A stretch of 64,000 nt of DNA from Mesorhizobium sp. CAU 1732 (lineage in GTDB: Bacteria > Pseudomonadota > Alphaproteobacteria > Rhizobiales > Rhizobiaceae): contig NZ_JBDQQR010000004.1 of assembly GCF_039888675.1 (NCBI RefSeq), positions 248,001 through 312,000 on the forward strand, read 5' to 3'. The position numbers and the translations under genes were made by a program. Below, one piece after another: positions 1 to 64,000 of the stretch (its first letter is position 1; each line of letters starts with the position of its first letter). Below the pieces are notes generated by a model, which saw only the letters and a list, made by a program, of their open reading frames with translations, made no database searches and had not been told where the DNA came from.

Positions 1-344
1 CGCCAAAGCCGTCTTGTTGTCCATCCGAACGCAGATGTGATTGCCGCGATCGTTGGGCAACTCCGGCGAGCTCCGCCCCGAAACCCGACAATCGTTCCTT
101 GTTGTGAACGACCGCCAGAATAGCCAGCTTCGCCATATCCCGGGGGAGCAACCTGCGATCCGAAATGCGTGGTGAAGAGATTTGTAAGAACTTGCGGACG
201 GAAGTCCGAGGGGAGAGCCTATCGCCCAGTTCGCGCCCTGCCCGGCGGTGGCGATAAGGCGTGGCTTGCCGCAATCGTGGCCAGATGTTCGTAGCCGGTC
301 CGCGTCGGATCGTAGCGAGCGACGGGATCTGGAAGTTCGACTGC
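1..344. repeat. Two blocks repeated in inverted orientation near 14.7 kb
   Basis: Bases 1-38 match the reverse complement of 14705-14742 with 3 mismatches, and bases 302-344 match the reverse complement of 14649-14691 with 2 mismatches in 43. Here the two blocks are 263 bases apart; at the other locus they are only 13 apart and directly abut a copy of the dadA 3' end. I recognise no gene in the first 670 bases. The blocks look like ancestral flanking DNA of dadA that was duplicated, inverted and shortened at the second site. Confidence 0.75.
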
Positions 345-673
345 AGCACTCAGCGGTTCGTCGTTGAACATAAACGTCAAAGATCATAGGTACTTCATCT
401 GTTCGGAATGAGCACATGCCTTTGGCCCAGACAACAAGCAATGCCCAATCGAGGACCCGCGCGCGTTTCATGAACCACGCGGGCAGCCTCATCGCATGCA
501 TTTAGCCCTGGCGCGGCCGCAAGGCCGTCGACCGGGGGCCGGAAATCTAACCAAGCCTAAAATTCGGTTTTGATTACGGGTCCGCTCCGCCGGCCCCGGT
601 GGAGATGCATGATGAGATTTTGGTTTTCCAGTATTATTCAGAGCATTACGCCCTTGTTTTCCGGGGGGCGAGC

Positions 674-1927
674 ATGAGAGTTCTCGTTCTTGGCAGCGGC
701 GTTATCGGGGTGACCTCGGCGTGGTATCTGGCCCAGGCCGGACACGAGGTTACTGTCGTAGACCGGCAGTCCGGCCCCGCTCTCGAAACAAGCTACGCCA
801 ATGCAGGGGAGGTGTCGCCCGGCTACGCGTCTCCCTGGGCCGGCCCCGGCGTGCCCCTAAAGGCACTGAAGTGGCTTTTGATGAAACACGGCCCGCTGGC
901 GATCCGCCCCACGTTGGATCCGGCGACATTGTCATGGCTCCTGAAGCTGCTGCGAAACTGCACGTCCTCTCGTTACGCGATCAACAAGGCGCGGATGGTG
1001 CCGATCGCGGAATACAGCCGCGATTGCCTGCGCGACCTGCGCGCATCCACCGGTATCGCCTATGACGAACGCGCGCAGGGCACGCTGCAACTGTTCCGTA
1101 CGCATCACCAGTTGAACGGGATCGGCAACGACGTCGAGGTTCTGAAGCAGTTCGGGGTTGCCTTCGAAGTTCTTGACCGGGCGGGCTGCACCATTGCGGA
1201 ACCGGCGCTGGGGCGGGTGCCGGAAAAGTTCGTGGGCGGCTTGCGACTTCCTGGCGACGAGACCGGGGATTGCCGCCTCTTCACCGAACGGCTGGCGGAA
1301 ATGGCAAGCCCGGCGGTCGACTTCCGCTACGGCGTGACCATCAAAGAGCTGATACATGAGGGCGGCCGGGTTCTGGGCGTCCGCACCGACCGGGGAGAAA
1401 TCCGGTCCGACGCCGTAGTTGTGGCGCTCGGCAGCTATTCCCCCCAGCTTCTGAACCCACTCGGCATCCGCATCCCGGTCTATCCGGTGAAGGGGTACTC
1501 ATTGACGGTGCCGATCGCGGACGAGTCATGTGCCCCGGTCTCCACTGTCATGGATGAAACCTACAAGATCGCGATCACGCGCCTCGGCGACCGGATCCGC
1601 GCCGGCGGCACGGCGGAGATCGCAGGCTATGACAGGTCGCTACGCCTGTCGCGCCGGGCGCCACTTGAGCATTCCGTAAAGGATTTGTTCGATGGCGGCG
1701 GCAGATGGAAAGACGTGACCTTCTGGTCGGGCCTGCGGCCAATGACACCTGACGGTCCGCCGATCATAGGGAACACGCCCGTTGCCGGCCTCTACCTCAA
1801 CACCGGACACGGCACGCTTGGCTGGACGATGGCCTGCGGTTCGGGACGTGTCCTGGCCGACATCATTTCGGGAGCGCGCCCTGACATCGACGTCAACCAC
1901 CTCGGTGTCGGCCGATATTTGGCGTGA
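674..1927 (+). CDS. dadA: D-amino acid dehydrogenase (small subunit type, FAD-dependent)
   Basis: The 417-residue product is the usual length for DadA. An FAD-binding dinucleotide fold opens the protein (GSGVIG at residues 7-12, followed by an acidic residue ending the second strand), and the C-terminal FAD loop NTGHGTLGW sits near residue 376. The family oxidatively deaminates D-amino acids such as D-alanine to 2-oxo acids and passes electrons to the respiratory chain at the inner membrane. The ATG at 674 is chosen because it begins directly at the Rossmann fold and follows a G-rich ribosome site at 663-669; an in-frame upstream ATG at 599 would add 25 residues unlike the family. No alanine racemase is next to it. 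Its last 43 bases recur in inverted form at 14606-14648. Substrate specificity within the DadA/glycine oxidase group is not certain. Confidence 0.9.
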
Positions 1928-2004
1928 GCGGGAGTGTCGTGATAGGCCGTCCTCTGTCGCGGGTCGTGTGGGTCGGGCGTGCGGTGTGAGGCTGCCCGAC
2001 CTTT

Positions 2005-2472
2005 GTGTGGTGCGTCATTGTGGCGGTTGAGGAACAACTGGCTGATGCCGGTCATCATCTGACCGTCTGCATTGGCGCGAATACCGCTGAAGACGTGACA
2101 GTCGAGGACCGTTCCGTTTCGATGCGGCGGCCATATGCTTCGTCCGGTGAATCGCGACCAGGTGCCCCTCCCTCGGGACCCCAGGCGCCGATCGCGAGGG
2201 TATTTCGTAGCTGCTCGAGCCTTACGCATCTGCCGCCGGGGACGGTTTGGGAACGGGAGGCGATAGACGAGCTGATCAGGCTCGTTGCGGCGGTCCCAGC
2301 CGACCAGACAGCACTGGCATGGGATACGCTTGGCGGCATCGCCATCGATGACGACATCAAGCTTGGCCGCGTTGACAGTGCCCGCCTGACCGCGAATTTC
2401 CAGGAGACGGTGCGCCGCCTCGCGGGGGCAGGTTTTGACCGAGATCGACACTTGCTAACCGTGGAGATTTGA
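2005..2472 (+). CDS. Hypothetical protein, possibly a decayed gene
   Basis: This frame gives about 155 residues. The second half (from about 2240) has strongly coding-like third positions and reads as an acidic helical segment, while the first half looks like non-coding sequence, so the true start is unclear and the gene may be an N-terminally truncated remnant. I recognise no family. It lies 77 bases after dadA with no clear ribosome site, and it converges on the importer genes to its right. An opposite-strand frame covers much of the same DNA, and I cannot fully exclude that instead. Confidence 0.3.
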   Translation: MWCVIVAVEEQLADAGHHLTVCIGANTAEDVTVEDRSVSMRRPYASSGESRPGAPPSGPQAPIARVFRSCSSLTHLPPGTVWEREAIDELIRLVAAVPADQTALAWDTLGGIAIDDDIKLGRVDSARLTANFQETVRRLAGAGFDRDRHLLTVEI

Positions 2473-2658
2473 AGCCCGTCCCGCAACGGGCCTATACGCA
2501 ATTAATAACGGTCTCGGCTCGAACGGGACCGTTTATGTCAATCTTGCCCTTTAGCGTTCGAATCCCATCGCCATCGACGCGGGCCAGTCCCAGACTACTT
2601 GCAGCAATTTACGGCGCGTCACCACACGCTCGAAATGCTGCACCAGAGCAAATAACAC

Positions 2659-2685
2659 CCCCTCTCCGATGTAAACGGAGAGGGG
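2659..2685 (-). terminator. Hairpin downstream of the ABC importer operon
   Basis: A perfect 10-bp stem (2659-2668 with 2676-2685) and a 7-base loop lie 13 bases beyond the stop codon of the leftward substrate-binding protein gene. On the minus strand it is followed by a short T-rich stretch without a long T run, so termination is plausible but not certain. Confidence 0.55.
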
Positions 2686-2698
2686 CGCATCGATCCAT

Positions 2699-3805
2699 TT
2701 ACGCACGGAATGCTCGCGCACGTGCTATGATTGGGGCGACATCGAAGTCATTCATGGCGGGGACGAATTGCCGGGTAAAGTAGGCCGAGGCCGGCAACAC
2801 TTCCTTGATCGCTTTGCCCTCGAACATCACGGTGGCAGCAAATTCTATCGCCTCGTCGGAGACGTCGCCGATCTTTTCGGTTCGGTCGAACACGCGTTGC
2901 TGCAGACGCATAAATTGCTTGCGCGCGGCAAGGCGCCGGCCGTCGAGATCGATCAGGTGCTGTTCGCTCAAGCCGTTCGGACGCGACGCTGGGAACGTCT
3001 GGAAATGCAGTTTCGTCAATTCCGCTGGCTCGGCTGCTGCCATCACCACGATCGACTTCGCCATCGCGCGCGCAATCTTTTCAATCAACTCTGGTTCCTT
3101 CTCCACCGTGGAGGCCAACGTGCTGTTCGCTTGGCTGTAACCAATGCGCCGCAGCGGCTCGGGCAGGAAATAATTCAGCTGCGCTCCATTGGTCTCGAAC
3201 AGAGCGTATACCGCATCCCAAAGAAACAGAGCCTGCACGCGCCCGCGCTGCAGAGCATCCAGCGCCGGCAGCGATGAACCGACGACGAGAACCGGAACGT
3301 CTTTCGGATCCCACCCTTGTGCCCGCACGATCATCTCAATTGTCGGAATCAAGGCCGGCGAGTTCGTCCCGATCGTCTGGCCCTTCATATCCGCGAATGA
3401 TTTGATGGGACCATCCTTCAACACCGCGACCGACTGGTAATTGTCGGGAATGGGGCACATGAAGCCCACCACCGGTATGCCATTGGAACGGCCGCCGAAG
3501 ATGCCGCCTGCGCCCGTAACCATGGCGGAGGCTTGTCCTGAAACCATCAAGTTGGTCGCGAGTTGGGCTCCTGCAACCGGCATGATTTCGACGTCGAGGC
3601 CCTCTTCAGCGTAGAAGCCGAACGAGATCGGGATGGACGCGTAGACTGCGTCTGCGGAGGAATCGAGAGTTGCAATACCGTAGGATATGCCGATCTTGCG
3701 GCGCGTTTGCGCAATGGCCGGCATCGCCAGCGTTGTCGCCGTGGCCGCTGCGGCGGCAAGCAGTTTTCGCCGGGTTAAGGCGAACGGAATGTATTTAATT
3801 GTCAT
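2699..3805 (-). CDS. ABC transporter periplasmic substrate-binding protein (NrtA/SsuA/ThiY-like)
   Basis: This 368-residue exported protein has a twin-arginine type leader: R12-R13 followed by an Ala-rich hydrophobic core, with likely cleavage after PAIA near residue 32. The mature part has the fold-type pattern of the SsuA/NrtA/THI5-like family that captures sulfonates, nitrate, taurine, pyrimidine precursors or riboflavin-like compounds. It is the last gene of a leftward three-gene importer operon (ATPase, permease, binding protein). A LysR gene separates the operon from the divergent Rut-like catabolic operon, so it may import that pathway's substrate; this is inference from position. The ligand cannot be read from the sequence. 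Confidence 0.85.
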   Translation of the reverse strand: MTIKYIPFALTRRKLLAAAAATATTLAMPAIAQTRRKIGISYGIATLDSSADAVYASIPISFGFYAEEGLDVEIMPVAGAQLATNLMVSGQASAMVTGAGGIFGGRSNGIPVVGFMCPIPDNYQSVAVLKDGPIKSFADMKGQTIGTNSPALIPTIEMIVRAQGWDPKDVPVLVVGSSLPALDALQRGRVQALFLWDAVYALFETNGAQLNYFLPEPLRRIGYSQANSTLASTVEKEPELIEKIARAMAKSIVVMAAAEPAELTKLHFQTFPASRPNGLSEQHLIDLDGRRLAARKQFMRLQQRVFDRTEKIGDVSDEAIEFAATVMFEGKAIKEVLPASAYFTRQFVPAMNDFDVAPIIARARAFRA

Positions 3806-3837
3806 TTTGGGTTCCCCTGTTGTTAAGTGGTGGCTTT

Positions 3838-4614
3838 TCAGGCTGCCCTGCCGGAAATCTCGCTTTGGCTCGCCCAGAACAAAATCTTGTGGCGGGCGTA
3901 CTCGACCCCGAAATGAAATATGGTTCCGACAATCGCGAGAATGATTGCGGTCGCAAAGACGCCCGCGGTGTCCAGCAGCGCACTCTGGTTGACGATCAGG
4001 TAGCCCATGCCGGTGTTTGAGCCCAAGAACTCACCGACGATCACACCGAGCATCGAAAACAAAAGGCCAATGTTGGCGCCCGCAAGCAGGAACGGCATCG
4101 AACTCGGCAACTTCACTTTCCAGAACAGCTGAACGCGCGTCGCACGCAACGTGCGCATGAGCGCGACCTGCTCATTGTCGGCGATTTTCAATCCGTGAAG
4201 CATATTCAGGAAGATGGGGAAGAAGGCGGACAGTGCCCCAAGGGCGATCTTCGACTCAATGCCATATCCGCACCAGACGATGATGACGGGCGCGAGCGCG
4301 ATGCGCGGCATTGCCTGGAAGCCCACCAGAATCGGGTAGATAGTGCGCTCGAGAAAGCGCACTTCGCTGATAACGGCGGCGCTGGCTACGCCTAGCACGA
4401 ATGCGATCAGGAATCCGGCGACCGTCGCATAGATGGTCATGGCGAGATGATGTGGGTAGAGATCTATCCCGTTTATCAGCGCGAACAGCACCTGGGTGGG
4501 CGCAGGCAGCAGGATGCCGGGCTCGAAAATGACGACCGCAAGCTCCCAAAGTAGAAACGAAGCGATAAATGCGCCGATCGCGTAGAGGAACGAGACAAAG
4601 TTTTCCATGGTCAT
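3838..4614 (-). CDS. ABC transporter permease (SsuC/NrtB-like)
   Basis: This 258-residue inner-membrane protein has about six hydrophobic segments. The cytoplasmic EAA-type loop that docks the ATPase lies in the second half (around LPSSMPFLLAGANIG). Its start overlaps the stop of the upstream ATPase gene by four bases (4611-4614), indicating translational coupling. Together with the ATPase and the binding protein it forms one importer of the nitrate/sulfonate/taurine/pyrimidine-precursor type. Length and layout are normal for the family. Confidence 0.88.
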   Translation of the reverse strand: MTMENFVSFLYAIGAFIASFLLWELAVVIFEPGILLPAPTQVLFALINGIDLYPHHLAMTIYATVAGFLIAFVLGVASAAVISEVRFLERTIYPILVGFQAMPRIALAPVIIVWCGYGIESKIALGALSAFFPIFLNMLHGLKIADNEQVALMRTLRATRVQLFWKVKLPSSMPFLLAGANIGLLFSMLGVIVGEFLGSNTGMGYLIVNQSALLDTAGVFATAIILAIVGTIFHFGVEYARHKILFWASQSEISGRAA

Positions 4615-5486
4615 TCCTCACCTCCAGCGTGACGCTCCGGAAACAACGAGCGGATATGATCAGCGATTTCTCCGAAGCGTGGGTGTCCCATCACTGACAA
4701 CGACCGGGGCCGTGGAATATCTACGTCCAGCACTTCCAGGATGCGCCCGGGACGCGGCGTCATGACCACGATACGGTCGCTCAATAGAATTGCCTCCGGG
4801 ATGTTGTGGGTGACGAAGATCATCGTTCGCCCGGTCGCTTTCCATATGCGCTGGAGCTCCAGGTTGAGGTCTTCGCGGGTCATGGCATCAAGTGCCGCAA
4901 ACGGCTCATCCATCAGCAGCACTGGCGAGTCGAATGCCAGCGCACGTGCAATTGCGACGCGCTGCTGCATGCCGCCCGACAGTTCCGCGGGGTAAGCATT
5001 CTCGAACCCCTGCAGTCCGATCATGGTCAGGAGCTGACGCGCACGCTCCGCGTATTCCTCCCTTGGCTCAAGACCAAGCACCTCGGCAGGCAGGAGGACG
5101 TTGTCGATGATACGACGCCAAGGCAGCAGGACTGGACGCTGAAATACGTAGCCAATCGACGCTTGGTCGGCGACCGGCGAGCCGTGGATCGCAATCGACC
5201 CCGATGTAGGCGTGAGCAGCCCGGCAATGAGGTTAAGCAGAGTAGTCTTGCCGCATCCACTAGGCCCGAGGATGCTCACGAACTCGCCGTCTCGGATCGA
5301 CAGCGTACTTGGTGCCAGCGCCACAACCGAGGCGCGGTTCCGAGTTTGATACGTCTTGCTGACTGCGTCGATTACAACACTCTCGCCCGACCTTGTTTCA
5401 ACGTCTTTCAAAGCGACCCCACTAATGCACTTGGTTCTGGCGCCCACTGTCGTGCCTTGGAAGTGTGGCGACCTACCCATGTTCAA
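4611..5486 (-). CDS. ABC transporter ATP-binding protein (SsuB/NrtD-like)
   Basis: This 291-residue nucleotide-binding subunit shows Walker A GPSGCGKT at residues 74-81, the signature LSGGMQQR at 169-176 and Walker B LLMDEP at 190-195. The first ~38 residues precede the ABC fold and are unusual, so a later start is possible. It is the first gene of the leftward importer operon and overlaps the permease gene by four bases. It powers the same uptake system as the neighbouring permease and binding protein. The 900-base region upstream holds the promoter but no clear gene. Confidence 0.9.
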   Translation of the reverse strand: MNMGRSPHFQGTTVGARTKCISGVALKDVETRSGESVVIDAVSKTYQTRNRASVVALAPSTLSIRDGEFVSILGPSGCGKTTLLNLIAGLLTPTSGSIAIHGSPVADQASIGYVFQRPVLLPWRRIIDNVLLPAEVLGLEPREEYAERARQLLTMIGLQGFENAYPAELSGGMQQRVAIARALAFDSPVLLMDEPFAALDAMTREDLNLELQRIWKATGRTMIFVTHNIPEAILLSDRIVVMTPRPGRILEVLDVDIPRPRSLSVMGHPRFGEIADHIRSLFPERHAGGEE

Positions 5487-6387
5487 ACGAACCTCGAATA
5501 GATATTGAAGGGAAACGCACGATCATCGGCGGGAATGCGCCGGACGCGCGCTCCATCAAGGATCTTGTCCATCGTCGACCCCAGGTCCGGGCATGCGTGC
5601 GGCACGCTTCCAGTCATCTGAAGCCATAGTTAGCGAGCGTTGTTTCACTAGAACGCAAGCATTCGACGAATTCGCTTTGCTGGCATGCCAGGCGTGCAGC
5701 GTTGCCATTCCATGCGGGGTGGCACGTTGCATAAGTGCAATTGCCGGTCGCCCGGTCGAACCTTGGTTCATCATGCTAGTCATCTGCAAGCTCCGCCATG
5801 GGCCGCTCATTGCTCGACAGTTTCAGATATACCTTCCACGAAACGAGATAAGCGGGTCCAATGCTTTTATCCAAAAAACGCATCCGCATTTCTTATGTGT
5901 CTAGGCGTATCATCCCGCTCGCGGATGGTGGCCATCTCGGGCGCGCTCGCACCTCGCAGTCGGCAACTAGGCCGAGGTTGGGATCGTGGTCGATGGTGAT
6001 CGACAGTTGCGGGGCGCTGGTGGTTCTGGCGTGTATGACAACCACAGCCACACAGTCGTCGGCGCCGATGATGGCCGTCGCGCCGGCTATGGCTCCTTCC
6101 GTCAGGGTGTTCAAGCCGTCAACGCCGCTCTGGCGGCCAGCCACTAGACACGCAAGTGAATTCCGTGCGGGGTCTGGCATGAAAGCCACCTAGCTCGGGG
6201 TAGTCAGCCGACTCCGAAGGACAGCGGCACGGCTGCACCCGATCATGAGCCGCTTGGACGTCATGCACCTGCCCCCGTAGGCGTCTGACCAGGTTGGAGT
6301 GTCTGGACGTCCACGCGGCGCGCGGGACGCATGCTGCCAAGCGGCAACATGGACCGTGATTGGGGAGAGGCGAAGACTTTGGGCTTC
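5487..6387. other. Long gap without a recognisable gene; weak minus-strand frame at 5893-6189
   Basis: About 900 bases separate the importer operon from the LysR gene. The only frame with some coding character is on the minus strand at 5893-6189 (98 residues, Ala/Val-rich middle section), which I cannot assign to a family; it may be the remnant of a deleted catabolic gene. Base composition is more mixed than in the flanking genes. Confidence 0.4.
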
Positions 6388-7314
6388 TCAGTCGACTGAT
6401 GTCTGGTGCTGGCTGTAATCCCAACCGTCTTGCAACGTGCGAACAGCGCCGTGCAGATGCGCCATGAACTGATCGACGACAACGGAGCGCCTTTTGTTCT
6501 TAGGAATCATCGCGACGTATTCGACCATCAGGGCTGGCATCAATGGGCGGAACTGAAGCCGGTCGCCATAAGCAACCCCGTTAAAAAGATCGATGACGGC
6601 AACGCCTACACCAGCCTCCGCCCATTGGCAGGCGGAAACCGCCGAGGTGGTATAGAAGTTTTTCACATGCGCCGGCTTGTCGATTCGTAGTGCCGCCTGC
6701 CACTGAGCGTAGATCGGCGTGTTTCGGGTGGGCAGAATGATGCGCTGGTCGCTCAGGTCATCACGGGTAATGATCTGCTTCTTCGCCAGTGGATGCGTGC
6801 TCGGCATAGCGGCGATCGCCTCCACCCGCGCCAAGAGTTTGATCATGGCGTCTGGATAGGCCATCGGCATCAACGACAGCGCCAAGTCGAAATTGCCCAG
6901 TCCGGACCAGTCGCGCAGGTCCCCCGGAATGGACATTTCCATCGAGATCTCGACGTCGGGAAATTCAGCGACGAACGACTTCATTGCTGCAGGCAAGAGG
7001 CCGAAGGCTGCGGCCGGCGTGCAGGCGATCTGCAATTGGCGATGCTGGTCATTCCGGAGACCCTTCGACATCTCGTCAATCCGGGTCATTCCAGCCAATA
7101 TCATATCGACTTCGTTGTAGAGGGCGATTGCATCGGATGTCGGCACGATGCGCCGCCCTTCCCGAACGAACAGCCCCATTTTCAGGCTTTCAGCCAGATC
7201 ATGCAACAGACGACTGACCGCGGGCTGGCTCAAGCCAAGGTGCTCCGCGGCCATTGATACCGATCCGGTCTGCATCCAAGCGCTGAAAGCCCTGAGGCGG
7301 CGAAGATCGATCAT
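6388..7314 (-). CDS. LysR-family transcriptional regulator
   Basis: The 308-residue protein has an N-terminal winged helix-turn-helix (residues 1-60; helix region LSQPAVSRLLHDL) and a periplasmic-binding-like effector domain from about residue 90. The ATG at 7314 is chosen because it starts exactly at the conserved LysR N-terminus; the open frame continues 58 codons upstream without family-like sequence. It is divergent from the RidA/RutA-like operon, 291 bases away, the classical layout for a LysR activator of a catabolic operon. It may also control the leftward importer. The effector is probably the pathway substrate or an intermediate, which is inference. Confidence 0.9.
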   Translation of the reverse strand: MIDLRRLRAFSAWMQTGSVSMAAEHLGLSQPAVSRLLHDLAESLKMGLFVREGRRIVPTSDAIALYNEVDMILAGMTRIDEMSKGLRNDQHRQLQIACTPAAAFGLLPAAMKSFVAEFPDVEISMEMSIPGDLRDWSGLGNFDLALSLMPMAYPDAMIKLLARVEAIAAMPSTHPLAKKQIITRDDLSDQRIILPTRNTPIYAQWQAALRIDKPAHVKNFYTTSAVSACQWAEAGVGVAVIDLFNGVAYGDRLQFRPLMPALMVEYVAMIPKNKRRSVVVDQFMAHLHGAVRTLQDGWDYSQHQTSVD

Positions 7315-7605
7315 TGAAAAGGGGTAGCACGGAATAAGTACATTACAAACACGGATGTTTCCTTTGAATGAATGCATTGGACACTCCAGCATGCTGCGCG
7401 GCATCGTTCGACCGATCACAGGGAGTGAGATTGGTGTGGGTGGCGAGGTGAACGGGCATGTCAGCCTGTTCCCTAGAGGCGAGTGCACCGGCGGGACAAG
7501 CGCCGCCTACGATCAGGGAACCACGCGCCCGCCGCCACTACACGACCGTACTCTCCGGGCCTTCGGAACAGTCTCGCTGGCCTGTCATTCGAGGAAGGGA
7601 AGACA
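7315..7605. promoter_or_regulatory. Divergent LysR/catabolic operon control region
   Basis: This 291-base spacer separates the LysR start from the first catabolic gene, and both promoters must lie here. An AT-rich part next to the LysR start includes the palindrome AATGCATT (7371-7378), a candidate piece of a LysR site. The part nearer the operon is GC-rich. No firm -35/-10 pair is visible. Confidence 0.4.
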
Positions 7606-8052
7606 ATGAGCAAAGCTGTATTTATATCGGAAAATCGGCCACCCAGGACTCAGGTGCCGCAAAGCCAAATCGCAAAGGCGGGTGACTTCCTCTTTCTGAG
7701 CGGCGTGTCCGCACGCAGCGATGACGGCAAGGTGGTCGGGCATGGCGACATCAAAGCGCAGACCCGTCAGATCTTCACCAATATCCAGAGCGTCCTGGCC
7801 GTGGTGGGCTGCGACCTGACCGACATTATCAGGTTGACCACCTACCTAGCGACGCCTGCGAGTGATCTGGAAGCTGCGCACAAATACATCGACACGCGGA
7901 TGGAATTCTTTGGCGATCATCGCCCGGCAAGCACCGGGGTCAATGTCGCTGGCCTGATGCTGCCCGAGATGCTGGTCGAGGTAGATGTCATAGCTTACGC
8001 GCCGCACGCCGTGATCGGACCAAATGCCAAGATCATCGGTGGAGCAAAATAA
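7606..8052 (+). CDS. RidA/YjgF-family protein, RutC-like
   Basis: This 148-residue member of the Rid family is of usual length plus a short tail. The ATG at 7606 follows the ribosome site GAGGAAGGGA (7591-7600); the longer upstream frame has no family similarity. Rid proteins hydrolyse reactive enamine/imine intermediates, and RutC acts as an aminoacrylate-type deaminase in pyrimidine ring breakdown. In the C-terminal strand region the archetypal VARLP segment, with its catalytic Arg, reads VAGLMLP here, so it belongs to an Arg-lacking Rid subgroup. Its stop shares one base with the start of the RutA-like gene, showing tight coupling to the monooxygenase, as expected for step-wise opening of an N-containing compound. 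Confidence 0.85.
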   Translation: MSKAVFISENRPPRTQVPQSQIAKAGDFLFLSGVSARSDDGKVVGHGDIKAQTRQIFTNIQSVLAVVGCDLTDIIRLTTYLATPASDLEAAHKYIDTRMEFFGDHRPASTGVNVAGLMLPEMLVEVDVIAYAPHAVIGPNAKIIGGAK

Positions 8053-9146
8053 TGCGGATGATCGACGCAGGAATATTCATCCCTGTTGGCAACCGCGGAT
8101 GGGTTGTTTCTAGCAACGCCCCCGAGGAGGAGGATGCTTCGTACCCGCGCGTTCTGACAGTGGTCAAGAAAGCTGAGGCGCTAGGATTCGATTTCGCGCT
8201 TAGCCCGGCGATCTGGCGCGGTTACCAAGGATCAAGTGAATACTGGATGCGTTCGCTTGAATCGCTGACGCTCTCGGCCGCTTTGCTGCAAGCGACGAGT
8301 AGGATCATGGTGTACGGCACCGTCCATATGACGGTCTATCCGCCAGCCACCATTGCCAAGATGATTGGTACGCTGGACCAGATCGGCCCTGGCCGCGTGG
8401 GGCTGAACCTGGTGACAGGAGCAAACTATCTCGATCTGTCACATCTCGGGCTCTGGCGAGATGGGTTGGACCATGATGAACGGTACGATCTGGCTGACGA
8501 GTGGATCACCGTTGCCAAGCGCCTCTGGAGCGAGGGTGTCGTATCGCATAAAGGCCGGCACTTTGCATTGGATGAAGCAGTCATGGGACCGAAGCCGTCG
8601 CGGCTGCCACCTCTGGCCAATGCAGGAGCGTCCGGGCGGGGGATGAAGTTCGCGGTCGACAACTGTGATATCGCCTTCATCGCCACCGGCGAGGGCCAAG
8701 AGTACATCGCTGCGGCCAAGAGCGCGCGCACCACTGCAGGGGCGGCGGGCAAGTCCGATCTGAAGATCTATGGTCTGTTTACGTTGATTCCCGGCGATAC
8801 GGATGATGATGCCCGAGCCAGGCTGGCACACTTCGATGCTGGTGTTGACCAGGAGGCACAAGCCCATATTGCGCAGGGCTATGCGATGAATCCGAACGCC
8901 AAAGATGTCAGCACGATATCGAAGGGGCGGGGCGGTCATGGCACCGGCAGTTCTGTCGCTCGGTGGACTATGATCGGCTCATACGAGTCGCTTGCCGGTC
9001 GCATCGCAAAGGTCGTCGACGAAGGCGATCTCGACGGGATCATCCTCGTCGTACCCGACTATGTGACGGATCTCGAAGCGATTGCAGGGAGGACTCTGTC
9101 GCGCCTTGTCGAGTACGGGATCACCTGTCGCGTCGGTCAAGCGTAA
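8052..9146 (+). CDS. Flavin-dependent (bacterial-luciferase-like) monooxygenase, RutA-like
   Basis: The 364-residue TIM-barrel flavoprotein has the RutA-type N-terminus (GIFIPVGNRGWVVSS), the conserved GPGRVGLNLVTGAN segment, and a LDHDERY block typical of the long-chain group. RutA cleaves the uracil ring between N3 and C4 using FMNH2 and O2. Related enzymes oxidise dimethyl sulfone, chelators and sulfonates, so the exact substrate is open. Reduced flavin would come from the flavin-reductase fusion encoded at the end of the same operon. The position after a RidA/RutC gene and the N-terminal signature favour a pyrimidine-like or other N-heterocyclic amide substrate. Confidence 0.85.
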   Translation: MRMIDAGIFIPVGNRGWVVSSNAPEEEDASYPRVLTVVKKAEALGFDFALSPAIWRGYQGSSEYWMRSLESLTLSAALLQATSRIMVYGTVHMTVYPPATIAKMIGTLDQIGPGRVGLNLVTGANYLDLSHLGLWRDGLDHDERYDLADEWITVAKRLWSEGVVSHKGRHFALDEAVMGPKPSRLPPLANAGASGRGMKFAVDNCDIAFIATGEGQEYIAAAKSARTTAGAAGKSDLKIYGLFTLIPGDTDDDARARLAHFDAGVDQEAQAHIAQGYAMNPNAKDVSTISKGRGGHGTGSSVARWTMIGSYESLAGRIAKVVDEGDLDGIILVVPDYVTDLEAIAGRTLSRLVEYGITCRVGQA

Positions 9147-9444
9147 TGCGGTTTGCCATGGGCAGTTGGCAAAGGCACTCAGAAGAGGATCTCGCTGTCG
9201 AGCCGCTGTCTGGCGGCCAGGGTCGCCAGGGCGTGTCGATAGCCGCGTCGGATGCGGCTCAGGCGCAGAGTGTATTTCGTTTCAGCGCAAGACCGGGCCC
9301 GGCATCCGGCTGACCACAGCGGCATCATCGCGCCAAGCCGCCGGACCGCAACTTTATCTCGGAATCCGACACTGGGAACATCATGCGTGCGCCGGTTCCG
9401 GGGCGGGTGATGTTATCCCATCAGTCCTGAAACAGGAGCATGCA
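9147..9444. other. Unusually long spacer inside the catabolic operon
   Basis: Nearly 300 bases separate the monooxygenase gene from the next translated element, although other junctions in this operon overlap or are short. I find no intact gene. One frame near 9360-9420 ends with MRAPVPGR, reminiscent of a biotinyl/lipoyl carrier segment, which could be a trace of a deleted gene, but the match is too short to assign. Confidence 0.4.
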
Positions 9445-9495
9445 ATGTACGTAGTGAAGGAAACGGCCGCAGCCATTGCGGAGGCTGCCCGATGA
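9445..9495 (+). CDS. 16-residue leader peptide coupled to the hydrolase gene
   Basis: An ATG at 9445 follows a clean ribosome site AGGAG (9434-9438) with 6 bases spacing. It opens a 16-codon frame (MYVVKETAAAIAEAAR) whose TGA overlaps the hydrolase ATG in an ATGA junction at 9492-9495. The hydrolase itself has no good ribosome site of its own, so its translation probably depends on this mini-frame. It may be the preserved start of a deleted gene or a real coupling leader. Confidence 0.45.
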   Translation: MYVVKETAAAIAEAAR

Positions 9496-10301
9496 GCGTC
9501 GAATACGTCACGTCGTCACCGCGGATTGCGCTTATCGGCGCCGGAAGCGGCCCGCTCATCATTTTCATGCACGGTATCGGCGGCGGGAAGGAAAACTGGA
9601 TTGAACAGATTCCAGCCTTCGCCGGCGAGTTTCACGCAGTTGCCTGGGATGCCCGAGGATACGGCCACTCCGACGACTACGAGGGACCGTGCCGCTTCGA
9701 GGATTTCGCCGCAGACGTTGTGCGAATCATCGACTTCTATGGCGCGAGGAAGGCACATCTGATTGGCCTCTCCATGGGCGGCCGCATCGCTCAGCATTGC
9801 TATTTCAGGGCGCCCGACCGCGTCGCTTCCCTGACGCTATGCGATACGCAGATGACTTTCGAGAACCGCTCCGATGCGGACCGCGAAGCGTTCCTTGCGT
9901 CGCGCCGCGCTCCACTTCTCGCGGGGAAGACGACGCGCGACATCGCCCCGGCGGTGATCGGTTCCCTCGTTGCTCCAAACGCATCGAAGCGGGCGCTCGA
10001 CCAGGCCATGGAAACCATGGGGCAGTTGCGCACGGAGAATTACCTGAAGACGATGGAAGCGGTTCTGCGCGAGCCCATCGCGGGTGACTTCAGCAAGATC
10101 GATGTTCCAGTCCACGTTGTCGTGGGCGAACTCGACAAATTGACTCCACCACCCATCAGCGAGGACATCGCGCGGCGCATCCCTGGGGCGAGGTTCTCCA
10201 TCATCCCTGGAGCGGGCCACCTCAGCAACATCGAAGAGCCCCACGCCTTCAATCTTGCCGCGCTGGAATTCGTCCGCGACGTCGAACGAAGCCAGGCGTG
10301 A
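9492..10301 (+). CDS. Alpha/beta hydrolase (RutD/PcaD-like)
   Basis: The 269-residue protein has a complete catalytic set: oxyanion loop HGIGG at 27-31, nucleophile elbow GLSMGG with Ser94, Asp215 in VVVGELDKL, and His243 in GAGHLSN. The family covers enol-lactone hydrolases, haloperoxidase-like enzymes and RutD, which speeds hydrolysis of aminoacrylate or carbamate in pyrimidine breakdown. It starts by ATGA overlap with a leader peptide and is followed directly by the RraA-like gene. It probably hydrolyses the ring-opened product of the monooxygenase; which bond is cut cannot be told. Confidence 0.87.
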   Translation: MSVEYVTSSPRIALIGAGSGPLIIFMHGIGGGKENWIEQIPAFAGEFHAVAWDARGYGHSDDYEGPCRFEDFAADVVRIIDFYGARKAHLIGLSMGGRIAQHCYFRAPDRVASLTLCDTQMTFENRSDADREAFLASRRAPLLAGKTTRDIAPAVIGSLVAPNASKRALDQAMETMGQLRTENYLKTMEAVLREPIAGDFSKIDVPVHVVVGELDKLTPPPISEDIARRIPGARFSIIPGAGHLSNIEEPHAFNLAALEFVRDVERSQA

Positions 10302-10937
10302 GTGAATGATATGTCCTCCACAGACTGCACCAAACAGGATGCCGCGCGGGAAATTGTTGCTGCCTTCGCTGCATGTCCGGTTGCCACCATCAGCGACAAT
10401 CTCGACCGTTCCGTTGGGGCGCGTGGGCTGACGATGATGTCGCAGTCGCGACGCATGATCGGACCGGCCTTTACCGTCAAAACGGCGCCGGGAGACAATG
10501 CTTGGATCCATCGAGCGCTCGACGTCATGTCGCCCGGGGATGTCCTGATCGTAGACGGTGGGGGATACGAAGATCGTGCGCTGATCGGCGAGATCATGAT
10601 GCGTATCTCGCAGGCGCGGGGCGCGGCCGGCTGGGTTATCGATGGAGCCATCCGTGATCTCGACGTCATTGCATCAGGAGATTTCCCGGTCTTTGCACGC
10701 TCCTCGACCCATCTCGGGCCTTACAAGAACGGTCCCGGTGCGCTGCAGGTCTCAGTCTCGATCGGCGGAATGGTCGTCCATCCGGGTGATATCGTCGTGG
10801 GTGACATCGACGGCGTTGTGGCCTTCTGCCCCGAAATCGCGGCTGACCTGCTCGTAGCGGTCGAGAAGCAGATGGCGAAAGAGGAAGCCATCCTTCGGCA
10901 GATCGCAGATGGCACCTATCGCAATCAGTACGCCTGA
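10302..10937 (+). CDS. RraA-family lyase (aldolase/decarboxylase-like)
   Basis: The 211-residue protein matches the RraA / 4-hydroxy-4-methyl-2-oxoglutarate aldolase family. It has GEIM beginning at residue 96 and VIDGAIRD ending at 119, with the family's Arg118-Asp119 pair, and HPGDIVVGDIDGVV near the C-terminus. It starts with GTG at 10302, right after the hydrolase stop; an ATG at 10311 is an alternative. Enzymes of this family split 4-hydroxy-2-oxo acids or decarboxylate oxaloacetate; others regulate RNase E. Its place in a catabolic operon favours a metabolic lyase acting on the carbon skeleton after ring opening. No RraA is part of the classical rut operon. Confidence 0.85.
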   Translation: MNDMSSTDCTKQDAAREIVAAFAACPVATISDNLDRSVGARGLTMMSQSRRMIGPAFTVKTAPGDNAWIHRALDVMSPGDVLIVDGGGYEDRALIGEIMMRISQARGAAGWVIDGAIRDLDVIASGDFPVFARSSTHLGPYKNGPGALQVSVSIGGMVVHPGDIVVGDIDGVVAFCPEIAADLLVAVEKQMAKEEAILRQIADGTYRNQYA

Positions 10938-11035
10938 CATAGCCCCCCGTCGCGCAGATAGCGGTAGAGAAACGTGACGAAGCGGAAGTCGAGGCGGTCA
11001 TCGGCTATCTGACCCAAACCAAGAGAGACTGAGTC

Positions 11036-12100
11036 ATGACACAACATACGGACATCAAGGCGATCGACACCGAGCTGTTCCGGGCCCTGATGCGGCGCAT
11101 CGCCTCCAGCGTCGCGGTGATCACGACGTCTTACGAAGGCCACCTACACGGCATGACCGCGACCGCGATCGCGAGCGTCTCTGCCGATCCCGCCCGGTTG
11201 TTGATCGTCGTCAACCGTTCGACCCGCAGCCATCCGCTGATCACGTCCAGCCGCACCTTCAGCGTCAACATGCTGGCCGAAACGCAGCGCGATCTCGGCA
11301 CGCGGTTCTCATCTTCCAGCATCGAAGACCAGTTCGCCGGCGTCGATTACGAAATCGGCGTCTCCGGCAGCCCGATCTTGAAGGGAGCCGCCGCGCATCT
11401 GGAATGCTGTCTCGTCAGCGAGACCGATATGGGGAGCCACACCATCTTCGTTGGCGAGATCATCGGTGGTGCGCTTTCGCCCACGACCAACCCGCTTCTC
11501 TACCACGACGGTGCCTACAAGCGCCTGACGCCTCGGGTCAGCCCATACGATATCGCCCCATTTTTCCTTGAGCGCTGGTCGCCGCGCGCCTTCACAGACG
11601 AGACCATTTCGCCTTCAGATCTAATGCCCCTTTTCGAAGCCGCGCGCTGGGCGCCGTCGTCGATGAACGGCCAGCCTTGGCGCTTTGTTTACGTGCTCCG
11701 GGATAGCGCAGGCTGGAACGAGGTGCTGGACGGCCTCTCTAACACCAACCGTTCCTGGGCCTTCCGCGCTGCGGCACTCGTCGCCTTTCTGTCACAAGAC
11801 TGGATGGATTTCGGCGGCGGACCGGTTCCGTCGCCAACGCACAGCTTCGATGCCGGTGCGGCCTGGATGTCCTTCGCCCTGCAGGCGTTTCTTTCCGGCT
11901 GGCACACGCACGGCATGGCCGGCTTCGACCAGGCGAAGCTTCGCCAGACGCTGCAAATCCGCGAGGGTTTCGCACTCAACGCCATCATCGCCATTGGCAA
12001 GATTGGCGATGCCGGAATGCTGACTGACAAACTGCGCGCACGCGAACTGCCGGTGGATCGCGCGCCGCTGGAGCAGTTGGTGTTCCAGGGCAATATGTAA
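11036..12100 (+). CDS. Flavin reductase-nitroreductase fusion (RutF-RutE-like)
   Basis: The 354-residue protein joins two families. Residues ~10-166 form a flavin:NAD(P)H reductase domain (GMTATAIASVSADPARLL, then SVNMLA, then SHTIFVGEI). Residues ~170-354 form a nitroreductase-fold domain (RWSPRAF, AARWAPSSMNGQPWRF, GAAWMSFALQA). In Escherichia coli these are separate proteins: RutF supplies reduced FMN to RutA, and RutE reduces malonic semialdehyde. The fusion suggests that reduced-flavin supply and a downstream reduction, or a second flavin step, are coupled. The gene follows the RraA gene by 98 bases and closes the operon. No frameshift or internal restart separates the two domains. Confidence 0.88.
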   Translation: MTQHTDIKAIDTELFRALMRRIASSVAVITTSYEGHLHGMTATAIASVSADPARLLIVVNRSTRSHPLITSSRTFSVNMLAETQRDLGTRFSSSSIEDQFAGVDYEIGVSGSPILKGAAAHLECCLVSETDMGSHTIFVGEIIGGALSPTTNPLLYHDGAYKRLTPRVSPYDIAPFFLERWSPRAFTDETISPSDLMPLFEAARWAPSSMNGQPWRFVYVLRDSAGWNEVLDGLSNTNRSWAFRAAALVAFLSQDWMDFGGGPVPSPTHSFDAGAAWMSFALQAFLSGWHTHGMAGFDQAKLRQTLQIREGFALNAIIAIGKIGDAGMLTDKLRARELPVDRAPLEQLVFQGNM

Positions 12101-12466
12101 GGCCAATCGCTTCAGCCTGCCTAACAAAATACGCCGGTCGCACCTAGAACATTGCGACCGAGGAGACGCGCAGGTAACATTCCTCGCGTTCAGTCCTCTA
12201 GTAATGCGTCTTAACGTCGTAGCCTTAAATTTGAGGTTGATGCGGCACAGGCGGCACAGACACTCGCTTGTGCTGCTGTGGCCTAACTCAGCTCCCGGAC
12301 AATGGCAGCTTCGAGGAAGCCGGTTCGTCCGCCAAGCCGGCCGGAATAGGCGCGCATCGCTCCCGCTCGTAGGGGCAGCTCAAACGCCCGGTTTCAGGGA
12401 TAGGCAAAGTTTGCCCGAACCTCCACGATGGGAGCGCATATCAGGCTATGTTGGTTACTTAGGCGG
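12101..12466. other. Spacer without recognised gene
   Basis: These 366 bases between the end of the catabolic operon and the decayed block hold no frame I can support. The stretch marks the border between intact operon DNA and the mosaic of gene fragments to the right. Confidence 0.5.
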
Positions 12467-13075
12467 TCAATCTCGGTAGGTCCAATCGGTAACGGCTGCG
12501 ACCTGTTTGAAGACACCATCGACGCCATTGGCTGTAGGGTCGGCTCGTTGAAGCCACTCCTCAGCCCACGCGATCCAATCCTCAACGCTGCGTCCATCGG
12601 TCTCCGCCGAGGAAACAGTGTCCATTGATCGCAATGCCGACAGGAAATCGCGTACGGCGGCGAGTTCGTGCCAATCCTGTGACAGCTCCCTGAATTTTCG
12701 CCAGCGGTTAGCGTCTCGCTTGCGTCGTTGCTGCTCTTCATACCGGCGTCTCTCGGCGAGCTGGCGCTCGCGCTCTGCCACCTCTCGATCCTTGCGCTGT
12801 TGAACGAGCAATGGTCCGGCAGCGACGAAAGTGGCCAGAATATCAGGCAGCATGCCCTCCATTGGCTGTTTTTCGGATTCAAGCCATTGGCGCGTAAGGC
12901 CTGCCGGCCATTGCCAGGTCTTGATCTCAATAGCCAGCAATCCGGTCGGCACCAGTTCCTTCTTCCAGCCGTTGTCGCCAGTTGAGCGCCATCGCTTCTC
13001 GTCTTTGGTCAGAGGCCGCCGTTCCTGCTTTTGCTTCTCGCGAACCTGAAACTCCACCTTTTCGCCCAAGACTTC
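12467..13075 (-). pseudogene. N-terminally truncated hypothetical protein with charged coiled-coil
   Basis: About 200 residues remain. The beginning (VEFQVREKQKQERRPLTKDE) resembles the middle of a conserved rhizobial hypothetical protein that usually has a longer N-terminal part. A strongly charged Arg/Glu-rich helix (likely coiled coil) follows in the middle, and a Trp-containing C-terminus ends in TDWTYRD. The open frame extends a further ~48 codons upstream, but that part lies antisense to the serine recombinase remnant and is not family-like. Similar proteins often sit beside recombinases and insertion sequences; their function is unknown. Confidence 0.55.
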
Positions 13076-13096
13076 GGCGACCAGACGACCGCGCTC

Positions 13097-13312
13097 CCCC
13101 TGCGCAACCTGTCCGCCTTGGCGCTCAATCGCCTTGAAGCCATCCGCGAGATTATCGATCGCATCGTCATCACACCCGGCCCGACACGCCGGGACCTCAC
13201 CGTCACCCTGCAAGGCGAGCTTGGCACAATCCTCAACTGGATCGAGCGAACCGGAAAGCCAGGCTACAAGCCGGCGATCGATACCCGCTCATCGCAGTTG
13301 TCGGTCTCGGTC
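13097..13312 (+). pseudogene. C-terminal fragment of a serine site-specific recombinase
   Basis: About 72 codons match the extreme C-terminal region of large serine recombinases of the resolvase/invertase type (RLEAIREIIDRIVITPG, then a TVTLQGELGTILNW segment). The catalytic serine domain and the recombinase core are absent. The fragment begins at the break where the leftward hypothetical gene was cut and continues in frame into mannonate dehydratase sequence, so a deletion fused the two. Confidence 0.6.
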
Positions 13313-13321
13313 AAAACTCGG

Positions 13322-14264
13322 GCAGGTCTGCGCCTCATCAATTTCACCGTGATGCCTTTGCTCGACTGGGTGCGCACCGGGCTGGACACGACGCTGGAGA
13401 GCGGGGCTGAGGCGCTGGGCTTCGACATCATCGATTTTGCGGTGTTCGATGTCTTTCTGCTGCAACGCCCCGGCGCGGCGGACGAGCTGGCCTCGAAACT
13501 CCTGGCGGCCGCCGAGCATCGCTACACCACCACGCCGCGCGCTCTGGGACGAGCTTCTGCGCACGCTGATCCGCGGCTTGCCCGGCGGCCCCGGGCACTA
13601 CGAGAGCGGCGAATTCCACGCGCTGCTGGCCGCCTATCAGCAACTCGGAACCGAGGCCTACCGGCGAAACCTGATTGATTTCTTGGGCGAGGTCACCCGG
13701 ACCTGCGAGGAAGAAGGCGCGGTATTCGCCATCCATCCCGACGATCCGCCAATCCCGCTCTGCGGCCTACCGCGGATCGCCAGCACGCTCGACGACTTCG
13801 GCAAGATCTTCGATGCCGTTCCTTCGCCGGCCGCTGGGATGATCTTCTGCTCGGGCTCGCTCGGCAGCAGGCGCGACAACGTCCTTGCCGATTTCGTCGC
13901 CGCGTTCGGGCCGCGCATCTTTTATGCACTTCCACGACGTATTCGTTTTCGCGACGATCTTGGCAGCTTCACCGAAGCCGAGCATCTGGGCGGCGAAGGG
14001 GCGTTTGACCTTCGCGACGTCATCGCTCTGTTGACGAGCGAGGAGGCGCGCCGCCGGGAGGCCGGCGTTTCGAACTGGGAGATTCCCTACCGCGCCGATC
14101 ATGCGTGTCGGATCCTTTACGACCAGGGTAGGGCGGATTTCGTGCCGGGATACTCGCCGGTCGGCCTTGTCAAGGCGACGGCGGAGCTGCGCGGCATGAT
14201 CCACGGGCTGGACGCAGGGCGTGGGGGCGCTACATCAAATTTCAGGTCTTGTGGTAGTGGCTAA
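13322..14264 (+). pseudogene. uxuA: Truncated, frameshifted mannonate dehydratase
   Basis: The sequence covers roughly the last three quarters of UxuA, which dehydrates D-mannonate to 2-keto-3-deoxygluconate in hexuronate breakdown. Recognisable blocks are NFTVMPLLDWVRT near 13335, AIHPDDPPIPLCGLPRI, FCSGSLGSRRDN, and YRADHACRILYDQG with PGYSPVGLVKATAELRG near the end. The N-terminal third is missing; the frame instead continues upstream into a serine recombinase tail. A frame change near 13545 (after TTTPRAL) moves the remainder to another frame. No other hexuronate genes are nearby, so this is a stranded remnant. The metal-binding residues in the last blocks are still largely present. Confidence 0.8.
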
Positions 14265-14566
14265 ATGGAAGCGCAGAGACGCCTGGGATACGGGCCAAGG
14301 CCCAGAGAACCGGAAGCTGAAGCAGCGGTGCTCGGCCTCGTTGAAGGACAGGAGTTCGTGGTGACGGAGGGCGAAGATGATGAAGTCCGTATCCTGCTGC
14401 AAAAGGCGCACAGCCCGAGGCCGCGAAGCGCGAAAAGGAGGCGCTGACGCATATCTCCCCTCTGGCTCAGCGTAAGCTATGTCGAGCCACGTTTCGCGCC
14501 CCTAGAGGTTGGTGGTTCCGATGATCCGGGACCTTCTGCCGCGTGACAAGCGATAGACACCACGTC
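14265..14566. other. Spacer between the uxuA remnant and the hairpin
   Basis: These ~300 bases contain short frames on both strands: a plus-strand frame of about 60 codons from 14265 rich in Glu/Arg, and an antisense frame. I cannot assign either. The region belongs to the decayed block left of fdhD. Confidence 0.4.
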
Positions 14567-14602
14567 CCCCACAGCGCTCCGTCCTTCCGGAGCGCTGTGG
14601 GG
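14567..14602. terminator. Perfect 15-bp hairpin next to the dadA remnant
   Basis: Bases 14567-14581 and 14588-14602 form a perfect 15-bp GC-rich stem with a six-base loop. On the minus strand it begins 8 bases after the TGA of the preserved dadA tail, so it may be the old terminator of that gene. There is no T run, and the dadA copy at 674-1927 lacks an equivalent hairpin. Confidence 0.55.
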
Positions 14603-14605
14603 CTG

Positions 14606-14742
14606 CCGCTCACGCCAGATATTGGCTGACACCGAGGTGGTTGACGTCGCAGTCGAAATTCCAGATCCTGTCGCTCGCTACGATCCGACGCAGAGCGGCG
14701 GTGGACATCCGCGTTCGGGTGGACAACAAGACGGCTATGGCG
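14606..14742 (-). pseudogene. dadA: Deletion remnant of a dadA region
   Basis: Bases 14606-14648 are the reverse complement of 1889-1931 with 40 of 43 identical, and encode the DadA C-terminus VNHLG..YLA plus stop. Directly adjoining blocks 14649-14691 and 14705-14742 match 302-344 and 1-38. Relative to the first locus, about 1.5 kb (almost all of dadA) and about 250 further bases are missing. It lies immediately upstream of fdhD and could form part of its leader region. Confidence 0.75.
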
Positions 14743-14789
14743 CACTGTTGCGGGCAATGCGCGAGCAATCCCATCATCGACGGTGACCC

Positions 14790-15662
14790 ATGGCGGCCGA
14801 CTACATCATTGGTCCGAACATCGAAAATCAGCGGCTGACGCGTTCCGTGAGTGGTGTCGATCACGGTGGTCAAGCAGTCGATATCTCGGTCGTCGAAGAA
14901 CGGCCGCTTACCATCTTCCTCAATTCGCAGGAGATCGTCACGGCGATGACGATCGGCGACTATCCGGAATATCTGGCGCTTGGTTTCCTGCGCAATCAGG
15001 GGATGCTGGGGCCTGAAGAGACGATCACCGGCGTGGATTATGACGAGGAACTCGAGGTCGTGGTGGTGCGGACCGAGAGCCGCACGACCTATGAGGAGAA
15101 AGTCAGGAAAAAGACCCGCACCAGCGGTTGCGCCGTCGGCACCGTGTTCGGCGACATGATGGAAGGGCTGGAGGGTCTTACCCTTCCAGCCGCACCGGTG
15201 CGTACCTCGTGGCTCTATGCGCTGGCACGTACGATAAACACGACGCCGAGCCTCTATCTCTCGGCGGGCGCGATCCACGGTACGGTGCTGTGCAGGGAGG
15301 ATCGTCCGCTGGTCTATATGGAGGATGTCGGCCGTCACAACGCCGTCGACAAGATCGCGGGATGGATGCTTTTCGAAAAGGCGAGCGCCGAAGACAAGAT
15401 CCTCTATACGACCGGCCGGCTTACCTCGGAAATGGTGATCAAGACCGCCATGATGGGGATCCCGGTGCTTGCTTCGCGCTCCGGTTTTACGGCCTGGGGG
15501 GTGGAGATCGCGCGCCAGGTGGGGCTGACGCTGATCGGGCGGATGCGCGGTAAGCGCTTCGTCTGCCTTTCGGGCCACGAACGCCTGATCTGGGATGCCG
15601 ACCCGGAACTGGTTCCCGAGGACGAAAAGCAGCATCGCCGCAAGGGTGCGTTGATTGACTAG
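14790..15662 (+). CDS. fdhD: Formate dehydrogenase sulfurtransferase FdhD
   Basis: The 290-residue protein matches FdhD, which carries sulfur from a cysteine desulfurase to the bis-MGD molybdenum/tungsten cofactor of formate dehydrogenases before insertion. Typical blocks are present (ERPLTIFLNSQEIVTAMT, DVGRHNAVDKIAG, TTGRLTSEMV). The usual CxxC sulfur-carrying motif is reduced: Cys114 is kept (TSGCAVGT) but position 117 is Gly. The gene heads a rightward operon with mobA, mobB and moeA, and its end overlaps the mobA start. It presumably serves both formate dehydrogenases of this island. Confidence 0.93.
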   Translation: MAADYIIGPNIENQRLTRSVSGVDHGGQAVDISVVEERPLTIFLNSQEIVTAMTIGDYPEYLALGFLRNQGMLGPEETITGVDYDEELEVVVVRTESRTTYEEKVRKKTRTSGCAVGTVFGDMMEGLEGLTLPAAPVRTSWLYALARTINTTPSLYLSAGAIHGTVLCREDRPLVYMEDVGRHNAVDKIAGWMLFEKASAEDKILYTTGRLTSEMVIKTAMMGIPVLASRSGFTAWGVEIARQVGLTLIGRMRGKRFVCLSGHERLIWDADPELVPEDEKQHRRKGALID

Positions 15663-16278
15663 AATCCTGGGCGTCGTACTGGCCGGGGGGAAGGCCACGC
15701 GTATGGGCGGCGGCGACAAGGGCCTGCTGCCGCTTGGCGACGCGACGCTGCTCGACCACGTGCTTGAGCGGTTCGCGCCACAATGCGCCAGGCTTGCGAT
15801 CAACGCCAACGGCGATGCCGCGCGTTTCTCGCGTTTCAGGCTTCCCGTGATTCCCGACACCCTGCCGGATTATCCCGGCCCCTTGGCCGGTGTTCTCGCG
15901 GGTCTCGACTGGGCGGCGGATGAAGGCGGCGATGCGATCGTGACGGTGGCGGCGGACACGCCGTTTCTTCCGCGCTACCTTGTAGCCCGCCTGCGGGACG
16001 CGGCGGTGGCCAAAGCGGTTCCGATCGCGCTAGCAGCCTCACCAGACGAGGCAGGCGCGGCACGCCGTCATCCCACCTTCGGCCTGTGGCCGGTGGCGCT
16101 GCGCGACGATCTGCGCGCCGAGCTTTCAGGGGGCCTGCGCAAGATCGTCCTGTGGGCTGACCGGTATGGCGTCGCGACGGTGCAGTTTCAGACTGAACGC
16201 TTCGACCCCTTCTTCAATGTCAATACCCCGGAAGACATGACCCGCGCCGCCGCGATGCTGGCGGGAGGCGACGCATGA
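15655..16278 (+). CDS. mobA: Molybdenum cofactor guanylyltransferase MobA
   Basis: This 207-residue nucleotidyltransferase has the N-terminal GTP-binding signature LAGGKATRMGGGDK (residues 9-22) and the C-terminal NVNTPEDM block. MobA adds GMP to molybdopterin to form the MGD cofactor required by formate dehydrogenase. The start is a TTG at 15655 lying inside the end of fdhD (8-base overlap), typical of coupled translation; an ATG near codon 16 would cut into the nucleotide-binding motif. The gene overlaps mobB by four bases. Confidence 0.93.
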   Translation: MTRILGVVLAGGKATRMGGGDKGLLPLGDATLLDHVLERFAPQCARLAINANGDAARFSRFRLPVIPDTLPDYPGPLAGVLAGLDWAADEGGDAIVTVAADTPFLPRYLVARLRDAAVAKAVPIALAASPDEAGAARRHPTFGLWPVALRDDLRAELSGGLRKIVLWADRYGVATVQFQTERFDPFFNVNTPEDMTRAAAMLAGGDA

Positions 16279-16769
16279 GGCTCTACGGCGTGGTCGGCTG
16301 GAAGAACACCGGGAAGACCGGCCTCGTCGAGCGGCTCGTGACCGAGATGGTGGGGCGCGGCGTTGCCGTGTCCACCGTCAAACATGCGCATAAAGGCTTC
16401 GATATCGACCATCCGGGCCGCGACAGCGACCGCCACCGCCAGGCAGGCGCGACCGAGGTGCTGATTTCCTCGCCCGCGCGCTGGGCTCTGATTCACGAAC
16501 GTCGCGGCGAGCCCGAACTGCAGCTCGACGAACTCCTGCCGAAATTCTCCCCTGTCGATCTGGTTCTGGTCGAGGGCTTCAAGCGCTCCGGCCTGCCGAG
16601 GGTCGAGACATATCGTGCGGAGGTCGGAAAGCCGCTGCTGGTGCTGGACGACCCGACGATCAGGGCGGTGGCGAGCGATACGCCGCACGCCGGCTTGCAG
16701 GTGCCGCTCTTCGACCTGAACGATACGGCCGGTATTGCCGAATTCATTTTGCGGGAGGTCGGCCTGTGA
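16275..16769 (+). CDS. mobB: Molybdopterin-guanine dinucleotide biosynthesis adaptor MobB
   Basis: The 164-residue P-loop protein has Walker A GWKNTGKT at residues 8-15, the TVKHAHKGFDIDHPGRDS block of MobB and the acidic LVEGFKRSGLP segment. MobB binds GTP and assists MobA in MGD formation. It overlaps mobA (ATGA at 16275) and moeA (four bases at 16766), so fdhD-mobA-mobB-moeA form a single tightly packed operon. Length is normal. Confidence 0.92.
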   Translation: MRLYGVVGWKNTGKTGLVERLVTEMVGRGVAVSTVKHAHKGFDIDHPGRDSDRHRQAGATEVLISSPARWALIHERRGEPELQLDELLPKFSPVDLVLVEGFKRSGLPRVETYRAEVGKPLLVLDDPTIRAVASDTPHAGLQVPLFDLNDTAGIAEFILREVGL

Positions 16770-18043
16770 CCCCAGCTCCCCTCGTGCCCCCGCGGCTGAA
16801 GAACGATTGCTTCGCTCTCCCTCCGGGCATCGACTGGACGCCGGTGGACACCGCCCTTGGCCTGCTGCGTGCCAATCTCACTCCGGTCGTCGCGACCGAG
16901 GAACTGGAGGTCTCGCAGGCGCTCGGCCGCATCCTGGCGAGCGATGTCCTCGCGCGCCGTTCCAATCCGCCGGCACCCAACGCCGCTGTCGACGGCTACG
17001 GCTTCGCCCATGCGGCCACCGGCGAAGGGCCGCAGACGCTGCCGTTGGTCGAAGGTCGCGCGGCGGCGGGCGTGCCTTTTTCAGGCCGCGTGCCCGAGGG
17101 AATGGCCATACGCATCCTCACCGGCGCAATCTTACCGGAAGGCGTGGATACTGTGGTTCTGGAGGAAGACACGGCCAGCGACGCCGCGCGCGTCGCCTTC
17201 CATGGACCGGTCAAACTGCGGTCGAACACGCGCAAGGCGGGTGAGGACGTGGTTGCCGGCAATCTCGTCCTGCCGGCCGGACATCGGCTGCGTCCGCCGG
17301 ATCTGGCGCTTTTGTCGGCTGTCGGGCTGGCGAAGGTCGCGGTATTCCGCCCGTTGCGCGTCGGCGTGCTTTCCACCGGCGATGAAATCGCCGCGGATGT
17401 CGGGGAGACGACGCTGCCGGCCGACCGCATCTATGACGCCAACCGGCCGATGCTTTTGGCGATGGCGCGGCGATGGGACTATGCGGCGATCGATCTCGGC
17501 CATGTCGGTGACGACCGTGCCGCGCTTGCTGCCCGGCTCGACGAGGGTGCTACCGAAGCGGATGTAATTTTTACCTCGGGGGGCGCGTCGTCCGGGGATG
17601 AGGACCACGTCTCCGCGCTGCTGCGCGAAGCCGGAACGATGCAAAGCTGGCGAATAGCCGTGAAGCCCGGCCGCCCGCTGGCGCTCGGCCTGTGGCGCGG
17701 CGTTCCGGTTTTCGGTCTTCCGGGAAATCCCGTCGCCGCTTTCGTCTGCACGCTCGTCTTCGGTCACCCGGCGCTGTCGGTGCTGGCGGGAGGTGCGTGG
17801 GCACCGCCGGCAGGCTTCACGGTGCCGGCTGCCTTCGAGAAAAACAAGCGGGCAGGGCGGCGCGAATATCTGCGCGCGCGCTTGACGCAGGACGGCCATG
17901 CCGAAGTGTTCCCCTCGGAAGGGTCAGGGCGGATCAGCGGTCTTTCGTGGGCGACCGGCCTTGTCGAGATCGAGGACGGCGCACGCCGCATCGCCCATGG
18001 AGATCCGGTCCGCTTCATCCCGTACGGCTCGTTCGGATTATAG
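16766..18043 (+). CDS. moeA: Molybdopterin molybdenumtransferase MoeA (canonical copy)
   Basis: The 425-residue protein has all main MoeA/gephyrin blocks: AVDGYGFAH, VLSTGDEI, the TSGGASSGDEDH loop, KPGRPLALG and GLPGNPVAAF. MoeA inserts molybdate (or tungstate) into adenylylated molybdopterin. The GTG start at 16766 overlaps the end of mobB. This is the first and most canonical of three MoeA homologues within 22 kb; the others are at 35865 and 37011 next to the tungstate importer. The copies may be specialised for different metals, which is inference. Confidence 0.93.
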   Translation: MTPAPLVPPRLKNDCFALPPGIDWTPVDTALGLLRANLTPVVATEELEVSQALGRILASDVLARRSNPPAPNAAVDGYGFAHAATGEGPQTLPLVEGRAAAGVPFSGRVPEGMAIRILTGAILPEGVDTVVLEEDTASDAARVAFHGPVKLRSNTRKAGEDVVAGNLVLPAGHRLRPPDLALLSAVGLAKVAVFRPLRVGVLSTGDEIAADVGETTLPADRIYDANRPMLLAMARRWDYAAIDLGHVGDDRAALAARLDEGATEADVIFTSGGASSGDEDHVSALLREAGTMQSWRIAVKPGRPLALGLWRGVPVFGLPGNPVAAFVCTLVFGHPALSVLAGGAWAPPAGFTVPAAFEKNKRAGRREYLRARLTQDGHAEVFPSEGSGRISGLSWATGLVEIEDGARRIAHGDPVRFIPYGSFGL

Positions 18044-18209
18044 GGAGCGGGCCACAAGGGTGATCTTCTGGTTTGATGCGTTGGCCCGACGATGGAACGG
18101 AAGTCCCGATGAACAGTTTTTCGTATCACCTTGCCAGGTCTGCCGCGATCTGAGACGCTGCGGCAGGAGGGGGCGCGGGTCGTCTGAAAAAACGGGGAAG
18201 GAACAAGCC

Positions 18210-18923
18210 ATGAGAAGCATTGTCCTCGCGGGTGCAGTTGTATTTTCTGCATCGACTTGCCTGGCGCAGACCGCTGCGCCGCCGCAATCGCCCACGCCAG
18301 GAATTGCTGAGCAGTCCGAGGACGCTCCAGTCCAGCAGACAGGCCCGGCTAATCTCTGTCAGGAGCTCCTTGCGTTCATGACGGCGCCCGTGCCCGAGCC
18401 GGAAGGGGTGGCCCCGGCGAAACCGGCGGCTGCTGCGCCTCAGCAGGCAGCGCCTGCCTCGGGCACCGAGGCGAGCGGGAGTGGTACGTCGGCCTTGGCC
18501 GGTACGACCGATGCGGACGAAGCTGCATCGGCCGAGCCGGACAGCGAGACGAATTCGGCCCAGGAAATCACCAAGCAGGAAGGCGTCGCAACCGATGCGC
18601 CGGACGATTCCGGAGACGAGAAGGCCACGGCCTCCGGTTCGGTCGAAGACGCGCCCCAAAAGGATTCCCGGTCCGCTCCGACACCCCCTGCGGATGTGAC
18701 GAGCACGCCCAAGGATACAGTGTTGACCGTGGAGGCGGCCGAACGATTGGCTGCGGCGAACGACCTCGAGCAATGCCAGAAATCGGCCCGGCAGATGAGG
18801 GTTGCCGGCGTCGACATGCCACCGCCTCTCATGGCATTGGCCGCGCTGGATTTGCAGTATCAGCAGCAATCGACAGGTGCGAACGTGCCTGCGGCCACTG
18901 AAGAACCAGCGGCGAACGACTAG
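18210..18923 (+). CDS. Secreted low-complexity Ala/Pro/acidic protein of the FDH locus
   Basis: The 237-residue protein starts at ATG 18210 after the ribosome site GGGGAAGG. A signal peptide is clear (hydrophobic core, likely cleavage after STCLA near residue 20). The middle (about residues 55-175) is a low-complexity linker rich in Ala, Pro, Asp, Glu, Ser and Thr. The ends are ordered: one Cys in NLCQELLAF, and a C-terminal helix with DLEQCQKSARQMRVAG. The shape suggests a periplasmic protein with two small folded ends joined by a flexible tether. It follows moeA by 166 bases in the same direction. I know no function; conservation beside formate dehydrogenases is my recollection only. Confidence 0.75.
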   Translation: MRSIVLAGAVVFSASTCLAQTAAPPQSPTPGIAEQSEDAPVQQTGPANLCQELLAFMTAPVPEPEGVAPAKPAAAAPQQAAPASGTEASGSGTSALAGTTDADEAASAEPDSETNSAQEITKQEGVATDAPDDSGDEKATASGSVEDAPQKDSRSAPTPPADVTSTPKDTVLTVEAAERLAAANDLEQCQKSARQMRVAGVDMPPPLMALAALDLQYQQQSTGANVPAATEEPAAND

Positions 18924-18986
18924 AGCGACGATCCGGTTGTTCCGACGCCGGTTCGTGGTTCGTGACAACCGAAAGGAGTTGGCGGG

Positions 18987-19193
18987 ATGGGCATGATCGT
19001 GAGTGGGATCGCTGTGGCGATCGCAATTGGAATCGGCGCGGGTTATTTCCTTGTGAACAGCCAGCAGCAGAAATCCGTTTGGCAGGCCTACAGCACCAAC
19101 AGCACCCGTGTCGGCGATCCCGGTCACAATCTCGTCGGGCAGAACTGGAACGGCGAGCCTCGCGCCGGCGAGGGCGCGGACAGCGCCAGCTAG
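18987..19193 (+). CDS. Small single-pass membrane protein
   Basis: This 68-residue protein has one N-terminal hydrophobic segment (residues ~3-22, Gly/Ala/Ile-rich) and a polar Gly/Asn-rich tail. The ATG at 18987 follows the ribosome site AAAGGAG (18971-18977). It lies 63 bases downstream of the secreted low-complexity protein and ends the rightward part of this segment. It may anchor or accompany that protein in the envelope; nothing more can be inferred from sequence. Confidence 0.7.
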   Translation: MGMIVSGIAVAIAIGIGAGYFLVNSQQQKSVWQAYSTNSTRVGDPGHNLVGQNWNGEPRAGEGADSAS

Positions 19194-19274
19194 AGCAGCT
19201 CAGGGTCTGACTGAAACACCACTACCACTTCGTTGCGCCCTCGCTACGCAGGCGAGGATCAAACGCCGCCGCCG

Positions 19275-19345
19275 TCCGTGACCTGGATCCTCCTCCGTTT
19301 ACGGGGGAGGGGGACCGCCGAGGCGGTGGAGGGGGTGTCCATGCA
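19275..19345. repeat. GC-rich intergenic repeat-like element
   Basis: The convergent gap between the small membrane protein and the FDH cytochrome gene (19194-19537) contains a hairpin-forming stretch around CTCCGTTTACGGGGGAGG, followed by GGACCGCCGAGGCGGTGG and a G-rich tract. This style matches dispersed intergenic repeats of rhizobial genomes, and the hairpin could also terminate transcription from either side. A related CCTCTCCG-TTTAC-type hairpin occurs at 2659-2685. Confidence 0.45.
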
Positions 19346-19537
19346 GAGCGATTCCACCTCGTTCGGAACCGATCGATTCATCGCCTCAGGCTGGCGACCG
19401 GACGTTTTGCTGCGGCATTGATGTCCGTCAATGCCGCAGGATGCGGATAATTCCGCACTCCACCGCAGACGCGTGATCCTCAGCCACCGTCCCGCCCCTC
19501 AGGCAGGCGGGCTTGAGGGCAGGCCTTGCGCGACACG

Positions 19538-20563
19538 CTACTCCGCGGGTTCGGCAGCCACAGGTGGAGGCGTCTTGCCGGTGGTGGTCCTGGCCAATTC
19601 TTTCTCGACCCAGGCGCTGTGATGTTCCTTGGCCCAGTTCAGATCGACCTCTCCTGAGCCCATCGCATCATAGGCGCCTTCCATGCCGAGCGTGCCGATA
19701 TAGATGTGTCCGATGATGACCGCGACCATGATGACGCCCACGGTCGCGTGCACATATTGGGCTGCCTGCATGCCGTTGACATCGGTGAATGAGAACGGGA
19801 ACAGCATGAAGATGCCCGAGACCGACAACGTGATTCCGCCCAACACGACCGCCCAGAAAATGAGCTTCTGGCCCGTGTTGAAGCGGGCGGCCGGAGGATG
19901 CGTGCTGTTCGATCGATCGAAGAACCCCCCGGCCGTTTTCAGCCAGTTGGCGTCGTAGCGATCGGGAAGATTGTCCCAGATCCACATGACCAGCATGGCG
20001 AGGACGCCGAGCATGAACGCCCAGGCCACGAAATCATGCATGTATTTTGCCCAGACTGACCACGCCGAGAAGGCTTCCGGGCCGATCAGCGGCATCAGCA
20101 GGTGCTTGCCGAAAATGAAGTTGAGACCGGTGATGGCAAGGATGATGAAGGCGGTCGCGGTCATCCAGTGAATCAACCGTTCAAAGGCGTTGAAGCGCAG
20201 GATCCTGGTGCCCGATTCATCCCTGGCGGTACGAATTCGTCCCCTGTAGAGGAAGAACAGCGCCAGCGCGACCAGCATGCCCACAATGGCGATGATGCCA
20301 ATCCAGGGCAACACGCTCTCATGGAACCTCTGGTACTCGCGGCCCTGCGGCTGCTGCAGGGTCGCGGCTCTTTGATCCGGGATGCTTATGCTGCCCTGAA
20401 CCTTGTTGAGTTCATCGAGAAGCTGCTGCTCGCTGACCGCGTTGGCGGTGGGGTTGCTGCCTGCGGCTTCTTGCGCTCGCGCCGGGATAACAAGCAGGCC
20501 GAGAGTCAGAATGAGCACTGTAACAGCCGGTGAAATCAGTCGGCCAAGGCTCCAGATACGCAT
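19538..20563 (-). CDS. fdoI: Formate dehydrogenase gamma subunit, cytochrome b556 (FdoI/FdnI-like)
   Basis: The 341-residue inner-membrane subunit has a cleavable or anchoring N-terminal segment (to about PARAQ, residue 30), a periplasmic stretch, and then five further hydrophobic segments. Conserved His residues for b-type haem are visible in FERLIHWMTA, YMHDF, YVHATVG and IIGHIY. The subunit passes electrons from the iron-sulfur subunit to quinone. It is the last gene of the leftward ten-gene operon. The long periplasmic N-terminal part (residues ~30-90) is typical of the alphaproteobacterial version. Confidence 0.92.
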   Translation of the reverse strand: MRIWSLGRLISPAVTVLILTLGLLVIPARAQEAAGSNPTANAVSEQQLLDELNKVQGSISIPDQRAATLQQPQGREYQRFHESVLPWIGIIAIVGMLVALALFFLYRGRIRTARDESGTRILRFNAFERLIHWMTATAFIILAITGLNFIFGKHLLMPLIGPEAFSAWSVWAKYMHDFVAWAFMLGVLAMLVMWIWDNLPDRYDANWLKTAGGFFDRSNSTHPPAARFNTGQKLIFWAVVLGGITLSVSGIFMLFPFSFTDVNGMQAAQYVHATVGVIMVAVIIGHIYIGTLGMEGAYDAMGSGEVDLNWAKEHHSAWVEKELARTTTGKTPPPVAAEPAE

Positions 20564-20620
20564 TTGCTCCGTCCTCCTGAGCTTATGTCACAGCACACCG
20601 TGAAGTGGCCGCTGTCGTTG

Positions 20621-21217
20621 TTAGACTGCGATCGTCTCGCGATAGGCTGTCTGCCAGCCCCATGCGCCGGAGCCATAACCGCGCTGCGTCACGCGCTCCT
20701 TGTAGATGGCAGCGATAATTTCACTGTCGCCGGCGAGGAGCGATTTGGTGGAGCACATTTCAGCGCAGAGGGGCAGCTTGCCTTCGGCAAGGCGGTTGGC
20801 CCCATATTTGGCGTACTCGATTTCCGACGAATCTGCCTCCGGCCCCGCCGCGCAAAAGGTGCATTTGTCCATCTTGCCGCGCGACCCGAAATTGCTGACA
20901 CGCGGATATTGCGGCGCGCCAAACGGGCAGGCGTAGAAGCAGTAGCCGCAGCCGATGCACAAATCCTTCGAGTGCAGAACCACCGCATCGGCGGTCGTGT
21001 AGAAGCAGTCGACCGGACACACGGCCGCGCAAGGGGCGTCTGTGCAATGCATGCAGGCCATTGAGACGGAACGCTCGCCCGGCTTGCCGTCATTGATGGT
21101 GACGACACGGCGGCGATTGATACCCCACGGAACGTCGTGCTCGTTCTTGCAGGCGGTCACGCAGGCATTGCACTCGATGCAGCGGTCAGCATCGCAAAGG
21201 AACTTCATTCTGGCCAT
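20621..21217 (-). CDS. fdoH: Formate dehydrogenase beta subunit, 4x[4Fe-4S] (FdoH-like)
   Basis: The 198-residue ferredoxin-type subunit has four Cys clusters, including CIECNACVTAC, CMHCTDAPCAAVCPVDC, CIGCGYCFYACPFGAP and a C-terminal CTFC...CAEMC set. It relays electrons from the catalytic subunit to the cytochrome b subunit. The ATG at 21217 is chosen because it gives MARMKFLCDADRCIEC; the frame extends 12 codons upstream into the fdoG stop region. Unlike Escherichia coli FdnH, no C-terminal membrane anchor is visible, so docking may rely on the gamma subunit alone. Confidence 0.92.
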   Translation of the reverse strand: MARMKFLCDADRCIECNACVTACKNEHDVPWGINRRRVVTINDGKPGERSVSMACMHCTDAPCAAVCPVDCFYTTADAVVLHSKDLCIGCGYCFYACPFGAPQYPRVSNFGSRGKMDKCTFCAAGPEADSSEIEYAKYGANRLAEGKLPLCAEMCSTKSLLAGDSEIIAAIYKERVTQRGYGSGAWGWQTAYRETIAV

Positions 21218-21231
21218 TTTACGTTCCCCTC

Positions 21232-24153
21232 TTACACTGCCGCGATCTGGCAAAGCGTGACTTTGGGCTCCTGCATACCCGTCACCGGGTCGTAGCCGTA
21301 GGTGGTGATGCTGTTCGCGCTTTCGCCGAGCACGTAGGGGTCGGTTCCCTCGGGATAAGTGCCCCGCAAATCCTCCCCCTGGAACCAGCCACCGAAATGG
21401 AAGGGCATGAAGGCCACGCCCTTGCCGACGCGCTCGGTAACCAGAGCCTTGACCCGCGCCTTGGAGTCGTTCTCCGCTCCGCTGACCCAGACCCAGCTAC
21501 CATGGTTGATGCCACGCTCGGTCGCATCGGCAGGATTGATCTCGACGAACATGTCCTGCTGCAGTTCGGCCAGCCAGCGGTTGGACCGGGTTTCCTCGCC
21601 GCCACCCTCGTATTCGACCAGGCGACCGGTCGTCAGGATGATCGGGAAGGATTTCGCAATCCCGGCATCAACGGCGGCTTTCTGCACGCTGAAGCCGATA
21701 TTGGGCAGGCGGAACTGCTTGGCGTCCGGATAGGTCGGGTATTTCGCGACCAGATCAGTCTTCGGAGTGTAGATGGGCTCGCGATGGATCGGAACCGGAT
21801 CGGGCAGGTTCCACGCGACCGCCCGGGCCTTGCCGTTGCCGTAGGGGTGACAGCCATGGCTGAGCACGACGCGCTGGATGCCGCCGGAAAGGTCGGTTGA
21901 CCACGACACTTTGCCGATGTCGCCCATATCGGCGCCGATTTCTTCGATCACCGAGAGCTCCTCGGCGTTCAGGTCCTTATCCCAGCCGAGTTTCTGGAGC
22001 ACGGCCATGGTGAATTCCGGATACCCGTCGGTCAGTTCGGACCCTCGTGTGTAGGACCCCTCTGCCAATAGCGTTTCGCCATTACGCTCGACGCCGAAAC
22101 GGGCACGGAACGGGCTGCCGCCATCCATGACATGCAGGTCGGCGCTGTAGAGGTTGGCAGTGCCCGGATGGCGGACTTCCGGCTTGCCCCAGCAGGGCCA
22201 TGGCAGGCCGTAATAGTCACCGCCGACTTCTGGATCGTCTTTCGGCGCGCGCATCGTCACCAGATCGAACTTCGCCTGGTTCCTCATATGCGCCTTGAGG
22301 CGCTCCGGCGACTGGCCGCAATAGCCGGTCGACCAGCTTCCACGGTTCATCTCGCGCAGCACATCTTCGGGGACCGGGCGGTCGCCCTCCACTTCGATGT
22401 TCTTGAACATCCAGTCGGCGAGGCCGAGCTTTTGCGACAGCAGGTAGAGGACCTGATAATCGTCCTTTTGCTCGAAGCTTGGCGCCACGATCTGCTCGCC
22501 CCACTGTATTGACCGGTTGGAGGCGACGCGCGAGCCGGACGTTTCGAACTGGGTGCAGACCGGCAGGAGGTACGTATTGTCCTTGCGTCCTGCCTGTACC
22601 GCGAGCGAGGCCCAGGTGGTGGGATGAGGATCGGCTACGACGAGCAATTCAAGGCCGGCGAGGCCTTTGATCGAATCCGGTATGCGCGCAATGCTGTTGC
22701 TGGCATGACCCTGCACGAACATCGCCCGCATCACGTCGGGCTGCTCGACGTCTTCCTTCGGCAGTGAGACTGCGTCGAACCAACGCGTCAGCGGAATGCC
22801 CGGCGTTTCCATCAGCTCCTTGGAGGGGAACTGGCCGACGAGGTCGTTATAGGGAATTTCCCAGACCCGTCCCCAGTGCTTCCATGCGCCTTCCGTCAAT
22901 CCGTAATAGAATGGCAACGTCACCACATCGAGCCCGATATCGGTTGCGCCCTGGACGTTGTCGTGCCCGCGGAAGATATTCGCGCCGGTCCCCGGTTTTC
23001 CCACATTGCCTGTTGCGAGGCACAGGATGCAGCTTGCGCGCGTGTTTGCGGTTCCCACCGTGTGGTGCGTCTGACCCATGCACCAGATCATGGTCGAGGG
23101 CCGCTGAGTGGCGAACATCTCCGCGATGCGCTTGACCTGCTCGCCCGGCACGCCGGTGATCAGCTCCACTTCCTCGGGCGTGTACTTGGCGACTTCCTTG
23201 CGGACCTCGTCCATTCCGTAGACGCGCTGGGCGATGAATTCCTTGTCCTCCCAGCCATTCTCGAAGATGTGGTAGAGCATGCCCCAGATCAGGGCGATGT
23301 CGGTGCCGGACCGGAACCTCACGAACTCGGTCGCGTGTGCGGCAGTGCGGGTGAAACGCGGATCCGCTACGATCAGGTTGGCATTGTTGAGTTCCTTGCC
23401 TTCCAGCAGGTGCTGCATCGCCACCGGATGAGCTTCGGCCGGATTGCCGCCCATCACCATCATCGTCTTCGAATTGCGGATGTCGTTGAACGAATTCGTC
23501 ATCGCACCGTAGCCCCAGGTGTTGGCTACGCCGGCGACGGTCGTTGAATGACAGATGCGAGCCTGATGGTCCTGGTTGTTCGTCCCCCACAGGGCGGCCA
23601 GCTTGCGGAAGAGATAGCTTCCCTCGTTGGAGAACTTGGCAGACCCCATCCAGTAGACGGATTCCGGGCCGGACTTCTCGCGAATATCCAAAAGCTTGTC
23701 GCCGATGCCCTCGATGGCCTCTTCCCAGGAGACGCGCTGCCATTGACCGTCGACCAGCTTCATCGGATATTTGAGCCGGCGATCACTGTGAACCAGTTCG
23801 CGTACGCTCGCGCCCTTAGCGCAATGCGAGCCGCGATTGATCGGGCTGTCCCATGAGGGTTCCTGCCCCGTCCAGACCCCGTTCTGGACTTCCGCGGTGA
23901 CCGTGCAGCCGACCGAGCAATGGGTGCAGACGCTTTTCTTCAGCTCGATGGGCACGCCCGGCTGGGGCGGACTGATCGCCTCGGCCGTTCTTACCGTGCC
24001 AAGCTGAAACGTTCCCACAGCGGCCAATCCACCGGCGGCAAGGCCGGAGCGACGCAGGAAGGTCCGTCGATCCAGAGGAGCCGATTCTCCGTTCCCGTTA
24101 AGCGACTGCAATTTCGTGTGACCGACTTGCCTACTTTTGCGCTTCGTCAACAT
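21232..24153 (-). CDS. fdoG: Formate dehydrogenase alpha subunit, Tat-exported, Cys-type (FdoG-like)
   Basis: The 973-residue bis-MGD enzyme oxidises formate to CO2 on the periplasmic side. A Tat leader is present (R29-R30 in DRRTFLRRSG, then a hydrophobic stretch). A [4Fe-4S] site uses C76, C79, C83 and C111. The metal ligand is Cys201 followed by His202 (RICHSTTVAG), where Escherichia coli has selenocysteine; there is no in-frame stop codon. The protein is full length. It is followed by fdoH and fdoI and preceded by a small Tat protein and the HTH-TorD chaperone in one operon. Whether molybdenum or tungsten is used cannot be seen. Confidence 0.94.
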   Translation of the reverse strand: MLTKRKSRQVGHTKLQSLNGNGESAPLDRRTFLRRSGLAAGGLAAVGTFQLGTVRTAEAISPPQPGVPIELKKSVCTHCSVGCTVTAEVQNGVWTGQEPSWDSPINRGSHCAKGASVRELVHSDRRLKYPMKLVDGQWQRVSWEEAIEGIGDKLLDIREKSGPESVYWMGSAKFSNEGSYLFRKLAALWGTNNQDHQARICHSTTVAGVANTWGYGAMTNSFNDIRNSKTMMVMGGNPAEAHPVAMQHLLEGKELNNANLIVADPRFTRTAAHATEFVRFRSGTDIALIWGMLYHIFENGWEDKEFIAQRVYGMDEVRKEVAKYTPEEVELITGVPGEQVKRIAEMFATQRPSTMIWCMGQTHHTVGTANTRASCILCLATGNVGKPGTGANIFRGHDNVQGATDIGLDVVTLPFYYGLTEGAWKHWGRVWEIPYNDLVGQFPSKELMETPGIPLTRWFDAVSLPKEDVEQPDVMRAMFVQGHASNSIARIPDSIKGLAGLELLVVADPHPTTWASLAVQAGRKDNTYLLPVCTQFETSGSRVASNRSIQWGEQIVAPSFEQKDDYQVLYLLSQKLGLADWMFKNIEVEGDRPVPEDVLREMNRGSWSTGYCGQSPERLKAHMRNQAKFDLVTMRAPKDDPEVGGDYYGLPWPCWGKPEVRHPGTANLYSADLHVMDGGSPFRARFGVERNGETLLAEGSYTRGSELTDGYPEFTMAVLQKLGWDKDLNAEELSVIEEIGADMGDIGKVSWSTDLSGGIQRVVLSHGCHPYGNGKARAVAWNLPDPVPIHREPIYTPKTDLVAKYPTYPDAKQFRLPNIGFSVQKAAVDAGIAKSFPIILTTGRLVEYEGGGEETRSNRWLAELQQDMFVEINPADATERGINHGSWVWVSGAENDSKARVKALVTERVGKGVAFMPFHFGGWFQGEDLRGTYPEGTDPYVLGESANSITTYGYDPVTGMQEPKVTLCQIAAV

Positions 24154-24163
24154 GGCAATGACC

Positions 24164-24373
24164 TCACTTTTTCAGGGGATAGCCGTTCACGCGGTAGAAG
24201 GCCTTGATATGGTCGGTTTCCCGATAGCGAGGCCCGGTTTCCTCCTCGCCGGGATCGTAGGCCTGCGCCTCGCCCGGGGCGAGGGCGACGGCCGCCACGG
24301 CGGTGGTGGAGACACCGCCGAACGCCCGGAGGAAGTTACGCCGGCTGAGGCCTGTCGGTCGCTTGTCCTGCAT
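24164..24373 (-). CDS. Small Tat-signal protein of formate dehydrogenase regions
   Basis: This 69-residue protein consists mainly of a twin-arginine leader (R11-R12 in LSRRNFLRAFG, then an Ala/Val-rich core to about EAQA) and a short acidic mature tail ending YRVNGYPLKK. It matches the known small family of TAT targets encoded just upstream of Fdo alpha subunits. The ATG at 24373 is preceded by GGGGAGG. It sits 10 bases before fdoG and may help co-export or hold the complex. It is easily missed because of its size. Confidence 0.85.
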   Translation of the reverse strand: MQDKRPTGLSRRNFLRAFGGVSTTAVAAVALAPGEAQAYDPGEEETGPRYRETDHIKAFYRVNGYPLKK

Positions 24374-24420
24374 TTTGCATCCTCCCCTGTAGACGGGCTG
24401 CTGGCCCGTTGATGTGCCCA

Positions 24421-25245
24421 CTAGGCGCTTTGCCGTGTCTCGATGGCAAAGGCTGCGATTTCGACGTCCACGAAGAGTTTTCCGACGGCGCCGACCGCGC
24501 GGTAGAATCCTGCCGTCTTCGCCCCCTCCAGATCGGCGAAGAAGCGCCTCGCCCACGGCGCAATGTGTCGTTCGAAGAAGTCCCGCTCGTCGTCGGTCGA
24601 AACCGCGAAACGATTACCGGCCATGCCGCTCATGATTTCGAGAAGCGTGCCGAGATGATCCTCGGGATCGCAGTGACCCTCCGCGCGCTTGAGCCCGAGC
24701 CGCATCATATCGCCGCGCAGGCGGGCGAGGGGCCGTTCGTTGAGAAAGCCTGTCAGGTAGTAGGACGCGTAAGGGAGAAGCTCTCCCCGCCCGACGCCAA
24801 TGAACAGGTCGGAATATTCGCGCCGCACGGCATCCGCCGACGAGGACGCGGCGGCCCGCGCAAGTGCTAGGTGAGCGCCGCCGAGCGGCGTATCGCCATT
24901 GTCGGTCAGGCGGGAGAGCCGCGTAAGCAGGTCGCCGTCAGGCGCCGCCAGCAGCAGCGAGGCGAGGAGGGCGTATTCATCCGACCGTGCGCGGTCGATA
25001 TCGTCGATATCTGCCGCGCCAGCTTCGGACGCCGGATAAAGATCGGGGCGCAATAAAGTCCGTGAAATACCGGTAAGAACCTCAACGGAAAGAACCCGCT
25101 CGGCCGGAATCCGACGCCACAGCGAAACTGTCGGTTGAGCGACCCCAAGGCCACGAGCCAGGACGGAAATCCCGCCTACTGACCTGATGGCATCCTCCAG
25201 CCCTGCTTCCCTATGCATCTCATGCCCTCGGTACTGCAGGTTCAT
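24421..25245 (-). CDS. TorD-family chaperone fused to an N-terminal HTH domain
   Basis: The 274-residue protein has two parts. Residues ~14-75 look like a Cro/YdaS-type DNA-binding domain (AIRSVGGISVLARGLGVAQPTVSLWRR). Residues ~90-274 form a TorD/DmsD helical chaperone domain (YSDLFIGVGRGELLPYASYY, then CDPEDHLGTLLEIM), which binds Tat leaders and apo-molybdoenzymes. It lies just upstream of the Tat protein and fdoG, so it probably chaperones FdoG. The fused DNA-binding domain suggests that free chaperone could also control transcription. The ATG at 25245 has the ribosome site TAGGGAA; an ATG at 25218 with GAGGG is an alternative. An inverted repeat CATAG-N7-CTATG (25243-25259) overlaps the start and could be its operator. 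Confidence 0.85.
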   Translation of the reverse strand: MNLQYRGHEMHREAGLEDAIRSVGGISVLARGLGVAQPTVSLWRRIPAERVLSVEVLTGISRTLLRPDLYPASEAGAADIDDIDRARSDEYALLASLLLAAPDGDLLTRLSRLTDNGDTPLGGAHLALARAAASSSADAVRREYSDLFIGVGRGELLPYASYYLTGFLNERPLARLRGDMMRLGLKRAEGHCDPEDHLGTLLEIMSGMAGNRFAVSTDDERDFFERHIAPWARRFFADLEGAKTAGFYRAVGAVGKLFVDVEIAAFAIETRQSA

Positions 25246-25314
25246 AGTATTTCCCTATGGACATATTGCAACCCCTGTCCAGGGAAACACCTCGCGACCT
25301 CAAGGTGGGTGGGC

Positions 25315-26022
25315 TCAGCGAGGCATTGCGCCGCCGTGCCGTGGGCGTGGAAGCGGTTCGAGGTCTGGCCAACGCGCGCTTTCCGGGGCGGGAACCGTCG
25401 CCATCGTAGGTTGATCCGGGGCCTCGGTCGAAGTGTTATCGGCCAGGATAACCGGCACCCGGACCGCTGGCTGCTGCGCCGGTGGCACCACCGACGGCGT
25501 CTCCACCGCGGCCTCGGCATCCGGTTGAGTGCTGGCCGATTCGTCGGATGGAGCATCGGGCGGCTGGGTGAACACGGTTTGCTCTGCATCCTCTCCAAGA
25601 GCCCGCACCGTCTTGGACAGGAAGCTGACGACGGACCTTCCGGGATCGAGCGGGCCGAATCCAGCCATTGAACCAGGCTGGTTGAAGTCCCAGGCATATT
25701 CCGCCGGACCGACATAATCGCGGATGCCCGGATCGATCGACCACATCTTGCGCAAGGCGGCGCTTTTCAGCGCCATGGGCACGCCTTTCTTCAGGAAGGC
25801 AGTGAGGTCGCTGTCGGCAGTTAGGTCTTCGAGGCGCGGGAGTGGTTGCGGTGGCTCAGCCGTTTCAGGCTCAACGCCCTCCGGCATGTCGGCATCGGGC
25901 AGTGGAAGCGAACCGTCGGGATAGGCTTTTGCGGGAAGCTCGCCCGGCTCTTTTTCATCGTGACGCGCCGCCAGCTTGCGGCGTGACCAGCGGGCGAGGC
26001 GGCTGTCCTTGCCGTCACTCAT
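25315..26022 (-). CDS. DUF3306-family protein
   Basis: The 235-residue soluble protein has the DUF3306 pattern: an N-terminal basic motif SRLARWSRRKLAAR, the central LTADSDLTAFLKKGVP and the block LRKMWSIDPGIRDYVG near residue 115. A Pro/Ala-rich tail follows. The family occurs next to membrane-bound formate dehydrogenase genes and has no known biochemical role. The ATG at 26022 overlaps the end of the DUF3305 gene; a second ATG two codons upstream is possible. The weakly conserved C-terminal ~90 residues are probably disordered. Confidence 0.85.
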   Translation of the reverse strand: MSDGKDSRLARWSRRKLAARHDEKEPGELPAKAYPDGSLPLPDADMPEGVEPETAEPPQPLPRLEDLTADSDLTAFLKKGVPMALKSAALRKMWSIDPGIRDYVGPAEYAWDFNQPGSMAGFGPLDPGRSVVSFLSKTVRALGEDAEQTVFTQPPDAPSDESASTQPDAEAAVETPSVVPPAQQPAVRVPVILADNTSTEAPDQPTMATVPAPESARWPDLEPLPRPRHGGAMPR

Positions 26023-26554
26023 GGCCATCGGCCTTCAAGGTGGCGCCAGGGTTCTGCCGGCTCGTGTCCGCTTTGTCTCGCTTTCGCTTGATGAAGGGAC
26101 GGTCGACGTGGTGCGCCTCGATGAAGCGGGCGATGTGCTCCTGTATCTCGACGGGCATGGGAACCGCCTCGATGATGTCCGTTCCGGTCTCCGTCAGCGC
26201 CTCCGCGTCGGCGGGATCTGCGGTCACAAGATGTAGAACGACGCCGGGGGATGCATCCGTGTGTCGCAACGCAACCCAAAGGCTGGGTCGGCTGGACCGC
26301 AGGTTTTCCCGGTACATGGTCGTATCCATGTCGTAGATTTCGAGCTGGACCTTCCCCGCATAGTAGCGGGTTGCCATGGCGGCCTCATCAAGCATCGTCC
26401 ATGGCGCGGCGGCCGGCGCGCCGGCGAGTACCCCGACCGGAACCCAGGCATGGTCGATCCAGGGATTGTTCAGGGCTCGCCGCTCGACGATCACCCCAAC
26501 TTCGATGGTTTCTCGTATCAAGCCGGCTCCTTCAGTCTCACTGATCTGCCGCAC
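26015..26554 (-). CDS. DUF3305-family protein
   Basis: The 179-residue protein matches DUF3305 (VGVIVERRALNNPWIDHAWVPVG at the N-terminus, YHA-less central strands, and LHLVTADPADAEA), with a basic tail near PFIKRKRDK. The family pairs with DUF3306 in formate dehydrogenase operons. Its role is unknown; assembly or electron-transfer support is a guess. Its start lies inside the end of the next upstream gene and its stop overlaps DUF3306, so translation is coupled along the operon. Fewer than ten bases separate or overlap at both ends. Confidence 0.85.
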   Translation of the reverse strand: MRQISETEGAGLIRETIEVGVIVERRALNNPWIDHAWVPVGVLAGAPAAAPWTMLDEAAMATRYYAGKVQLEIYDMDTTMYRENLRSSRPSLWVALRHTDASPGVVLHLVTADPADAEALTETGTDIIEAVPMPVEIQEHIARFIEAHHVDRPFIKRKRDKADTSRQNPGATLKADGHE

Positions 26555-27548
26555 GGAGCGGCAGGCTGGCGATAAGGTTCTGCGGTTTCATGCGCACCAT
26601 CCGGTCGGGGGTCATCGCCAGGATCAGCCATACCGGCCGACCGCCGATCTCCGCCCTGGCTTCGCGCGGGTCAGAGAAAGAAAGCCGGAACAACGCAAGA
26701 ATGCGCTCTGCGTCCTCAGGGTCAAGCTCCTCTTGTGTCCACAGGGTGTTGCCGATGCGCGTGGCCTCGGCGTCGAGCCCGATAAACCATGCCCAGTCGT
26801 CGTCCTCGACACGCTCGACCGGGTCGATCTTCACCTCGATGAAAAGCAGATGGCGTATCCAGTCCTGCATCGCGGCGGCAAGGCCGCGCCGTGACGCGCT
26901 GTCGGCATGCCCGAGGCCGAGCACCATGTCGAAGGCGTCGCTTCTGTCGAAGTAGCTTGCGGCATTCTCGTCGTCGAGGATTTCCAGCTCGGTGACGGCC
27001 GGCCCGCCCAGCATGCTCAGCAGCGGAGAGGTATGGCGGTTCTGCTCGTGGACTTCGATGGTCTCGGCGTCGGCAAGCAGCAGGGTGCCTTCGTGAAACG
27101 TCACCCGCTGCGGCCTGTAGAACAGCTCGGCCGCGCGCAGCGTGGCGGCATCGGCCCCGCCGTCGAGCGCATTGCGAAGCACCAGTTGCGCAAGCTGGTT
27201 CATGAAGAGCGGCGGCGTGTCGGCTGCCGAACCGCGCGCCAACTCCAGATAGGCTGCCTCGAGCGACGGGGCGGCCAGCAGGCGGTCGCGAAACGCTGTC
27301 ATGAAGGTCCAGTTTTCCCGCGCATCGGGGTCCTGCATCGCGGCGATCTCATGCGCGGCGATCGGACGGCGCGGATCGTGCATCAGAAGCTGGTGATGCA
27401 GCATCACTTCCGCCTCGCACGCGTCTTCGGGCGGCAGAAGTTCGGGCCGGGCGAAATAGGCCTTGAGGAACGCGTCAGTCACGGTCAGCCGGCCTGCCGC
27501 GTCCCTGTCCAGCAGATGATGTCCGGAAGAAAGCCAGAAATCCTTCAA
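26538..27548 (-). CDS. DUF6352-family protein
   Basis: This 336-residue soluble protein begins MKDFWLSSGHHLLDRD, a start I associate with DUF6352. It is mostly helical and acidic, with a C-terminal WLILAMTPDRMVRMKPQNLI block. No cofactor motif or signal peptide is visible. It is the third gene of the FDH operon and overlaps both neighbours, so expression is tied to the formate dehydrogenase. Function is unknown. The family name comes from memory and should be treated as probable. Confidence 0.75.
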   Translation of the reverse strand: MKDFWLSSGHHLLDRDAAGRLTVTDAFLKAYFARPELLPPEDACEAEVMLHHQLLMHDPRRPIAAHEIAAMQDPDARENWTFMTAFRDRLLAAPSLEAAYLELARGSAADTPPLFMNQLAQLVLRNALDGGADAATLRAAELFYRPQRVTFHEGTLLLADAETIEVHEQNRHTSPLLSMLGGPAVTELEILDDENAASYFDRSDAFDMVLGLGHADSASRRGLAAAMQDWIRHLLFIEVKIDPVERVEDDDWAWFIGLDAEATRIGNTLWTQEELDPEDAERILALFRLSFSDPREARAEIGGRPVWLILAMTPDRMVRMKPQNLIASLPLRAADQ

Positions 27549-28087
27549 TCGTTTCGCCCCGCCAATGTCCTTATGTCAACTTCTTCCATCACGTCGTCTT
27601 CCTCCTCGACCTCGATCATGCGGAAGGCTTGTGCGGGATCAAGCCGGGCGATCTTGCGATGCAGCGTGCGGAACGTCTCCCGGACGCCTGCCGCCTCGCC
27701 GTTGCGGTGGAGGGCGAGCAGCGTGTTCGGCGGATGATCGCACAGCGATTCTGCAAAGGCGATCTCCTCCTCGGCAGCCGGACGCGCCGCGTCCATCCCC
27801 GGAGCTCCGCAGTGCGCGACGAGTTGCCTCGCCAGGCTTTCGACGGCATCCGCGCGTTCCTTCGCGGTTGCTTCCGCCACGAGGACGAGGGTGGACCAGC
27901 CAAAGCTTTCGATGCCGAGGAAGCCGGCGCGAAAGGCCTGTCGTTCCTTGCCCGCCAGCGCATCGACATCGGCGCCGAAGAACAGGAAGGTGCCGGTAAC
28001 GGCCCATTCGCCGGGTTCCGCCGCACGCGAATAGACGAAGGTATCGGAGGGATCGAGACGAATCGTCCGCGGTAATTTTAAAGCCAT
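27545..28087 (-). CDS. DUF6505-family protein
   Basis: This 180-residue cytoplasmic protein starts MALKLPRTIRLDPSDTFVY and contains the pattern GTFLFFG followed by an acidic helical C-terminus (VEEEDDVMEEVD). I associate it with DUF6505. It overlaps the ligase-like gene upstream by 10 bases and DUF6352 downstream by four. The role is unknown, but the strict coupling shows it belongs to formate dehydrogenase production. One Cys at CGAPG and one at LCDHPP are the only candidates for metal or sulfur chemistry. Confidence 0.75.
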   Translation of the reverse strand: MALKLPRTIRLDPSDTFVYSRAAEPGEWAVTGTFLFFGADVDALAGKERQAFRAGFLGIESFGWSTLVLVAEATAKERADAVESLARQLVAHCGAPGMDAARPAAEEEIAFAESLCDHPPNTLLALHRNGEAAGVRETFRTLHRKIARLDPAQAFRMIEVEEEDDVMEEVDIRTLAGRND

Positions 28088-28809
28088 GGCGCCCCTGTCG
28101 AGGGATCGAGCCAGGTCGGCGAGGCAAGAACCCCCCCAAGACGGCGTCGGTTGGGCTCTCCATCAAGAAGAAGGTCGCCACTGTCGTCGATCCGGGCGTC
28201 CCGCTCGCCGCGCGGCAGACGGTTCAGCCATTGTCCGGCAAGGCCCGCAAAGCCGTCTTCGTTCCATTCATGGAATGCGGCCATCAGGTGACGGGAGAAG
28301 CTGGTGATGATCTCCCCCGCATCGGCGGTTTCAAAGCCGAGTTCGTCGAGCGCACCCGTCGTCGGCCGCAGACCCGGTCCCGGGCCATCGACCACCGACG
28401 TGCGGATCATGGCGGAGAAGACCAGCCATGCCGGCGTCTCGTCGTCGCACGTTCCTTCCGGCCAGCCGAGCCGCCCGCCGCCCACAAGAACCCCGTCGAC
28501 GCGAATCGCGTCCGGCCAGTCGAAGGTGACGGGTTGCGACGGCGGCGCATGCGCCGCAAGGGCATCGGCCAGCGCGTTCATGCCGGCATAGAGGGCACGG
28601 CGGGCCTGCGCGAAGTCTTCCTCGGGCTCCAGGACGACCGCAAACTCGGCCAGATCATGACGCCGAACCCACACCAGCGTCCCCGCTCCCCGCTCTCCGG
28701 CAATGGCGCAGGCATGCGCGAAGGCGTCGCCGGACTCCCGCAGCGTGACGAGGCCGTAAGGCGGAGGCAGATCGAGTTCGTGGTCTAGCACCGGATTGCG
28801 CCAGGACAT
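28078..28809 (-). CDS. Biotin/lipoate protein ligase-like protein lacking the ligase lysine
   Basis: The 243-residue protein has the fold pattern of the biotin/lipoate A/B ligase family: LVWVRRHD near residue 45, TFDWPDAIRVDGVLVGGG near 90-110, and a C-terminal small beta domain. Real ligases carry KWPND and then a catalytic Lys in the RKLAG-type loop; here they read DWPDA and VLVGGG, so the usual active-site lysines are gone. It probably binds a ligand or partner rather than forming an acyl-adenylate. It is the first gene of the leftward FDH operon; the start at 28809 faces the promoter region shared with the ferredoxin gene. Confidence 0.75.
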   Translation of the reverse strand: MSWRNPVLDHELDLPPPYGLVTLRESGDAFAHACAIAGERGAGTLVWVRRHDLAEFAVVLEPEEDFAQARRALYAGMNALADALAAHAPPSQPVTFDWPDAIRVDGVLVGGGRLGWPEGTCDDETPAWLVFSAMIRTSVVDGPGPGLRPTTGALDELGFETADAGEIITSFSRHLMAAFHEWNEDGFAGLAGQWLNRLPRGERDARIDDSGDLLLDGEPNRRRLGGVLASPTWLDPSTGAPWL

Positions 28810-28849
28810 AATGCCGGTCCATTTCTGATGACGGCGTGCATTTTCTCCT

Positions 28850-28855
28850 TATAAT
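28850..28855 (+). promoter_or_regulatory. Candidate -10 box for the ferredoxin gene
   Basis: A consensus TATAAT lies in the 104-base divergent gap between the leftward FDH operon and the rightward ferredoxin gene, 58 bases before the ATG at 28914. No convincing -35 box accompanies it, so this is only a candidate. Confidence 0.3.
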
Positions 28856-28913
28856 GACTCTAAAGTGATGGCGCTACCGCACTTGCTTGTGTCGCGTCGC
28901 GGGAGGTGCTCTC

Positions 28914-30959
28914 ATGAACCCAGACAACCCTCGTACCATCTTCGTCTGCTCTTGCGAAAAGAGCATGCCTGCCTACGGCGACAGCGTTGCCCGGGGCTAC
29001 AAGCGGGCGCAGGTAAAGTCGGCTGATCAGCTCTGCGGAGCCGAAATCGAGCATGTGCGCAGTGCATTGAGGGCAGGCGGAGCCATCACCATCGCCTGTA
29101 CGCAGCAAGCGCCGCTGTTCCGCGAAGTCGCGGAGGATGTCGGCTTCGCCGGCGATCTGGCTTTCGCCAATATCCGCGAGACCGCTGGCTGGTCGAGCGA
29201 GGCGGCGAATGCCGGGGCGAAGGCTGCGGCCCTCGTGGCGATGGCCGCCGAGCCCGCAACCGCGCCTGAACAGGTCACGCTTACCAGTAATGGCGTGGCG
29301 CTCGTCTACGGCCGCGACGAAACGGCCATCGAGGCTGGCCGGCAGCTCGCAAACGATCTCGATGTCACGGTGCTGCTGGCGCGATCCGGCGACGTCGTGC
29401 CGAACAGCGTCTGGGATTTCCCGGTCGTGCAGGGCACGATCAGGAACGCGCGCGGCCATCTCGGCGCGTTCGAGGTGACTGTAGACGATTTCGCGTCGCC
29501 GTCGCCGTCATCGCGCGAGCGCCTGCGGTTCGGCGTGCCTCGCGACGATGCGCAGTCGACCGCAGACATCATTCTTGATCTATCTGGCGGTATGCCGCTG
29601 TTTCCGGCTCACGAATTGCGCGCAGGGTATCTGAAGGCAGATCCGGCCGACAGGGCAGGCGTCGCCGTGGCGATTGCCAAGGCGGCCGGTCTCGTCGGGG
29701 AGTTCGACAAGCCCCGCTACATCAATTTCTCTGCCGACCTGTGCGTGCATTCGCGGTCGCGCATCACCGGCTGCACGCGTTGCATCGACCTGTGCCCGAC
29801 GGGCGCCATTACACCCGCCGGAGACCACGTTCTCATCGACGCCGAGATCTGCGCCGGCTGCGGAAGCTGCGCCGCCGCCTGTCCGACGGGTGCCGCGTCC
29901 TATGCCGTCCCGGACGGGGAGGCCCTTCTGCGGCGGCTGCGGACGCTTCTGGTCACCTATCGGGAGGCGGGCGGCCAGAACCCGACCGTGCTGTTCCACA
30001 ACGCCGACCATGGTGCGCCGCTGATCGACGCTCTCGCGCGCTTCGGCCCCGGCCTGCCTGCCAACGTGCTGCCAGTCGCGGTCAACGAACTGACGCAATT
30101 GGGGCTCGAGGCCTGGACCGCGCCTGTCGCCTGGGGCGCGGTGGCGGTCAAGGCGCTGGCTTCCGCACGGCCAAAGCACGACGCCATTGGTCTTGCACGA
30201 AACGTCACCATAGCGAATCTCCTGACGGGCGCGCTCGGTTACGGCTCGCAGATCTGCGGGATCATCGAGGCCGATGATCCTGACACACTCTCATCCGTCC
30301 TGGTCGCGATGCAGCCGCAAAGCCGGGCTACGAAACCTGCAACGTTCCTGCCTCTCGGCGGCACGCGCAGCCTGCTCAAAAGCGCGGTGGTCGAACTCCA
30401 TGGCGCCGCGCCGACGCCGGTGGACCGCGTCGCGTTGCCGGAGTCTGCGCCATTCGGTGGGCTCGACGTCGACGTCGAAGCCTGCACGCTATGTCTTGCA
30501 TGCGTGACGGCGTGTCCGACCGGTGCGCTCTCCGACAGCGAAGAGCGGCCCGCTCTCCATTTCGCCGAGAGCGCATGCGTCCAGTGTGGGCTTTGCGCTG
30601 CGACCTGTCCGGAAAATGCAATTACCGTGGCACCGCAGATCGATTTCCTTGCCTGGCAAGCCCCGCGCCGACTCGTCAAGCAGGAAGAGCCGGCGCTCTG
30701 CATCAGCTGCAGCAAGCCATTCGGAACGAAGAGCACGATCGATCGCATCGTCGCCAGGCTTGAAGGCAGGCACTGGATGTTTGCCGGCGACAATGCCGCA
30801 AGGATCGACGTCGTGCGGATGTGCGATACGTGCCGCATCGAGGCGGTGACCAATGAAGGGTTCGATCCCTATGAAACATCCGGCCGTCCCGCACCGCGAA
30901 CCACCGAGGACTATATCCGCGCCCGTGACGCCTCGGACACCAAGCCCGGCTCAAACTAA
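28914..30959 (+). CDS. Multi-cluster [4Fe-4S] ferredoxin protein of the FDH locus
   Basis: The 681-residue soluble protein opens with a Cys pair (FVCSCEK) and a possible nucleotide-fold region, then has two double-cluster ferredoxin modules: CTRCIDLCPTG with CAGCGSCAAACPTG around residues 287-330, and CTLCLACVTACPTG with CVQCGLCAATCPENA around 522-570. A C-terminal CISCSKPFGTK and CDTCR give further Cys pairs. At least four [4Fe-4S] clusters are predicted. ATG 28914 follows GGGAGGTG. It is divergent from the FDH operon and may carry electrons between formate oxidation and another acceptor. Its stop codon overlaps that of the convergent cytochrome gene by three bases. Confidence 0.85.
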   Translation: MNPDNPRTIFVCSCEKSMPAYGDSVARGYKRAQVKSADQLCGAEIEHVRSALRAGGAITIACTQQAPLFREVAEDVGFAGDLAFANIRETAGWSSEAANAGAKAAALVAMAAEPATAPEQVTLTSNGVALVYGRDETAIEAGRQLANDLDVTVLLARSGDVVPNSVWDFPVVQGTIRNARGHLGAFEVTVDDFASPSPSSRERLRFGVPRDDAQSTADIILDLSGGMPLFPAHELRAGYLKADPADRAGVAVAIAKAAGLVGEFDKPRYINFSADLCVHSRSRITGCTRCIDLCPTGAITPAGDHVLIDAEICAGCGSCAAACPTGAASYAVPDGEALLRRLRTLLVTYREAGGQNPTVLFHNADHGAPLIDALARFGPGLPANVLPVAVNELTQLGLEAWTAPVAWGAVAVKALASARPKHDAIGLARNVTIANLLTGALGYGSQICGIIEADDPDTLSSVLVAMQPQSRATKPATFLPLGGTRSLLKSAVVELHGAAPTPVDRVALPESAPFGGLDVDVEACTLCLACVTACPTGALSDSEERPALHFAESACVQCGLCAATCPENAITVAPQIDFLAWQAPRRLVKQEEPALCISCSKPFGTKSTIDRIVARLEGRHWMFAGDNAARIDVVRMCDTCRIEAVTNEGFDPYETSGRPAPRTTEDYIRARDASDTKPGSN

Positions 30960-32245
30960 TTCTCGCTGGCTTCGGCCTGCAGGAAGCGGATCAGTGCGGC
31001 GCGATCTTCGGGATCGCCGATGATCTGTTCGGGCATCTTGGTGCCCGGCGTGTAGGTGGCCGGACCCAGTTCGAACAGCTTCGCTACCGTTTCCGGCGTC
31101 CAGACGATGTCCATTTTCCGGAAGGCTTCCGAGTAGCGATAGCCGGGAACCGACGCGATCCTGCGGCCGAAGATTCCGTGCAGCGTCGGGCCGGCGCGAT
31201 TGACGTTGTCGGGGTCGAGCGTGTGGCATGCGATGCATGCGCGGTAGACCTGGGCATCGGGATTGCCGGCATAATCGCTCATGGGATCAGCCTCGTCTGC
31301 GACGGTGCTTCCCAACCGCCTGCCGGTTTCGACGTCCCACTCCCGCACGATGCGGTCAGCGCCCCCGGTCATCAGCGTTCCGCCCCCGGGCCGGAATGCA
31401 AGCGACCACACGGGAATGTTCGCCGTATCGAAGGAATGCACGGTCTTCAGGTTTTCGGCGTCGAGCAGCGCGATTCCGCCAGTGACGGCGGCCACCGCGA
31501 TGTATTTGCCGTCGTCCGTCACCGCCAGCGCGGTCAGCGGGCCGCGAAACACCGCAACCTCGCCACGGATAGCGCCCGTGTGATCAAGCGCGCGCAAGGT
31601 CCCGTCGACGCTTCCGGCCAGCAGGCGGTCTCCCGCAAGCGCAGCAAGAACGGTGAGAGGCGTCGGCACGGTGACCCGCACCGGCGCGGTGTCGCCTTCG
31701 GACGGCCACAGGATGACGGTGGCGTCATGGCCGGCGCTGGCAAGCGTCCCGCCCGACAGGAAGGCTACCGCATTGACGTTGCCCTGGTGCCCTTCGAGGA
31801 TATGTGGCGCACCGCCGTCGAGCGGCCAGAGCCGGACGGTGCCGTCCCATGACGCGGAAGCGAGGGATGAACCGTCGGGGGACAGTGCAAGTGACACCAC
31901 CGGCGCCTTATGTCCTTCCAGGACGGAGACGGGCGTGCTGTTCCCGTCTTCCCAGAGCGCGATGCGGCCATCCGCCCCGGCGCTGGCAAAACGGTTGTCC
32001 GGCAGAAGAGCGACGGCATCGACCTGATCGTCGTGGAACAGCAGCACATCGCGCGCCTCGCCTGTTTCGAGCGACCAGATGATGGCCTTGGCATCGAAAC
32101 TGCCGGTGATCGCCGTCTGACCGTCGGCGGTGATGGCGATCGCGCGCACCGGCCCGCCATGGCCGCGCAGTTCCGCTCCATGCGCGGTTGCACCGAAGAG
32201 AAAGAAGGCGGTCGCCACTATGCGTATTGCCAGCATCGTGTCCAT
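30956..32245 (-). CDS. WD40-repeat protein fused to a class I cytochrome c domain
   Basis: The 429-residue exported protein has a signal peptide ending near TAHGA, about seven WD40-type blades (repeated LxGHxxxVxAxAxxPDG.LASAG.DGTVRLW patterns; residues ~25-310), and a C-terminal cytochrome c domain. Haem is bound by CIACH (Cys337-His341), and the likely sixth ligand is Met404 in GTKMPEQ. It should act in the periplasm as an electron carrier on a propeller scaffold, possibly linked to formate oxidation. The start at 32245 is chosen to give a normal signal peptide; 32236 is an alternative, and the longer frame upstream is not signal-like. It is divergent from the DUF6494 gene. Confidence 0.88.
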   Translation of the reverse strand: MDTMLAIRIVATAFFLFGATAHGAELRGHGGPVRAIAITADGQTAITGSFDAKAIIWSLETGEARDVLLFHDDQVDAVALLPDNRFASAGADGRIALWEDGNSTPVSVLEGHKAPVVSLALSPDGSSLASASWDGTVRLWPLDGGAPHILEGHQGNVNAVAFLSGGTLASAGHDATVILWPSEGDTAPVRVTVPTPLTVLAALAGDRLLAGSVDGTLRALDHTGAIRGEVAVFRGPLTALAVTDDGKYIAVAAVTGGIALLDAENLKTVHSFDTANIPVWSLAFRPGGGTLMTGGADRIVREWDVETGRRLGSTVADEADPMSDYAGNPDAQVYRACIACHTLDPDNVNRAGPTLHGIFGRRIASVPGYRYSEAFRKMDIVWTPETVAKLFELGPATYTPGTKMPEQIIGDPEDRAALIRFLQAEASEN

Positions 32246-32306
32246 TGCACCCTGTGCGGATACATGCTCCGCTGAACATACAACCCACACTGTTCGAGGC
32301 AATCCC

Positions 32307-32513
32307 ATGACGCAGAATATGGAAACCGATTCTTTCAACATCTCCATGCGCAAATTTCTCAAGCAGGTCGGCGTGACCTCTCAGCAGGCGATCGAAAAAG
32401 CGGTGGAGCAGAATGGGTTGAAAGGGCAGGGACGCCTGGCGGTCAAAGCCGTGATCACGGTGGAGGCCGTCGGCCTGAACCATGTGATCGAAGGCGAGAT
32501 CGACTTGGGGTGA
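32307..32513 (+). CDS. DUF6494-family small protein
   Basis: This 68-residue protein starts MTQNMETDSFNISMRKFLK and shows the small conserved helical DUF6494 pattern with GVTSQQAIEKAV in the middle and EGEIDLG at the end. It is encoded alone, divergent from the WD40-cytochrome gene and convergent with the HTH/tungstate-type regulator. Function is unknown. I recall this family beside formate dehydrogenases, which fits. A 62-base gap to the cytochrome gene holds both promoters. Confidence 0.75.
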   Translation: MTQNMETDSFNISMRKFLKQVGVTSQQAIEKAVEQNGLKGQGRLAVKAVITVEAVGLNHVIEGEIDLG

Positions 32514-32582
32514 GGCGCTAGGCTGGCGGTTCTGGAGCATATCTTTGCCCCGAAACCGGTTCCCGCTTTCGGGAGACATGTT

Positions 32583-33458
32583 TTATTTGAAGAAGCGTAT
32601 CTGCCCTGCCGGGGCCGTATCGTAGCCGGTAAGTTCGGCCGCGCGGTCGGCGAATACCTGCTGCCTCATCAAGTGCAGCAGCGCCTGGAACGGTGGCAGG
32701 AAATACGTCCGCTGCCGCATCAGCAGGTCGAAATTCTCCCAGACGAGCGGCACGAAATCCAGCCCCGCACCGCTTGCGGCGGCACGGGTGGCAATGCCGC
32801 AATCGGCCCGGCCGGTGCGAACGGCCGCGGCAAGATCCGGCCCGGTGAGGCATGGCGGCTCCAGCCGGTCGAGATCGCCAGGCGAGAGCCCGGCGATGCC
32901 CATGAGCAGGGTAAGCAGCATATCCGCGCCCGCGCCGCGCTGGCGAACCGCTATCTTCGCCCCGGTGGTCCGAACGTCGGCCAGGGTGTTGAGGGATTTC
33001 GGGTTGCCAGGCGGCAACAACAGGCCCTGCTCGCGCCGCGCAAACCCGACGAGGACCACGTCGTGGAGTTGGGCCATGTCCGCCACCGCGGCGGCATTCG
33101 GATCGGCGTCCGCGCGATGGAAATGGATCGCCGCCGCCGCCGCCTCCCCACGCTGCAGGCGGCCGACGCCGCTTTCGGTGCCCTCGGTCAACGAGGCGAG
33201 GCCGGAGCCCGACTGGCGCAGGCTCCATTCGAGAAGATCGTCCTGGCTGCCGCCGACGATCGGCGGCGCCTCCTGCGGCAACATCCCGGCCGGCCGCGCC
33301 AGCCCCGACATGACCCAGCGGTCGAGCTCATGGCGCGGAAACAGCCACTTGCCGGTGACCTTGCTGCACGGGATTCGTTCCTCGGCGACGAGCTCGTAAA
33401 GTTTGCGCTCCCCGAGGCGGAGATACTCGGCTGCTTCCGATGTCGTTAAAAACTTCAT
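32583..33458 (-). CDS. HTH regulator with tungstate/molybdate-type binding domain
   Basis: The 291-residue protein has an excisionase/MerR-like HTH at residues 1-50 (LTTSEAAEYLRLGERKLYELV) and a periplasmic-binding-like domain from ~70 to the end (RQRGAGADMLLTLLMG, then AAVRTGRADCGIATRA). The same domain forms the C-terminus of the MoeA protein at 37011. It is divergent from tupBCA, 94 bases away, so it most likely senses tungstate or molybdate and controls the importer and perhaps the FDH genes. An 8-bp palindrome TATGCATA (33469-33476) lies just upstream of its start. ModE, the usual molybdate regulator, has a different architecture. Confidence 0.82.
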   Translation of the reverse strand: MKFLTTSEAAEYLRLGERKLYELVAEERIPCSKVTGKWLFPRHELDRWVMSGLARPAGMLPQEAPPIVGGSQDDLLEWSLRQSGSGLASLTEGTESGVGRLQRGEAAAAAIHFHRADADPNAAAVADMAQLHDVVLVGFARREQGLLLPPGNPKSLNTLADVRTTGAKIAVRQRGAGADMLLTLLMGIAGLSPGDLDRLEPPCLTGPDLAAAVRTGRADCGIATRAAASGAGLDFVPLVWENFDLLMRQRTYFLPPFQALLHLMRQQVFADRAAELTGYDTAPAGQIRFFK

Positions 33459-33468
33459 CCTGCACTGT

Positions 33469-33476
33469 TATGCATA
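33469..33476. promoter_or_regulatory. Palindrome between the regulator and tupB
   Basis: The palindrome TATGCATA lies in the 94-base divergent region, 11 bases from the regulator start. A similar TATGCACATA occurs at 39060-39069, upstream of the NAD-linked FDH genes. They are candidate sites for the local regulator; this rests on only two occurrences. Confidence 0.3.
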
Positions 33477-33552
33477 TCCTTGCTTGAATTCAACAATTTG
33501 ACTTTGCCGAAAATCCCGCGCGAACATGACGTCGTGAGCAGGCGAGGGGTCG

Positions 33553-34245
33553 ATGGCGGAAACAGTCAGCGCATGGCATCTCATCGCGTCCGGCGACGCG
33601 ACGCTGTTCGCCATCGTCCGGCTGTCGCTGGCGGTAAGCCTGCTGGCGGTCACCATCGCGATGATTGTCGGCCTGCCGCTTGGCGCCCTGCTTGCACTCA
33701 CCCGTTTTCCGGGTCGCTCCGTCATCGTCGTGCTGTTGAACGGCTTCATGGGCCTGCCGCCGGTGGTCGTCGGACTGACCGTCTACCTGCTTTTGTCGCG
33801 GTCAGGGCCGCTGGGTGACCTCGGGCTGCTGTTCACGCCCACCGCTATGGTCATCGCCCAGTCGCTCCTGGTGCTGCCCATCATCGCGGCGCTGACACGG
33901 CAGACGGTCGAGGATCTGTGGCACGAATACCGTGAGGAGTTGAGTGCGATGGGAGTCGGGCCGGCAGGCCGGATCGCGACGCTTCTGTGGGACAGCCGCT
34001 TCAGCCTCATCACCGCCCTGCTGGCCGGTTTCGGCAGGGCCGCCGCGGAGGTGGGCACGGTGATGATTGTCGGCGGCAATATCGACGGCTTCACCCGCAC
34101 CATGACCACGACCATCGCGCTCGAGACTTCCAAGGGCAATCTGCCGCTGGCGATGGGGCTCGGCCTCGTCCTGATTGTCCTGATCCTGCTGATCAACGCC
34201 GCTGCATGGGGCGTGCGGGCATGGTCGGATGAAAAGGGGGCATAG
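33553..34245 (+). CDS. tupB: Tungstate ABC transporter permease TupB
   Basis: The 230-residue inner-membrane protein has five to six hydrophobic segments and the cytoplasmic EAA-type loop around YREELSAMGVGPAGR. It matches TupB/WtpB-type permeases. It begins the tupBCA operon, which imports tungstate with very high affinity. The TupC start follows two bases after its stop. The location between the W/Mo regulator and the extra MoeA genes supports a tungsten rather than a sulfate or phosphate role, together with the TupA signature described downstream. Confidence 0.9.
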   Translation: MAETVSAWHLIASGDATLFAIVRLSLAVSLLAVTIAMIVGLPLGALLALTRFPGRSVIVVLLNGFMGLPPVVVGLTVYLLLSRSGPLGDLGLLFTPTAMVIAQSLLVLPIIAALTRQTVEDLWHEYREELSAMGVGPAGRIATLLWDSRFSLITALLAGFGRAAAEVGTVMIVGGNIDGFTRTMTTTIALETSKGNLPLAMGLGLVLIVLILLINAAAWGVRAWSDEKGA

Positions 34246-34247
34246 GC

Positions 34248-34970
34248 ATGCGCGCTGCCGCGAGCGATCTTCCCCTTGCCTTCGACGACGTATCGCTGAC
34301 CGCAGGCGGGACGACCATCCTCGAACGGCTCAACCTGACCATCGGGCCGGGAGCGCCCACGCTCATCCTTGGCCCCAACGGGTCGGGCAAGACCTCGCTG
34401 CTGCGGCTCAGCATGGGGCTTGCGAGCCCGTCGGCGGGCGTCGTGACGTGGGGCGGCCGTGCGAATGGCGGACCGGGGCGGCGGGCGATCCTGTTCCAGA
34501 AGCCGGTGATGCTGCGCCGTTCGGCCGCCGCGAATGTCGCCTACGGGCTTGCGCAGGCAGGGTGTCCGCGCCGCCTGCGCGCCGCGCGTATCGATGAACT
34601 GCTGGAGCGCGTCGGCCTTACGGCCCTTGCCTCACGCCCGGCGCGCCGGCTTTCCGGCGGCGAGCAGCAGCGGCTGGCGCTTGCCCGTGCGCTGGCGCGG
34701 CAGCCGGAAGTTCTGCTTCTCGACGAGCCGACGGCAAGCCTCGATCCGGCCGCTACGCGCTTCGTAGAAGAAATCATCCTCGCGGCCGCCCATTCGGGCA
34801 CGAAGATCATCATGACGACGCACGATCTCGGCCAGGTGCGCAGGCTTGCGAAGGAAGTCGTGTTTCTGGTCCGCGGCCGTCTCATCGAACAGGGCGAGGC
34901 GGGCGACTTCCTCGACCGGCCCGCGACCCTACAGGGCGCCGCCTTCGTGCGCGGAGACCTCGTCCTTTGA
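34248..34970 (+). CDS. tupC: Tungstate ABC transporter ATP-binding protein TupC
   Basis: The 240-residue ATPase has Walker A GPNGSGKTS near residue 44, signature LSGGEQQRLALARAL near 135 and Walker B LLLDEPTASLD near 158, then the H-loop TTHDLGQ. It lacks the C-terminal molybdate-binding (TOBE) domain of ModC, in keeping with TupC/WtpC. It is co-transcribed with tupB and tupA. The protein energises tungstate uptake, which feeds the tungsten cofactor insertion suggested for this island. Confidence 0.9.
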   Translation: MRAAASDLPLAFDDVSLTAGGTTILERLNLTIGPGAPTLILGPNGSGKTSLLRLSMGLASPSAGVVTWGGRANGGPGRRAILFQKPVMLRRSAAANVAYGLAQAGCPRRLRAARIDELLERVGLTALASRPARRLSGGEQQRLALARALARQPEVLLLDEPTASLDPAATRFVEEIILAAAHSGTKIIMTTHDLGQVRRLAKEVVFLVRGRLIEQGEAGDFLDRPATLQGAAFVRGDLVL

Positions 34971-34989
34971 CAATGAAATGGAGAGTGAG

Positions 34990-35823
34990 ATGCTGACTCG
35001 TCGTGTGTTTTCCAGCCTCGTAGTGGCTCTCATGCTGGCCGGGGCGTCGCCCGCCCTGGCGCAGGATGAGTCGATCGTCGTGGCGTCGACGACGTCGACG
35101 CAGGATTCGGGCCTGTTCGACCACATTCTGCCGCCGTTCAAGGAAACGACCGGCATAGACGTAAAGGTCGTCGCGCAGGGAACCGGGCAGGCGCTCGACA
35201 CCGCCCGCCGCGGCGACGCCGACGTCGTGTTCGTCCATGCCAAGGCGCAGGAGGAGAAGTTCATCGAAGAGGGCTTCGCGACGGAGCGCTTCGACGTGAT
35301 GTACAACGACTTCGTACTGATCGGCCCGAAGAGCGATCCTGCCAGGACCGTCGGCACCGACGACATTGCCAACGCCCTGACCGCCATCAAGGACAAGGAA
35401 GCGCCCTTCGTCTCGCGCGGCGACAAGTCGGGCACCCATTCCGCCGAACTCAACCTCTGGACGGCGGCCGGCGTCGATATCGAGGCGTCGAAAGGGTCGT
35501 GGTACAAGGAGATCGGGCAGGGAATGGGCGCGGCGCTCAATACGGCCTCGGCGATGAATGCCTATGTCCTTTCCGACCGGGCCACCTGGCTGTCGTTCCA
35601 GAACCGTGGCGATCTCGACATCGCGGTCCAGGGCGACAAGCGCCTGTTCAACCAGTACGGCGTCATGCTGGTGAACCCGGAAAAGCACCCGAGCGTCAAA
35701 GTGGAAGCCGGCCAGACCTTCATCGACTGGCTGCTCTCGCGGGAAGGCCAGAATCTGATCGCCGACTACCAGATCGGCGGGGAGCAGCTGTTCTTCCCCA
35801 ACGCGAGCGCCGAGCGCTCCTGA
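34990..35823 (+). CDS. tupA: Tungstate-binding periplasmic protein TupA
   Basis: The 277-residue protein has a signal peptide (cleavage near ALAQ, residue ~25) and the TupA signature STTSTQDSGLFDHILPPF at the mature N-terminus. Further family blocks are GTGQALDTARRGDADVVFVHA and SRGDKSGTHSAELNLW. TupA binds tungstate in preference to molybdate. ATG 34990 is chosen as it starts directly at the signal peptide; an ATG 12 bases upstream is possible. The operon order tupB-C-A differs from the common A-B-C. Its presence is the main evidence that this FDH island uses tungsten. Confidence 0.93.
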   Translation: MLTRRVFSSLVVALMLAGASPALAQDESIVVASTTSTQDSGLFDHILPPFKETTGIDVKVVAQGTGQALDTARRGDADVVFVHAKAQEEKFIEEGFATERFDVMYNDFVLIGPKSDPARTVGTDDIANALTAIKDKEAPFVSRGDKSGTHSAELNLWTAAGVDIEASKGSWYKEIGQGMGAALNTASAMNAYVLSDRATWLSFQNRGDLDIAVQGDKRLFNQYGVMLVNPEKHPSVKVEAGQTFIDWLLSREGQNLIADYQIGGEQLFFPNASAERS

Positions 35824-35864
35824 GCCGGTTGCAAAGGCGTTCCCGTCTGTCCATCATCAAGGGC

Positions 35865-37001
35865 ATGATGAGAACGCCGCCTTCTTCGGGCACCGGCACC
35901 CTGACCACGCTCGAAACCGCGCTTGCCGCGCTGCTCGACGGCGTGTCGCCGGTTGCGCCCTGTTTCGTACCGCTCGAGCAGGCCATGGGCCATATCGCCG
36001 CCGCGATGCCGCCTATCGCGCGGGCACTCCCTTCCCGTGATATCGCCGCTCTCGACGGCTGGGCGTGCCGCGCGCTCGAGCTTGTGGGCGCGTCGGCCTA
36101 TTCGCCGCTGGCGCTGCCGGCCGCCCCCGTCTGGGTGGAAGCAGGCGATGCCATGCCGTCGGGGACGGACTGTCTGCTGCATGCCGACCTCATCGATTGC
36201 AGCATGCCGATCGCCATGGCCGTTGGCGAGGCCGTGCCCGGTCAGGGCATGCGCCGCAGAGGCGAGGACATGGCCGAGGGACGCCCGCCGGTCCTCGAAG
36301 GAGAGACAATCCGCGCCGCCGATCTGCTGGTCGCGCGTCAGGCGGGATTGCAGCAGCTTGCGGTGCGCGAACCTCGCGTTCGGGTGATCGACATTGAAGC
36401 GGCGAACCACGAAACAGTCGCGACACACCTCATCCGTGAAAGCGTGACGGCGTCGAATGCCGCGATCGCTCAAACCGAAACCACGCTTCGTGATGCCGCC
36501 TCGATCGCGGCGAGACTTGATGGCGAAGCCTGCGATCTTCTGCTGCTGGTCGGCGGCACCGGTGAGGGCCGTGCCGATGCGACGGCCGAGGCCCTCGCGC
36601 GGCGCAACGCGCTGATTGCGCATCGCCTCGCCTTGAAGCCCGGTACCACAACCGCGATCGGCCGGTTCGGCGGCATGCCGGTGATTGCTTTGCCGGGTGC
36701 GCCGGAACACGCCTTTGCCGGATTTCTGGCGCTTGTCCGGCCGGTTCTGGATCGCCTGGCGATCCGATCTGAACGGCCGGTAAGCCGCCTGCCGCTTTCG
36801 CGGAAAATCTCGTCGACGGTCGGGCTATGCGAGATCGTCCTGCTCGGCAGGGAGCAGGATATGTGGATGCCGCTCGCCACCGGCGATTTTTCATTGGAGG
36901 CCATGCGCCTTGCCGACGCATGGCTCGCCGTGCCAGGCGATTGCGAAGGATATGCCGCCGGCGCGCCCGTTTCCGCCTTCACGCTTCGCAGCCCGAACTG
37001 A
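35865..37001 (+). CDS. Divergent MoeA-like protein without the TGDEL motif
   Basis: The 378-residue protein is clearly MoeA-related but degenerate. It retains IAALDGWACRA (MoeA DGYA region), KPGTTTAIG and ALPGAPEHAFAGF, but the usual STGDEL strand reads VIDIEAANHE and the SGGxSxGxxD loop reads VGGTGEGRADA. Residues needed by MoeA for metal insertion are therefore changed. It may be a partner subunit for the neighbouring MoeA, a metal-specific carrier or a regulator. The start at ATG 35865 (a second ATG follows) lies 42 bases after tupA, in the same operon. The second half is closer to MoeA than the first. Confidence 0.82.
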   Translation: MMRTPPSSGTGTLTTLETALAALLDGVSPVAPCFVPLEQAMGHIAAAMPPIARALPSRDIAALDGWACRALELVGASAYSPLALPAAPVWVEAGDAMPSGTDCLLHADLIDCSMPIAMAVGEAVPGQGMRRRGEDMAEGRPPVLEGETIRAADLLVARQAGLQQLAVREPRVRVIDIEAANHETVATHLIRESVTASNAAIAQTETTLRDAASIAARLDGEACDLLLLVGGTGEGRADATAEALARRNALIAHRLALKPGTTTAIGRFGGMPVIALPGAPEHAFAGFLALVRPVLDRLAIRSERPVSRLPLSRKISSTVGLCEIVLLGREQDMWMPLATGDFSLEAMRLADAWLAVPGDCEGYAAGAPVSAFTLRSPN

Positions 37002-37010
37002 GTCAGCCGC

Positions 37011-38975
37011 ATGACGACCTATCCACACTCGATCCGTCTTGAAACCGAGCAGCAGCAATTCCTGACGATATTGTCGCGCGAGGATGCGCTGGCGCGCTTT
37101 CAGGCAGCGCTGTTTCCCCGCTCCGTGCCATCCGAAACACGGGCCCTGGCCGACGCGCTCGGACTGCCGCTTTCCGAAGACATAACGGCCCCGATCGACG
37201 TGCCGCCTTTCGACCGTTCCAATGTCGATGGATTCGCGTTGCGGGCGGCCGACCTCATGTCCGCCTCACAGGCGCGTCCCGTTCAACTCACACTCAACCC
37301 GGAATCCATCACCTGCGGTACGCTTCCGAGATTTCCCGTGCTGGGCGGGTCCGCAACCCCTATCGCTACCGGCGGACCGCTGCCGCGCGGCGCCGATGCC
37401 ATCATCATGGTGGAGCATACGCATCCGGTCGAGGCGAATTCCATCGAGGTGAGGCGCGCCGTCTCGCCCGGTCAGTTCGTTTCCAGCGCCGGATCTGATA
37501 TGGCGCAGGGCGAGGTCCTGCTCCGCGCGGGCACAGTGATCGGTTCGCGCGAGATCGGCATGCTCGCGGCCTGCGGCATCGCGCAGGTAGCGGTGGCCCG
37601 CAGGCTGCGCGTTGCCATCCTTTCTACCGGGGACGAGCTCGTCCAGCCGGGAGAGAAGCTGCGCCCGGCCGGCATTTACGACGCCAATGGCCCGATCATC
37701 AGCGCGGCAATCGTCGAGAACGGCGGCGAGGCGCATTTCCTCGGCGCGTTTCCGGACGACGAAGCCGGACTCGAGAAAGCGATGCGCGAGGCGCTCGCCG
37801 CGCATGACGTGCTGATCCTGTCCGGCGGCACCTCCAAGGGCGCCGGAGATGTCAGTCATCGCATCATCGACCGGCTTGGAAAGCCAGGCATCATCGCCCA
37901 TGGCGTGGCGCTCAAGCCCGGAAAACCGCTCTGCCTGGCAGTATGCGACGACAAACCGGTCATCATCCTGCCGGGATTTCCGACATCGGCCATGTTCACC
38001 TTTCACGACATGGTGGTGCCCGTGCTGCGGCGCATGGCAGGGCTGCCGCCACGCGTCGATGCGCAGGTCAGCGCGCAACTTCCGTTCCGGGTCCCATCCG
38101 AGCTCGGGCGCACCGAATTCGTGATGGTCTCGCTGGTGCAGGGGCGCGAGGGGCTCGCGGCCTATGCGACCGGCAAGGGCTCGGGCGCCATCACCTCCTT
38201 CACCCAGGCGGACGGCTTCGTCCGCATCGAGGCCCTTTCCGACCACCTGCCGGCAGGAAGCCAGGTGCCGGTGACGCTGTTCACGCCACAGGTCCGCGTG
38301 CCCGACCTCGTTATCATCGGCAGCCACTGTACCGGCCTCGATCTCGTCATCGGGGAACTCTCGCGCGAGGCGGTTTCGGTGCGTTCGCTGGCTGTTGGAA
38401 GCCTGGGCGGCCTTGCCGCGGCCAAACGTGGCGAGTGCGACCTTGCGCCGATCCATCTGCTCGACCCGTCAACGCAAACCTACAACACGTCCTTTCTTAG
38501 CGACGGGCTCGAACTCGTGCCGGGCTGGCGGCGGATGCAGGGCCTCGTATTCCGCCTAGGCGACGCGCGCTTCGAAGGTCGCGGCGCGCAGGAGGCGGTG
38601 CAGGCGGCTCTGGCCGATCCCGAGTGCATGATGGTCAACCGCAACCAGGGCGCCGGCACGCGCATCCTGATCGACCAGTTGCTCGGCCTGGCACGCCCCG
38701 ATGGTTACTGGAACCAGCCGCGATCGCACAATGCCGTCGCTGCCGCTGTCGTCCAGAAACGTGCCGATTGGGGGGTCACGATCGCGCCTGTCGCGCACGC
38801 GGCAGGGCTCGGCTTCACACCGCTGACGCAGGAACACTACGATTTCGCGCTTGTCTCGGACCGCAGGGACAAGGCAGCGGTGCAGGCGTTTCTGGCGGCT
38901 TTGCAGCGTCCTGGAACCCATGCGGCGCTGGAAAAGGCGGGGTTTACAAGCGCCTCCCGACCGGGCGTCGATTGA
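37011..38975 (+). CDS. MoeA fused to a C-terminal periplasmic-binding-like domain
   Basis: The 654-residue protein combines a canonical MoeA (residues ~15-420: NVDGFALRA, LSTGDELVQPGEKL, LSGGTSKGAGD, LKPGKPLCL, LPGFPTSAMF) with a PBP-like ligand domain (residues ~430-654: NRNQGAGTRILIDQLLG, then VQKRADWGVTIAP). The second domain is homologous to the effector domain of the HTH regulator at 32583. It is cytoplasmic, having no leader. It probably inserts tungstate or molybdate into molybdopterin while sensing or concentrating the oxyanion. It follows the degenerate MoeA by nine bases, so the two are co-translated. It is the third MoeA homologue of the island. Confidence 0.88.
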   Translation: MTTYPHSIRLETEQQQFLTILSREDALARFQAALFPRSVPSETRALADALGLPLSEDITAPIDVPPFDRSNVDGFALRAADLMSASQARPVQLTLNPESITCGTLPRFPVLGGSATPIATGGPLPRGADAIIMVEHTHPVEANSIEVRRAVSPGQFVSSAGSDMAQGEVLLRAGTVIGSREIGMLAACGIAQVAVARRLRVAILSTGDELVQPGEKLRPAGIYDANGPIISAAIVENGGEAHFLGAFPDDEAGLEKAMREALAAHDVLILSGGTSKGAGDVSHRIIDRLGKPGIIAHGVALKPGKPLCLAVCDDKPVIILPGFPTSAMFTFHDMVVPVLRRMAGLPPRVDAQVSAQLPFRVPSELGRTEFVMVSLVQGREGLAAYATGKGSGAITSFTQADGFVRIEALSDHLPAGSQVPVTLFTPQVRVPDLVIIGSHCTGLDLVIGELSREAVSVRSLAVGSLGGLAAAKRGECDLAPIHLLDPSTQTYNTSFLSDGLELVPGWRRMQGLVFRLGDARFEGRGAQEAVQAALADPECMMVNRNQGAGTRILIDQLLGLARPDGYWNQPRSHNAVAAAVVQKRADWGVTIAPVAHAAGLGFTPLTQEHYDFALVSDRRDKAAVQAFLAALQRPGTHAALEKAGFTSASRPGVD

Positions 38976-39166
38976 CGCCGGGATGCCGGCTCAGGCACGA
39001 ATAGCGATAGTATGACATGGTTGCGTAACGGTCCGCCGCCGCCGCAGGCTGACACGGAATATGCACATAGGTCGCACAAAGACCATATCGTGCCTCATAA
39101 TCAATAGCCGTGGCCACCCGAGATGTCATTAAGGGAGCTGGACGTTTCGTTGGAGGAGATCAACAC
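38976..39166 (+). promoter_or_regulatory. Upstream region of the NAD-linked FDH operon
   Basis: The 191-base gap before the FDH operon carries a 13-base sequence ATGGTTGCGTAAC (39017-39029) that also occurs right after tusA at 56231-56243, and the near-palindrome TATGCACATA (39060-39069). The AT content rises toward 39100. The promoter is presumably here; specific boxes are not clear. Confidence 0.4.
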
Positions 39167-40840
39167 ATGACAATGCAGGAACGGCGGCGCAAGGATCGCG
39201 GGCCAAAGGGCCGGCCGCTGGATGACGTTGCGCTCGGCGAGGTTGTGGCGTTGCTGGGTTCGCGCGGTCGTCGTCGCGACCTGCTGATCGAGTTCCTGCA
39301 TCTGATCCAGGATCGCTATGGTCATCTATCGGCCCGGCATTTGCGGGCGCTGGCGCACGAGATGAGACTGGCGCAGGCGGAAGTCTACGAAGTCGCTTCC
39401 TTCTACGACCATTTCGATGTCGTCAAGGAAGGAGAAACGCCACCCGCACCGCTGACGATCCGGGTTTGCGACTCGGTGAGCTGCATGCTGGCCGGGGCCG
39501 AGACGCTGGTCGGCGCGCTGCAGCAAACGGCGGATCCGGCTTCCATCCGCGTCGTGCGCGCGCCTTGCATGGGCCGCTGCGCTGGCGCACCGGCGGCCCG
39601 CATCGGCGACCGCGAGGTCGATCACGCGACGGCAGAAAGCCTGCTCCGGATGGCCGCCAATGACGACACCGACGTGGTGACGCCGGCCTACACCACACTC
39701 GATACCTACCGTTCCGAAGGCGGCTACCGGCTGCTCGACAAGGTGCGCAAAAGCGAGGTCACGCCCGAAGCCCTGATGGCGACGATGCAGGGCGCTGGCC
39801 TGCGCGGGCTTGGCGGGGCCGGGTTCCCGGCCGGCAAGAAGTGGGAATTCGTGCGCTCCTATGCCGGGCCGCGCCTGATGTCGATCAATGGTGACGAGGG
39901 CGAGCCCGGCACCTTCAAGGACCGCGTCTATCTGGAACGCGACCCGCATCGCACACTGGAAGGCGCGCTGATCGCCGCCCATGCGGTCGAGGCCGAGCGT
40001 ATCTATTTCTACATGCGCGACGAATATCCAGCCGTGCTGCACATCCTGCGCACCGAGATCGCAGCCCTTGAGGCGGCGGGCATTGCCGCCCCCGGCTTCA
40101 TCGAGCTGCGGCGTGGGGCCGGCGCCTATATCTGCGGCGAGGAAAGCGCGATGCTGGAATCGATCGAAGGCAAGCGCGGTCTGCCGCGCCACCGCCCACC
40201 CTATATCGCCGAGGTCGGCCTGTTCGGCCGTCCGACCCTCAACCACAATGTCGAGACGCTGTGGTGGATCCGCGACATCGTCGAAAAGGGCGCGCAATGG
40301 TTCGCCTCCCTCGGCAAGGAAGGGCATCCGAGCGTCCGCTCGTGGTCGGTCTCGGGGCGGGTGAAAAACCCCGGCGTCAAGCTCGCGCCGGCCGGCGTCA
40401 CCGTGCGCGAACTCATCGAGGAGCACTGCGGCGGCATGGCCGACGGCCACAGCTTCAAGGCCTATCTGCCGGGCGGCGCTTCGGGCGGCATATTGCCCGC
40501 CTCGATGGGCGACATCCCGCTGGATTTCGGCGGGGAACTGGCCAAGCAGGGCGCCTTCGTCGGCTCGCATGCCGTCGTTGTCTTCTCGGATCACGACAGC
40601 GCCAAGGCGGCGACACTGAACCTGCTGAAATTCTTCAAGCATGAGAGCTGCGGCCAGTGCACGCCGTGCCGCGAAGGCACCGGCAAGATGGTGGCGCTGC
40701 TGGAGACGGACGGCACACTGGACGAGGAGGGGCTGCGTGACCTTGAGATGGTGATGCGCGATTCCTCCATCTGCGGTCTGGGCCAGGCTGCGCCCAATCC
40801 GGTCAACCACTTGCTGACGCATTTCCGCGAGGACATCTGA
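39167..40840 (+). CDS. NAD-dependent formate dehydrogenase flavoprotein subunit (NuoE-NuoF fusion)
   Basis: The 557-residue protein fuses a thioredoxin-like [2Fe-2S] NuoE domain (residues ~1-165; Cys in CDSVSC and CMGRC) to a NuoF-like FMN/NAD domain (GLGGAGFPAGKKW, the YICGEESAML block, and SCGQCTPCREG for a [4Fe-4S]). It takes electrons from the catalytic subunit and reduces NAD+. ATG 39167 has a strong ribosome site GGAGGAG; the open frame 19 codons upstream is rejected. This organisation matches the Methylobacterium Fdh1 beta subunit, whose holoenzyme contains tungsten; that comparison is from recall. It is co-transcribed with the alpha subunit one base downstream. Confidence 0.93.
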   Translation: MTMQERRRKDRGPKGRPLDDVALGEVVALLGSRGRRRDLLIEFLHLIQDRYGHLSARHLRALAHEMRLAQAEVYEVASFYDHFDVVKEGETPPAPLTIRVCDSVSCMLAGAETLVGALQQTADPASIRVVRAPCMGRCAGAPAARIGDREVDHATAESLLRMAANDDTDVVTPAYTTLDTYRSEGGYRLLDKVRKSEVTPEALMATMQGAGLRGLGGAGFPAGKKWEFVRSYAGPRLMSINGDEGEPGTFKDRVYLERDPHRTLEGALIAAHAVEAERIYFYMRDEYPAVLHILRTEIAALEAAGIAAPGFIELRRGAGAYICGEESAMLESIEGKRGLPRHRPPYIAEVGLFGRPTLNHNVETLWWIRDIVEKGAQWFASLGKEGHPSVRSWSVSGRVKNPGVKLAPAGVTVRELIEEHCGGMADGHSFKAYLPGGASGGILPASMGDIPLDFGGELAKQGAFVGSHAVVVFSDHDSAKAATLNLLKFFKHESCGQCTPCREGTGKMVALLETDGTLDEEGLRDLEMVMRDSSICGLGQAAPNPVNHLLTHFREDI

Positions 40841-40841
40841 G

Positions 40842-43640
40842 ATGACGGGTACGGTTGAATTTACGCTGGACGGAAGAGCAGTCACCGCCACCGAAGGCGA
40901 GACCATCTGGGAGGTGGCCAGACGCGAGGGAACCAGCATCCCGCATCTGTGCCATGTCGACCTGCCGGGCTATCGCACCGACGGCAACTGCCGCGCCTGC
41001 ATGGTCGACATCGAAGGCGAGCGCGTTCTCGCCGCCTCCTGCATCCGCAAGCCGACCGCCGGCATGGTGGTCAAGACCGATACCGAGCGTGCCGAGAAGT
41101 CGCGCGCGATGGTGTTCGAGCTGCTCGCCAGCAACATGCGCCCGGCCGAAGAAGGCCCCGACAACCAGTCGGCCTTCTGGCAATGGGCCTCCTCGATGGG
41201 CGTTTCGGGCAGCGGCCGCTATCCGTCCAAATTCGACGCCGCCGAAACGGCTGAATTCGACATCTCCAACCCGGCGATCGCTGTCAACCTCGATGCCTGC
41301 ATCGCTTGTGGCGCCTGCGTGCGCGCCTGCCGCGAGGTTCAGGTCAACGACGTCATCGGCATGGCCGATCGCGGCGACCACACGATTCCCGTCTTTGACA
41401 TGCACGACCCGATGGGCCTGTCGACATGCGTGACCTGCGGTGAATGCGTGCAGGCCTGCCCTACCGGCGCGCTGTATGAAAAGACGCTGATGGACGAAGC
41501 GGCAAAGACCCGTGTCGTCCAGGACTTCGACAGGGTTGTCGACACGCTTTGCCCGTTCTGCGGCGTCGGCTGCCAGACCACGGTCGCCGTCAAGGACAAC
41601 AGGATCGTCCAGATCGACGGCCGCAACGGCCCGGCCAACGAAAACCGGCTTTGCGTCAAGGGCCGCTTCGGCTTCGACTATGCCATGTCGCCCGAGCGGC
41701 TGAACGTGCCACTGATCCGCCGCGACGACGCGCCCAAATCAGGCGATGCCGACATGCGCAATGTCGATCCCCTCACGGTATTCCGCGAGGCGACCTGGGA
41801 AGAGGCGCTGGAGCGTGCCGCCGGTGGGCTGAAGTCCATTCTCCTCCAGCATGGCGGCAGCGCGCTGGCCGGTTTCGGCTCGGCCAAGGGCTCCAACGAG
41901 GAAGCCTATCTGTTCCAGAAATTCATCCGCCAGGGGTTCGGCACAAACAATGTCGACCACTGCACCCGCCTGTGCCATGCCTCCTCGGTGGCGGCACTCA
42001 TGGAAGGCGTCGGGTCCGGCGCGGTGTCGGCACCGTTCATGGATGCCCTGAAGGCCGATTGCGTCATCGTCATCGGTGCGCGTCCGACCACCAACCATCC
42101 GGTCGCCGCCACCTACTTCAAGCAGGCGGTCAAGCGCGGCACCAAGCTCATCGTCATCGACCCGCGCGGCCAGGATTTGATGCGCCACGCCACCCATTCG
42201 CTGCGCTTCAAGCCCGGCAGCGACGTCGCGATGCTCAACGCGTTTCTCCACGTCATCATCGAGGAAAAGCTCTATGACGAGCAGTATATCCAGGCAAATG
42301 TCACCGGCTTCGAGGCCCTGAAGGAGAAGGTCAAGGACTTCTCCCCCGAGGAGATGGCCAAGGTCTGCGGCATCGAGGCCTCCGTGCTGCGCGACGTGGC
42401 TCGCACCTATGCCAAGTCCGAACGCTCGATGATCTTCTGGGGCATGGGTATTTCCCAGCACACCCACGGCACCGACAATTCGCGCTGCCTGATCGCGCTG
42501 GCGCTGATCACCGGTCATGTCGGGCGCCCCGGTACCGGACTGCACCCGCTGCGTGGCCAAAATAACGTCCAGGGCGCATCCGATGCCGGACTGATCCCGA
42601 TGTATTATCCCGACTACAAGTCGGTGGAGAACATCGACATTCGCGGTCAGTACGAGAATTTCTGGGGTCAGACGCTCGACCCCAAGCGCGGCCTGACCGT
42701 GGTCGAGATCATCGACGCCATCCATGCCGATGAGATCAGGGGCATGTATATCATGGGCGAGAACCCGGCCATGTCGGACCCCGACCAGACCCATGCCCGC
42801 GCCGCTCTGGCCAAGCTCGATCATCTGGTGGTGCAGGACATCTTCCTGACCGAAACCGCCTGGCATGCCGATGTGGTGCTGCCGGCCTCGGCGCATGCCG
42901 AGAAGCTCGGCACCTACTCCAACACCAACCGACAGGTGCAGATCGGGCGGCCGGCCCTCGACCTGCCCGGCGAGGCACGCCAGGACCTCGACCTGATCAT
43001 CGCGCTTGCCGAGCGCATGGGTCTGGACTGGAACTACACCCATGTCTCGGAAGTCTACACCGAGATGGCACAGGTGATGCCTTCGCTCAAACATATCTCC
43101 TGGGAGCGCATCGAGCGCGAAGGCTCGGTCATCTACCCCGCCGACGGCCCAGACGTGCCAGGCAACGAGGTCGTCTTCAGCTCAGGCTTCCCGACTTCCG
43201 ATGGACGTGGCCGTATCACGCCGGCCGATCTGTTGCCTCCGGACGAAGTTCCGGACGAAGACTATCCGCTGGTCCTCACCACGGGGCGCATCCTCGAGCA
43301 TTGGCATACTGGTGCGATGACACGGCGCGCCGGCGTGCTCAATGCCATCGAGCCCTACGGCATCGCGGCCATGAATCCGTTTGAGATCGAGCGCAGGCTT
43401 CTCACGGCGGGCGACATCGTCGAGGTCGAAACAAGGCGCGGCACGGTCGAGGCAATCCTGCGGGCCGACCGGGAAGTGGCCGACGGCATGGTGTTCATGC
43501 CGTTCTGCTTCAACGAAAGCCCCGCCAACAAGCTGACCAACCCTATGCTGGACCCGTACGGCAAGATACCGGAGTTCAAATATTGCGCCGCGCGCATTGG
43601 GCTGGCGTTACCCGCGGCGGAAACCGTGGACGCTCTATAG
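40842..43640 (+). CDS. NAD-dependent formate dehydrogenase catalytic subunit, Cys-type
   Basis: The 932-residue cytoplasmic enzyme has a NuoG-like N-terminal part: a [2Fe-2S] domain (HLCHVDLPGY...NCRAC), then CIACGACVRACR and CVTCGECVQACP clusters. The bis-MGD catalytic domain follows with a further [4Fe-4S] (CPFCGVGCQ). The metal ligand is Cys378 followed by His379 (TRLCHASSV); no selenocysteine codon is present. There is no Tat leader, in contrast to the FdoG paralogue, so formate oxidation here is cytoplasmic and NAD-linked. The stop at 43640 ends the FDH island. Tungsten is likely from the linked tup genes, but this is inference. Confidence 0.94.
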   Translation: MTGTVEFTLDGRAVTATEGETIWEVARREGTSIPHLCHVDLPGYRTDGNCRACMVDIEGERVLAASCIRKPTAGMVVKTDTERAEKSRAMVFELLASNMRPAEEGPDNQSAFWQWASSMGVSGSGRYPSKFDAAETAEFDISNPAIAVNLDACIACGACVRACREVQVNDVIGMADRGDHTIPVFDMHDPMGLSTCVTCGECVQACPTGALYEKTLMDEAAKTRVVQDFDRVVDTLCPFCGVGCQTTVAVKDNRIVQIDGRNGPANENRLCVKGRFGFDYAMSPERLNVPLIRRDDAPKSGDADMRNVDPLTVFREATWEEALERAAGGLKSILLQHGGSALAGFGSAKGSNEEAYLFQKFIRQGFGTNNVDHCTRLCHASSVAALMEGVGSGAVSAPFMDALKADCVIVIGARPTTNHPVAATYFKQAVKRGTKLIVIDPRGQDLMRHATHSLRFKPGSDVAMLNAFLHVIIEEKLYDEQYIQANVTGFEALKEKVKDFSPEEMAKVCGIEASVLRDVARTYAKSERSMIFWGMGISQHTHGTDNSRCLIALALITGHVGRPGTGLHPLRGQNNVQGASDAGLIPMYYPDYKSVENIDIRGQYENFWGQTLDPKRGLTVVEIIDAIHADEIRGMYIMGENPAMSDPDQTHARAALAKLDHLVVQDIFLTETAWHADVVLPASAHAEKLGTYSNTNRQVQIGRPALDLPGEARQDLDLIIALAERMGLDWNYTHVSEVYTEMAQVMPSLKHISWERIEREGSVIYPADGPDVPGNEVVFSSGFPTSDGRGRITPADLLPPDEVPDEDYPLVLTTGRILEHWHTGAMTRRAGVLNAIEPYGIAAMNPFEIERRLLTAGDIVEVETRRGTVEAILRADREVADGMVFMPFCFNESPANKLTNPMLDPYGKIPEFKYCAARIGLALPAAETVDAL

Positions 43641-43875
43641 ACCGTCATGCGCTCTCCGCCGGGAACACAGGACTCGACGGAGAGCAGAGCTTCTCTCCTT
43701 CTCCACCCTGTCAGGCAGTGGGCACGATGAAATCGCCGAAAGCGCGGTCGTCGAATAGGTATTGGCCACGACGATGAAATTGGCGGGTTCCCAGTCCTCA
43801 GTCGAGCACCGTCCGCCAATGCGCTCGATCGCATCTCAAGGGGCTGTTGCTGACCGAGCCCGAGCGTGATCGCCT

Positions 43876-44060
43876 GTGCGTCCGCTCTCCCAGCCGGAAA
43901 GCCTGGTCCTGATGTGCATCGCCTATTTCCAGCCGATCACGCGCGGCGCACTGTCGTCGTTCTTCGGCAAGGAAGTTTCGCGCGACCTGACCGGCGTGCT
44001 GCGACGCCAGGCGTTCATCGCGTCGGGACCGCGCGCGCCGCAACCCGCGCGCCCTATGGC
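43876..44060 (+). pseudogene. Fragment of an ScpB-like chromosome segregation protein
   Basis: About 60 codons match the C-terminal winged-helix of alphaproteobacterial ScpB paralogues (LVLMCIAYFQPITRG, FFGKEVSRDL, FIASGPRAP). The N-terminal half and the very C-terminus are missing, and upstream traces lie in other frames. It overlaps the end of the next, leftward fragment. ScpB is part of the SMC-condensin complex; plasmid or island copies of such paralogues are often partial. The fragment is clearly dead. Confidence 0.65.
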
Positions 44061-44644
44061 TCGACCTTCACGACGATGCTGCTGAGCCTGATCCTTACCT
44101 TCGCACCATCGCGATCCAGCGTCCGGTAATCGACGCGCTGCGTCTGCACGTCGGTTGGACCACCCTCTGGCAAAGCCTCAGGAATGAGAGCCCGCACCAG
44201 CAGTCTGGCAACGTCGCTGTTTCCTGCCGGAAGGCTGTAATCGTCCGACGTGATCTCTTCGCTCTCCGGCGAGCCCCACGGACGTTCCAGCCCGAGCCCG
44301 TCAAATCCCGGACGGCGGCGGAAGAATGCGAACCAGGCGCTCCCCATATCCGGCCCCAGGCACCAGACACCGCCGATGATCGGCACGACATCGGGATGAA
44401 CCTTCGCGACGTCCAGAAGGTAATCCCGGTAGCTGATCGACCGCAGCTTGGCGATCTTCTCATCCGTCGACATGCCCGGAAGGTAGTCGACCGAACCGTG
44501 GATCAGGCGCATCAAATCCTGCCCGACCTGATCCGGGAACGGGGTTCTGGCGAGAAATTCCTCTGTCGGATTCTGCGGCGTCCCGCCTGCTACAAGGCGG
44601 TCCTCGCCATAAACGTCGCCACGGAAGAACGTCGAGGGGGCCAT
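44054..44644 (-). pseudogene. Fragment of a FAD-dependent oxidoreductase (spermidine dehydrogenase-like)
   Basis: The 196-residue frame reads like an internal part of large FAD oxidoreductases of the spermidine dehydrogenase type (MAPSTFFRGDVYGEDRL, DYLPGMSTDEKIAKLRSISY, VKVHPD-like AKVHPDVVPIIGG). The N-terminal FAD-binding fold and the rest of the ~600-residue protein are absent, and the frame closes upstream by a stop near 44660. The match is by memory of the family and moderate. It lies between the scpB fragment and the isomerase gene, at a seam between the FDH island and the transporter cluster. Confidence 0.5.
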
Positions 44645-44704
44645 CCCCAGCCGCCGCCCTCAAAGCTCGGGTAGTTGTTGCGGTGACCGACCGGAAAAGG
44701 TGGA

Positions 44705-45613
44705 TCAGGCGGCTTTTGCGGCCGCGCCGTTGTGAGCGATCAGTGTCTTCGCGCGTGCCAGGCTCTCCGGTTGCTCGCTGCGATAGCGCCGGCCGATCTC
44801 CATCATCAGGACCGTGTCGGGCAAGAAGTCGAGTTCGGCGAAGATGCCATCCCAGTCGATGTCGCCCCAACCAAGCGGCATATGCAGATCGCCGATGCCA
44901 AGCGCGGTGTTCTCCTGCAGGTGGTAGGGTCGATAGAACCCTTGCGGGCGGCCAAAGGAGTCGTGAACATGGAGATGCCCCGCTACCGGTGCCATTGAGC
45001 GCAGCTCGGCGCGGAAATCGAGGCCGCGATAGGTGGATTCGATATAGGCGTGACTGAAGTCGATCAGCGCGACCAGGTTGGGATGATTGAGAACCTTGAC
45101 GGTTTCCGCCAACTCGGACGGCGTCTGGCGGTACTGGCCGGGCTCGGTGGTGAATATGTTCTCCAGCGCGATGTTCACGCCATAGGGCTTGCAGAACTCT
45201 GCGAGCTCAAGAAGCGCCTCGCGCTCGCGCACGTCGGCATTCGCCCGCTCGTGGATCTGATCCGGGCGCAAACAGCCGCCGTGCTGGACAAGAATGCGCG
45301 AGCCGACGCGATCGCAAAGCTCGGCCAGCGCCTTGGCGGCATCGAGCTGGTAGCGGCAGGTGGTCGGGTCCATGAAGTTCGACGAAACCAGGCCGTGGAC
45401 GGTGTAGCGGAAATCGAACTGCTTCGTCAGCGCAACGAGCCGGTCGGCCCGCTCGGGAATGATGCGCCCGCCGGCGATGAGATCGAGGCTCGTCAGGCCG
45501 AGCTCGACGGTATCGACGCCGACGTCGGCTAGGCCGCGAAGATCGGTCTCGAGGCTTTCGAATTCTCCATCGACGGAACCGGCGTTGAAGCCCGTGCCAA
45601 TGATGTTGGTCAT
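44705..45613 (-). CDS. Sugar phosphate isomerase/epimerase-like TIM-barrel protein
   Basis: The 302-residue protein belongs to the xylose-isomerase-like/AP endonuclease 2 superfamily (IolE, IolI and related). Metal ligands are visible: Glu in VNIALENIFT, Asp in ALIDFSHAY, the HLHVHDSFG block and Glu in LMMEIGRR. ATG 45613 is chosen as the family-like start. It is the last gene of the leftward transporter cluster, after the phosphodiesterase. It probably isomerises or dehydrates the sugar or inositol released from the imported compound; the exact reaction is unknown. Confidence 0.82.
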   Translation of the reverse strand: MTNIIGTGFNAGSVDGEFESLETDLRGLADVGVDTVELGLTSLDLIAGGRIIPERADRLVALTKQFDFRYTVHGLVSSNFMDPTTCRYQLDAAKALAELCDRVGSRILVQHGGCLRPDQIHERANADVREREALLELAEFCKPYGVNIALENIFTTEPGQYRQTPSELAETVKVLNHPNLVALIDFSHAYIESTYRGLDFRAELRSMAPVAGHLHVHDSFGRPQGFYRPYHLQENTALGIGDLHMPLGWGDIDWDGIFAELDFLPDTVLMMEIGRRYRSEQPESLARAKTLIAHNGAAAKAA

Positions 45614-45635
45614 GTCAGATCTCCTTTTCGATCGA

Positions 45636-46385
45636 TCATGCCGCCGCGGCGGCTTCTGCCCGCAGGGAAAGTGCAAGGTCGGGCCGGTCGGTCGTCAGGT
45701 GCCCGATGCCGCGATCGAGCCACGCCCGGATAAGTGCCTCGTCATTGAGTGTCCACACACACAAACGCGCGGCGGGAATAGATGCGGTGATTTCGTCCCA
45801 CCCGGCTTCCAACAATTCGTGATGGACCGCGACGATATCGACGAGCCCTGTGACCCGGGTCAGGAAGGCGTCGATGCCGCCCTGCCTGTTGACCCAAGCG
45901 GCGTTCACCGAGACGAGGCGCGCAATGTCCGGTGCGACCTTCCGGCACTCTTCCAGCACGGAGATGTCGAAGGAGGTCAGATGACAGCGTGTCCGCAGAT
46001 CGAGCCGGTCTATTTCGGAAACGACCCGTTCGACGATATCCTCATAGGACTGGCCTTCGGAATCGGACTTGATCTCGACATGGAGGCGCTTCTCCGACGC
46101 GGGTGCGAGCGTTCCGAGCACGTCCGCGAATGTCGGGATCGTTTCGTCGCAGCCTTTCAGCCGCAGCGTCCTGCGCTCCTCGGCCGATAGACGGCTGACC
46201 GGGCCGCTGCCTTCGCTCGTCCTGTCGAGCGTCGCGTCGTGGATGACAACAAGTTCGCCATCGTCGGTCAGGTGGACGTCGAACTCCACCGCATCCACAT
46301 CGAGCGCGAGCACGTTGCGGAATCCACCGAGCGAGTTCTCGGGCCAGAGGTCGCGCGCGCCGCGATGACCGGTAATCGATGTCAT
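45636..46385 (-). CDS. Glycerophosphodiester phosphodiesterase family protein
   Basis: The 249-residue cytoplasmic protein has the GDPD signature: GHRGARDLWPENSL with catalytic His and Arg, then EFDVHLTDDGELVVIHD with the metal-binding Glu/Asp and second His. A C-terminal WTLNDEALIRAWLDRGI block completes the TIM barrel. It hydrolyses glycerophosphodiesters to glycerol 3-phosphate and an alcohol. It has no leader, so the substrate must be imported, and it lies between the importer permeases and the isomerase. The ATG at 46385 is preceded by GGAGATA. Confidence 0.9.
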   Translation of the reverse strand: MTSITGHRGARDLWPENSLGGFRNVLALDVDAVEFDVHLTDDGELVVIHDATLDRTSEGSGPVSRLSAEERRTLRLKGCDETIPTFADVLGTLAPASEKRLHVEIKSDSEGQSYEDIVERVVSEIDRLDLRTRCHLTSFDISVLEECRKVAPDIARLVSVNAAWVNRQGGIDAFLTRVTGLVDIVAVHHELLEAGWDEITASIPAARLCVWTLNDEALIRAWLDRGIGHLTTDRPDLALSLRAEAAAAA

Positions 46386-46402
46386 CGGAATATCTCCGTA
46401 GT

Positions 46403-47284
46403 TCAGCGAACGGTGGGGTCGAGCTTGTCGCGCAGCCAGTCCCCGACGAGCGAGATGGAGAGCGTGGTGAGCATGATGACGACCGCAGGCGCGAGCATGA
46501 TCCACGGCGCTGTGGTCAGGTATTCGCGTCCGAAGCCAACCATGTTGCCGAGGCTCGTCTCCGGTGGCTGCACGCCGAGGCCAAGGAAGGACAGGCTGCT
46601 TTCCATCAGGATGATCTCGGGAAAGGTGAGCGTCATCGAGACGATGAGGGTGGACGCGATATTGGGAAGGATATGCTTGAAATAGACACGGCCCGGACCG
46701 GCGCCCAGTTGCACGACTGCCGAGGAATAGCCTTGTGCGCTCGCCGAAATCGCCAGCCCTCGCGCGATACGGGCGTAGCGCTCCCAACCGTAGAAGCCCA
46801 TCAGGCAGATCAGCAGCCACATCGAGGATCCGAAGAAGGCGAGCACCGCCAGCGACATGATGAGAAATGGCAGTGCCGCCTGGAAATCCGCCAATGCCAA
46901 AACGAAATGCTCCACAACGCCACGAAACTTGGCGGCCGCGAAGCCGAGCGCCGTGCCCACGGTGGCTGACAGGATTGTCGCGCCGAAAGCCACCACGAGC
47001 GAGATTCGGATCGACTGAAGGAGACGGGACAAGACGTCACGGCCGAGCTCGTCCGTGCCGAACCAGTGTTGCGGGTCGCCCGGCTTCGCCAGCCGGCTGG
47101 CAAGGTCCATCGTGGTGATTCCATAAGGGCGCAGCACGTCGGCGAACGCGGCGACGAAGACCATCGCGGCCAACCAGAAGACGCCCAGGCCGACGCTGAA
47201 GGGTACGCCAAGGCGCAGCCACCTGACCATGCGGGCGAAAAAGCCGCGTTCCTGTGGGGTATGGGCGATGTCGAACGTCGTCAT
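46403..47284 (-). CDS. Dipeptide-type ABC permease (DppC-like)
   Basis: The 293-residue membrane protein has a cytoplasmic N-terminus, about six transmembrane segments, and the DppC-type motif HWFGTDELGRDVLSRLL followed by the EAA-like loop around GAGPGRVYFKHILPN. ATG 47284 is used; an upstream extension of 18 codons overlaps the neighbour without similarity. It pairs with the DppB-like gene 10 bases upstream. Within a cluster containing a glycerophosphodiesterase, the system may carry a phosphodiester or sugar rather than a peptide. Confidence 0.9.
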   Translation of the reverse strand: MTTFDIAHTPQERGFFARMVRWLRLGVPFSVGLGVFWLAAMVFVAAFADVLRPYGITTMDLASRLAKPGDPQHWFGTDELGRDVLSRLLQSIRISLVVAFGATILSATVGTALGFAAAKFRGVVEHFVLALADFQAALPFLIMSLAVLAFFGSSMWLLICLMGFYGWERYARIARGLAISASAQGYSSAVVQLGAGPGRVYFKHILPNIASTLIVSMTLTFPEIILMESSLSFLGLGVQPPETSLGNMVGFGREYLTTAPWIMLAPAVVIMLTTLSISLVGDWLRDKLDPTVR

Positions 47285-47294
47285 GATGCGCTCC

Positions 47295-48221
47295 TCAATG
47301 CGCCGTCTGCGCACGCAGGCGCGGATCGAGCCAGCCATAGAGCAAGTCGACGATCAGGTTGGAGACGACCATCGTGGCTGCGATCATCAACAGGATGCAC
47401 TGGACGACGGGGAGGTCGCGATTGGTGACGGAGACCACCAAAAGGCGGCCGATGCCAGGCCAGGAGAAGATCGATTCTACCACCACCGCACCGGCGATCA
47501 GCGAACCGACCATGAAGCCCACGATGGTGACGATCGGAACCGCCGCATTTGGCAGCGCATGACGCCAGATCACACTCGACCACCTCACGCCCTTAGCCGA
47601 GGCTGTGCGCACGTAGGGCTGGCCCATGACCTCGATCATGGCGCTGCGCGAAAAGCGCGCGAGAATGCCGATGCCGCCGATGCTCATCGTGATGGTGGGG
47701 AGGATCGCATGCTGCCAGCTACCGTAACCGCCAGACGGCAGGAACCCGAACGTGACCGAGAAGATCAAGACGAGAAGAAGCCCCAGAACGAAGGACGGGA
47801 TGGTGAAGCCCAGGACGGCCAGCAGGATGACACCGCGGTCTGTCGCGCTCGCGCGGTGAAGCGCGGCATAGACGCCGGCTGGAATACCGAGCGCGAGTTT
47901 CAGGAACAGCGCTGGAATGGTCAGTTGGAGGGTGGCCGGGATGCGTTCCATCACGAGGTCGATAGCCGGCGCGCGGTCACGCATCGACACGCCGAAATCG
48001 CCGGTCAGAATCGACTGGATATAGGCGAGATACTGCACCCACAGCGGCTGGTCGAGACCCCATTGTCTGCGGAACGCCTCTATCGCGCTTATAGGCACGT
48101 CAGGTCCGAGCATGACCTGCGCGGGGTCTCCCGAGAGACGAAGGACGACGAAGGCGAACGTCATGACCGCGAAGATCGTGATAACGGCGCGAAGGAGCTT
48201 GGAAAGTACAAAGCCGATCAT
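47295..48221 (-). CDS. Dipeptide-type ABC permease (DppB-like)
   Basis: The 308-residue permease begins with the standard first segment (LLRAVITIFAVMTFAFVVLRL) and the LGLDQPLWVQYL-like motif WGLDQPLWVQYLAY of DppB proteins. The EAA-type loop is near SAKGVRWSSVIWRHALPN. It forms the heterodimer with the DppC-like protein. Spacing to the ATPase gene upstream is nine bases. Length and topology are normal. Confidence 0.92.
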   Translation of the reverse strand: MIGFVLSKLLRAVITIFAVMTFAFVVLRLSGDPAQVMLGPDVPISAIEAFRRQWGLDQPLWVQYLAYIQSILTGDFGVSMRDRAPAIDLVMERIPATLQLTIPALFLKLALGIPAGVYAALHRASATDRGVILLAVLGFTIPSFVLGLLLVLIFSVTFGFLPSGGYGSWQHAILPTITMSIGGIGILARFSRSAMIEVMGQPYVRTASAKGVRWSSVIWRHALPNAAVPIVTIVGFMVGSLIAGAVVVESIFSWPGIGRLLVVSVTNRDLPVVQCILLMIAATMVVSNLIVDLLYGWLDPRLRAQTAH

Positions 48222-48230
48222 CGTCCTCTC

Positions 48231-49217
48231 CTACGCTGCCATGGATACGGACTGCGGCGAGACCATGTGACACGCCGCGTTGCGACCGGGTGCAATTTCG
48301 GAAAGCTGCGGGCGCGACACGCGGCAGACGTCGGATGCGATGGGGCAACGCGGATGAAAGGCGCACCCCGAAGGCCGGTCGGCCGGGTTCGGTGGCTCGC
48401 CCTGAAGGACCAAGCGCCCCTCGAGCTTCTGGCCCGGAACCGGCACGCTTGAGACCAGTGCCCGGGTGTAGGGGTGCCGCGGGTTGGCAAAAATGACGTC
48501 CGAGGTGGCCTCCTCGACGATGTGACCGAGATACATGACCGCCACGCGATCGGCGATGTTGCGCACCACCTTCAGGTCGTGGCTGATAAAGACCATGGCG
48601 ATCCCGTGGCTTTCCTGAAGATCGCGCAGCACGTTGACGACCTGCGCCTGGATCGACACGTCGAGCGCGGCGACAGGCTCGTCGCATACGAGGAGGTCCG
48701 GGCGCGAAGCCAGTGCACGAGCTATCACAGCACGCTGACGCTGGCCGCCCGATAGCTCGTGCGGGAAACGACCCGCCTGATCAGGCCTGAGGCCGACAGC
48801 CGTCATCAGTTCCGCAACTCGGGCGGCGCGTTCGTCCTTCGACAACAGCTTGTGGATTTCGAGTGGTTCGCCGATCTGCTCGGAGATCGGCAGGCGCTTG
48901 TCTAGCGCGGCGAGCGGGTCCTGGTAAACAAGCTGCATGCGCGCACGCAAAGCGCGCCATTCCGGCGTGCCGAGACGCGGCATCGGAGCACCATCGAAGG
49001 TCACGCCACCGCCCTGGATGGGATCGATGCCGAGAAGCATACGACCGAGCGTCGATTTGCCGGACCCGGATTCGCCGACGATGCCGAGCGTCTCGCCCGG
49101 CATGACGGAGATCGAGATACCATCGACCGCGCGGATCGGGGTGCTGCGGCCAAAGAGGCCGTGGCGTAGTTCGTAGATCCTGATGAGATCAGTGGCCTCG
49201 ATAAGCGGCTTGGTCAA
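48231..49217 (-). CDS. Dipeptide-type ABC ATPase (DppF-like)
   Basis: The 328-residue ATPase has Walker A GESGSGKST, signature LSGGQRQRAVIARAL, Walker B LLVCDEPVAALD and the C-terminal oligopeptide-type extension with CAFHPRCPIASDVC, which may bind an iron-sulfur cluster in some homologues. It overlaps the DppD-like gene by four bases. Together the two ATPases power the importer. Substrate class cannot be told from the ATPase. Confidence 0.92.
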   Translation of the reverse strand: MTKPLIEATDLIRIYELRHGLFGRSTPIRAVDGISISVMPGETLGIVGESGSGKSTLGRMLLGIDPIQGGGVTFDGAPMPRLGTPEWRALRARMQLVYQDPLAALDKRLPISEQIGEPLEIHKLLSKDERAARVAELMTAVGLRPDQAGRFPHELSGGQRQRAVIARALASRPDLLVCDEPVAALDVSIQAQVVNVLRDLQESHGIAMVFISHDLKVVRNIADRVAVMYLGHIVEEATSDVIFANPRHPYTRALVSSVPVPGQKLEGRLVLQGEPPNPADRPSGCAFHPRCPIASDVCRVSRPQLSEIAPGRNAACHMVSPQSVSMAA

Positions 49218-50239
49218 AGCGCTGCCTCCAGAAGCGTTTCGCGCTCACGCCGGGGCGTGTCGGCGGGGGCAGGCCTGGACATGGCCGTCGGCACCGGGTT
49301 GCGGCAGGCGAGGAAGCGCGCGGCACCGTCAGGGGCCAGCGCAGGCGCGCCACGCCCGCAGACGTCGAGCGCGCGGGCGCAACGCGGGGCGAAAGCGCAG
49401 CCCGATGGCATCTCCCGCGGATTCGGCACGGTGCCTGGTATGGGAATCAGGCGCTCGCGCGCGCCGTCGAGACGCGGAATGGCGTCGAACAGCCCGCGCG
49501 TATAGGGATGGCGAGGCTGCGCGAACAGCGTCTCGATCGGCCCCGCTTCCACGATCCGCCCCGAATACATCACGCAGATGCGCTCGCAGACCTGCGAGAC
49601 TGCGCCGAGGTCGTGGCTGATGAAGACGGTGGCCATGCCCGTCTCGGCGCGCAGCATGGCCAACAGATCGAGTATCTGTGCCTGGATGGTGGCGTCGAGC
49701 GCGGTGGTCGGCTCGTCTGCGATGAGAAGGTCGGGTTGACCGGCAAGGGCCATCGCGATCATCACCCGCTGACACTGTCCGCCGGAGAACTCGTGCGGGA
49801 AAAGCTCGAAGCGCCGGCGCGCATCGGGAATGCCGACGAGGTCCAGAAGGCGCAGCGCCTCGACCTTCGCCGCGTCGCCGACGAGCCCGCGATGAAGCAC
49901 CAGCGCCTCGACGATCTGCCGGCCGACTTTCAAGACCGGGTTGAGCGAACTCGACGGGTCCTGGAAGATCATAGCGATACGACCGCCACGAATATCTTCC
50001 AGCACCGAGCGGGGCCGGCCGAGAACTTCCCTGCCTTCGACCTTTACCGAACCGGAAACCGTGGCCTTGCCGGGCAGGAGGCCGAGCGCGGCCAGCCAGG
50101 TGACAGATTTGCCGCAACCCGATTCCCCGACGAGACCCAGGGCTTCGCCCGGTGCGACGTCGAGGTCTATTCCGTGTAGGACAGGAACTCCGTCGAATGC
50201 GACCGTCAGGCCGCGTAGTTCTACGAGATTGGGTTGCAT
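49214..50239 (-). CDS. Dipeptide-type ABC ATPase (DppD-like)
   Basis: The 341-residue ATPase shows Walker A GESGCGKSV near residue 38, signature FSGGQCQRVMIAMAL, Walker B LLIADEPTTALD and the C-terminal CAFAPRCARALDVC extension. Its final ~35 residues are Arg/Pro-rich and extend past the usual end, probably an unstructured tail. It lies second in the leftward operon, 74 bases after the binding protein gene. It pairs with the DppF-like ATPase. Confidence 0.92.
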   Translation of the reverse strand: MQPNLVELRGLTVAFDGVPVLHGIDLDVAPGEALGLVGESGCGKSVTWLAALGLLPGKATVSGSVKVEGREVLGRPRSVLEDIRGGRIAMIFQDPSSSLNPVLKVGRQIVEALVLHRGLVGDAAKVEALRLLDLVGIPDARRRFELFPHEFSGGQCQRVMIAMALAGQPDLLIADEPTTALDATIQAQILDLLAMLRAETGMATVFISHDLGAVSQVCERICVMYSGRIVEAGPIETLFAQPRHPYTRGLFDAIPRLDGARERLIPIPGTVPNPREMPSGCAFAPRCARALDVCGRGAPALAPDGAARFLACRNPVPTAMSRPAPADTPRRERETLLEAAL

Positions 50240-50313
50240 CGCGCCTTCCTCTCCCGATCAGTTCATGAATAAAGACGCGGCGGCGGAATGGGACGCCGCC
50301 GCGTCGAGCGGGC

Positions 50314-51948
50314 TCAGGAGCTCCAGTTTCCGGCACGGAAGTCCATCGCGAAGGCCGGCGCGGCCTTCCAGTTGAGCGAGGACTTCATGCCGGTGAAGAC
50401 GGCGTTCTGGTGCAGGACCTGATAGGCTGGGTCCTCGCGCTCGCAGATTTCCAGCATGCGCGCGAAGGCCTTCTTGCGCTGGGCGCCGTCGGTGCTCGTC
50501 TCCATCACGACCGACAACTCGTTCACCTCGACGTTCGACCAATCCTTCTGCTGTTGGACTTCGCCATTAGGGCCGAACTGAACGACCATCGGCGTGATCG
50601 GATCGTTGATGGTGTTGGAGGCCGACCAGTCCCGCACGCCCTTGGTTCCGATCGCCTCGTGGATCTGGCCCCAGTTCTCCTTCATTTCGATCTGCACGTT
50701 GAGGCCGACCTGGCGCCACATCTCCACGAGGACCTGCGCCGTTGGGGTCTGGTTGGTGTAGTAGTTGTTGAGCAGGCGATAGGGGATCGCGTCGCCCTTG
50801 TAGTTGGACTGGCTGAGAAGCTGGCGGGCAAGTTCGGGATTGAATTCCGGAACCGTCCAACCCTCGATGAACATATCCGTCGCCTGGAACGAGTCGAACT
50901 GGAGACCCGGTGGGATCACCGTCTGGCCGGCCCACAGCGCTTCCACGATCGCGTTGCGATCGATCGAATGTGTCATGGCGCGACGCACGAGGGGGTCGGC
51001 GAGGATGTCATTCTCCGTATTGAACACCGACACACGGTGGTTCCAGATCGGCGAGCTCTGGACCTCGAGGCCCGGCGCAGCCTGCACGGCGGCGATCTGG
51101 TCTGGAGGCAGGTCGCAAGCGAAATCGTATTCGCCAGAGAGCAGGCCGTTCACACGCGAGGCGACTTCGGGAACCTCGACGAAGCGGATGCGCTCCAGCG
51201 GCGGGCGGCCACCCCAGTATTCGTCGAAGGCGACGAGCGTCAGTGACACGTCCGGGCGATATTCCTCGACCATGTAGGCGCCGGTGGTGATCGGCTTGCG
51301 CGCCCATTCGGAATAGCTTGCCGCCTCGTCCCATGCGCGCCGGTTGGTGATCTGGCTTCCGCCCGAATAAAGCCGTCCTTCCAGCGTCACGTCGGGCGTG
51401 GCGTTGTGGAAACGCACCTTGTACTTGTCGACCACCTCGACACCGGCCAGCGCGGGCCAGAGACGACGCCCGACACCCGGCACGTTCGCGGGCAATTCCT
51501 TGGCGGTAGTCGGCTTGTTTTCTTCCGCGAAGATCGTGCGGCCGCCCACGGGCTGCGTGTCGCCAAAGACGCGTTCGGCAGAGAAAGAGAAAGCGACGTC
51601 CTCGGCGGTCATCTCGTCGCCGTTGTGGAACTTCACTCCCTGTCGCAGGTCGAGTTCCAGCGTCTTGTCGTCGAGGCGGCGCCATTCGGTCGCAAGGCCC
51701 GGCACGGGACCCTGATTGCCCATCCAGTCACGCAGGATGAGACCTTCCCAAAGGTTCGGGTAGAAAATCCGTTCTCCGACATTCGACTGCTCGTACCAGA
51801 TGTCGAGCGTGGAATTGTTGGTGATTTTCTGAACCGCGATAGTCACGGACGGGCGCGATCCTTGCGCGAAGGAAGCGCGCGGCAGGATGAGACTCCCGGT
51901 GGCGGCGCCCATGAGGCCAAGGGCATGGCGTCGGTTGAGTTTCAGCAT
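50314..51948 (-). CDS. Peptide/nickel-type ABC periplasmic binding protein
   Basis: The 544-residue family 5 solute-binding protein has a Tat-like leader (RRHALGLMGAATG, cleavage near SFAQ) and typical family 5 blocks such as LRQGVKFHNGDEMTAEDVAFSF. Members bind peptides, nickel, haem, opines, oligosaccharides or glycerophospho-compounds. It is the first gene of the importer set and lies between the HAD gene and the ATPases. Linkage to a phosphodiesterase, an isomerase and a phosphatase argues for a phosphorylated sugar-like ligand; this is inference. Confidence 0.9.
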   Translation of the reverse strand: MLKLNRRHALGLMGAATGSLILPRASFAQGSRPSVTIAVQKITNNSTLDIWYEQSNVGERIFYPNLWEGLILRDWMGNQGPVPGLATEWRRLDDKTLELDLRQGVKFHNGDEMTAEDVAFSFSAERVFGDTQPVGGRTIFAEENKPTTAKELPANVPGVGRRLWPALAGVEVVDKYKVRFHNATPDVTLEGRLYSGGSQITNRRAWDEAASYSEWARKPITTGAYMVEEYRPDVSLTLVAFDEYWGGRPPLERIRFVEVPEVASRVNGLLSGEYDFACDLPPDQIAAVQAAPGLEVQSSPIWNHRVSVFNTENDILADPLVRRAMTHSIDRNAIVEALWAGQTVIPPGLQFDSFQATDMFIEGWTVPEFNPELARQLLSQSNYKGDAIPYRLLNNYYTNQTPTAQVLVEMWRQVGLNVQIEMKENWGQIHEAIGTKGVRDWSASNTINDPITPMVVQFGPNGEVQQQKDWSNVEVNELSVVMETSTDGAQRKKAFARMLEICEREDPAYQVLHQNAVFTGMKSSLNWKAAPAFAMDFRAGNWSS

Positions 51949-52075
51949 TTCGATTTCTCCTTGTCAAAAGGATGCTCATCACGCGCGAAAGGGTCCGCGT
52001 GCGGTGCGGTTTGTTGCTCTGCTGGTTTGTCGAACTCATCATGCCCCCACGCCGCAACGGCCGCGGGGAGCGCGA

Positions 52076-52801
52076 TCACGTGAGAGCCGGCACTGGAGAG
52101 CCCCGACTGGAAGGGCGCGCGGTCGCACCCGGGTTCTCTCTGTTCAAAAGCGCGCCAAGCTGGCCTGCCCCCGTCACCACTTCGGACGCACCTGCGCTTG
52201 CGAGCACGTCGGCACGGCCGTCACGCATGTCAGCCGGATCGACGAAGCCGATCGCCGTCATTCCAGCTGCTACCGCGCCGGCGACGCCGTGTACACTGTC
52301 ATCGATCACCACGCAGCGAGCCGGGTCCACACCGAGCTTGGCTGCGCACAGATAGAAAAGGTCCGGCGCGGGTTTTGGTCTTGCGACCATCTCCGCACTG
52401 AAGATATTCGGCGCAAAAGCACCCCAGAGGTCGAACAGGCCGAGACTGCGCTCGAGCCTCTCCATGCCGCTGTTGGATGCGACGCATTTGAGGCAACCCA
52501 GATCGCGGATGAGATCGCTCATGCCTGCCATAGGCTCCAGCGAGCGGCGGAACTCGGCGTAGAGATTGTCGCGGGCCTCGGCGAAGATGAGGTCAGGCTC
52601 ACTGGCCCCCAACTCCTCGATGCAGATGCGGCGCGCATCTTCCTCAGAATAGCCGACGAAACGGCTGTGAACGTCCTCGTGCGAGATCGCCACGCCCGAC
52701 CGGGACAGCGCCTGCCAGAGAACCCGGCTGGCGGCCGGCTCGCTGTCGATGAGAACACCATCACAATCGAAGATCAGCAATTCGAATGTCGTTGAAAGCA
52801 T
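52076..52801 (-). CDS. HAD-family phosphatase (beta-phosphoglucomutase/GPP-like)
   Basis: The 241-residue protein has the HAD motifs DCDGVLIDSEP (nucleophile Asp, general acid Asp), ASNSG (motif II Ser), RPKPAPDLF (motif III Lys) and CVVIDDSVHG (motif IV), with a helical cap after motif I. Such enzymes dephosphorylate small sugar or polyol phosphates. It is the most upstream gene of the leftward cluster and divergent from the SorC regulator. It may remove phosphate from the product of the phosphodiesterase route. The C-terminal ~30 residues are poorly conserved. Confidence 0.88.
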   Translation of the reverse strand: MLSTTFELLIFDCDGVLIDSEPAASRVLWQALSRSGVAISHEDVHSRFVGYSEEDARRICIEELGASEPDLIFAEARDNLYAEFRRSLEPMAGMSDLIRDLGCLKCVASNSGMERLERSLGLFDLWGAFAPNIFSAEMVARPKPAPDLFYLCAAKLGVDPARCVVIDDSVHGVAGAVAAGMTAIGFVDPADMRDGRADVLASAGASEVVTGAGQLGALLNRENPGATARPSSRGSPVPALT

Positions 52802-52938
52802 CGTTGCCTCGTGATCTCCCGCGCTGCAATGCTCGGAGTATCGACTTTCATTTCGATGTGTCGGACAGCTTGCCGCCCGTCTGAAGCGCGGTGTATGTTA
52901 CAAATGTTACGCTCATGTGACATCTGGCGGGAGGCTCA

Positions 52939-53892
52939 GTGGAAACATCAGATTTGATGGTCAAGGCCGCATGGCTCTACCATGTCGAAGGGCTGACACA
53001 GGCGCAGATTGGCGAGCGCATGAACCTGACACGGCGGCGCGTGAACGAGCTTCTGGCCGAGGCACTCAATAGCGGTGTCGTGCGTATCAGCTTCGGCACG
53101 TCGCTGGCCGAGAATGTCGCATTGGAGGCGCGGCTATGCGCAAGATTCGGCCTTGCGGAGGCGGCGGTTACGTCCACTCCCCAAGATTCCGGATTGATGC
53201 ATGATGTCATTGGTCGTGTGGCGGCAGGGCTTCTGGAGCGCGTCATCGCGACGCTGCGCCCCGCCGCGCTGGGTGTGGGGTGGGGATCGACGCTGCGGGA
53301 GACGGTGCGTCACATGAGCAAGGTGCGGTCAGCCGAACCCGACATGATGGTCTGTTCCATGATGGGCGGGCTGACGCGCGGCACCGGCATCAACACGTTC
53401 GAGATCGTGAATGGTTTCGCCGAAGCTCTTGGCGCGCAATGTCAATATTTTGCCGCGCCGATCTATGCCGACAGCGCGGCCTCGCGCGAACTCATCGCGG
53501 CTCAGCCGGTTTTTCGCGATCTTCTGGAAGAGGCGGCAAATGTGGATGTGTCGTTCCTCAGCGTGGGCGACACGACAGGCCAGTCCCTGCAAGTGCGCTA
53601 TGGCCTTCCATCCCACATCGACGTTCGCACGATCGTTGAAGCCGGCGGCGTCGGCGATCTTCTCGGATACTATCTCGACCGCAATGGAAGACCGGTGGAC
53701 CATCCCCTGAGCCGGCAGGCGATATCGCCCGATCTTTCGCGATATCGGGGCATCCCACACCGTATTATTGCGTCCGGAGGACCACACAAACGGGAGATCT
53801 TGAGAGCTGTTTTGCGTGCGGAGTTGGCCACGGCGATCGTCACCGATGCAGATACCGCGAGCTGGTTACTGGGGGAAGGTCAGCGCATGTAA
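52939..53892 (+). CDS. SorC/DeoR-type sugar-binding transcriptional regulator
   Basis: The 317-residue protein has an N-terminal HTH (YHVEGLTQAQIGERMNLTRRRVNELLAEA, residues ~14-42) and a SorC C-terminal effector domain (LGVGWGSTLRETVRHM, later GVGDLLGYYLDRNG). The family binds phosphorylated sugars or polyols and controls adjacent catabolic genes. It starts with GTG at 52939 after the ribosome site GCGGGAGG. It is divergent from the HAD-importer-GDPD-isomerase cluster, 137 bases away, and so is the likely regulator of that cluster. An AT-rich patch near 52895-52918 includes the inverted repeat TTACAAATGTTACG. Confidence 0.9.
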   Translation: METSDLMVKAAWLYHVEGLTQAQIGERMNLTRRRVNELLAEALNSGVVRISFGTSLAENVALEARLCARFGLAEAAVTSTPQDSGLMHDVIGRVAAGLLERVIATLRPAALGVGWGSTLRETVRHMSKVRSAEPDMMVCSMMGGLTRGTGINTFEIVNGFAEALGAQCQYFAAPIYADSAASRELIAAQPVFRDLLEEAANVDVSFLSVGDTTGQSLQVRYGLPSHIDVRTIVEAGGVGDLLGYYLDRNGRPVDHPLSRQAISPDLSRYRGIPHRIIASGGPHKREILRAVLRAELATAIVTDADTASWLLGEGQRM

Positions 53893-54108
53893 TGGTTCGC
53901 GAGCGAGGGCAGATCATGAAGGCTGCGTCGCCAAACTGCGGTTAGGAGCATCGGCGGTGCTCCCCATCTCGAGGCGCTGACCGCCAATGGCTAAGGAGAT
54001 CAGGAACATTGGCGCCTCAATTCGCGCCCGCCTGTCGCAGGTCGCCAAAACGAGACGATGGTGGCTCGGGCGGGCACGGATTGGAATCTTGACTTTGGTT
54101 GTAATTAG
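53893..54108. other. Spacer before the hip-type operon
   Basis: The 216 bases between the regulator stop and the hipB operator contain no frame I can support. The left part resembles decayed transposon-like or regulator-end sequence; the right part becomes AT-rich at the operator. Confidence 0.4.
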
Positions 54109-54149
54109 TCATATATGATAAGTTATCTGCTGTATTTTATCATATATGA
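54109..54149. promoter_or_regulatory. Twin palindromic operator directly before the hipB-like gene
   Basis: A perfect 13-bp inverted repeat (54109-54121 with 54137-54149) flanks 15 bases. Each arm contains the self-palindrome TCATATATGA, with copies at 54109-54118 and 54140-54149 spaced 31 bases, about three helical turns. The second copy ends one base before the ATG of the hipB-like gene. This fits an autoregulatory antitoxin operator. A one-mismatch copy TCAAATATGA lies just beyond hipA at 55796-55805. Confidence 0.75.
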
Positions 54150-54536
54150 ATGATTGAAATGGTCTCTCCCAAGGCGAAACCAGCACTGGAACGACTGGGT
54201 CAAGATATCCGCAACGCGCGTTTGCGGCGAGGCATCGCCGTGGCGGATCTCGCCGTGCGTGCTGGAACCTCGCCGAGTTCCATCGCCCGCCTTGAACGGG
54301 GTGATCCAGGCGTTGCCATCGGAACGCTTGCCGACGTTCTCGTTGTGTTAGGCCTTCTGGAGCGTCTCGCCGACCTGATCGATATCCGCAAGGACGATCT
54401 TGGGCTGGCGCTGACGACGGAGCATGGCCCACGTCGGGGGCGTTCGTTCGCGGCGAAGCTCCGGAAACAGAAGGCTCAATCTAAGGGTGTGCAGGATCGG
54501 CAGGACGTTGTGGACCCTGACGGGGCTTCGTTCTGA
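54150..54536 (+). CDS. HipB-like antitoxin / XRE-family regulator
   Basis: The 128-residue protein has an XRE helix-turn-helix (residues ~14-70: LGQDIRNARLRRGIAVADLAVRAGTS...IARLERG) and a basic C-terminal tail with RGRSFAAKLRKQK. It is the antitoxin-like partner of the hipA gene that starts by one-base overlap at 54536. There is no ribosome site before the ATG at 54150 because an operator sits there; an ATG at 54159 is an alternative and leaderless translation is possible. HipB proteins bind their own operators and neutralise HipA. The frame is intact although hipA is broken. Confidence 0.85.
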   Translation: MIEMVSPKAKPALERLGQDIRNARLRRGIAVADLAVRAGTSPSSIARLERGDPGVAIGTLADVLVVLGLLERLADLIDIRKDDLGLALTTEHGPRRGRSFAAKLRKQKAQSKGVQDRQDVVDPDGASF

Positions 54537-55774
54537 TGGCTGATTTCGTTGCCCATGTCGCGCTTGGCGAAGGCCGAACATCGGTGGGCCAATTGCGATT
54601 CACCCATGCGGGGCCGCGGCAATTCTCGACCTTCGCCTATGACGCCGAATGGATCGAAAACCCGCGCGCCTTCGCCATACAGCCCGATTTCCCTCTTGAG
54701 GCCGGCCCGTTTCACACCTCGGGGCAGCCGGGCAACATGCGCGACGCCTTGGCGGGCGTTTCGCGGAGGCGGCTCCGGACAGTTGGGGACGCAGGCTGCT
54801 CGAACGCGCCTATGGCAATGGCCTCAACGAATTCGAGTATCTGACGCTTTCCGACGATGCCTGCCGGCAAGGCGCGTTGCGCTTTCTGGATGACAAGGGG
54901 GAGGTCATTCGCGGCAAGGCAGCGGACGCCGTTCCGCGTCTGGTCGATCTCGAAACCATCACGACGATCGCGCGAGCCTATGAGCAAGGCAAGGAAATCT
55001 CGTCCGAGGAAATGCAGGCGCTGGTCGGCGCCGGCGGCTCTGGCGGCGCTCGCCCCAAAGCCAATGCCAGGGACGGCGATGCACTGTGGCTGGCGAAGTT
55101 CACCTCGGTCCACGATCAACAACCGATCGAGCGCGTCGAGGTCGCAACCCTCCGCCTGGCGGCAGCCTGCGGTATCCGCACGCTTGAGACACGGTTGGAG
55201 TTGGCCGACACGCCGTTCCCGGTCGCGCTGATCCAGCGGTTCGACCGACGTGGGGCCGCACGGATTCCCTACATCTCCGCGCACCGCACTCGGCAAGACG
55301 GGGGTGGAGCTGGGCTCCTATACGGAGATCGTCGATTTCATGCGGGCTTATTCACCTGATCCCTCCGACGATTTCCGCGAACTCTACCGGCGTCTGATCT
55401 TCACGATCCTCGTGTCCAACAAGGACGATCACCTGAAGAACCACGGTTTCCTCTATGTGGGGGCGGGACAGTGGCGCTTGTCGCCGGTGTTTGACGTGAA
55501 CCCGGCGCCGGATCGCAACCGGCATCTCGAGATGGTGATCCTTGAAGGCGGCCCCCATGATCGGTCGATCAACCTCTCACTGGAAGCCTGCTCGTTTTTC
55601 GAGATTCCCGAGGCTGAGGCTCGAGAGATCATCCGGGCAGTGGCGAAGCGCGTTTCGGACGGATGGCGGGAGGCCTTCAGACAGGTTGGCGTTTCTGGCG
55701 CGCTGGCGCGCGACTATGAGGCTGCTTTCGTTGGCGCAGAGATGGAAACGGCGCGGTCTTTAAGCCATATCTGA
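54536..55774 (+). pseudogene. HipA-like kinase gene with two frameshifts
   Basis: The gene encodes a type II toxin-antitoxin HipA serine/threonine kinase in three frame segments. The first ends near 54765, where one base is missing (RDALAG then FAEAAPDSWGRRLLERAYG). The second runs to about 55285, where two bases are missing (YISA then RTALGKTGVELGSY). The third contains the catalytic motif SNKDDHLKNHGF and the DVNP metal-binding motif. Repair would give about 413 residues, near the family length of ~420-440. As read, the kinase cannot be made in one piece. Confidence 0.85.
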
Positions 55775-55989
55775 CTAATAACTGCCGATTATTCGTCAAA
55801 TATGAGAGGCCTCGGGGTCGATCCGCCTCGTGAACTCTGCTGCGCTGCTTCAATGGGTCATGGCACGAACCAAAGAACCATGAACCAGGGGCACCGTACT
55901 CAAGGCTACAATCTCAAGAACTCATCGTTGGGAAGAATGGGACGGGTCTATTGACGACAGGTTCGCAGAACGGCCATCTTGCCTCGGTC

Positions 55990-56229
55990 ATGGTGGCACG
56001 AAAACTCGATCTTACGGGCCTCAAATGCCCTTTGCCGGCGCTGAAAACGCGCAAGGCGCTCAAAGGATTGAGCCCGGGGGAGCGGATGGAGGTGCATTGC
56101 ACCGATCCGCTGGCGATAATTGACATTCCCAATCTGCTCAATGAAACGGGCGACAGCCTTGAAGCGACGGAGCGTGACGGTGATCGCTTCGTGTTCCTAA
56201 TCGAGAAACTGCAACCACGAACGACGTGA
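55990..56229 (+). CDS. TusA-family sulfur carrier
   Basis: The 79-residue protein has the TusA signature: LDLTGLKCPLPALKTRKAL with the CPxP motif carrying the persulfide-bearing Cys, then CTDPLAIIDIPN and a C-terminal FLIEK strand. The ATG at 55990 gives a family-typical length; a TTG at 55951 would add 13 residues. TusA-type carriers move sulfur for tRNA thiolation and molybdenum cofactor enzymes, which could connect it to FdhD far to the left, but distance makes that speculative. A 13-base sequence shared with the FDH promoter region begins two bases after its stop. Confidence 0.88.
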   Translation: MVARKLDLTGLKCPLPALKTRKALKGLSPGERMEVHCTDPLAIIDIPNLLNETGDSLEATERDGDRFVFLIEKLQPRTT

Positions 56230-56544
56230 TATGGTTGCGTAACCGCCCCTGTGGTCGCAAGTCTGCCCCATCGAATTGCCCGCCTGCGGCAAATCCCGTC
56301 TGGACGCGCCGTCGCTTGCCATATGGCCTCACCCCGTCCAGATACGAGAAGGGCAGGCAATAACCATTGATGTGATGACCGGGATCGACAGAGAGAAGCT
56401 TGGCGGCAGCAGCGCACGGAAAATCTGTGAGATGATCGTTACCGTTGAAGACCTGAAGGCTGGAGATTAAGAAGCCGGCAGAGGCGGAATGAGCACGCGT
56501 CACCTGAGCGGAAGGGCTATCTGGTTATCGCACCGAATAGCGCA
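56230..56544. other. Spacer after tusA
   Basis: A possible 64-codon frame at 56276-56470 has a plausible C-terminal half (KICEMIVTVEDLKAGD) but no family match or ribosome site. The stretch starts with the 13-base sequence ATGGTTGCGTAAC (56231-56243). Nothing else is recognised. Confidence 0.35.
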
Positions 56545-56880
56545 TCAGTGGCTTACGGATTTTGAGAACACGTTGATCACGACGACGCCTGCAAGGATCA
56601 ATGCGAGACCGACGATGGCAGCAAAATCCAATGATTGCCTGAACCATACCCAGGAGACCGCAGTGATCAACACAATGCCGAGCCCCGACCATATCGCGTA
56701 CACTACGCCTGTTGGCATCGTCCGCATAGGAAACGACAAGAACCAGAAGGCAGCGGTATAGCCGATAATTACGATCATCGTCGGCAGTGTCTTAGTGAAG
56801 CTTTCCGAGCGCGCCAGTGCGGTCGTAGCAATCACCTCCGCAACGATCGCGACAAGCAGGAACATGTATGATCTGGTCAA
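56545..56880 (-). CDS. Small multidrug resistance (SMR) family membrane protein, EmrE-like
   Basis: The 111-residue protein has four hydrophobic helices typical of SMR pumps. The membrane-embedded catalytic Glu is at residue 15 (VAIVAEVIATT), matching Glu14 of EmrE, and further motifs are YTAAFWFLS and GVVYAIWSGLG. A TTG start at 56880 places that Glu correctly; the internal ATG at 56865 would shorten helix 1. The pump exchanges protons for cationic compounds across the inner membrane. It stands alone, leftward, without a visible regulator. Confidence 0.9.
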   Translation of the reverse strand: MTRSYMFLLVAIVAEVIATTALARSESFTKTLPTMIVIIGYTAAFWFLSFPMRTMPTGVVYAIWSGLGIVLITAVSWVWFRQSLDFAAIVGLALILAGVVVINVFSKSVSH

Positions 56881-57129
56881 GCTGACTCCTTACGGGACCT
56901 GCGACTTAGCAGTCGATTGGATACACGGGAAGTCCAGTATGGGGCCTTATAGCCTGCACGGAAAAAAGCCCGCCACTCCGGATAGACGACGGGCTTGGAA
57001 CTGAGACGATAGTGTTCAGCTAGATCGTACTGATTTGCGGTCGTTCCGGTCAGCCTCGATCGCTTGACGAATACGGCCCGCCCACGACGCTGTTTCAGCA
57101 CGGCGAAGTGCCGGACATGGAGTAGAGAC

Positions 57130-57291
57130 GTGAGCGACGAACCGCAGAAGTCCGACGCGCCGATTCGTGTTCCAACCGGCATCGTCGAACATTGGTGCGA
57201 GCATGACGGCTGTCGCCGCTGGGGAGCATGGTGCTTCGCACGCGGCCGGCAAACCGTCTGGAATTGCATCGAGCACAGGCCCGACGAATGA
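57130..57291 (+). CDS. Small Cys/Trp-rich conserved hypothetical protein
   Basis: This 53-residue protein has the pattern RVPTGIVEHWCEHDGCRRWGAWCF with paired Cys and a later CIEH, looking like a tiny zinc-binding fold. I recall similar small proteins in rhizobia. It starts with GTG at 57130 and ends in an ATGA overlap with the next gene, so they are coupled. Function is unknown. Confidence 0.65.
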   Translation: MSDEPQKSDAPIRVPTGIVEHWCEHDGCRRWGAWCFARGRQTVWNCIEHRPDE

Positions 57292-57455
57292 GCACACCCG
57301 AAGAGCGCGACGAACTGGTGAAACTGATTAGGCAGGCATTGGACGCCGCCCGCGCACTCGATGACGATTTGAGCGCGCACCTGCTGGAAATGGCGCTCGA
57401 TGAAGCCGCCTTGTCCGCCAGAGAGGCCCGCAAGAAAGAGCAGCCAAGCCCCTAA
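57288..57455 (+). CDS. Small helical hypothetical protein
   Basis: This 55-residue acidic, helical protein (MSTPEERDELVKLIRQALD at the start; a basic tail) begins in an ATGA overlap with the Cys-rich small gene. It is probably one of several small housekeeping or stress proteins conserved in rhizobia. No function is known. Confidence 0.6.
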   Translation: MSTPEERDELVKLIRQALDAARALDDDLSAHLLEMALDEAALSAREARKKEQPSP

Positions 57456-57485
57456 ACGAAAAAAGCGCCTCCAGCCGAAGCTGCG

Positions 57486-57683
57486 TCAACTCTGATCGGC
57501 GAGACGCCATCGATCGGCAAGCGTTGATCTGGCGCTTCGTAGATCACCAAGCGCAGTCTGAATTCCGACTGTGACCTCGTGAACGTCCCGCTCTCGGAAG
57601 CGGAGCGCAAGGTCACGTGCGGTCACCAGCAGAACCTCAATATCGTCCGGCTTAGCCAGTTCGTCGCGATGGAATCTCGGCAT
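57486..57683 (-). CDS. Small hypothetical protein
   Basis: This 65-residue leftward protein begins MPRFHRDELAKPDDIEVLL and is helical and charged. An ATG seven codons upstream is possible. It forms, with the next small leftward gene, a pair opposite to the two rightward small genes. Not recognised. Confidence 0.5.
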   Translation of the reverse strand: MPRFHRDELAKPDDIEVLLVTARDLALRFRERDVHEVTVGIQTALGDLRSARSTLADRWRLADQS

Positions 57684-57744
57684 GTCGCCCCCTAACCGTC
57701 GCAAAGAACTGAGTCGGAGGGGAAACGTTCCGAACTCGTGAGAA

Positions 57745-57942
57745 TCATAGGTGCGACGTCATCCTCTGGAGCAGCACACTAGGCTCTCTTATGCCAGACT
57801 GGAAAAGCGCAATCAGCTGCGCGGCCCTGTTATCCACTTCATCTCGCCTGTCGCTGTCGGATGACAGTTCAGCCAAAACCTGTTCGAGCATCGTCATGTC
57901 GGCGTCATCCAGGACACCTGAAGCTCTAGAACGTATTGGCAT
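57745..57942 (-). CDS. Small hypothetical protein
   Basis: This 65-residue protein starts MPIRSRASGVLDDADMTML; a start six codons further up is also possible. It is helical, with acidic residues in the centre. A similar size and style to its leftward neighbour suggests small rhizobial proteins of unknown role. Downstream and upstream are AT-richer gaps. Confidence 0.5.
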   Translation of the reverse strand: MPIRSRASGVLDDADMTMLEQVLAELSSDSDRRDEVDNRAAQLIALFQSGIREPSVLLQRMTSHL

Positions 57943-58089
57943 ATCTGATCCCTCAGTCATCCCTGTTCTGCTTTAGACCGGAGACCAGACGTGTCAAAGC
58001 AAAAAAGCCCCACCACCTTTCGGTTTACATTCCTGGAACCACCGGGAGAGCGATGTCTTGAGAGTGTGATGACGTAAACGGAGGCCCAC

Positions 58090-58470
58090 ATGCTGCCGAC
58101 CAATATTTTCTGGAGACGCACCGACGTTCACGGCCTTGAGCGTCTCTCTATTTCTCCAAGTCGAGACACGGCCAAAGGTGTCATAATCAACCTAGAAAAT
58201 GGAGGGGCCGAAGTTCGGCACCATTGGCAATTCACCGATCACTGGCAGGTTCTCAAGCTGAATGTACAGCGATGCGACCGCGAAGGGGAGCACCAGGTGC
58301 ACATCGCGCGGCGAGGACAAGGGTGGGCAGTGAACGGGAGGATCGGCGTGACCTCGATGGAATTGAACTCGTTGATCTCTCGCTCACGCCGTTTTGTAAT
58401 ACCTTCCCGATTTCCCGCATGTTGCACGAAAAACTGAACACCGCGACCTTGGACGTCATCTATATCCTGC
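58090..58470 (+). pseudogene. Glycolipid-binding-domain protein, frameshifted and truncated
   Basis: The start IFWRRTDVHGLERL and the later blocks HWQFTDHWQVLKL and GWAVNG match the putative glycolipid-binding family. Near 58345 the frame changes by one missing base, and the continuation is LVDLSLTPFCNTFPI and ATLDVIYI. The last third of the family is absent; after 58470 the sequence is unrelated. The protein is therefore both shifted and truncated. Its family has no proven substrate. Confidence 0.65.
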
Positions 58471-58707
58471 TTCTGCATCGCTGGAACTTCCAGCCTCGGC
58501 CACCGTTTGGTGACACTGTCGCCGTGTTCCCAAACTTGCGCGCTGCAGGCCGGCGCTTCTCCAGGTCCTTTGAGGTGCGGGCCTTCTTCTCGCGTCAGAC
58601 CGCGGTCATCTGCTCATTGCAACACGGTAGTGACAACGCTTGCTGGCTTGTGGCATGTCGCCCATGCGGCGGGCCGTCGGCCCGCAACGCGGGTCGGCAT
58701 TCAGCAA

Positions 58708-58735
58708 CGCTTTCCGTGGGGCCACACGGAAAGCG
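58708..58735. terminator. Perfect 11-bp hairpin
   Basis: Bases 58708-58718 and 58725-58735 pair perfectly around a six-base loop. No T run follows. It lies in a 580-base gap (58471-59089) between two broken genes that otherwise shows no recognisable coding sequence; it may be a terminator or part of a mobile element end. Confidence 0.45.
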
Positions 58736-58969
58736 CGACCTGCCCCGCCCCGAATTAGGTAGGCTTACCTTTCGTTTGGGGAATGGCAACCGAGACGAGG
58801 AGGTGCGCCGGTGCCTGCTCGCGTGGCTGCGCTAACGCGAGATCCAATCGCCAACGACCCCGCCGCGCGGCATGCCATCGTGACCATGCAAGCGTTACGT
58901 TTGATTACAGACGCTGAGTAACCTTCCAAATCTGGAGCGTCACGGCGATGCTGAGGCGTGAGATGCCGG

Positions 58970-59064
58970 CTTTCAATTGGTCGGACTCAAACTTTCAATA
59001 TGCTGGACAACCGATTTCATCTAGTCGGGCATTGACTTTCAATGGGTCGGGCTCTTACTTTCGA
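58970..59064. repeat. Pair of imperfect direct repeats, 66 bases apart
   Basis: The 29-base unit starting CTTTCAATTGGTCGG at 58970 recurs at 59036 as CTTTCAATGGGTCGG with 24 of 29 bases identical. The second copy overlaps the start region of the DUF4143 gene. They could be regulator sites or the edges of a lost insertion. Confidence 0.5.
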
Positions 59065-59089
59065 ACGGTCGAGAGAGGTTGGCCGCAGA

Positions 59090-60317
59090 ATGTACCCTCG
59101 GTTCGCGAAGACCAGAATAGAAGACGCGCTGTCCGACACCCGGGTTGTTCTCATCTCCGGTCCCTCGGCAATCCGGCAAGACAACGTTGGCGACGGATAT
59201 CGCAGCCGACAAAACGCCATTTCTTACCTTGGATGATGCGACCGTTCGGCGGTCCGCAATAGATGATCCTGTCGGGTTCATCCGGGGGCTGGATCGTGCC
59301 GTGATCGACGAGGTCCAACGGGCGCCTGAGCTGATACTGGCGATCAAGAACGCGGTTGACGATGACAAGACGCCTGGAAGGTTTCTTCTCACAGGGTCTG
59401 CCAATCTAATGACCATTCCGAAAGTGGCGGATTCTCTCGCTGGTCGGATGGAGATTGTCCGGCTACTGCCCCTTTCGCAGGCGGAAATCCTTGGCAAGAA
59501 ATCGCGCTTCATTGACAGGGCGTTCTCGGCGCAAAAACCTGCCGCTGGCCCAATGATCGTAGGACGCGATCTTGTCGAGGCCGTTGTCTCGGGCGGGTAT
59601 CCGGAGGCTCTCGATCGGAAGAGGTGGGGACGAAAGCAGGACTGGTATCATGGCTATCTCGACGCGATCGTGCAGCGTGATGTGCGCGATGTGGCCCAGA
59701 TCGAACAACTTGCCATCATGCCGAAGCTACTGGCGGTTCTTGCAGAGCATTCGGGTCAACTGGTCAACTACACCGGTATCGGCAAGACACTTGGGCTCAA
59801 TCATGTGACCACCCAGAAATATGTGCGCGTCTTCGAAAGCCTCTTCTTGGTGCACACTCTGCAACCCTGGTTTACTAATCGGTTGAAACGACTGACCAAG
59901 TCACCCAAGTTGCACTTCCTCGACGCCGGGCTTCTGGCCGCGATGCGCGACATATCTCCGGATGCTATTGAAAGGGACAAGCCCCTCTTTGGTCCGATCC
60001 TTGAAACCTTCGTGTTCAGCGAACTTCGCAAGATCGCCTCCTGGAGCGATCAAAGGTGTTCGTTCTCGCATTTTCGCGACAAGGATAAGAACGAGGTCGA
60101 TGTCGTGTTGGAGAACCGGCGAGGAGAGATCGTCGGGGTCGAGGTAAAGTCGTCAGCTACGGTTTCCGCGAGGGATTTCTCCGGCATGCGCAAGCTTGCG
60201 GAAGCGTGCGGAAAGAAGTTCGTTCAAGGCCTTGTTCTTTACGATCACGACCAAGTCGTTCCCTTCGCCGATAACATGTTCGCCGCCCCGCTCTCGTGCC
60301 TGTGGAGCGCGCCATGA
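59090..60317 (+). pseudogene. DUF4143/AAA-type ATPase gene with a frameshift in the P-loop
   Basis: The product would be a ~408-residue ATP-binding protein with an N-terminal AAA-like domain and a C-terminal DUF4143 nuclease-like region (DKNEVDVVLENRRGEIVGVEVKSS). The first frame runs MYPRFAKTRIEDAL to VVLISGP; an extra C in a CCC run near 59162 shifts the rest, so GPRQSGKTT of Walker A is split between frames. The remainder, from 59163 to the stop, is intact and contains IDEVQRAPELI (Walker B-like). Members are often tied to toxin-antitoxin or plasmid functions. A single base error would explain the break. Confidence 0.85.
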
Positions 60318-60739
60318 ACTTGATGGAAAATAATGCGCCGAGGACCTTTCAGACCTCCTCTACAATTTACCGTCTGTCGCCCTTTCGATCCCAAACATGT
60401 TGAAGAAGACGAAACGTCATCCGGACGCAAAGCTCGCCAAATGCCGCGCTCTCTGCAAGGCCGGCGTGCAACGAGCCGCGGCCGGACATGCTGAACATCA
60501 CCACTCAAGTGCGGTAGTCACCGGATGTGTGGGATTGAGCGGACGAAGGGAAACCAAGCGCGAGTCTTGCGGTGATGGCAATAAAGCGCAGCTATGACTG
60601 CCTCCGGCTTCATGACGGACGTTCGCAACAATTTGTGCTGATCCTGTAAGCTGCCGGCAAGTTTGATACAGTGGCGCTTATTGGGGGAAGGATTTCGCGC
60701 GCGGCCCGCATTTCTGATCGTGGCCACGCGCTGTGGTCG
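60318..60739. other. Spacer without recognised gene
   Basis: The 420 bases between two intact blocks hold only short unassigned frames on either strand. The composition is mixed, and I see no repeats or hairpins of note. Confidence 0.45.
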
Positions 60740-61447
60740 CTACTTTGAGCCGAACCGGTCGATCACTTCCGTCAACCCGACATGGCCTTGGCACGGCCCA
60801 TTGCCTGACGACATCTCGCCGTTCTCCAGCGATGTGGCATAAATGACCGCCGGATCGGCTTCGATGCGGCCTCGTAGGGCAGCGAGCTTTGGCCAGCGCG
60901 CCTTGTCGGCCACCTGATGGAAATCGAGCCAACGGGCGACACCGATCAGAATGCCGTCAGCTAGTGTCGGATTATCGGCGATCAGAAATCGAGTGCTTCC
61001 AATCATCTCTTCAAGCCGATCGTGGCGTTCGATGACGCCTTCACTGCCCCATTGTTTCAAGGCGGATTGCATCGCCGGGTTGGGTTGCTGCATTTCCATC
61101 GCAGCCCAAAGGGGACCGAACGCTCCGGTAAATCCTGTGTTGATGAACGCCATCAACTGCCGCATACGGTCGGCCTCACGCGACAGTGGGTCAAAGCTGA
61201 TTCGTCGTTCCGTATCACGCGCCTCCAGCCATGCAGCGATGGCCATGGTTTCGGTGAGCACGTCACCTTGATCGGTTATCAGTGCGGGCGTCTCGACGCG
61301 CGGGTTGATCCGCTTGTAGGAGGTATCACGCATCTCGCCGAACATATCGACGCGGCAGAGCCGGTAAGGCCTGCCCATCCATTCGAGAGCGGCGACGAGC
61401 CCCATGGAGCTTCCCGCCGGGAAGCCGTATATGAGTATGGGTTCCAT
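60740..61447 (-). CDS. Glutathione S-transferase family protein
   Basis: The 235-residue protein has a thioredoxin-like N-terminal domain (YGFPAGSSMGLVAALEWMG, with Ser14/Ser15 in the region where GSTs carry the catalytic residue), the glutathione-binding NPRVETPAL and LTETMAIAAWLE blocks, and a helical C-terminal domain. It is divergent from an HxlR regulator, 108 bases away, which likely controls it in response to an electrophile. Members conjugate glutathione or reduce small toxic molecules. Confidence 0.88.
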   Translation of the reverse strand: MEPILIYGFPAGSSMGLVAALEWMGRPYRLCRVDMFGEMRDTSYKRINPRVETPALITDQGDVLTETMAIAAWLEARDTERRISFDPLSREADRMRQLMAFINTGFTGAFGPLWAAMEMQQPNPAMQSALKQWGSEGVIERHDRLEEMIGSTRFLIADNPTLADGILIGVARWLDFHQVADKARWPKLAALRGRIEADPAVIYATSLENGEMSSGNGPCQGHVGLTEVIDRFGSK

Positions 61448-61555
61448 GTTCTTGTTCTCCGTGATTTCTTCTGATCACGCTGCGCAGCGGAGCCGGACCT
61501 TAGCGGGTGGCTTGGCCAAGTAAATTACGCACCTTTTTGTAACCATGAGCTGCTG

Positions 61556-61942
61556 ATGAAAGACCTTGTTTCCCGTTGCCCGATCGAAGAGGTCATGCAG
61601 GTTCTCAGCGGTCGATGGCCGACGTTGCTGATCTATTATCTCCAGGAAGGTACGAAGCGGTTCAGCGATCTCCGCCGGGACAATCCGACGATCTCCCACA
61701 AGATGCTGACGTTTGAACTGCGGAAACTGGAGGACGCTGATATCGTTCGCCGTACTGAATTTGACGGCTATCCGCTTCGTGTCGAGTACGATCTTACTCC
61801 GGCGGGAGAAAGACTGCTGCCGCTCATCGATGCGTTAGGCGATTGGTGGGAAAGCACCGAAGGCAACATTGAAGAACCGGCCGCAGATAACTTGGACATT
61901 GCAGATTCACAGTTGGGCAGTCCTCGTGTAATCGCAAACTGA
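61556..61942 (+). CDS. HxlR-family transcriptional regulator
   Basis: The 128-residue winged-helix protein has the HxlR pattern: CPIEEVMQVLSGRWPTLLIYYL at the N-terminus with the sensor Cys8, TISHKMLTFELRKLE as recognition helix, and RVEYDLTPAGERLLPLI. Cys8 could sense reactive species. Divergent orientation with the glutathione transferase gene indicates control of that gene. The C-terminal ~25 residues are an acidic extension. Confidence 0.9.
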   Translation: MKDLVSRCPIEEVMQVLSGRWPTLLIYYLQEGTKRFSDLRRDNPTISHKMLTFELRKLEDADIVRRTEFDGYPLRVEYDLTPAGERLLPLIDALGDWWESTEGNIEEPAADNLDIADSQLGSPRVIAN

Positions 61943-62219
61943 ATATCTGCCTGACATGTCCCCACCTTCGTCTGGCTGCCCGCTCCCCTCTTTCTTCATA
62001 AGCGGATGGGCAGTGCTACATTAAATTTGAGCATATTTGCGGTGGGTTCGACCCCGTGAACGGGCGAACTCTGGCCGGAACGGCAACTCACGACCTCACG
62101 CACGAACCCGCTCCGCGGGAGGGGCGCCACGGCCTGAGATGGCGTAGTATTCATAGCCTTTGACCGGGTAGCGGCGGGCAAGCCGACCATAGAGTTCCCT
62201 TCAACGAGAGGAACTCGCC

Positions 62220-62690
62220 ATGGCTACCCTATCGACCGATGCACCAATCTCGCCACTAGCGCATGCACCAAGACATGCTCATGCGGGCCTGGGTTCCCAT
62301 ACGCAGCAGGATTACGTTAGTCACTTCCGGCGCTTTGCCACGTTCCTCGGACGCACGCCCGACACCGCGAAGCCGGAGGGCATCCGTCGCTTCCAGCTTG
62401 ATCAGCATGAAAAAGGCGTCGGCCCCGTGACAATCAACGGTGCGGTCTCAGCGTTGCGGGTCCTGTTCCTAGTGACGCTGAAGCGTCGGGACCTGGCGCG
62501 TGCGCTGGTGATCAACCGTATCCACGCAAGCTGCCCGAGGTGCTGAGCGTGGAGGAAGCGGCACGACTGTTCGAGCCACACCAGGCCTCAAGCACAAGGC
62601 CGCGCTCGGCGTCGTTTATGGCGCCGGCCTGCGCGTGTCCGAGGACGCGCATCTCAAGGCCGACGACGTCGATAGCACGCGCATGCCCGG
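62220..62690 (+). pseudogene. Tyrosine recombinase (integrase) pseudogene in three frames
   Basis: An XerC/IS91-type tyrosine recombinase is spread over three frames. The N-terminal SAM-like domain is 62220-62520 (TQQDYVSHFRRFATFLGRTP...TINGAVSALRVLFL). A linker (YPRKLPEVLSVEEAARLFEPH) starts at 62519 in a second frame. PGLKHKAALGVVYGAGLRVSE, carrying the first catalytic Arg, starts at 62581 in a third. The C-terminal catalytic half with HxxR and Tyr is missing. At least two indels and a truncation mark it as dead. Confidence 0.8.
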
Positions 62691-62699
62691 GAGGTCGAC

Positions 62700-62954
62700 C
62701 GCTGCGATGTCGTTGGCCGAGAACCAGCGCTCCCTAGCATCTGGACGCGAGGTGATGTGTCGAAGCGGCAGGACGAGCAGGGAAGACGGCTCGGCAATGT
62801 CGGAGATGGCTGCCAAGAAGGCAGGGCTGGCAACGGGCAGGACCGTTGCGGACATCAACAGCAGATGCTCGGTGGCGCGCAAGGCGGGTGCGCCGACGTG
62901 GATCGCGGCATCCATCGTGTCGAGGCGCAAGTCGAAGGCGGTGATACGCCTGGG
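62700..62954 (-). pseudogene. Fragment of a GcvA-type LysR regulator
   Basis: About 85 codons match the effector domain of GcvA-type LysR proteins (LDTMDAAIHVG, VLPVASPAFL, LPLRHITSRPDARERWF). The DNA-binding domain and the C-terminal part are missing. On the right it is joined to an IS66 fragment and on the left to integrase sequence, so it is a piece trapped between insertion-sequence remains. Confidence 0.65.
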
Positions 62955-62959
62955 CCGGC

Positions 62960-63061
62960 AGACCAGACGAACTTGCCAGCCTCCAGACACTTCCCGTAGA
63001 GCGACATGCCGATCCCGTCGTGCCACAGGATCTTCACCAGATCGCCGCGCCGACCCCACAC
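62960..63061 (-). mobile_element. IS66-family TnpB (orf2) fragment
   Basis: Thirty-four codons match the core of the IS66 accessory protein TnpB (GRRGDLVKILWHDGIGM, YGKCLEAGKFVW). The rest of the element, including the transposase and terminal repeats, is absent. It is fused to the LysR fragment and only proves that an IS66 element was once present here. Confidence 0.7.
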
Positions 63062-63165
63062 GATACCGGACTCCTTCCGTTGTGCTTGGTGTTGCTTTGT
63101 GTGCGGCAGCGCCTCATTAAGCGCTGCCTGAAGTGTCCAGCGCGGCTTGAACAAGGGAAATAACA

Positions 63166-64000
63166 TTGACCAAACAGACGATCGAGGCGGCACTCATCGG
63201 GTTGGGCTGGTCTTCCTTCTTCGGCGACCAGATCGGCGAAACAGAAGCGGGCCTCGTGCCCGTGCGCATTACTCATATCCATCGCAACCGAATGAGCGGC
63301 CATTCCACCGATGGTCCGGTCAATCTCGCATTGCCGGCCAACAGCGCCCGCGATTATGCGGTGGGCGACTTCGTGCTCGCCGAACCGCATGATTTCCTCG
63401 TGCGGCGGCGGCTCGCCCGCACCTCTCTCCTCACGCGACGAATGAATGACGGCAGCATCCAGCTTTCCGGCGCCAACATCGACACACTGTTCATCGTTAC
63501 GTCCTGCAACGGTGATTTCAGCGTGCCACGCCTCGAACGCTATTTGGCCATGGCCCGCCAAAACGAGATCGCGCCGGTTCTCGTTCTCACCAAGGCCGAC
63601 ACGGCGGCGGAGACCGGCCTATTTGTCGCGCAGGCGACCGAGCTGGCGCGAGACCTGCCGGTGGTTGTGGTCGATCCGCGCCGGCCCGACGCTCTGACAA
63701 AGCTGCAGCCCTGGCGACACGGGCAAGACCGTGGCGCTCACCGGGTCCTCAGGGGTTGGCAAGTCGACACTCGTCAACACGCTGGCGGCAACGGGTCCGA
63801 CCCAACGCACCGGCGCCATTCGCGCACACGATTCCGCAGGACGGCATACGACGACGGCACGCTCCCTGCATCGAGTGTCAGGTGGCGGCTGGGTGCTCGA
63901 TTCCCCCGGGATCCGCTCGTTGCATCTCGGCGAGATGGCTGAGGGCTTGGATGTGGTTTTCGCCGAGATCGCCGACCTGGCGGCCCAGTGCAAGTTTCGC
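63166..64000 (+). pseudogene. rsgA: Ribosome small-subunit GTPase RsgA, frameshifted, runs off the window
   Basis: The circularly permuted GTPase has an OB-fold N-terminus, then VLVLTKAD (G4) near residue 142. At about 63703 the frame changes (LQPW then DTGKTVALTGSS); a two-base loss fits. The rest reads TGSSGVGKST (G1), GRHTTT (G2) and LDSPGIRSL (G3) in the new frame to the window end, where the zinc-binding Cys region would begin. RsgA matures the 30S subunit using GTP. TTG 63166 follows AAGGGA. RsgA is widely conserved, so either this is a spare copy or the shift is a sequence error. Confidence 0.8.

Follow-up and report, generated by a model that had tools for sequence, protein, structure and literature searches.

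What is encoded by an operon that unites relatives of several rut enzymes with an RraA-type protein and has no RutB-like hydrolase? The question was raised by a locus on a plasmid-like replicon of Mesorhizobium sp. CAU 1732, within a 64,000-nucleotide stretch of DNA (here termed the window). All five enzyme genes listed in a preliminary description of the locus were found at the predicted coordinates, with Pfam matches well above chance (Table 1). The Rid and monooxygenase genes overlap by 1 base, while those of the hydrolase and the RraA protein abut. The reported lack of RutB and of a permease among the five was confirmed: no permease is present among them, and nine isochorismatase queries detected no RutB-like gene in window positions 1-14300 at E 1e-3. 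That description did not include the divergent LysR gene at 6388-7488 or the ABC importer at 2699-5486. No Rfam element reached its gathering score in the window.

Table 1 Features of the operon and the adjoining genes (coordinates refer to the window).
Feature	Coordinates	Strand	Evidence
NMT1/THI5-type substrate-binding protein	2699..3805	-	PF09084
ABC importer permease	3838..4614	-	PF00528
ABC importer ATPase	4611..5486	-	PF00005
LysR-type regulator, divergent from operon	6388..7488	-	PF00126 + PF03466
Rid-family protein, Ser at RutC Arg104 site (PAST motif), monooxygenase partner	7606..8052	+	PF01042, 76 bits
RutA-like luciferase-type flavin monooxygenase, predicted ring-opening enzyme	8052..9146	+	PF00296, 164 bits
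345-base interval	9147..9491		three-frame translations
alpha/beta hydrolase, GLSMG nucleophile elbow (Ser94)	9492..10301	+	PF00561, 107 bits
RraA-type aldolase/decarboxylase	10302..10937	+	PF03737, 154 bits
flavin reductase fused to nitroreductase/RutE-like domain	11036..12100	+	PF01613 142 bits, PF00881 70 bits

The monooxygenase belongs to the RutA superfamily by sequence, trees and fold. It is 33% identical to RutA and scores 235 bits against the RutA equivalog model (TIGR03612), below the cut-off of 498.3; the SfnG model and the NtaA family gave 121 bits (cut-off 383) and 130 bits (cut-off 280), respectively. In a first tree it fell into a separate, strongly supported clade within the superfamily (100/99). 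A second tree, from which L021 and L058 were left out, joined this clade to a third, RutB-bearing clade (95/90), and for this reason we do not term it the sister of RutA. The SfnG and NtaA rows lay outside the monooxygenase's clade in both trees. DszA, for which the trees held no row, was placed from sequence and fold scores: the DszA-type BdsA (5tlc) is much farther than RutA by sequence (71 versus 200 bits), and a fold search with the monooxygenase model returned RutA for all of its top five entries (E 1.4e-27, versus 3.7e-19 for 5tlc). The preliminary description had named SfnG, NtaA and DszA for comparison; model scores, trees and fold search rule out an SfnG-, NtaA- or sulfone-type enzyme. 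A scan of viral contigs recovered no relative.

RutA is a hallmark flavin-N5 oxygenating enzyme (PMC7662398). Its oxygen pocket includes L65, T105, N134, V136 and F224, while Trp139 and Glu292 lie towards the substrate (PMC7662398, PMC10005588). The five pocket residues are kept in 10/10 compared clade rows. W139 is kept in 0/10 and E292, around which the alignment is gappy, likewise in 0/10; the monooxygenase model has pLDDT below 50 at 54-58, 125-127 and 130-134, near the W139 site. Fold search and alignment show a RutA-type fold and RutA-type oxygen-pocket residues and suggest flavin-N5-peroxide chemistry. A different substrate, as suggested earlier, is likely.

Residue alignment of the window Rid placed a Ser at the position of the catalytic Arg104 of RutC, and the RutC model scored it at 46.5 bits (cut-off 169). 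RutC-type function requires the catalytic Arg (PMC8113886). This residue defines the deaminating Rids (RidA, RutC); with Ser in its place, the window protein falls outside them and the label 'RutC-like' is doubtful. Across the loci compared, a Ser-type Rid occurs in 17/17 loci of the monooxygenase's clade and in 0/13 RutA or third-clade loci. With the nine isochorismatase queries, a RutB-like gene was found in 0/17 clade loci at E 1e-3 and in 13/13 of the others at E 6e-11 or better. Two loci were omitted from this 30-locus count: L109 falls beyond the superfamily clade, and L110 forms a long branch whose placement is uncertain. Neither gave a Rid or RutB-like match. L108 was settled by the nine-query isochorismatase control. 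Thus, Ser-type Rid and RutB-like genes exclude one another in the examined loci, and it is this reciprocal distribution that is new here. Because the tree reduces this split to almost a single event, the locus count overstates it. A Rid protein accompanies the monooxygenase in 16/16 loci read. The absence of RutB is not peculiar to this operon but shared by its entire sampled clade, where the Arg-less Rid appears. Nor does the genome hold a standard rut operon with rutB elsewhere, the other outcome considered earlier: its best RutB match reaches 82 bits (cut-off 378), and its sole RutA match at E 1e-40 is the operon's own gene (234.7 bits).

A wider survey of the Rid family (30 loci fetched, 29 of which gave rows) revealed Ser in 14/29 loci read. 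For eight of these 14, the short stretch examined shows nothing RutA-like, and the notion that Ser-type Rids are exclusive to RutA-like enzymes is false. About 10% of RidA proteins carry Ser at the Arg site, and the Arg-less subfamilies Rid4-Rid7 have been called mysterious (Niehaus et al. 2015, PMC4433059).

The remaining enzymes were compared with curated models. The hydrolase scored 151 bits against PcaD and 84 bits against RutD (cut-off 238.5), in both cases below cut-off, and on these scores is nearer PcaD than RutD. The labels 'RutC' and 'RutD' given at the outset do not hold, in view of the Ser residue and the model scores. The fusion protein reached 98 bits against the RutF equivalog (cut-off 254.75), and its nitroreductase domain matched part of PRK05365, the malonic semialdehyde reductase (RutE) model, at 49 bits (cut-off 152). 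The RraA protein passes NF004850 (PRK06201), an unnamed subfamily (254.8 bits, cut-off 231), and scores 107 bits against the LigK/PcmE equivalog (cut-off 304.5). Alignment to its nearest solved relative, 3noj, shows R123/D124 of that chain, which we take to be the catalytic pair, kept as R118/D119. As 3noj is named an aldolase/oxaloacetate decarboxylase, the RraA substrate could also be a beta-keto acid; the family assignment made at the outset holds, while the hydroxy-oxo acid then invoked is not required. Among 24 loci compared, an RraA-like gene was found only in the window, and in a set of 18 loci it was found in none, which rules out RraA as a feature of the clade. Four close relatives (L008-L010 and L012) have neither hydrolase nor RraA in the stretches examined; thus, these two steps are not general.

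Importer ATPases 52-53% identical to that of the window adjoin the monooxygenase in L008-L010 and L012, relatives of the binding protein do so in these four loci and in L043, and relatives of the permease adjoin it in related loci. L008, L009 and L010 are alike in gene order and positions. Proteins of the NMT1/THI5 family bind many ligands. The best solved match of the window binding protein is 3qsl, an unnamed exported protein (42.7 bits), and its best named solved relative is, weakly, the thiamine-pyrimidine binding protein ThiY (3ix1, 39 bits; SsuA 16). For the L008 binding protein THI5 is nearest among the named matches, and that of L006 matches ThiY 3ix1 at 144 bits. Three loci of one subclade, plus a near copy of one (L104, close to L006 in the monooxygenase tree), contain TenA-like, TriA-like and ThiY-like genes. 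The TenA-like proteins score 129 and 124 bits, just under the 130-bit TenA cut-off, and none of the deaminases passes a curated threshold; neither a TenA nor a deaminase gene was detected in window positions 1-14300. By analogy, these TenA-like, deaminase and ThiY-like neighbours point to 2-substituted pyrimidines, for example the thiamine pyrimidine. One further relative is encoded on pSF2, a plasmid of Sphingobium fuliginis strain ATCC 27551, which breaks down the pyrimidinol formed from diazinon. ATCC 27551 has been tied to an organophosphate hydrolase gene, and the pyrimidinol IMP is a diazinon product (PMC8591295); the available passages of PMC9445152 name no ring-opening gene. The link to diazinon pyrimidinol through the pSF2 relative is a lead only.

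Our favoured reading, to which we give somewhat less than an even chance, is an importer-fed, LysR-controlled pathway in which RutA-type chemistry opens a 2-substituted pyrimidinone, or a cyclic amide like it, and RraA trims the resulting product. The NMT1-type ABC importer would bring in a pyrimidine-like ring and the flavin reductase half of 11036-12100 would make FMNH2, with which the RutA-like enzyme could form a flavin-N5-peroxide in its RutA-type oxygen pocket. The enzyme would then break the N3-C4 amide bond of a pyrimidin-4-one substituted at C2, or of a comparable cyclic amide. With no C2 oxygen, the product would contain an amidine instead of a ureido group, and so nothing for RutB to cut. 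In RutB's stead, the C-N steps may fall to the alpha/beta hydrolase and the Ser-type Rid. RraA would then strip the leftover oxo acid of CO2 or of a C1-C2 piece (a ring with a 6-carboxyl would leave oxaloacetate, and one with a 5-hydroxymethyl would call for a retro-aldol), and the nitroreductase half may reduce a semialdehyde, as predicted for RutE. Given that a different partner replaces the usual second enzyme, the substrate is probably other than uracil. Extended to the whole clade, the scheme would describe a branch of RutA-type ring opening that is free of RutB, with the Arg-less Rid as the standing partner of the monooxygenase that takes the first C-N step (e.g. amidine hydrolysis), a generalisation that we regard as doubtful.

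The same RutA-type chemistry might instead act on a non-pyrimidine ring, that is, another cyclic amide or lactam (for instance a pyridazinone, a hydantoin-like ring or a heterocycle with an N-alkyl group); the Ser-type Rid would then deal with an imine of that ring. Two clade loci contain a Rieske oxygenase/VanB pair, joined in one of the two by a formaldehyde dehydrogenase. This fits methyl removal from a different ring before opening, and RraA is peculiar to the window among the loci examined. We nevertheless judge this rather unlikely, as the one subclade whose neighbouring genes allow a substrate to be read (TenA-like, ThiY-like) indicates a pyrimidine, towards which the window binding protein also leans weakly. 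A Baeyer-Villiger or other non-amide oxygenation of a ketone, steroid or terpene, followed by ester cleavage by the PcaD-like enzyme, would suit a hydrolase nearest to esterases and enol-lactonases, and a luciferase-like enzyme performs a Baeyer-Villiger reaction on progesterone (PMC12239570). It is improbable, however, for an enzyme whose closest relatives and fold are RutA, whose oxygen-pocket residues are kept and which is accompanied by a Rid at every locus read.

Decay of the operon into a catabolic remnant without function in this strain is quite improbable. The 345-base interval inside the operon has no frame open throughout; two pieces of it gave no Pfam match, and tblastx against the comparison loci produced nothing outside its own genome better than E 0.015 among the matches listed. 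It is possibly a decayed small gene; a cupin proposed by eye received no support. Recombinase-like pieces were seen by eye on both sides, and seven congeneric genomes gave no match. Against decay, all five enzyme genes are open with coding-type GC by codon position, which the interval does not share, and relatives persist in other data: monooxygenases 83% and 77% identical, and further fused reductase-nitroreductase homologues, one of them 94% identical. A rearranged uracil/thymine (rut) pathway, in which an unrelated amidohydrolase performs the step of RutB, is the reading that we find least credible. Analogues of RutA, RutD, RutE and RutF are present in weak form and the genome contains distant RutB-family genes, but the RutA score is under half the cut-off, W139 and E292 are lost, the Rid is without its catalytic Arg and the monooxygenase occupies its own clade.

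A literature search (titles and abstract openings, mostly not of subscription papers) found no description of the branch's role or of such a pathway among the matches listed. The exchange of RutB for an Arg-less Rid offers a testable clue as to which substrates the branch uses and what Rids expected not to deaminate do; it also suggests where a bacterial thiamine-pyrimidine pathway, and perhaps a pesticide-derived pyrimidinol pathway, may be encoded. If true, the RutB-free branch would assign a reaction to Rids of unknown function and describe pathways for the thiamine pyrimidine and 2-alkyl pyrimidinols, and the window operon would constitute a further branch ending through RraA.

Among related systems, the TenA-like clusters (Paracoccaceae La 6 plasmid, Rhizobium daejeonense, Rhizobium ACO-34A) share with the window the monooxygenase (42-43% identical), Ser-type Rid, hydrolase, LysR and NMT1-type importer. 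They add TenA-like and deaminase-like genes, a BMP-type ABC system and an Arg-type RutC-like Rid, and show no RraA. The loci of Pararhizobium, Flavimaribacter, a Rhizobiaceae MAG and G880 (L008-L010, L043) encode monooxygenases 65-67% identical to the window's and share its Ser-type Rid, flavin reductase and NMT1-type importer. Unlike the window, they have an NADPH-dependent FMN reductase-type gene but neither a nitroreductase fusion nor RraA, and their monooxygenase gene has no hydrolase gene next to it. The window RraA is of the same family as 3noj (4-carboxy-4-hydroxy-2-oxoadipate aldolase/oxaloacetate decarboxylase) and has its Arg-Asp pair, yet does not reach the LigK/PcmE equivalog cut-off. 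Similarly, the binding protein is of the same NMT1/THI5 family as ThiY (3ix1) and THI5, although it matches ThiY at only 39 bits, with the unnamed 3qsl slightly higher. With the E. coli rut operon (rutABCDEFG), the window shares the monooxygenase fold and oxygen-pocket residues, and both place a Rid, an alpha/beta hydrolase, a flavin reductase and a nitroreductase in one operon. In contrast to rut, the window proteins fall under the RutA, RutC, RutD and RutF equivalog cut-offs, the Rid is without Arg104, RutB is absent, a LysR gene and an ABC importer adjoin and RraA is added. Judged by its sequence, the window operon is not a rut operon.

The proteins of the operon were searched against NCBIfam models and their bit scores compared with the model cut-offs. 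The monooxygenase scored 235 bits against the RutA model (cut-off 498), 130 bits against the NtaA family model (cut-off 280) and 121 bits against the SfnG model (cut-off 383). The Rid protein reached 46.5 bits for RutC (cut-off 169), the alpha/beta hydrolase 84 bits for RutD (cut-off 238.5) and 151 bits for PcaD (cut-off 255.85), the flavin reductase 98 bits for RutF (cut-off 254.75) and the second domain of the reductase fusion 49 bits for malonic semialdehyde reductase (cut-off 152). No RutA match at E 1e-40 was found in the genome beyond the window's gene. The best genome-wide match to RutB, the ureidoacrylate amidohydrolase noted as missing from the operon in the preliminary description, was 82 bits (cut-off 378). 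Together, these scores rule out a standard rut operon.

On a tree of 58 rows, the window's enzyme fell within a 34-row clade (support 100/99). RutA formed a clade of nine (100/100), and four rows from Kozakia, Hyphomonas, Novosphingobium and an Acetobacteraceae MAG formed a third, RutB-bearing clade. The branching order of the three was not resolved in this tree, and the SfnG and NtaA rows lay outside all of them; the RutA-like enzyme described earlier sits in a clade of its own. In a second tree, of 64 rows, this clade was recovered again (35 rows, 100/99); here it grouped with the third clade (95/90), and RutA lay next to the pair. Separately, a genome of the same order was seen to carry a tandem of four RutA paralogues, 53-56% identical to E. 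coli RutA (locus L047, 7708-12351).

The predicted structure of the monooxygenase (mean pLDDT 85.2) returned RutA for all of its best five PDB matches. According to two studies, L65, T105, N134, V136 and F224 line the oxygen pocket, while W139 and E292 border the substrate side (PMC7662398, PMC10005588). In the residue alignment the five pocket residues were conserved in 10/10 compared clade rows, and W139 and E292 in 0/10, the alignment being gappy near E292.

We compared gene content in 16 clade loci (the window, L001-L006, L008-L012 and L043-L046), four RutA loci and four third-clade loci, counting a gene as in the locus when it lay inside the available stretch (6 to 30 kb; 6 kb for L014). 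The clade loci all (16/16) contained a Rid protein in which Ser occupies the position of the RutC catalytic Arg104, an Arg that E. coli RutC carries; none of these loci (0/16) gave a RutB match. Among the RutA and third-clade loci, RutB was matched in 8/8 and the Ser-type Rid occurred in 0/8. Eight further plasmid loci served as a check set, and six of them could be assigned to a clade. L104 belongs to the window's clade and carries the Ser-type Rid without RutB. The other five are four RutA loci and one from the third clade; the Ser-type Rid is absent from all of them (0/5), and E. coli RutB is matched by 4/5. Because the annotated isochorismatase of one locus (L108) had been missed earlier, the search was repeated with nine isochorismatase queries, self matches being excluded and E. 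coli RutB on its own genome retained. Matches at E 1e-3 were found in 0/17 clade loci, and 13/13 RutA or third-clade loci matched at E 6e-11 or better. For the Ser-type Rid without RutB, the overall split is thus 17/17 clade loci versus 0/13 others (Fisher p 8e-9, which overstates the strength of the evidence since the split is nearly one event on the tree).

In L005, 6.7 kb separate the Rid gene from that of the monooxygenase. An Arg-type, RutC-like Rid is additionally encoded in 6/16 clade loci (L002, L004, L005, L006, L045 and L046). Across the family, 29 Rid loci were read, of which 14 have Ser. The six of these nearest the query adjoin a RutA-like gene and the other eight show none in the short stretch covered, so the Ser-type Rid is not confined to RutA-like enzymes. 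We conclude that the operon belongs to a branch of the RutA superfamily that lacks RutB; in the loci examined, this branch and its Rid/RutB partner swap are solid.

The operon itself is real. A RepC gene (229 bits) lies on the 403-kb contig containing the window (G000:C4:248001-312000), which is therefore probably a repABC-type replicon.

Features of the operon and its surroundings (window positions unless stated)
Feature	Position	Strand or orientation	Remarks
Serine recombinase-like piece	G000:C4:246600-247400 (locus L100)		by eye
Source stretch of inverted copies	294-344		window start
D-amino acid dehydrogenase (dadA)	599-1927	faces importer	NF001933 675 bits, cut-off 383
Source stretch of inverted copies	1888-1934		window start; dadA end
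ABC importer	2699-5486	minus	beyond LysR gene
LysR gene	6388-7488	divergent from operon	
Rid	7606-8052		operon 7606-12100
Monooxygenase	8052-9146		
Interval	9147-9491		345 bases; every frame interrupted
Alpha/beta hydrolase	9492-10301		
RraA	10302-10937		
Flavin reductase-nitroreductase fusion	11036-12100		
Serine recombinase-like piece	13031-13290		by eye
UxuA-like (mannonate dehydratase) gene	13031-14264		downstream; PF03786 135 bits at 13437-14264, 27 bits in other frame at 13031-13675
Three short inverted copies	14603-14765	inverted	47-61 bases, 85-92% identical to sources
Formate dehydrogenase, molybdenum-cofactor genes, tungstate-type ABC importer	19538-43640		by eye from ORF list
Second NMT1-type importer (locus L101, 4240-13070)	G000:C4:316240-325070		~60 kb away, same replicon

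The interval between monooxygenase and hydrolase is possibly a decayed gene, and the UxuA-like gene is apparently frame-shifted. The recombinase-like pieces (N-terminal and C-terminal parts), ~14 kb apart, flank the dadA-importer-operon block, which may have entered or been rearranged within a serine recombinase-like gene.

Relatives of the monooxygenase are rare: counting its own genome, they occur at E 1e-70 or better in 7/394 genomes of the family and 2/397 of the order. Within the class, 1/385 genomes had one at E 1e-90; at E 1e-40, 0/7 congeneric genomes had one. Relatives with 83% and 77% identity are present in protein data, where 209 of the 7998 candidates scored had E 1e-40 or better. 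As far as the literature was searched, no description of this RutB-free branch was found. The reductase fusion has a 94% identical counterpart in protein data; at E 1e-75 it was found in 1/247 family genomes, the window's own. On a Terrarubrum plasmid, a 70% identical fusion (locus L049, 14957-16051) is located ~7 kb away from another luciferase-type enzyme, one placed with the NtaA rows; the fusion could thus be a reductase module that is portable.

Clues to the substrate come from neighbouring genes. NMT1-type binding proteins occur in 10/16 clade loci, the window included. The window's protein best matched an unnamed protein (42.7 bits), then the thiamine-pyrimidine binding protein ThiY (39 bits), and SsuA at only 16 bits; that of L008 matched the same unnamed protein, then THI5, and that of L006 scored 144 bits against ThiY (3ix1). 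TenA-like, TriA-like and NMT1-type genes are found together in three loci of one subclade (L004, L006 and L046) and likewise in L104; L005 and L045, of the same subclade, showed no such set within the stretch covered. Scores for the tested TenA-like proteins were 129 and 124 bits (cut-off 130). Of the TenA-linked clusters, that of Rhizobium daejeonense has the firmest predicted substrate. Two other clade loci have a Rieske/VanB pair, one also with formaldehyde dehydrogenase. Beside the second importer of the window's replicon, an amidohydrolase and an Arg-type RidA were noted by eye.

The substrate and the RraA step are inferred. RutA, according to one study, cuts the N3-C4 bond of uracil (PMC7662398). 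Were the C2 position to bear carbon in place of oxygen, ring opening would on chemical grounds yield an amidine rather than a ureido acid, and RutB would therefore have no substrate. RraA would carry the resulting oxo acid onward, a 6-carboxy ring giving an oxaloacetate-type product and a 5-hydroxymethyl ring a retro-aldol reaction. Among proteins of solved structure, the relative closest to this RraA is an aldolase/oxaloacetate decarboxylase, and an Arg-Asp pair is conserved; no RraA was seen in the other clade loci examined. Candidates for the C-N steps would be the Ser-type Rid and the alpha/beta hydrolase; in the vitamin B6 pathway, an alpha/beta hydrolase acts on an acetamido-enamine acid.
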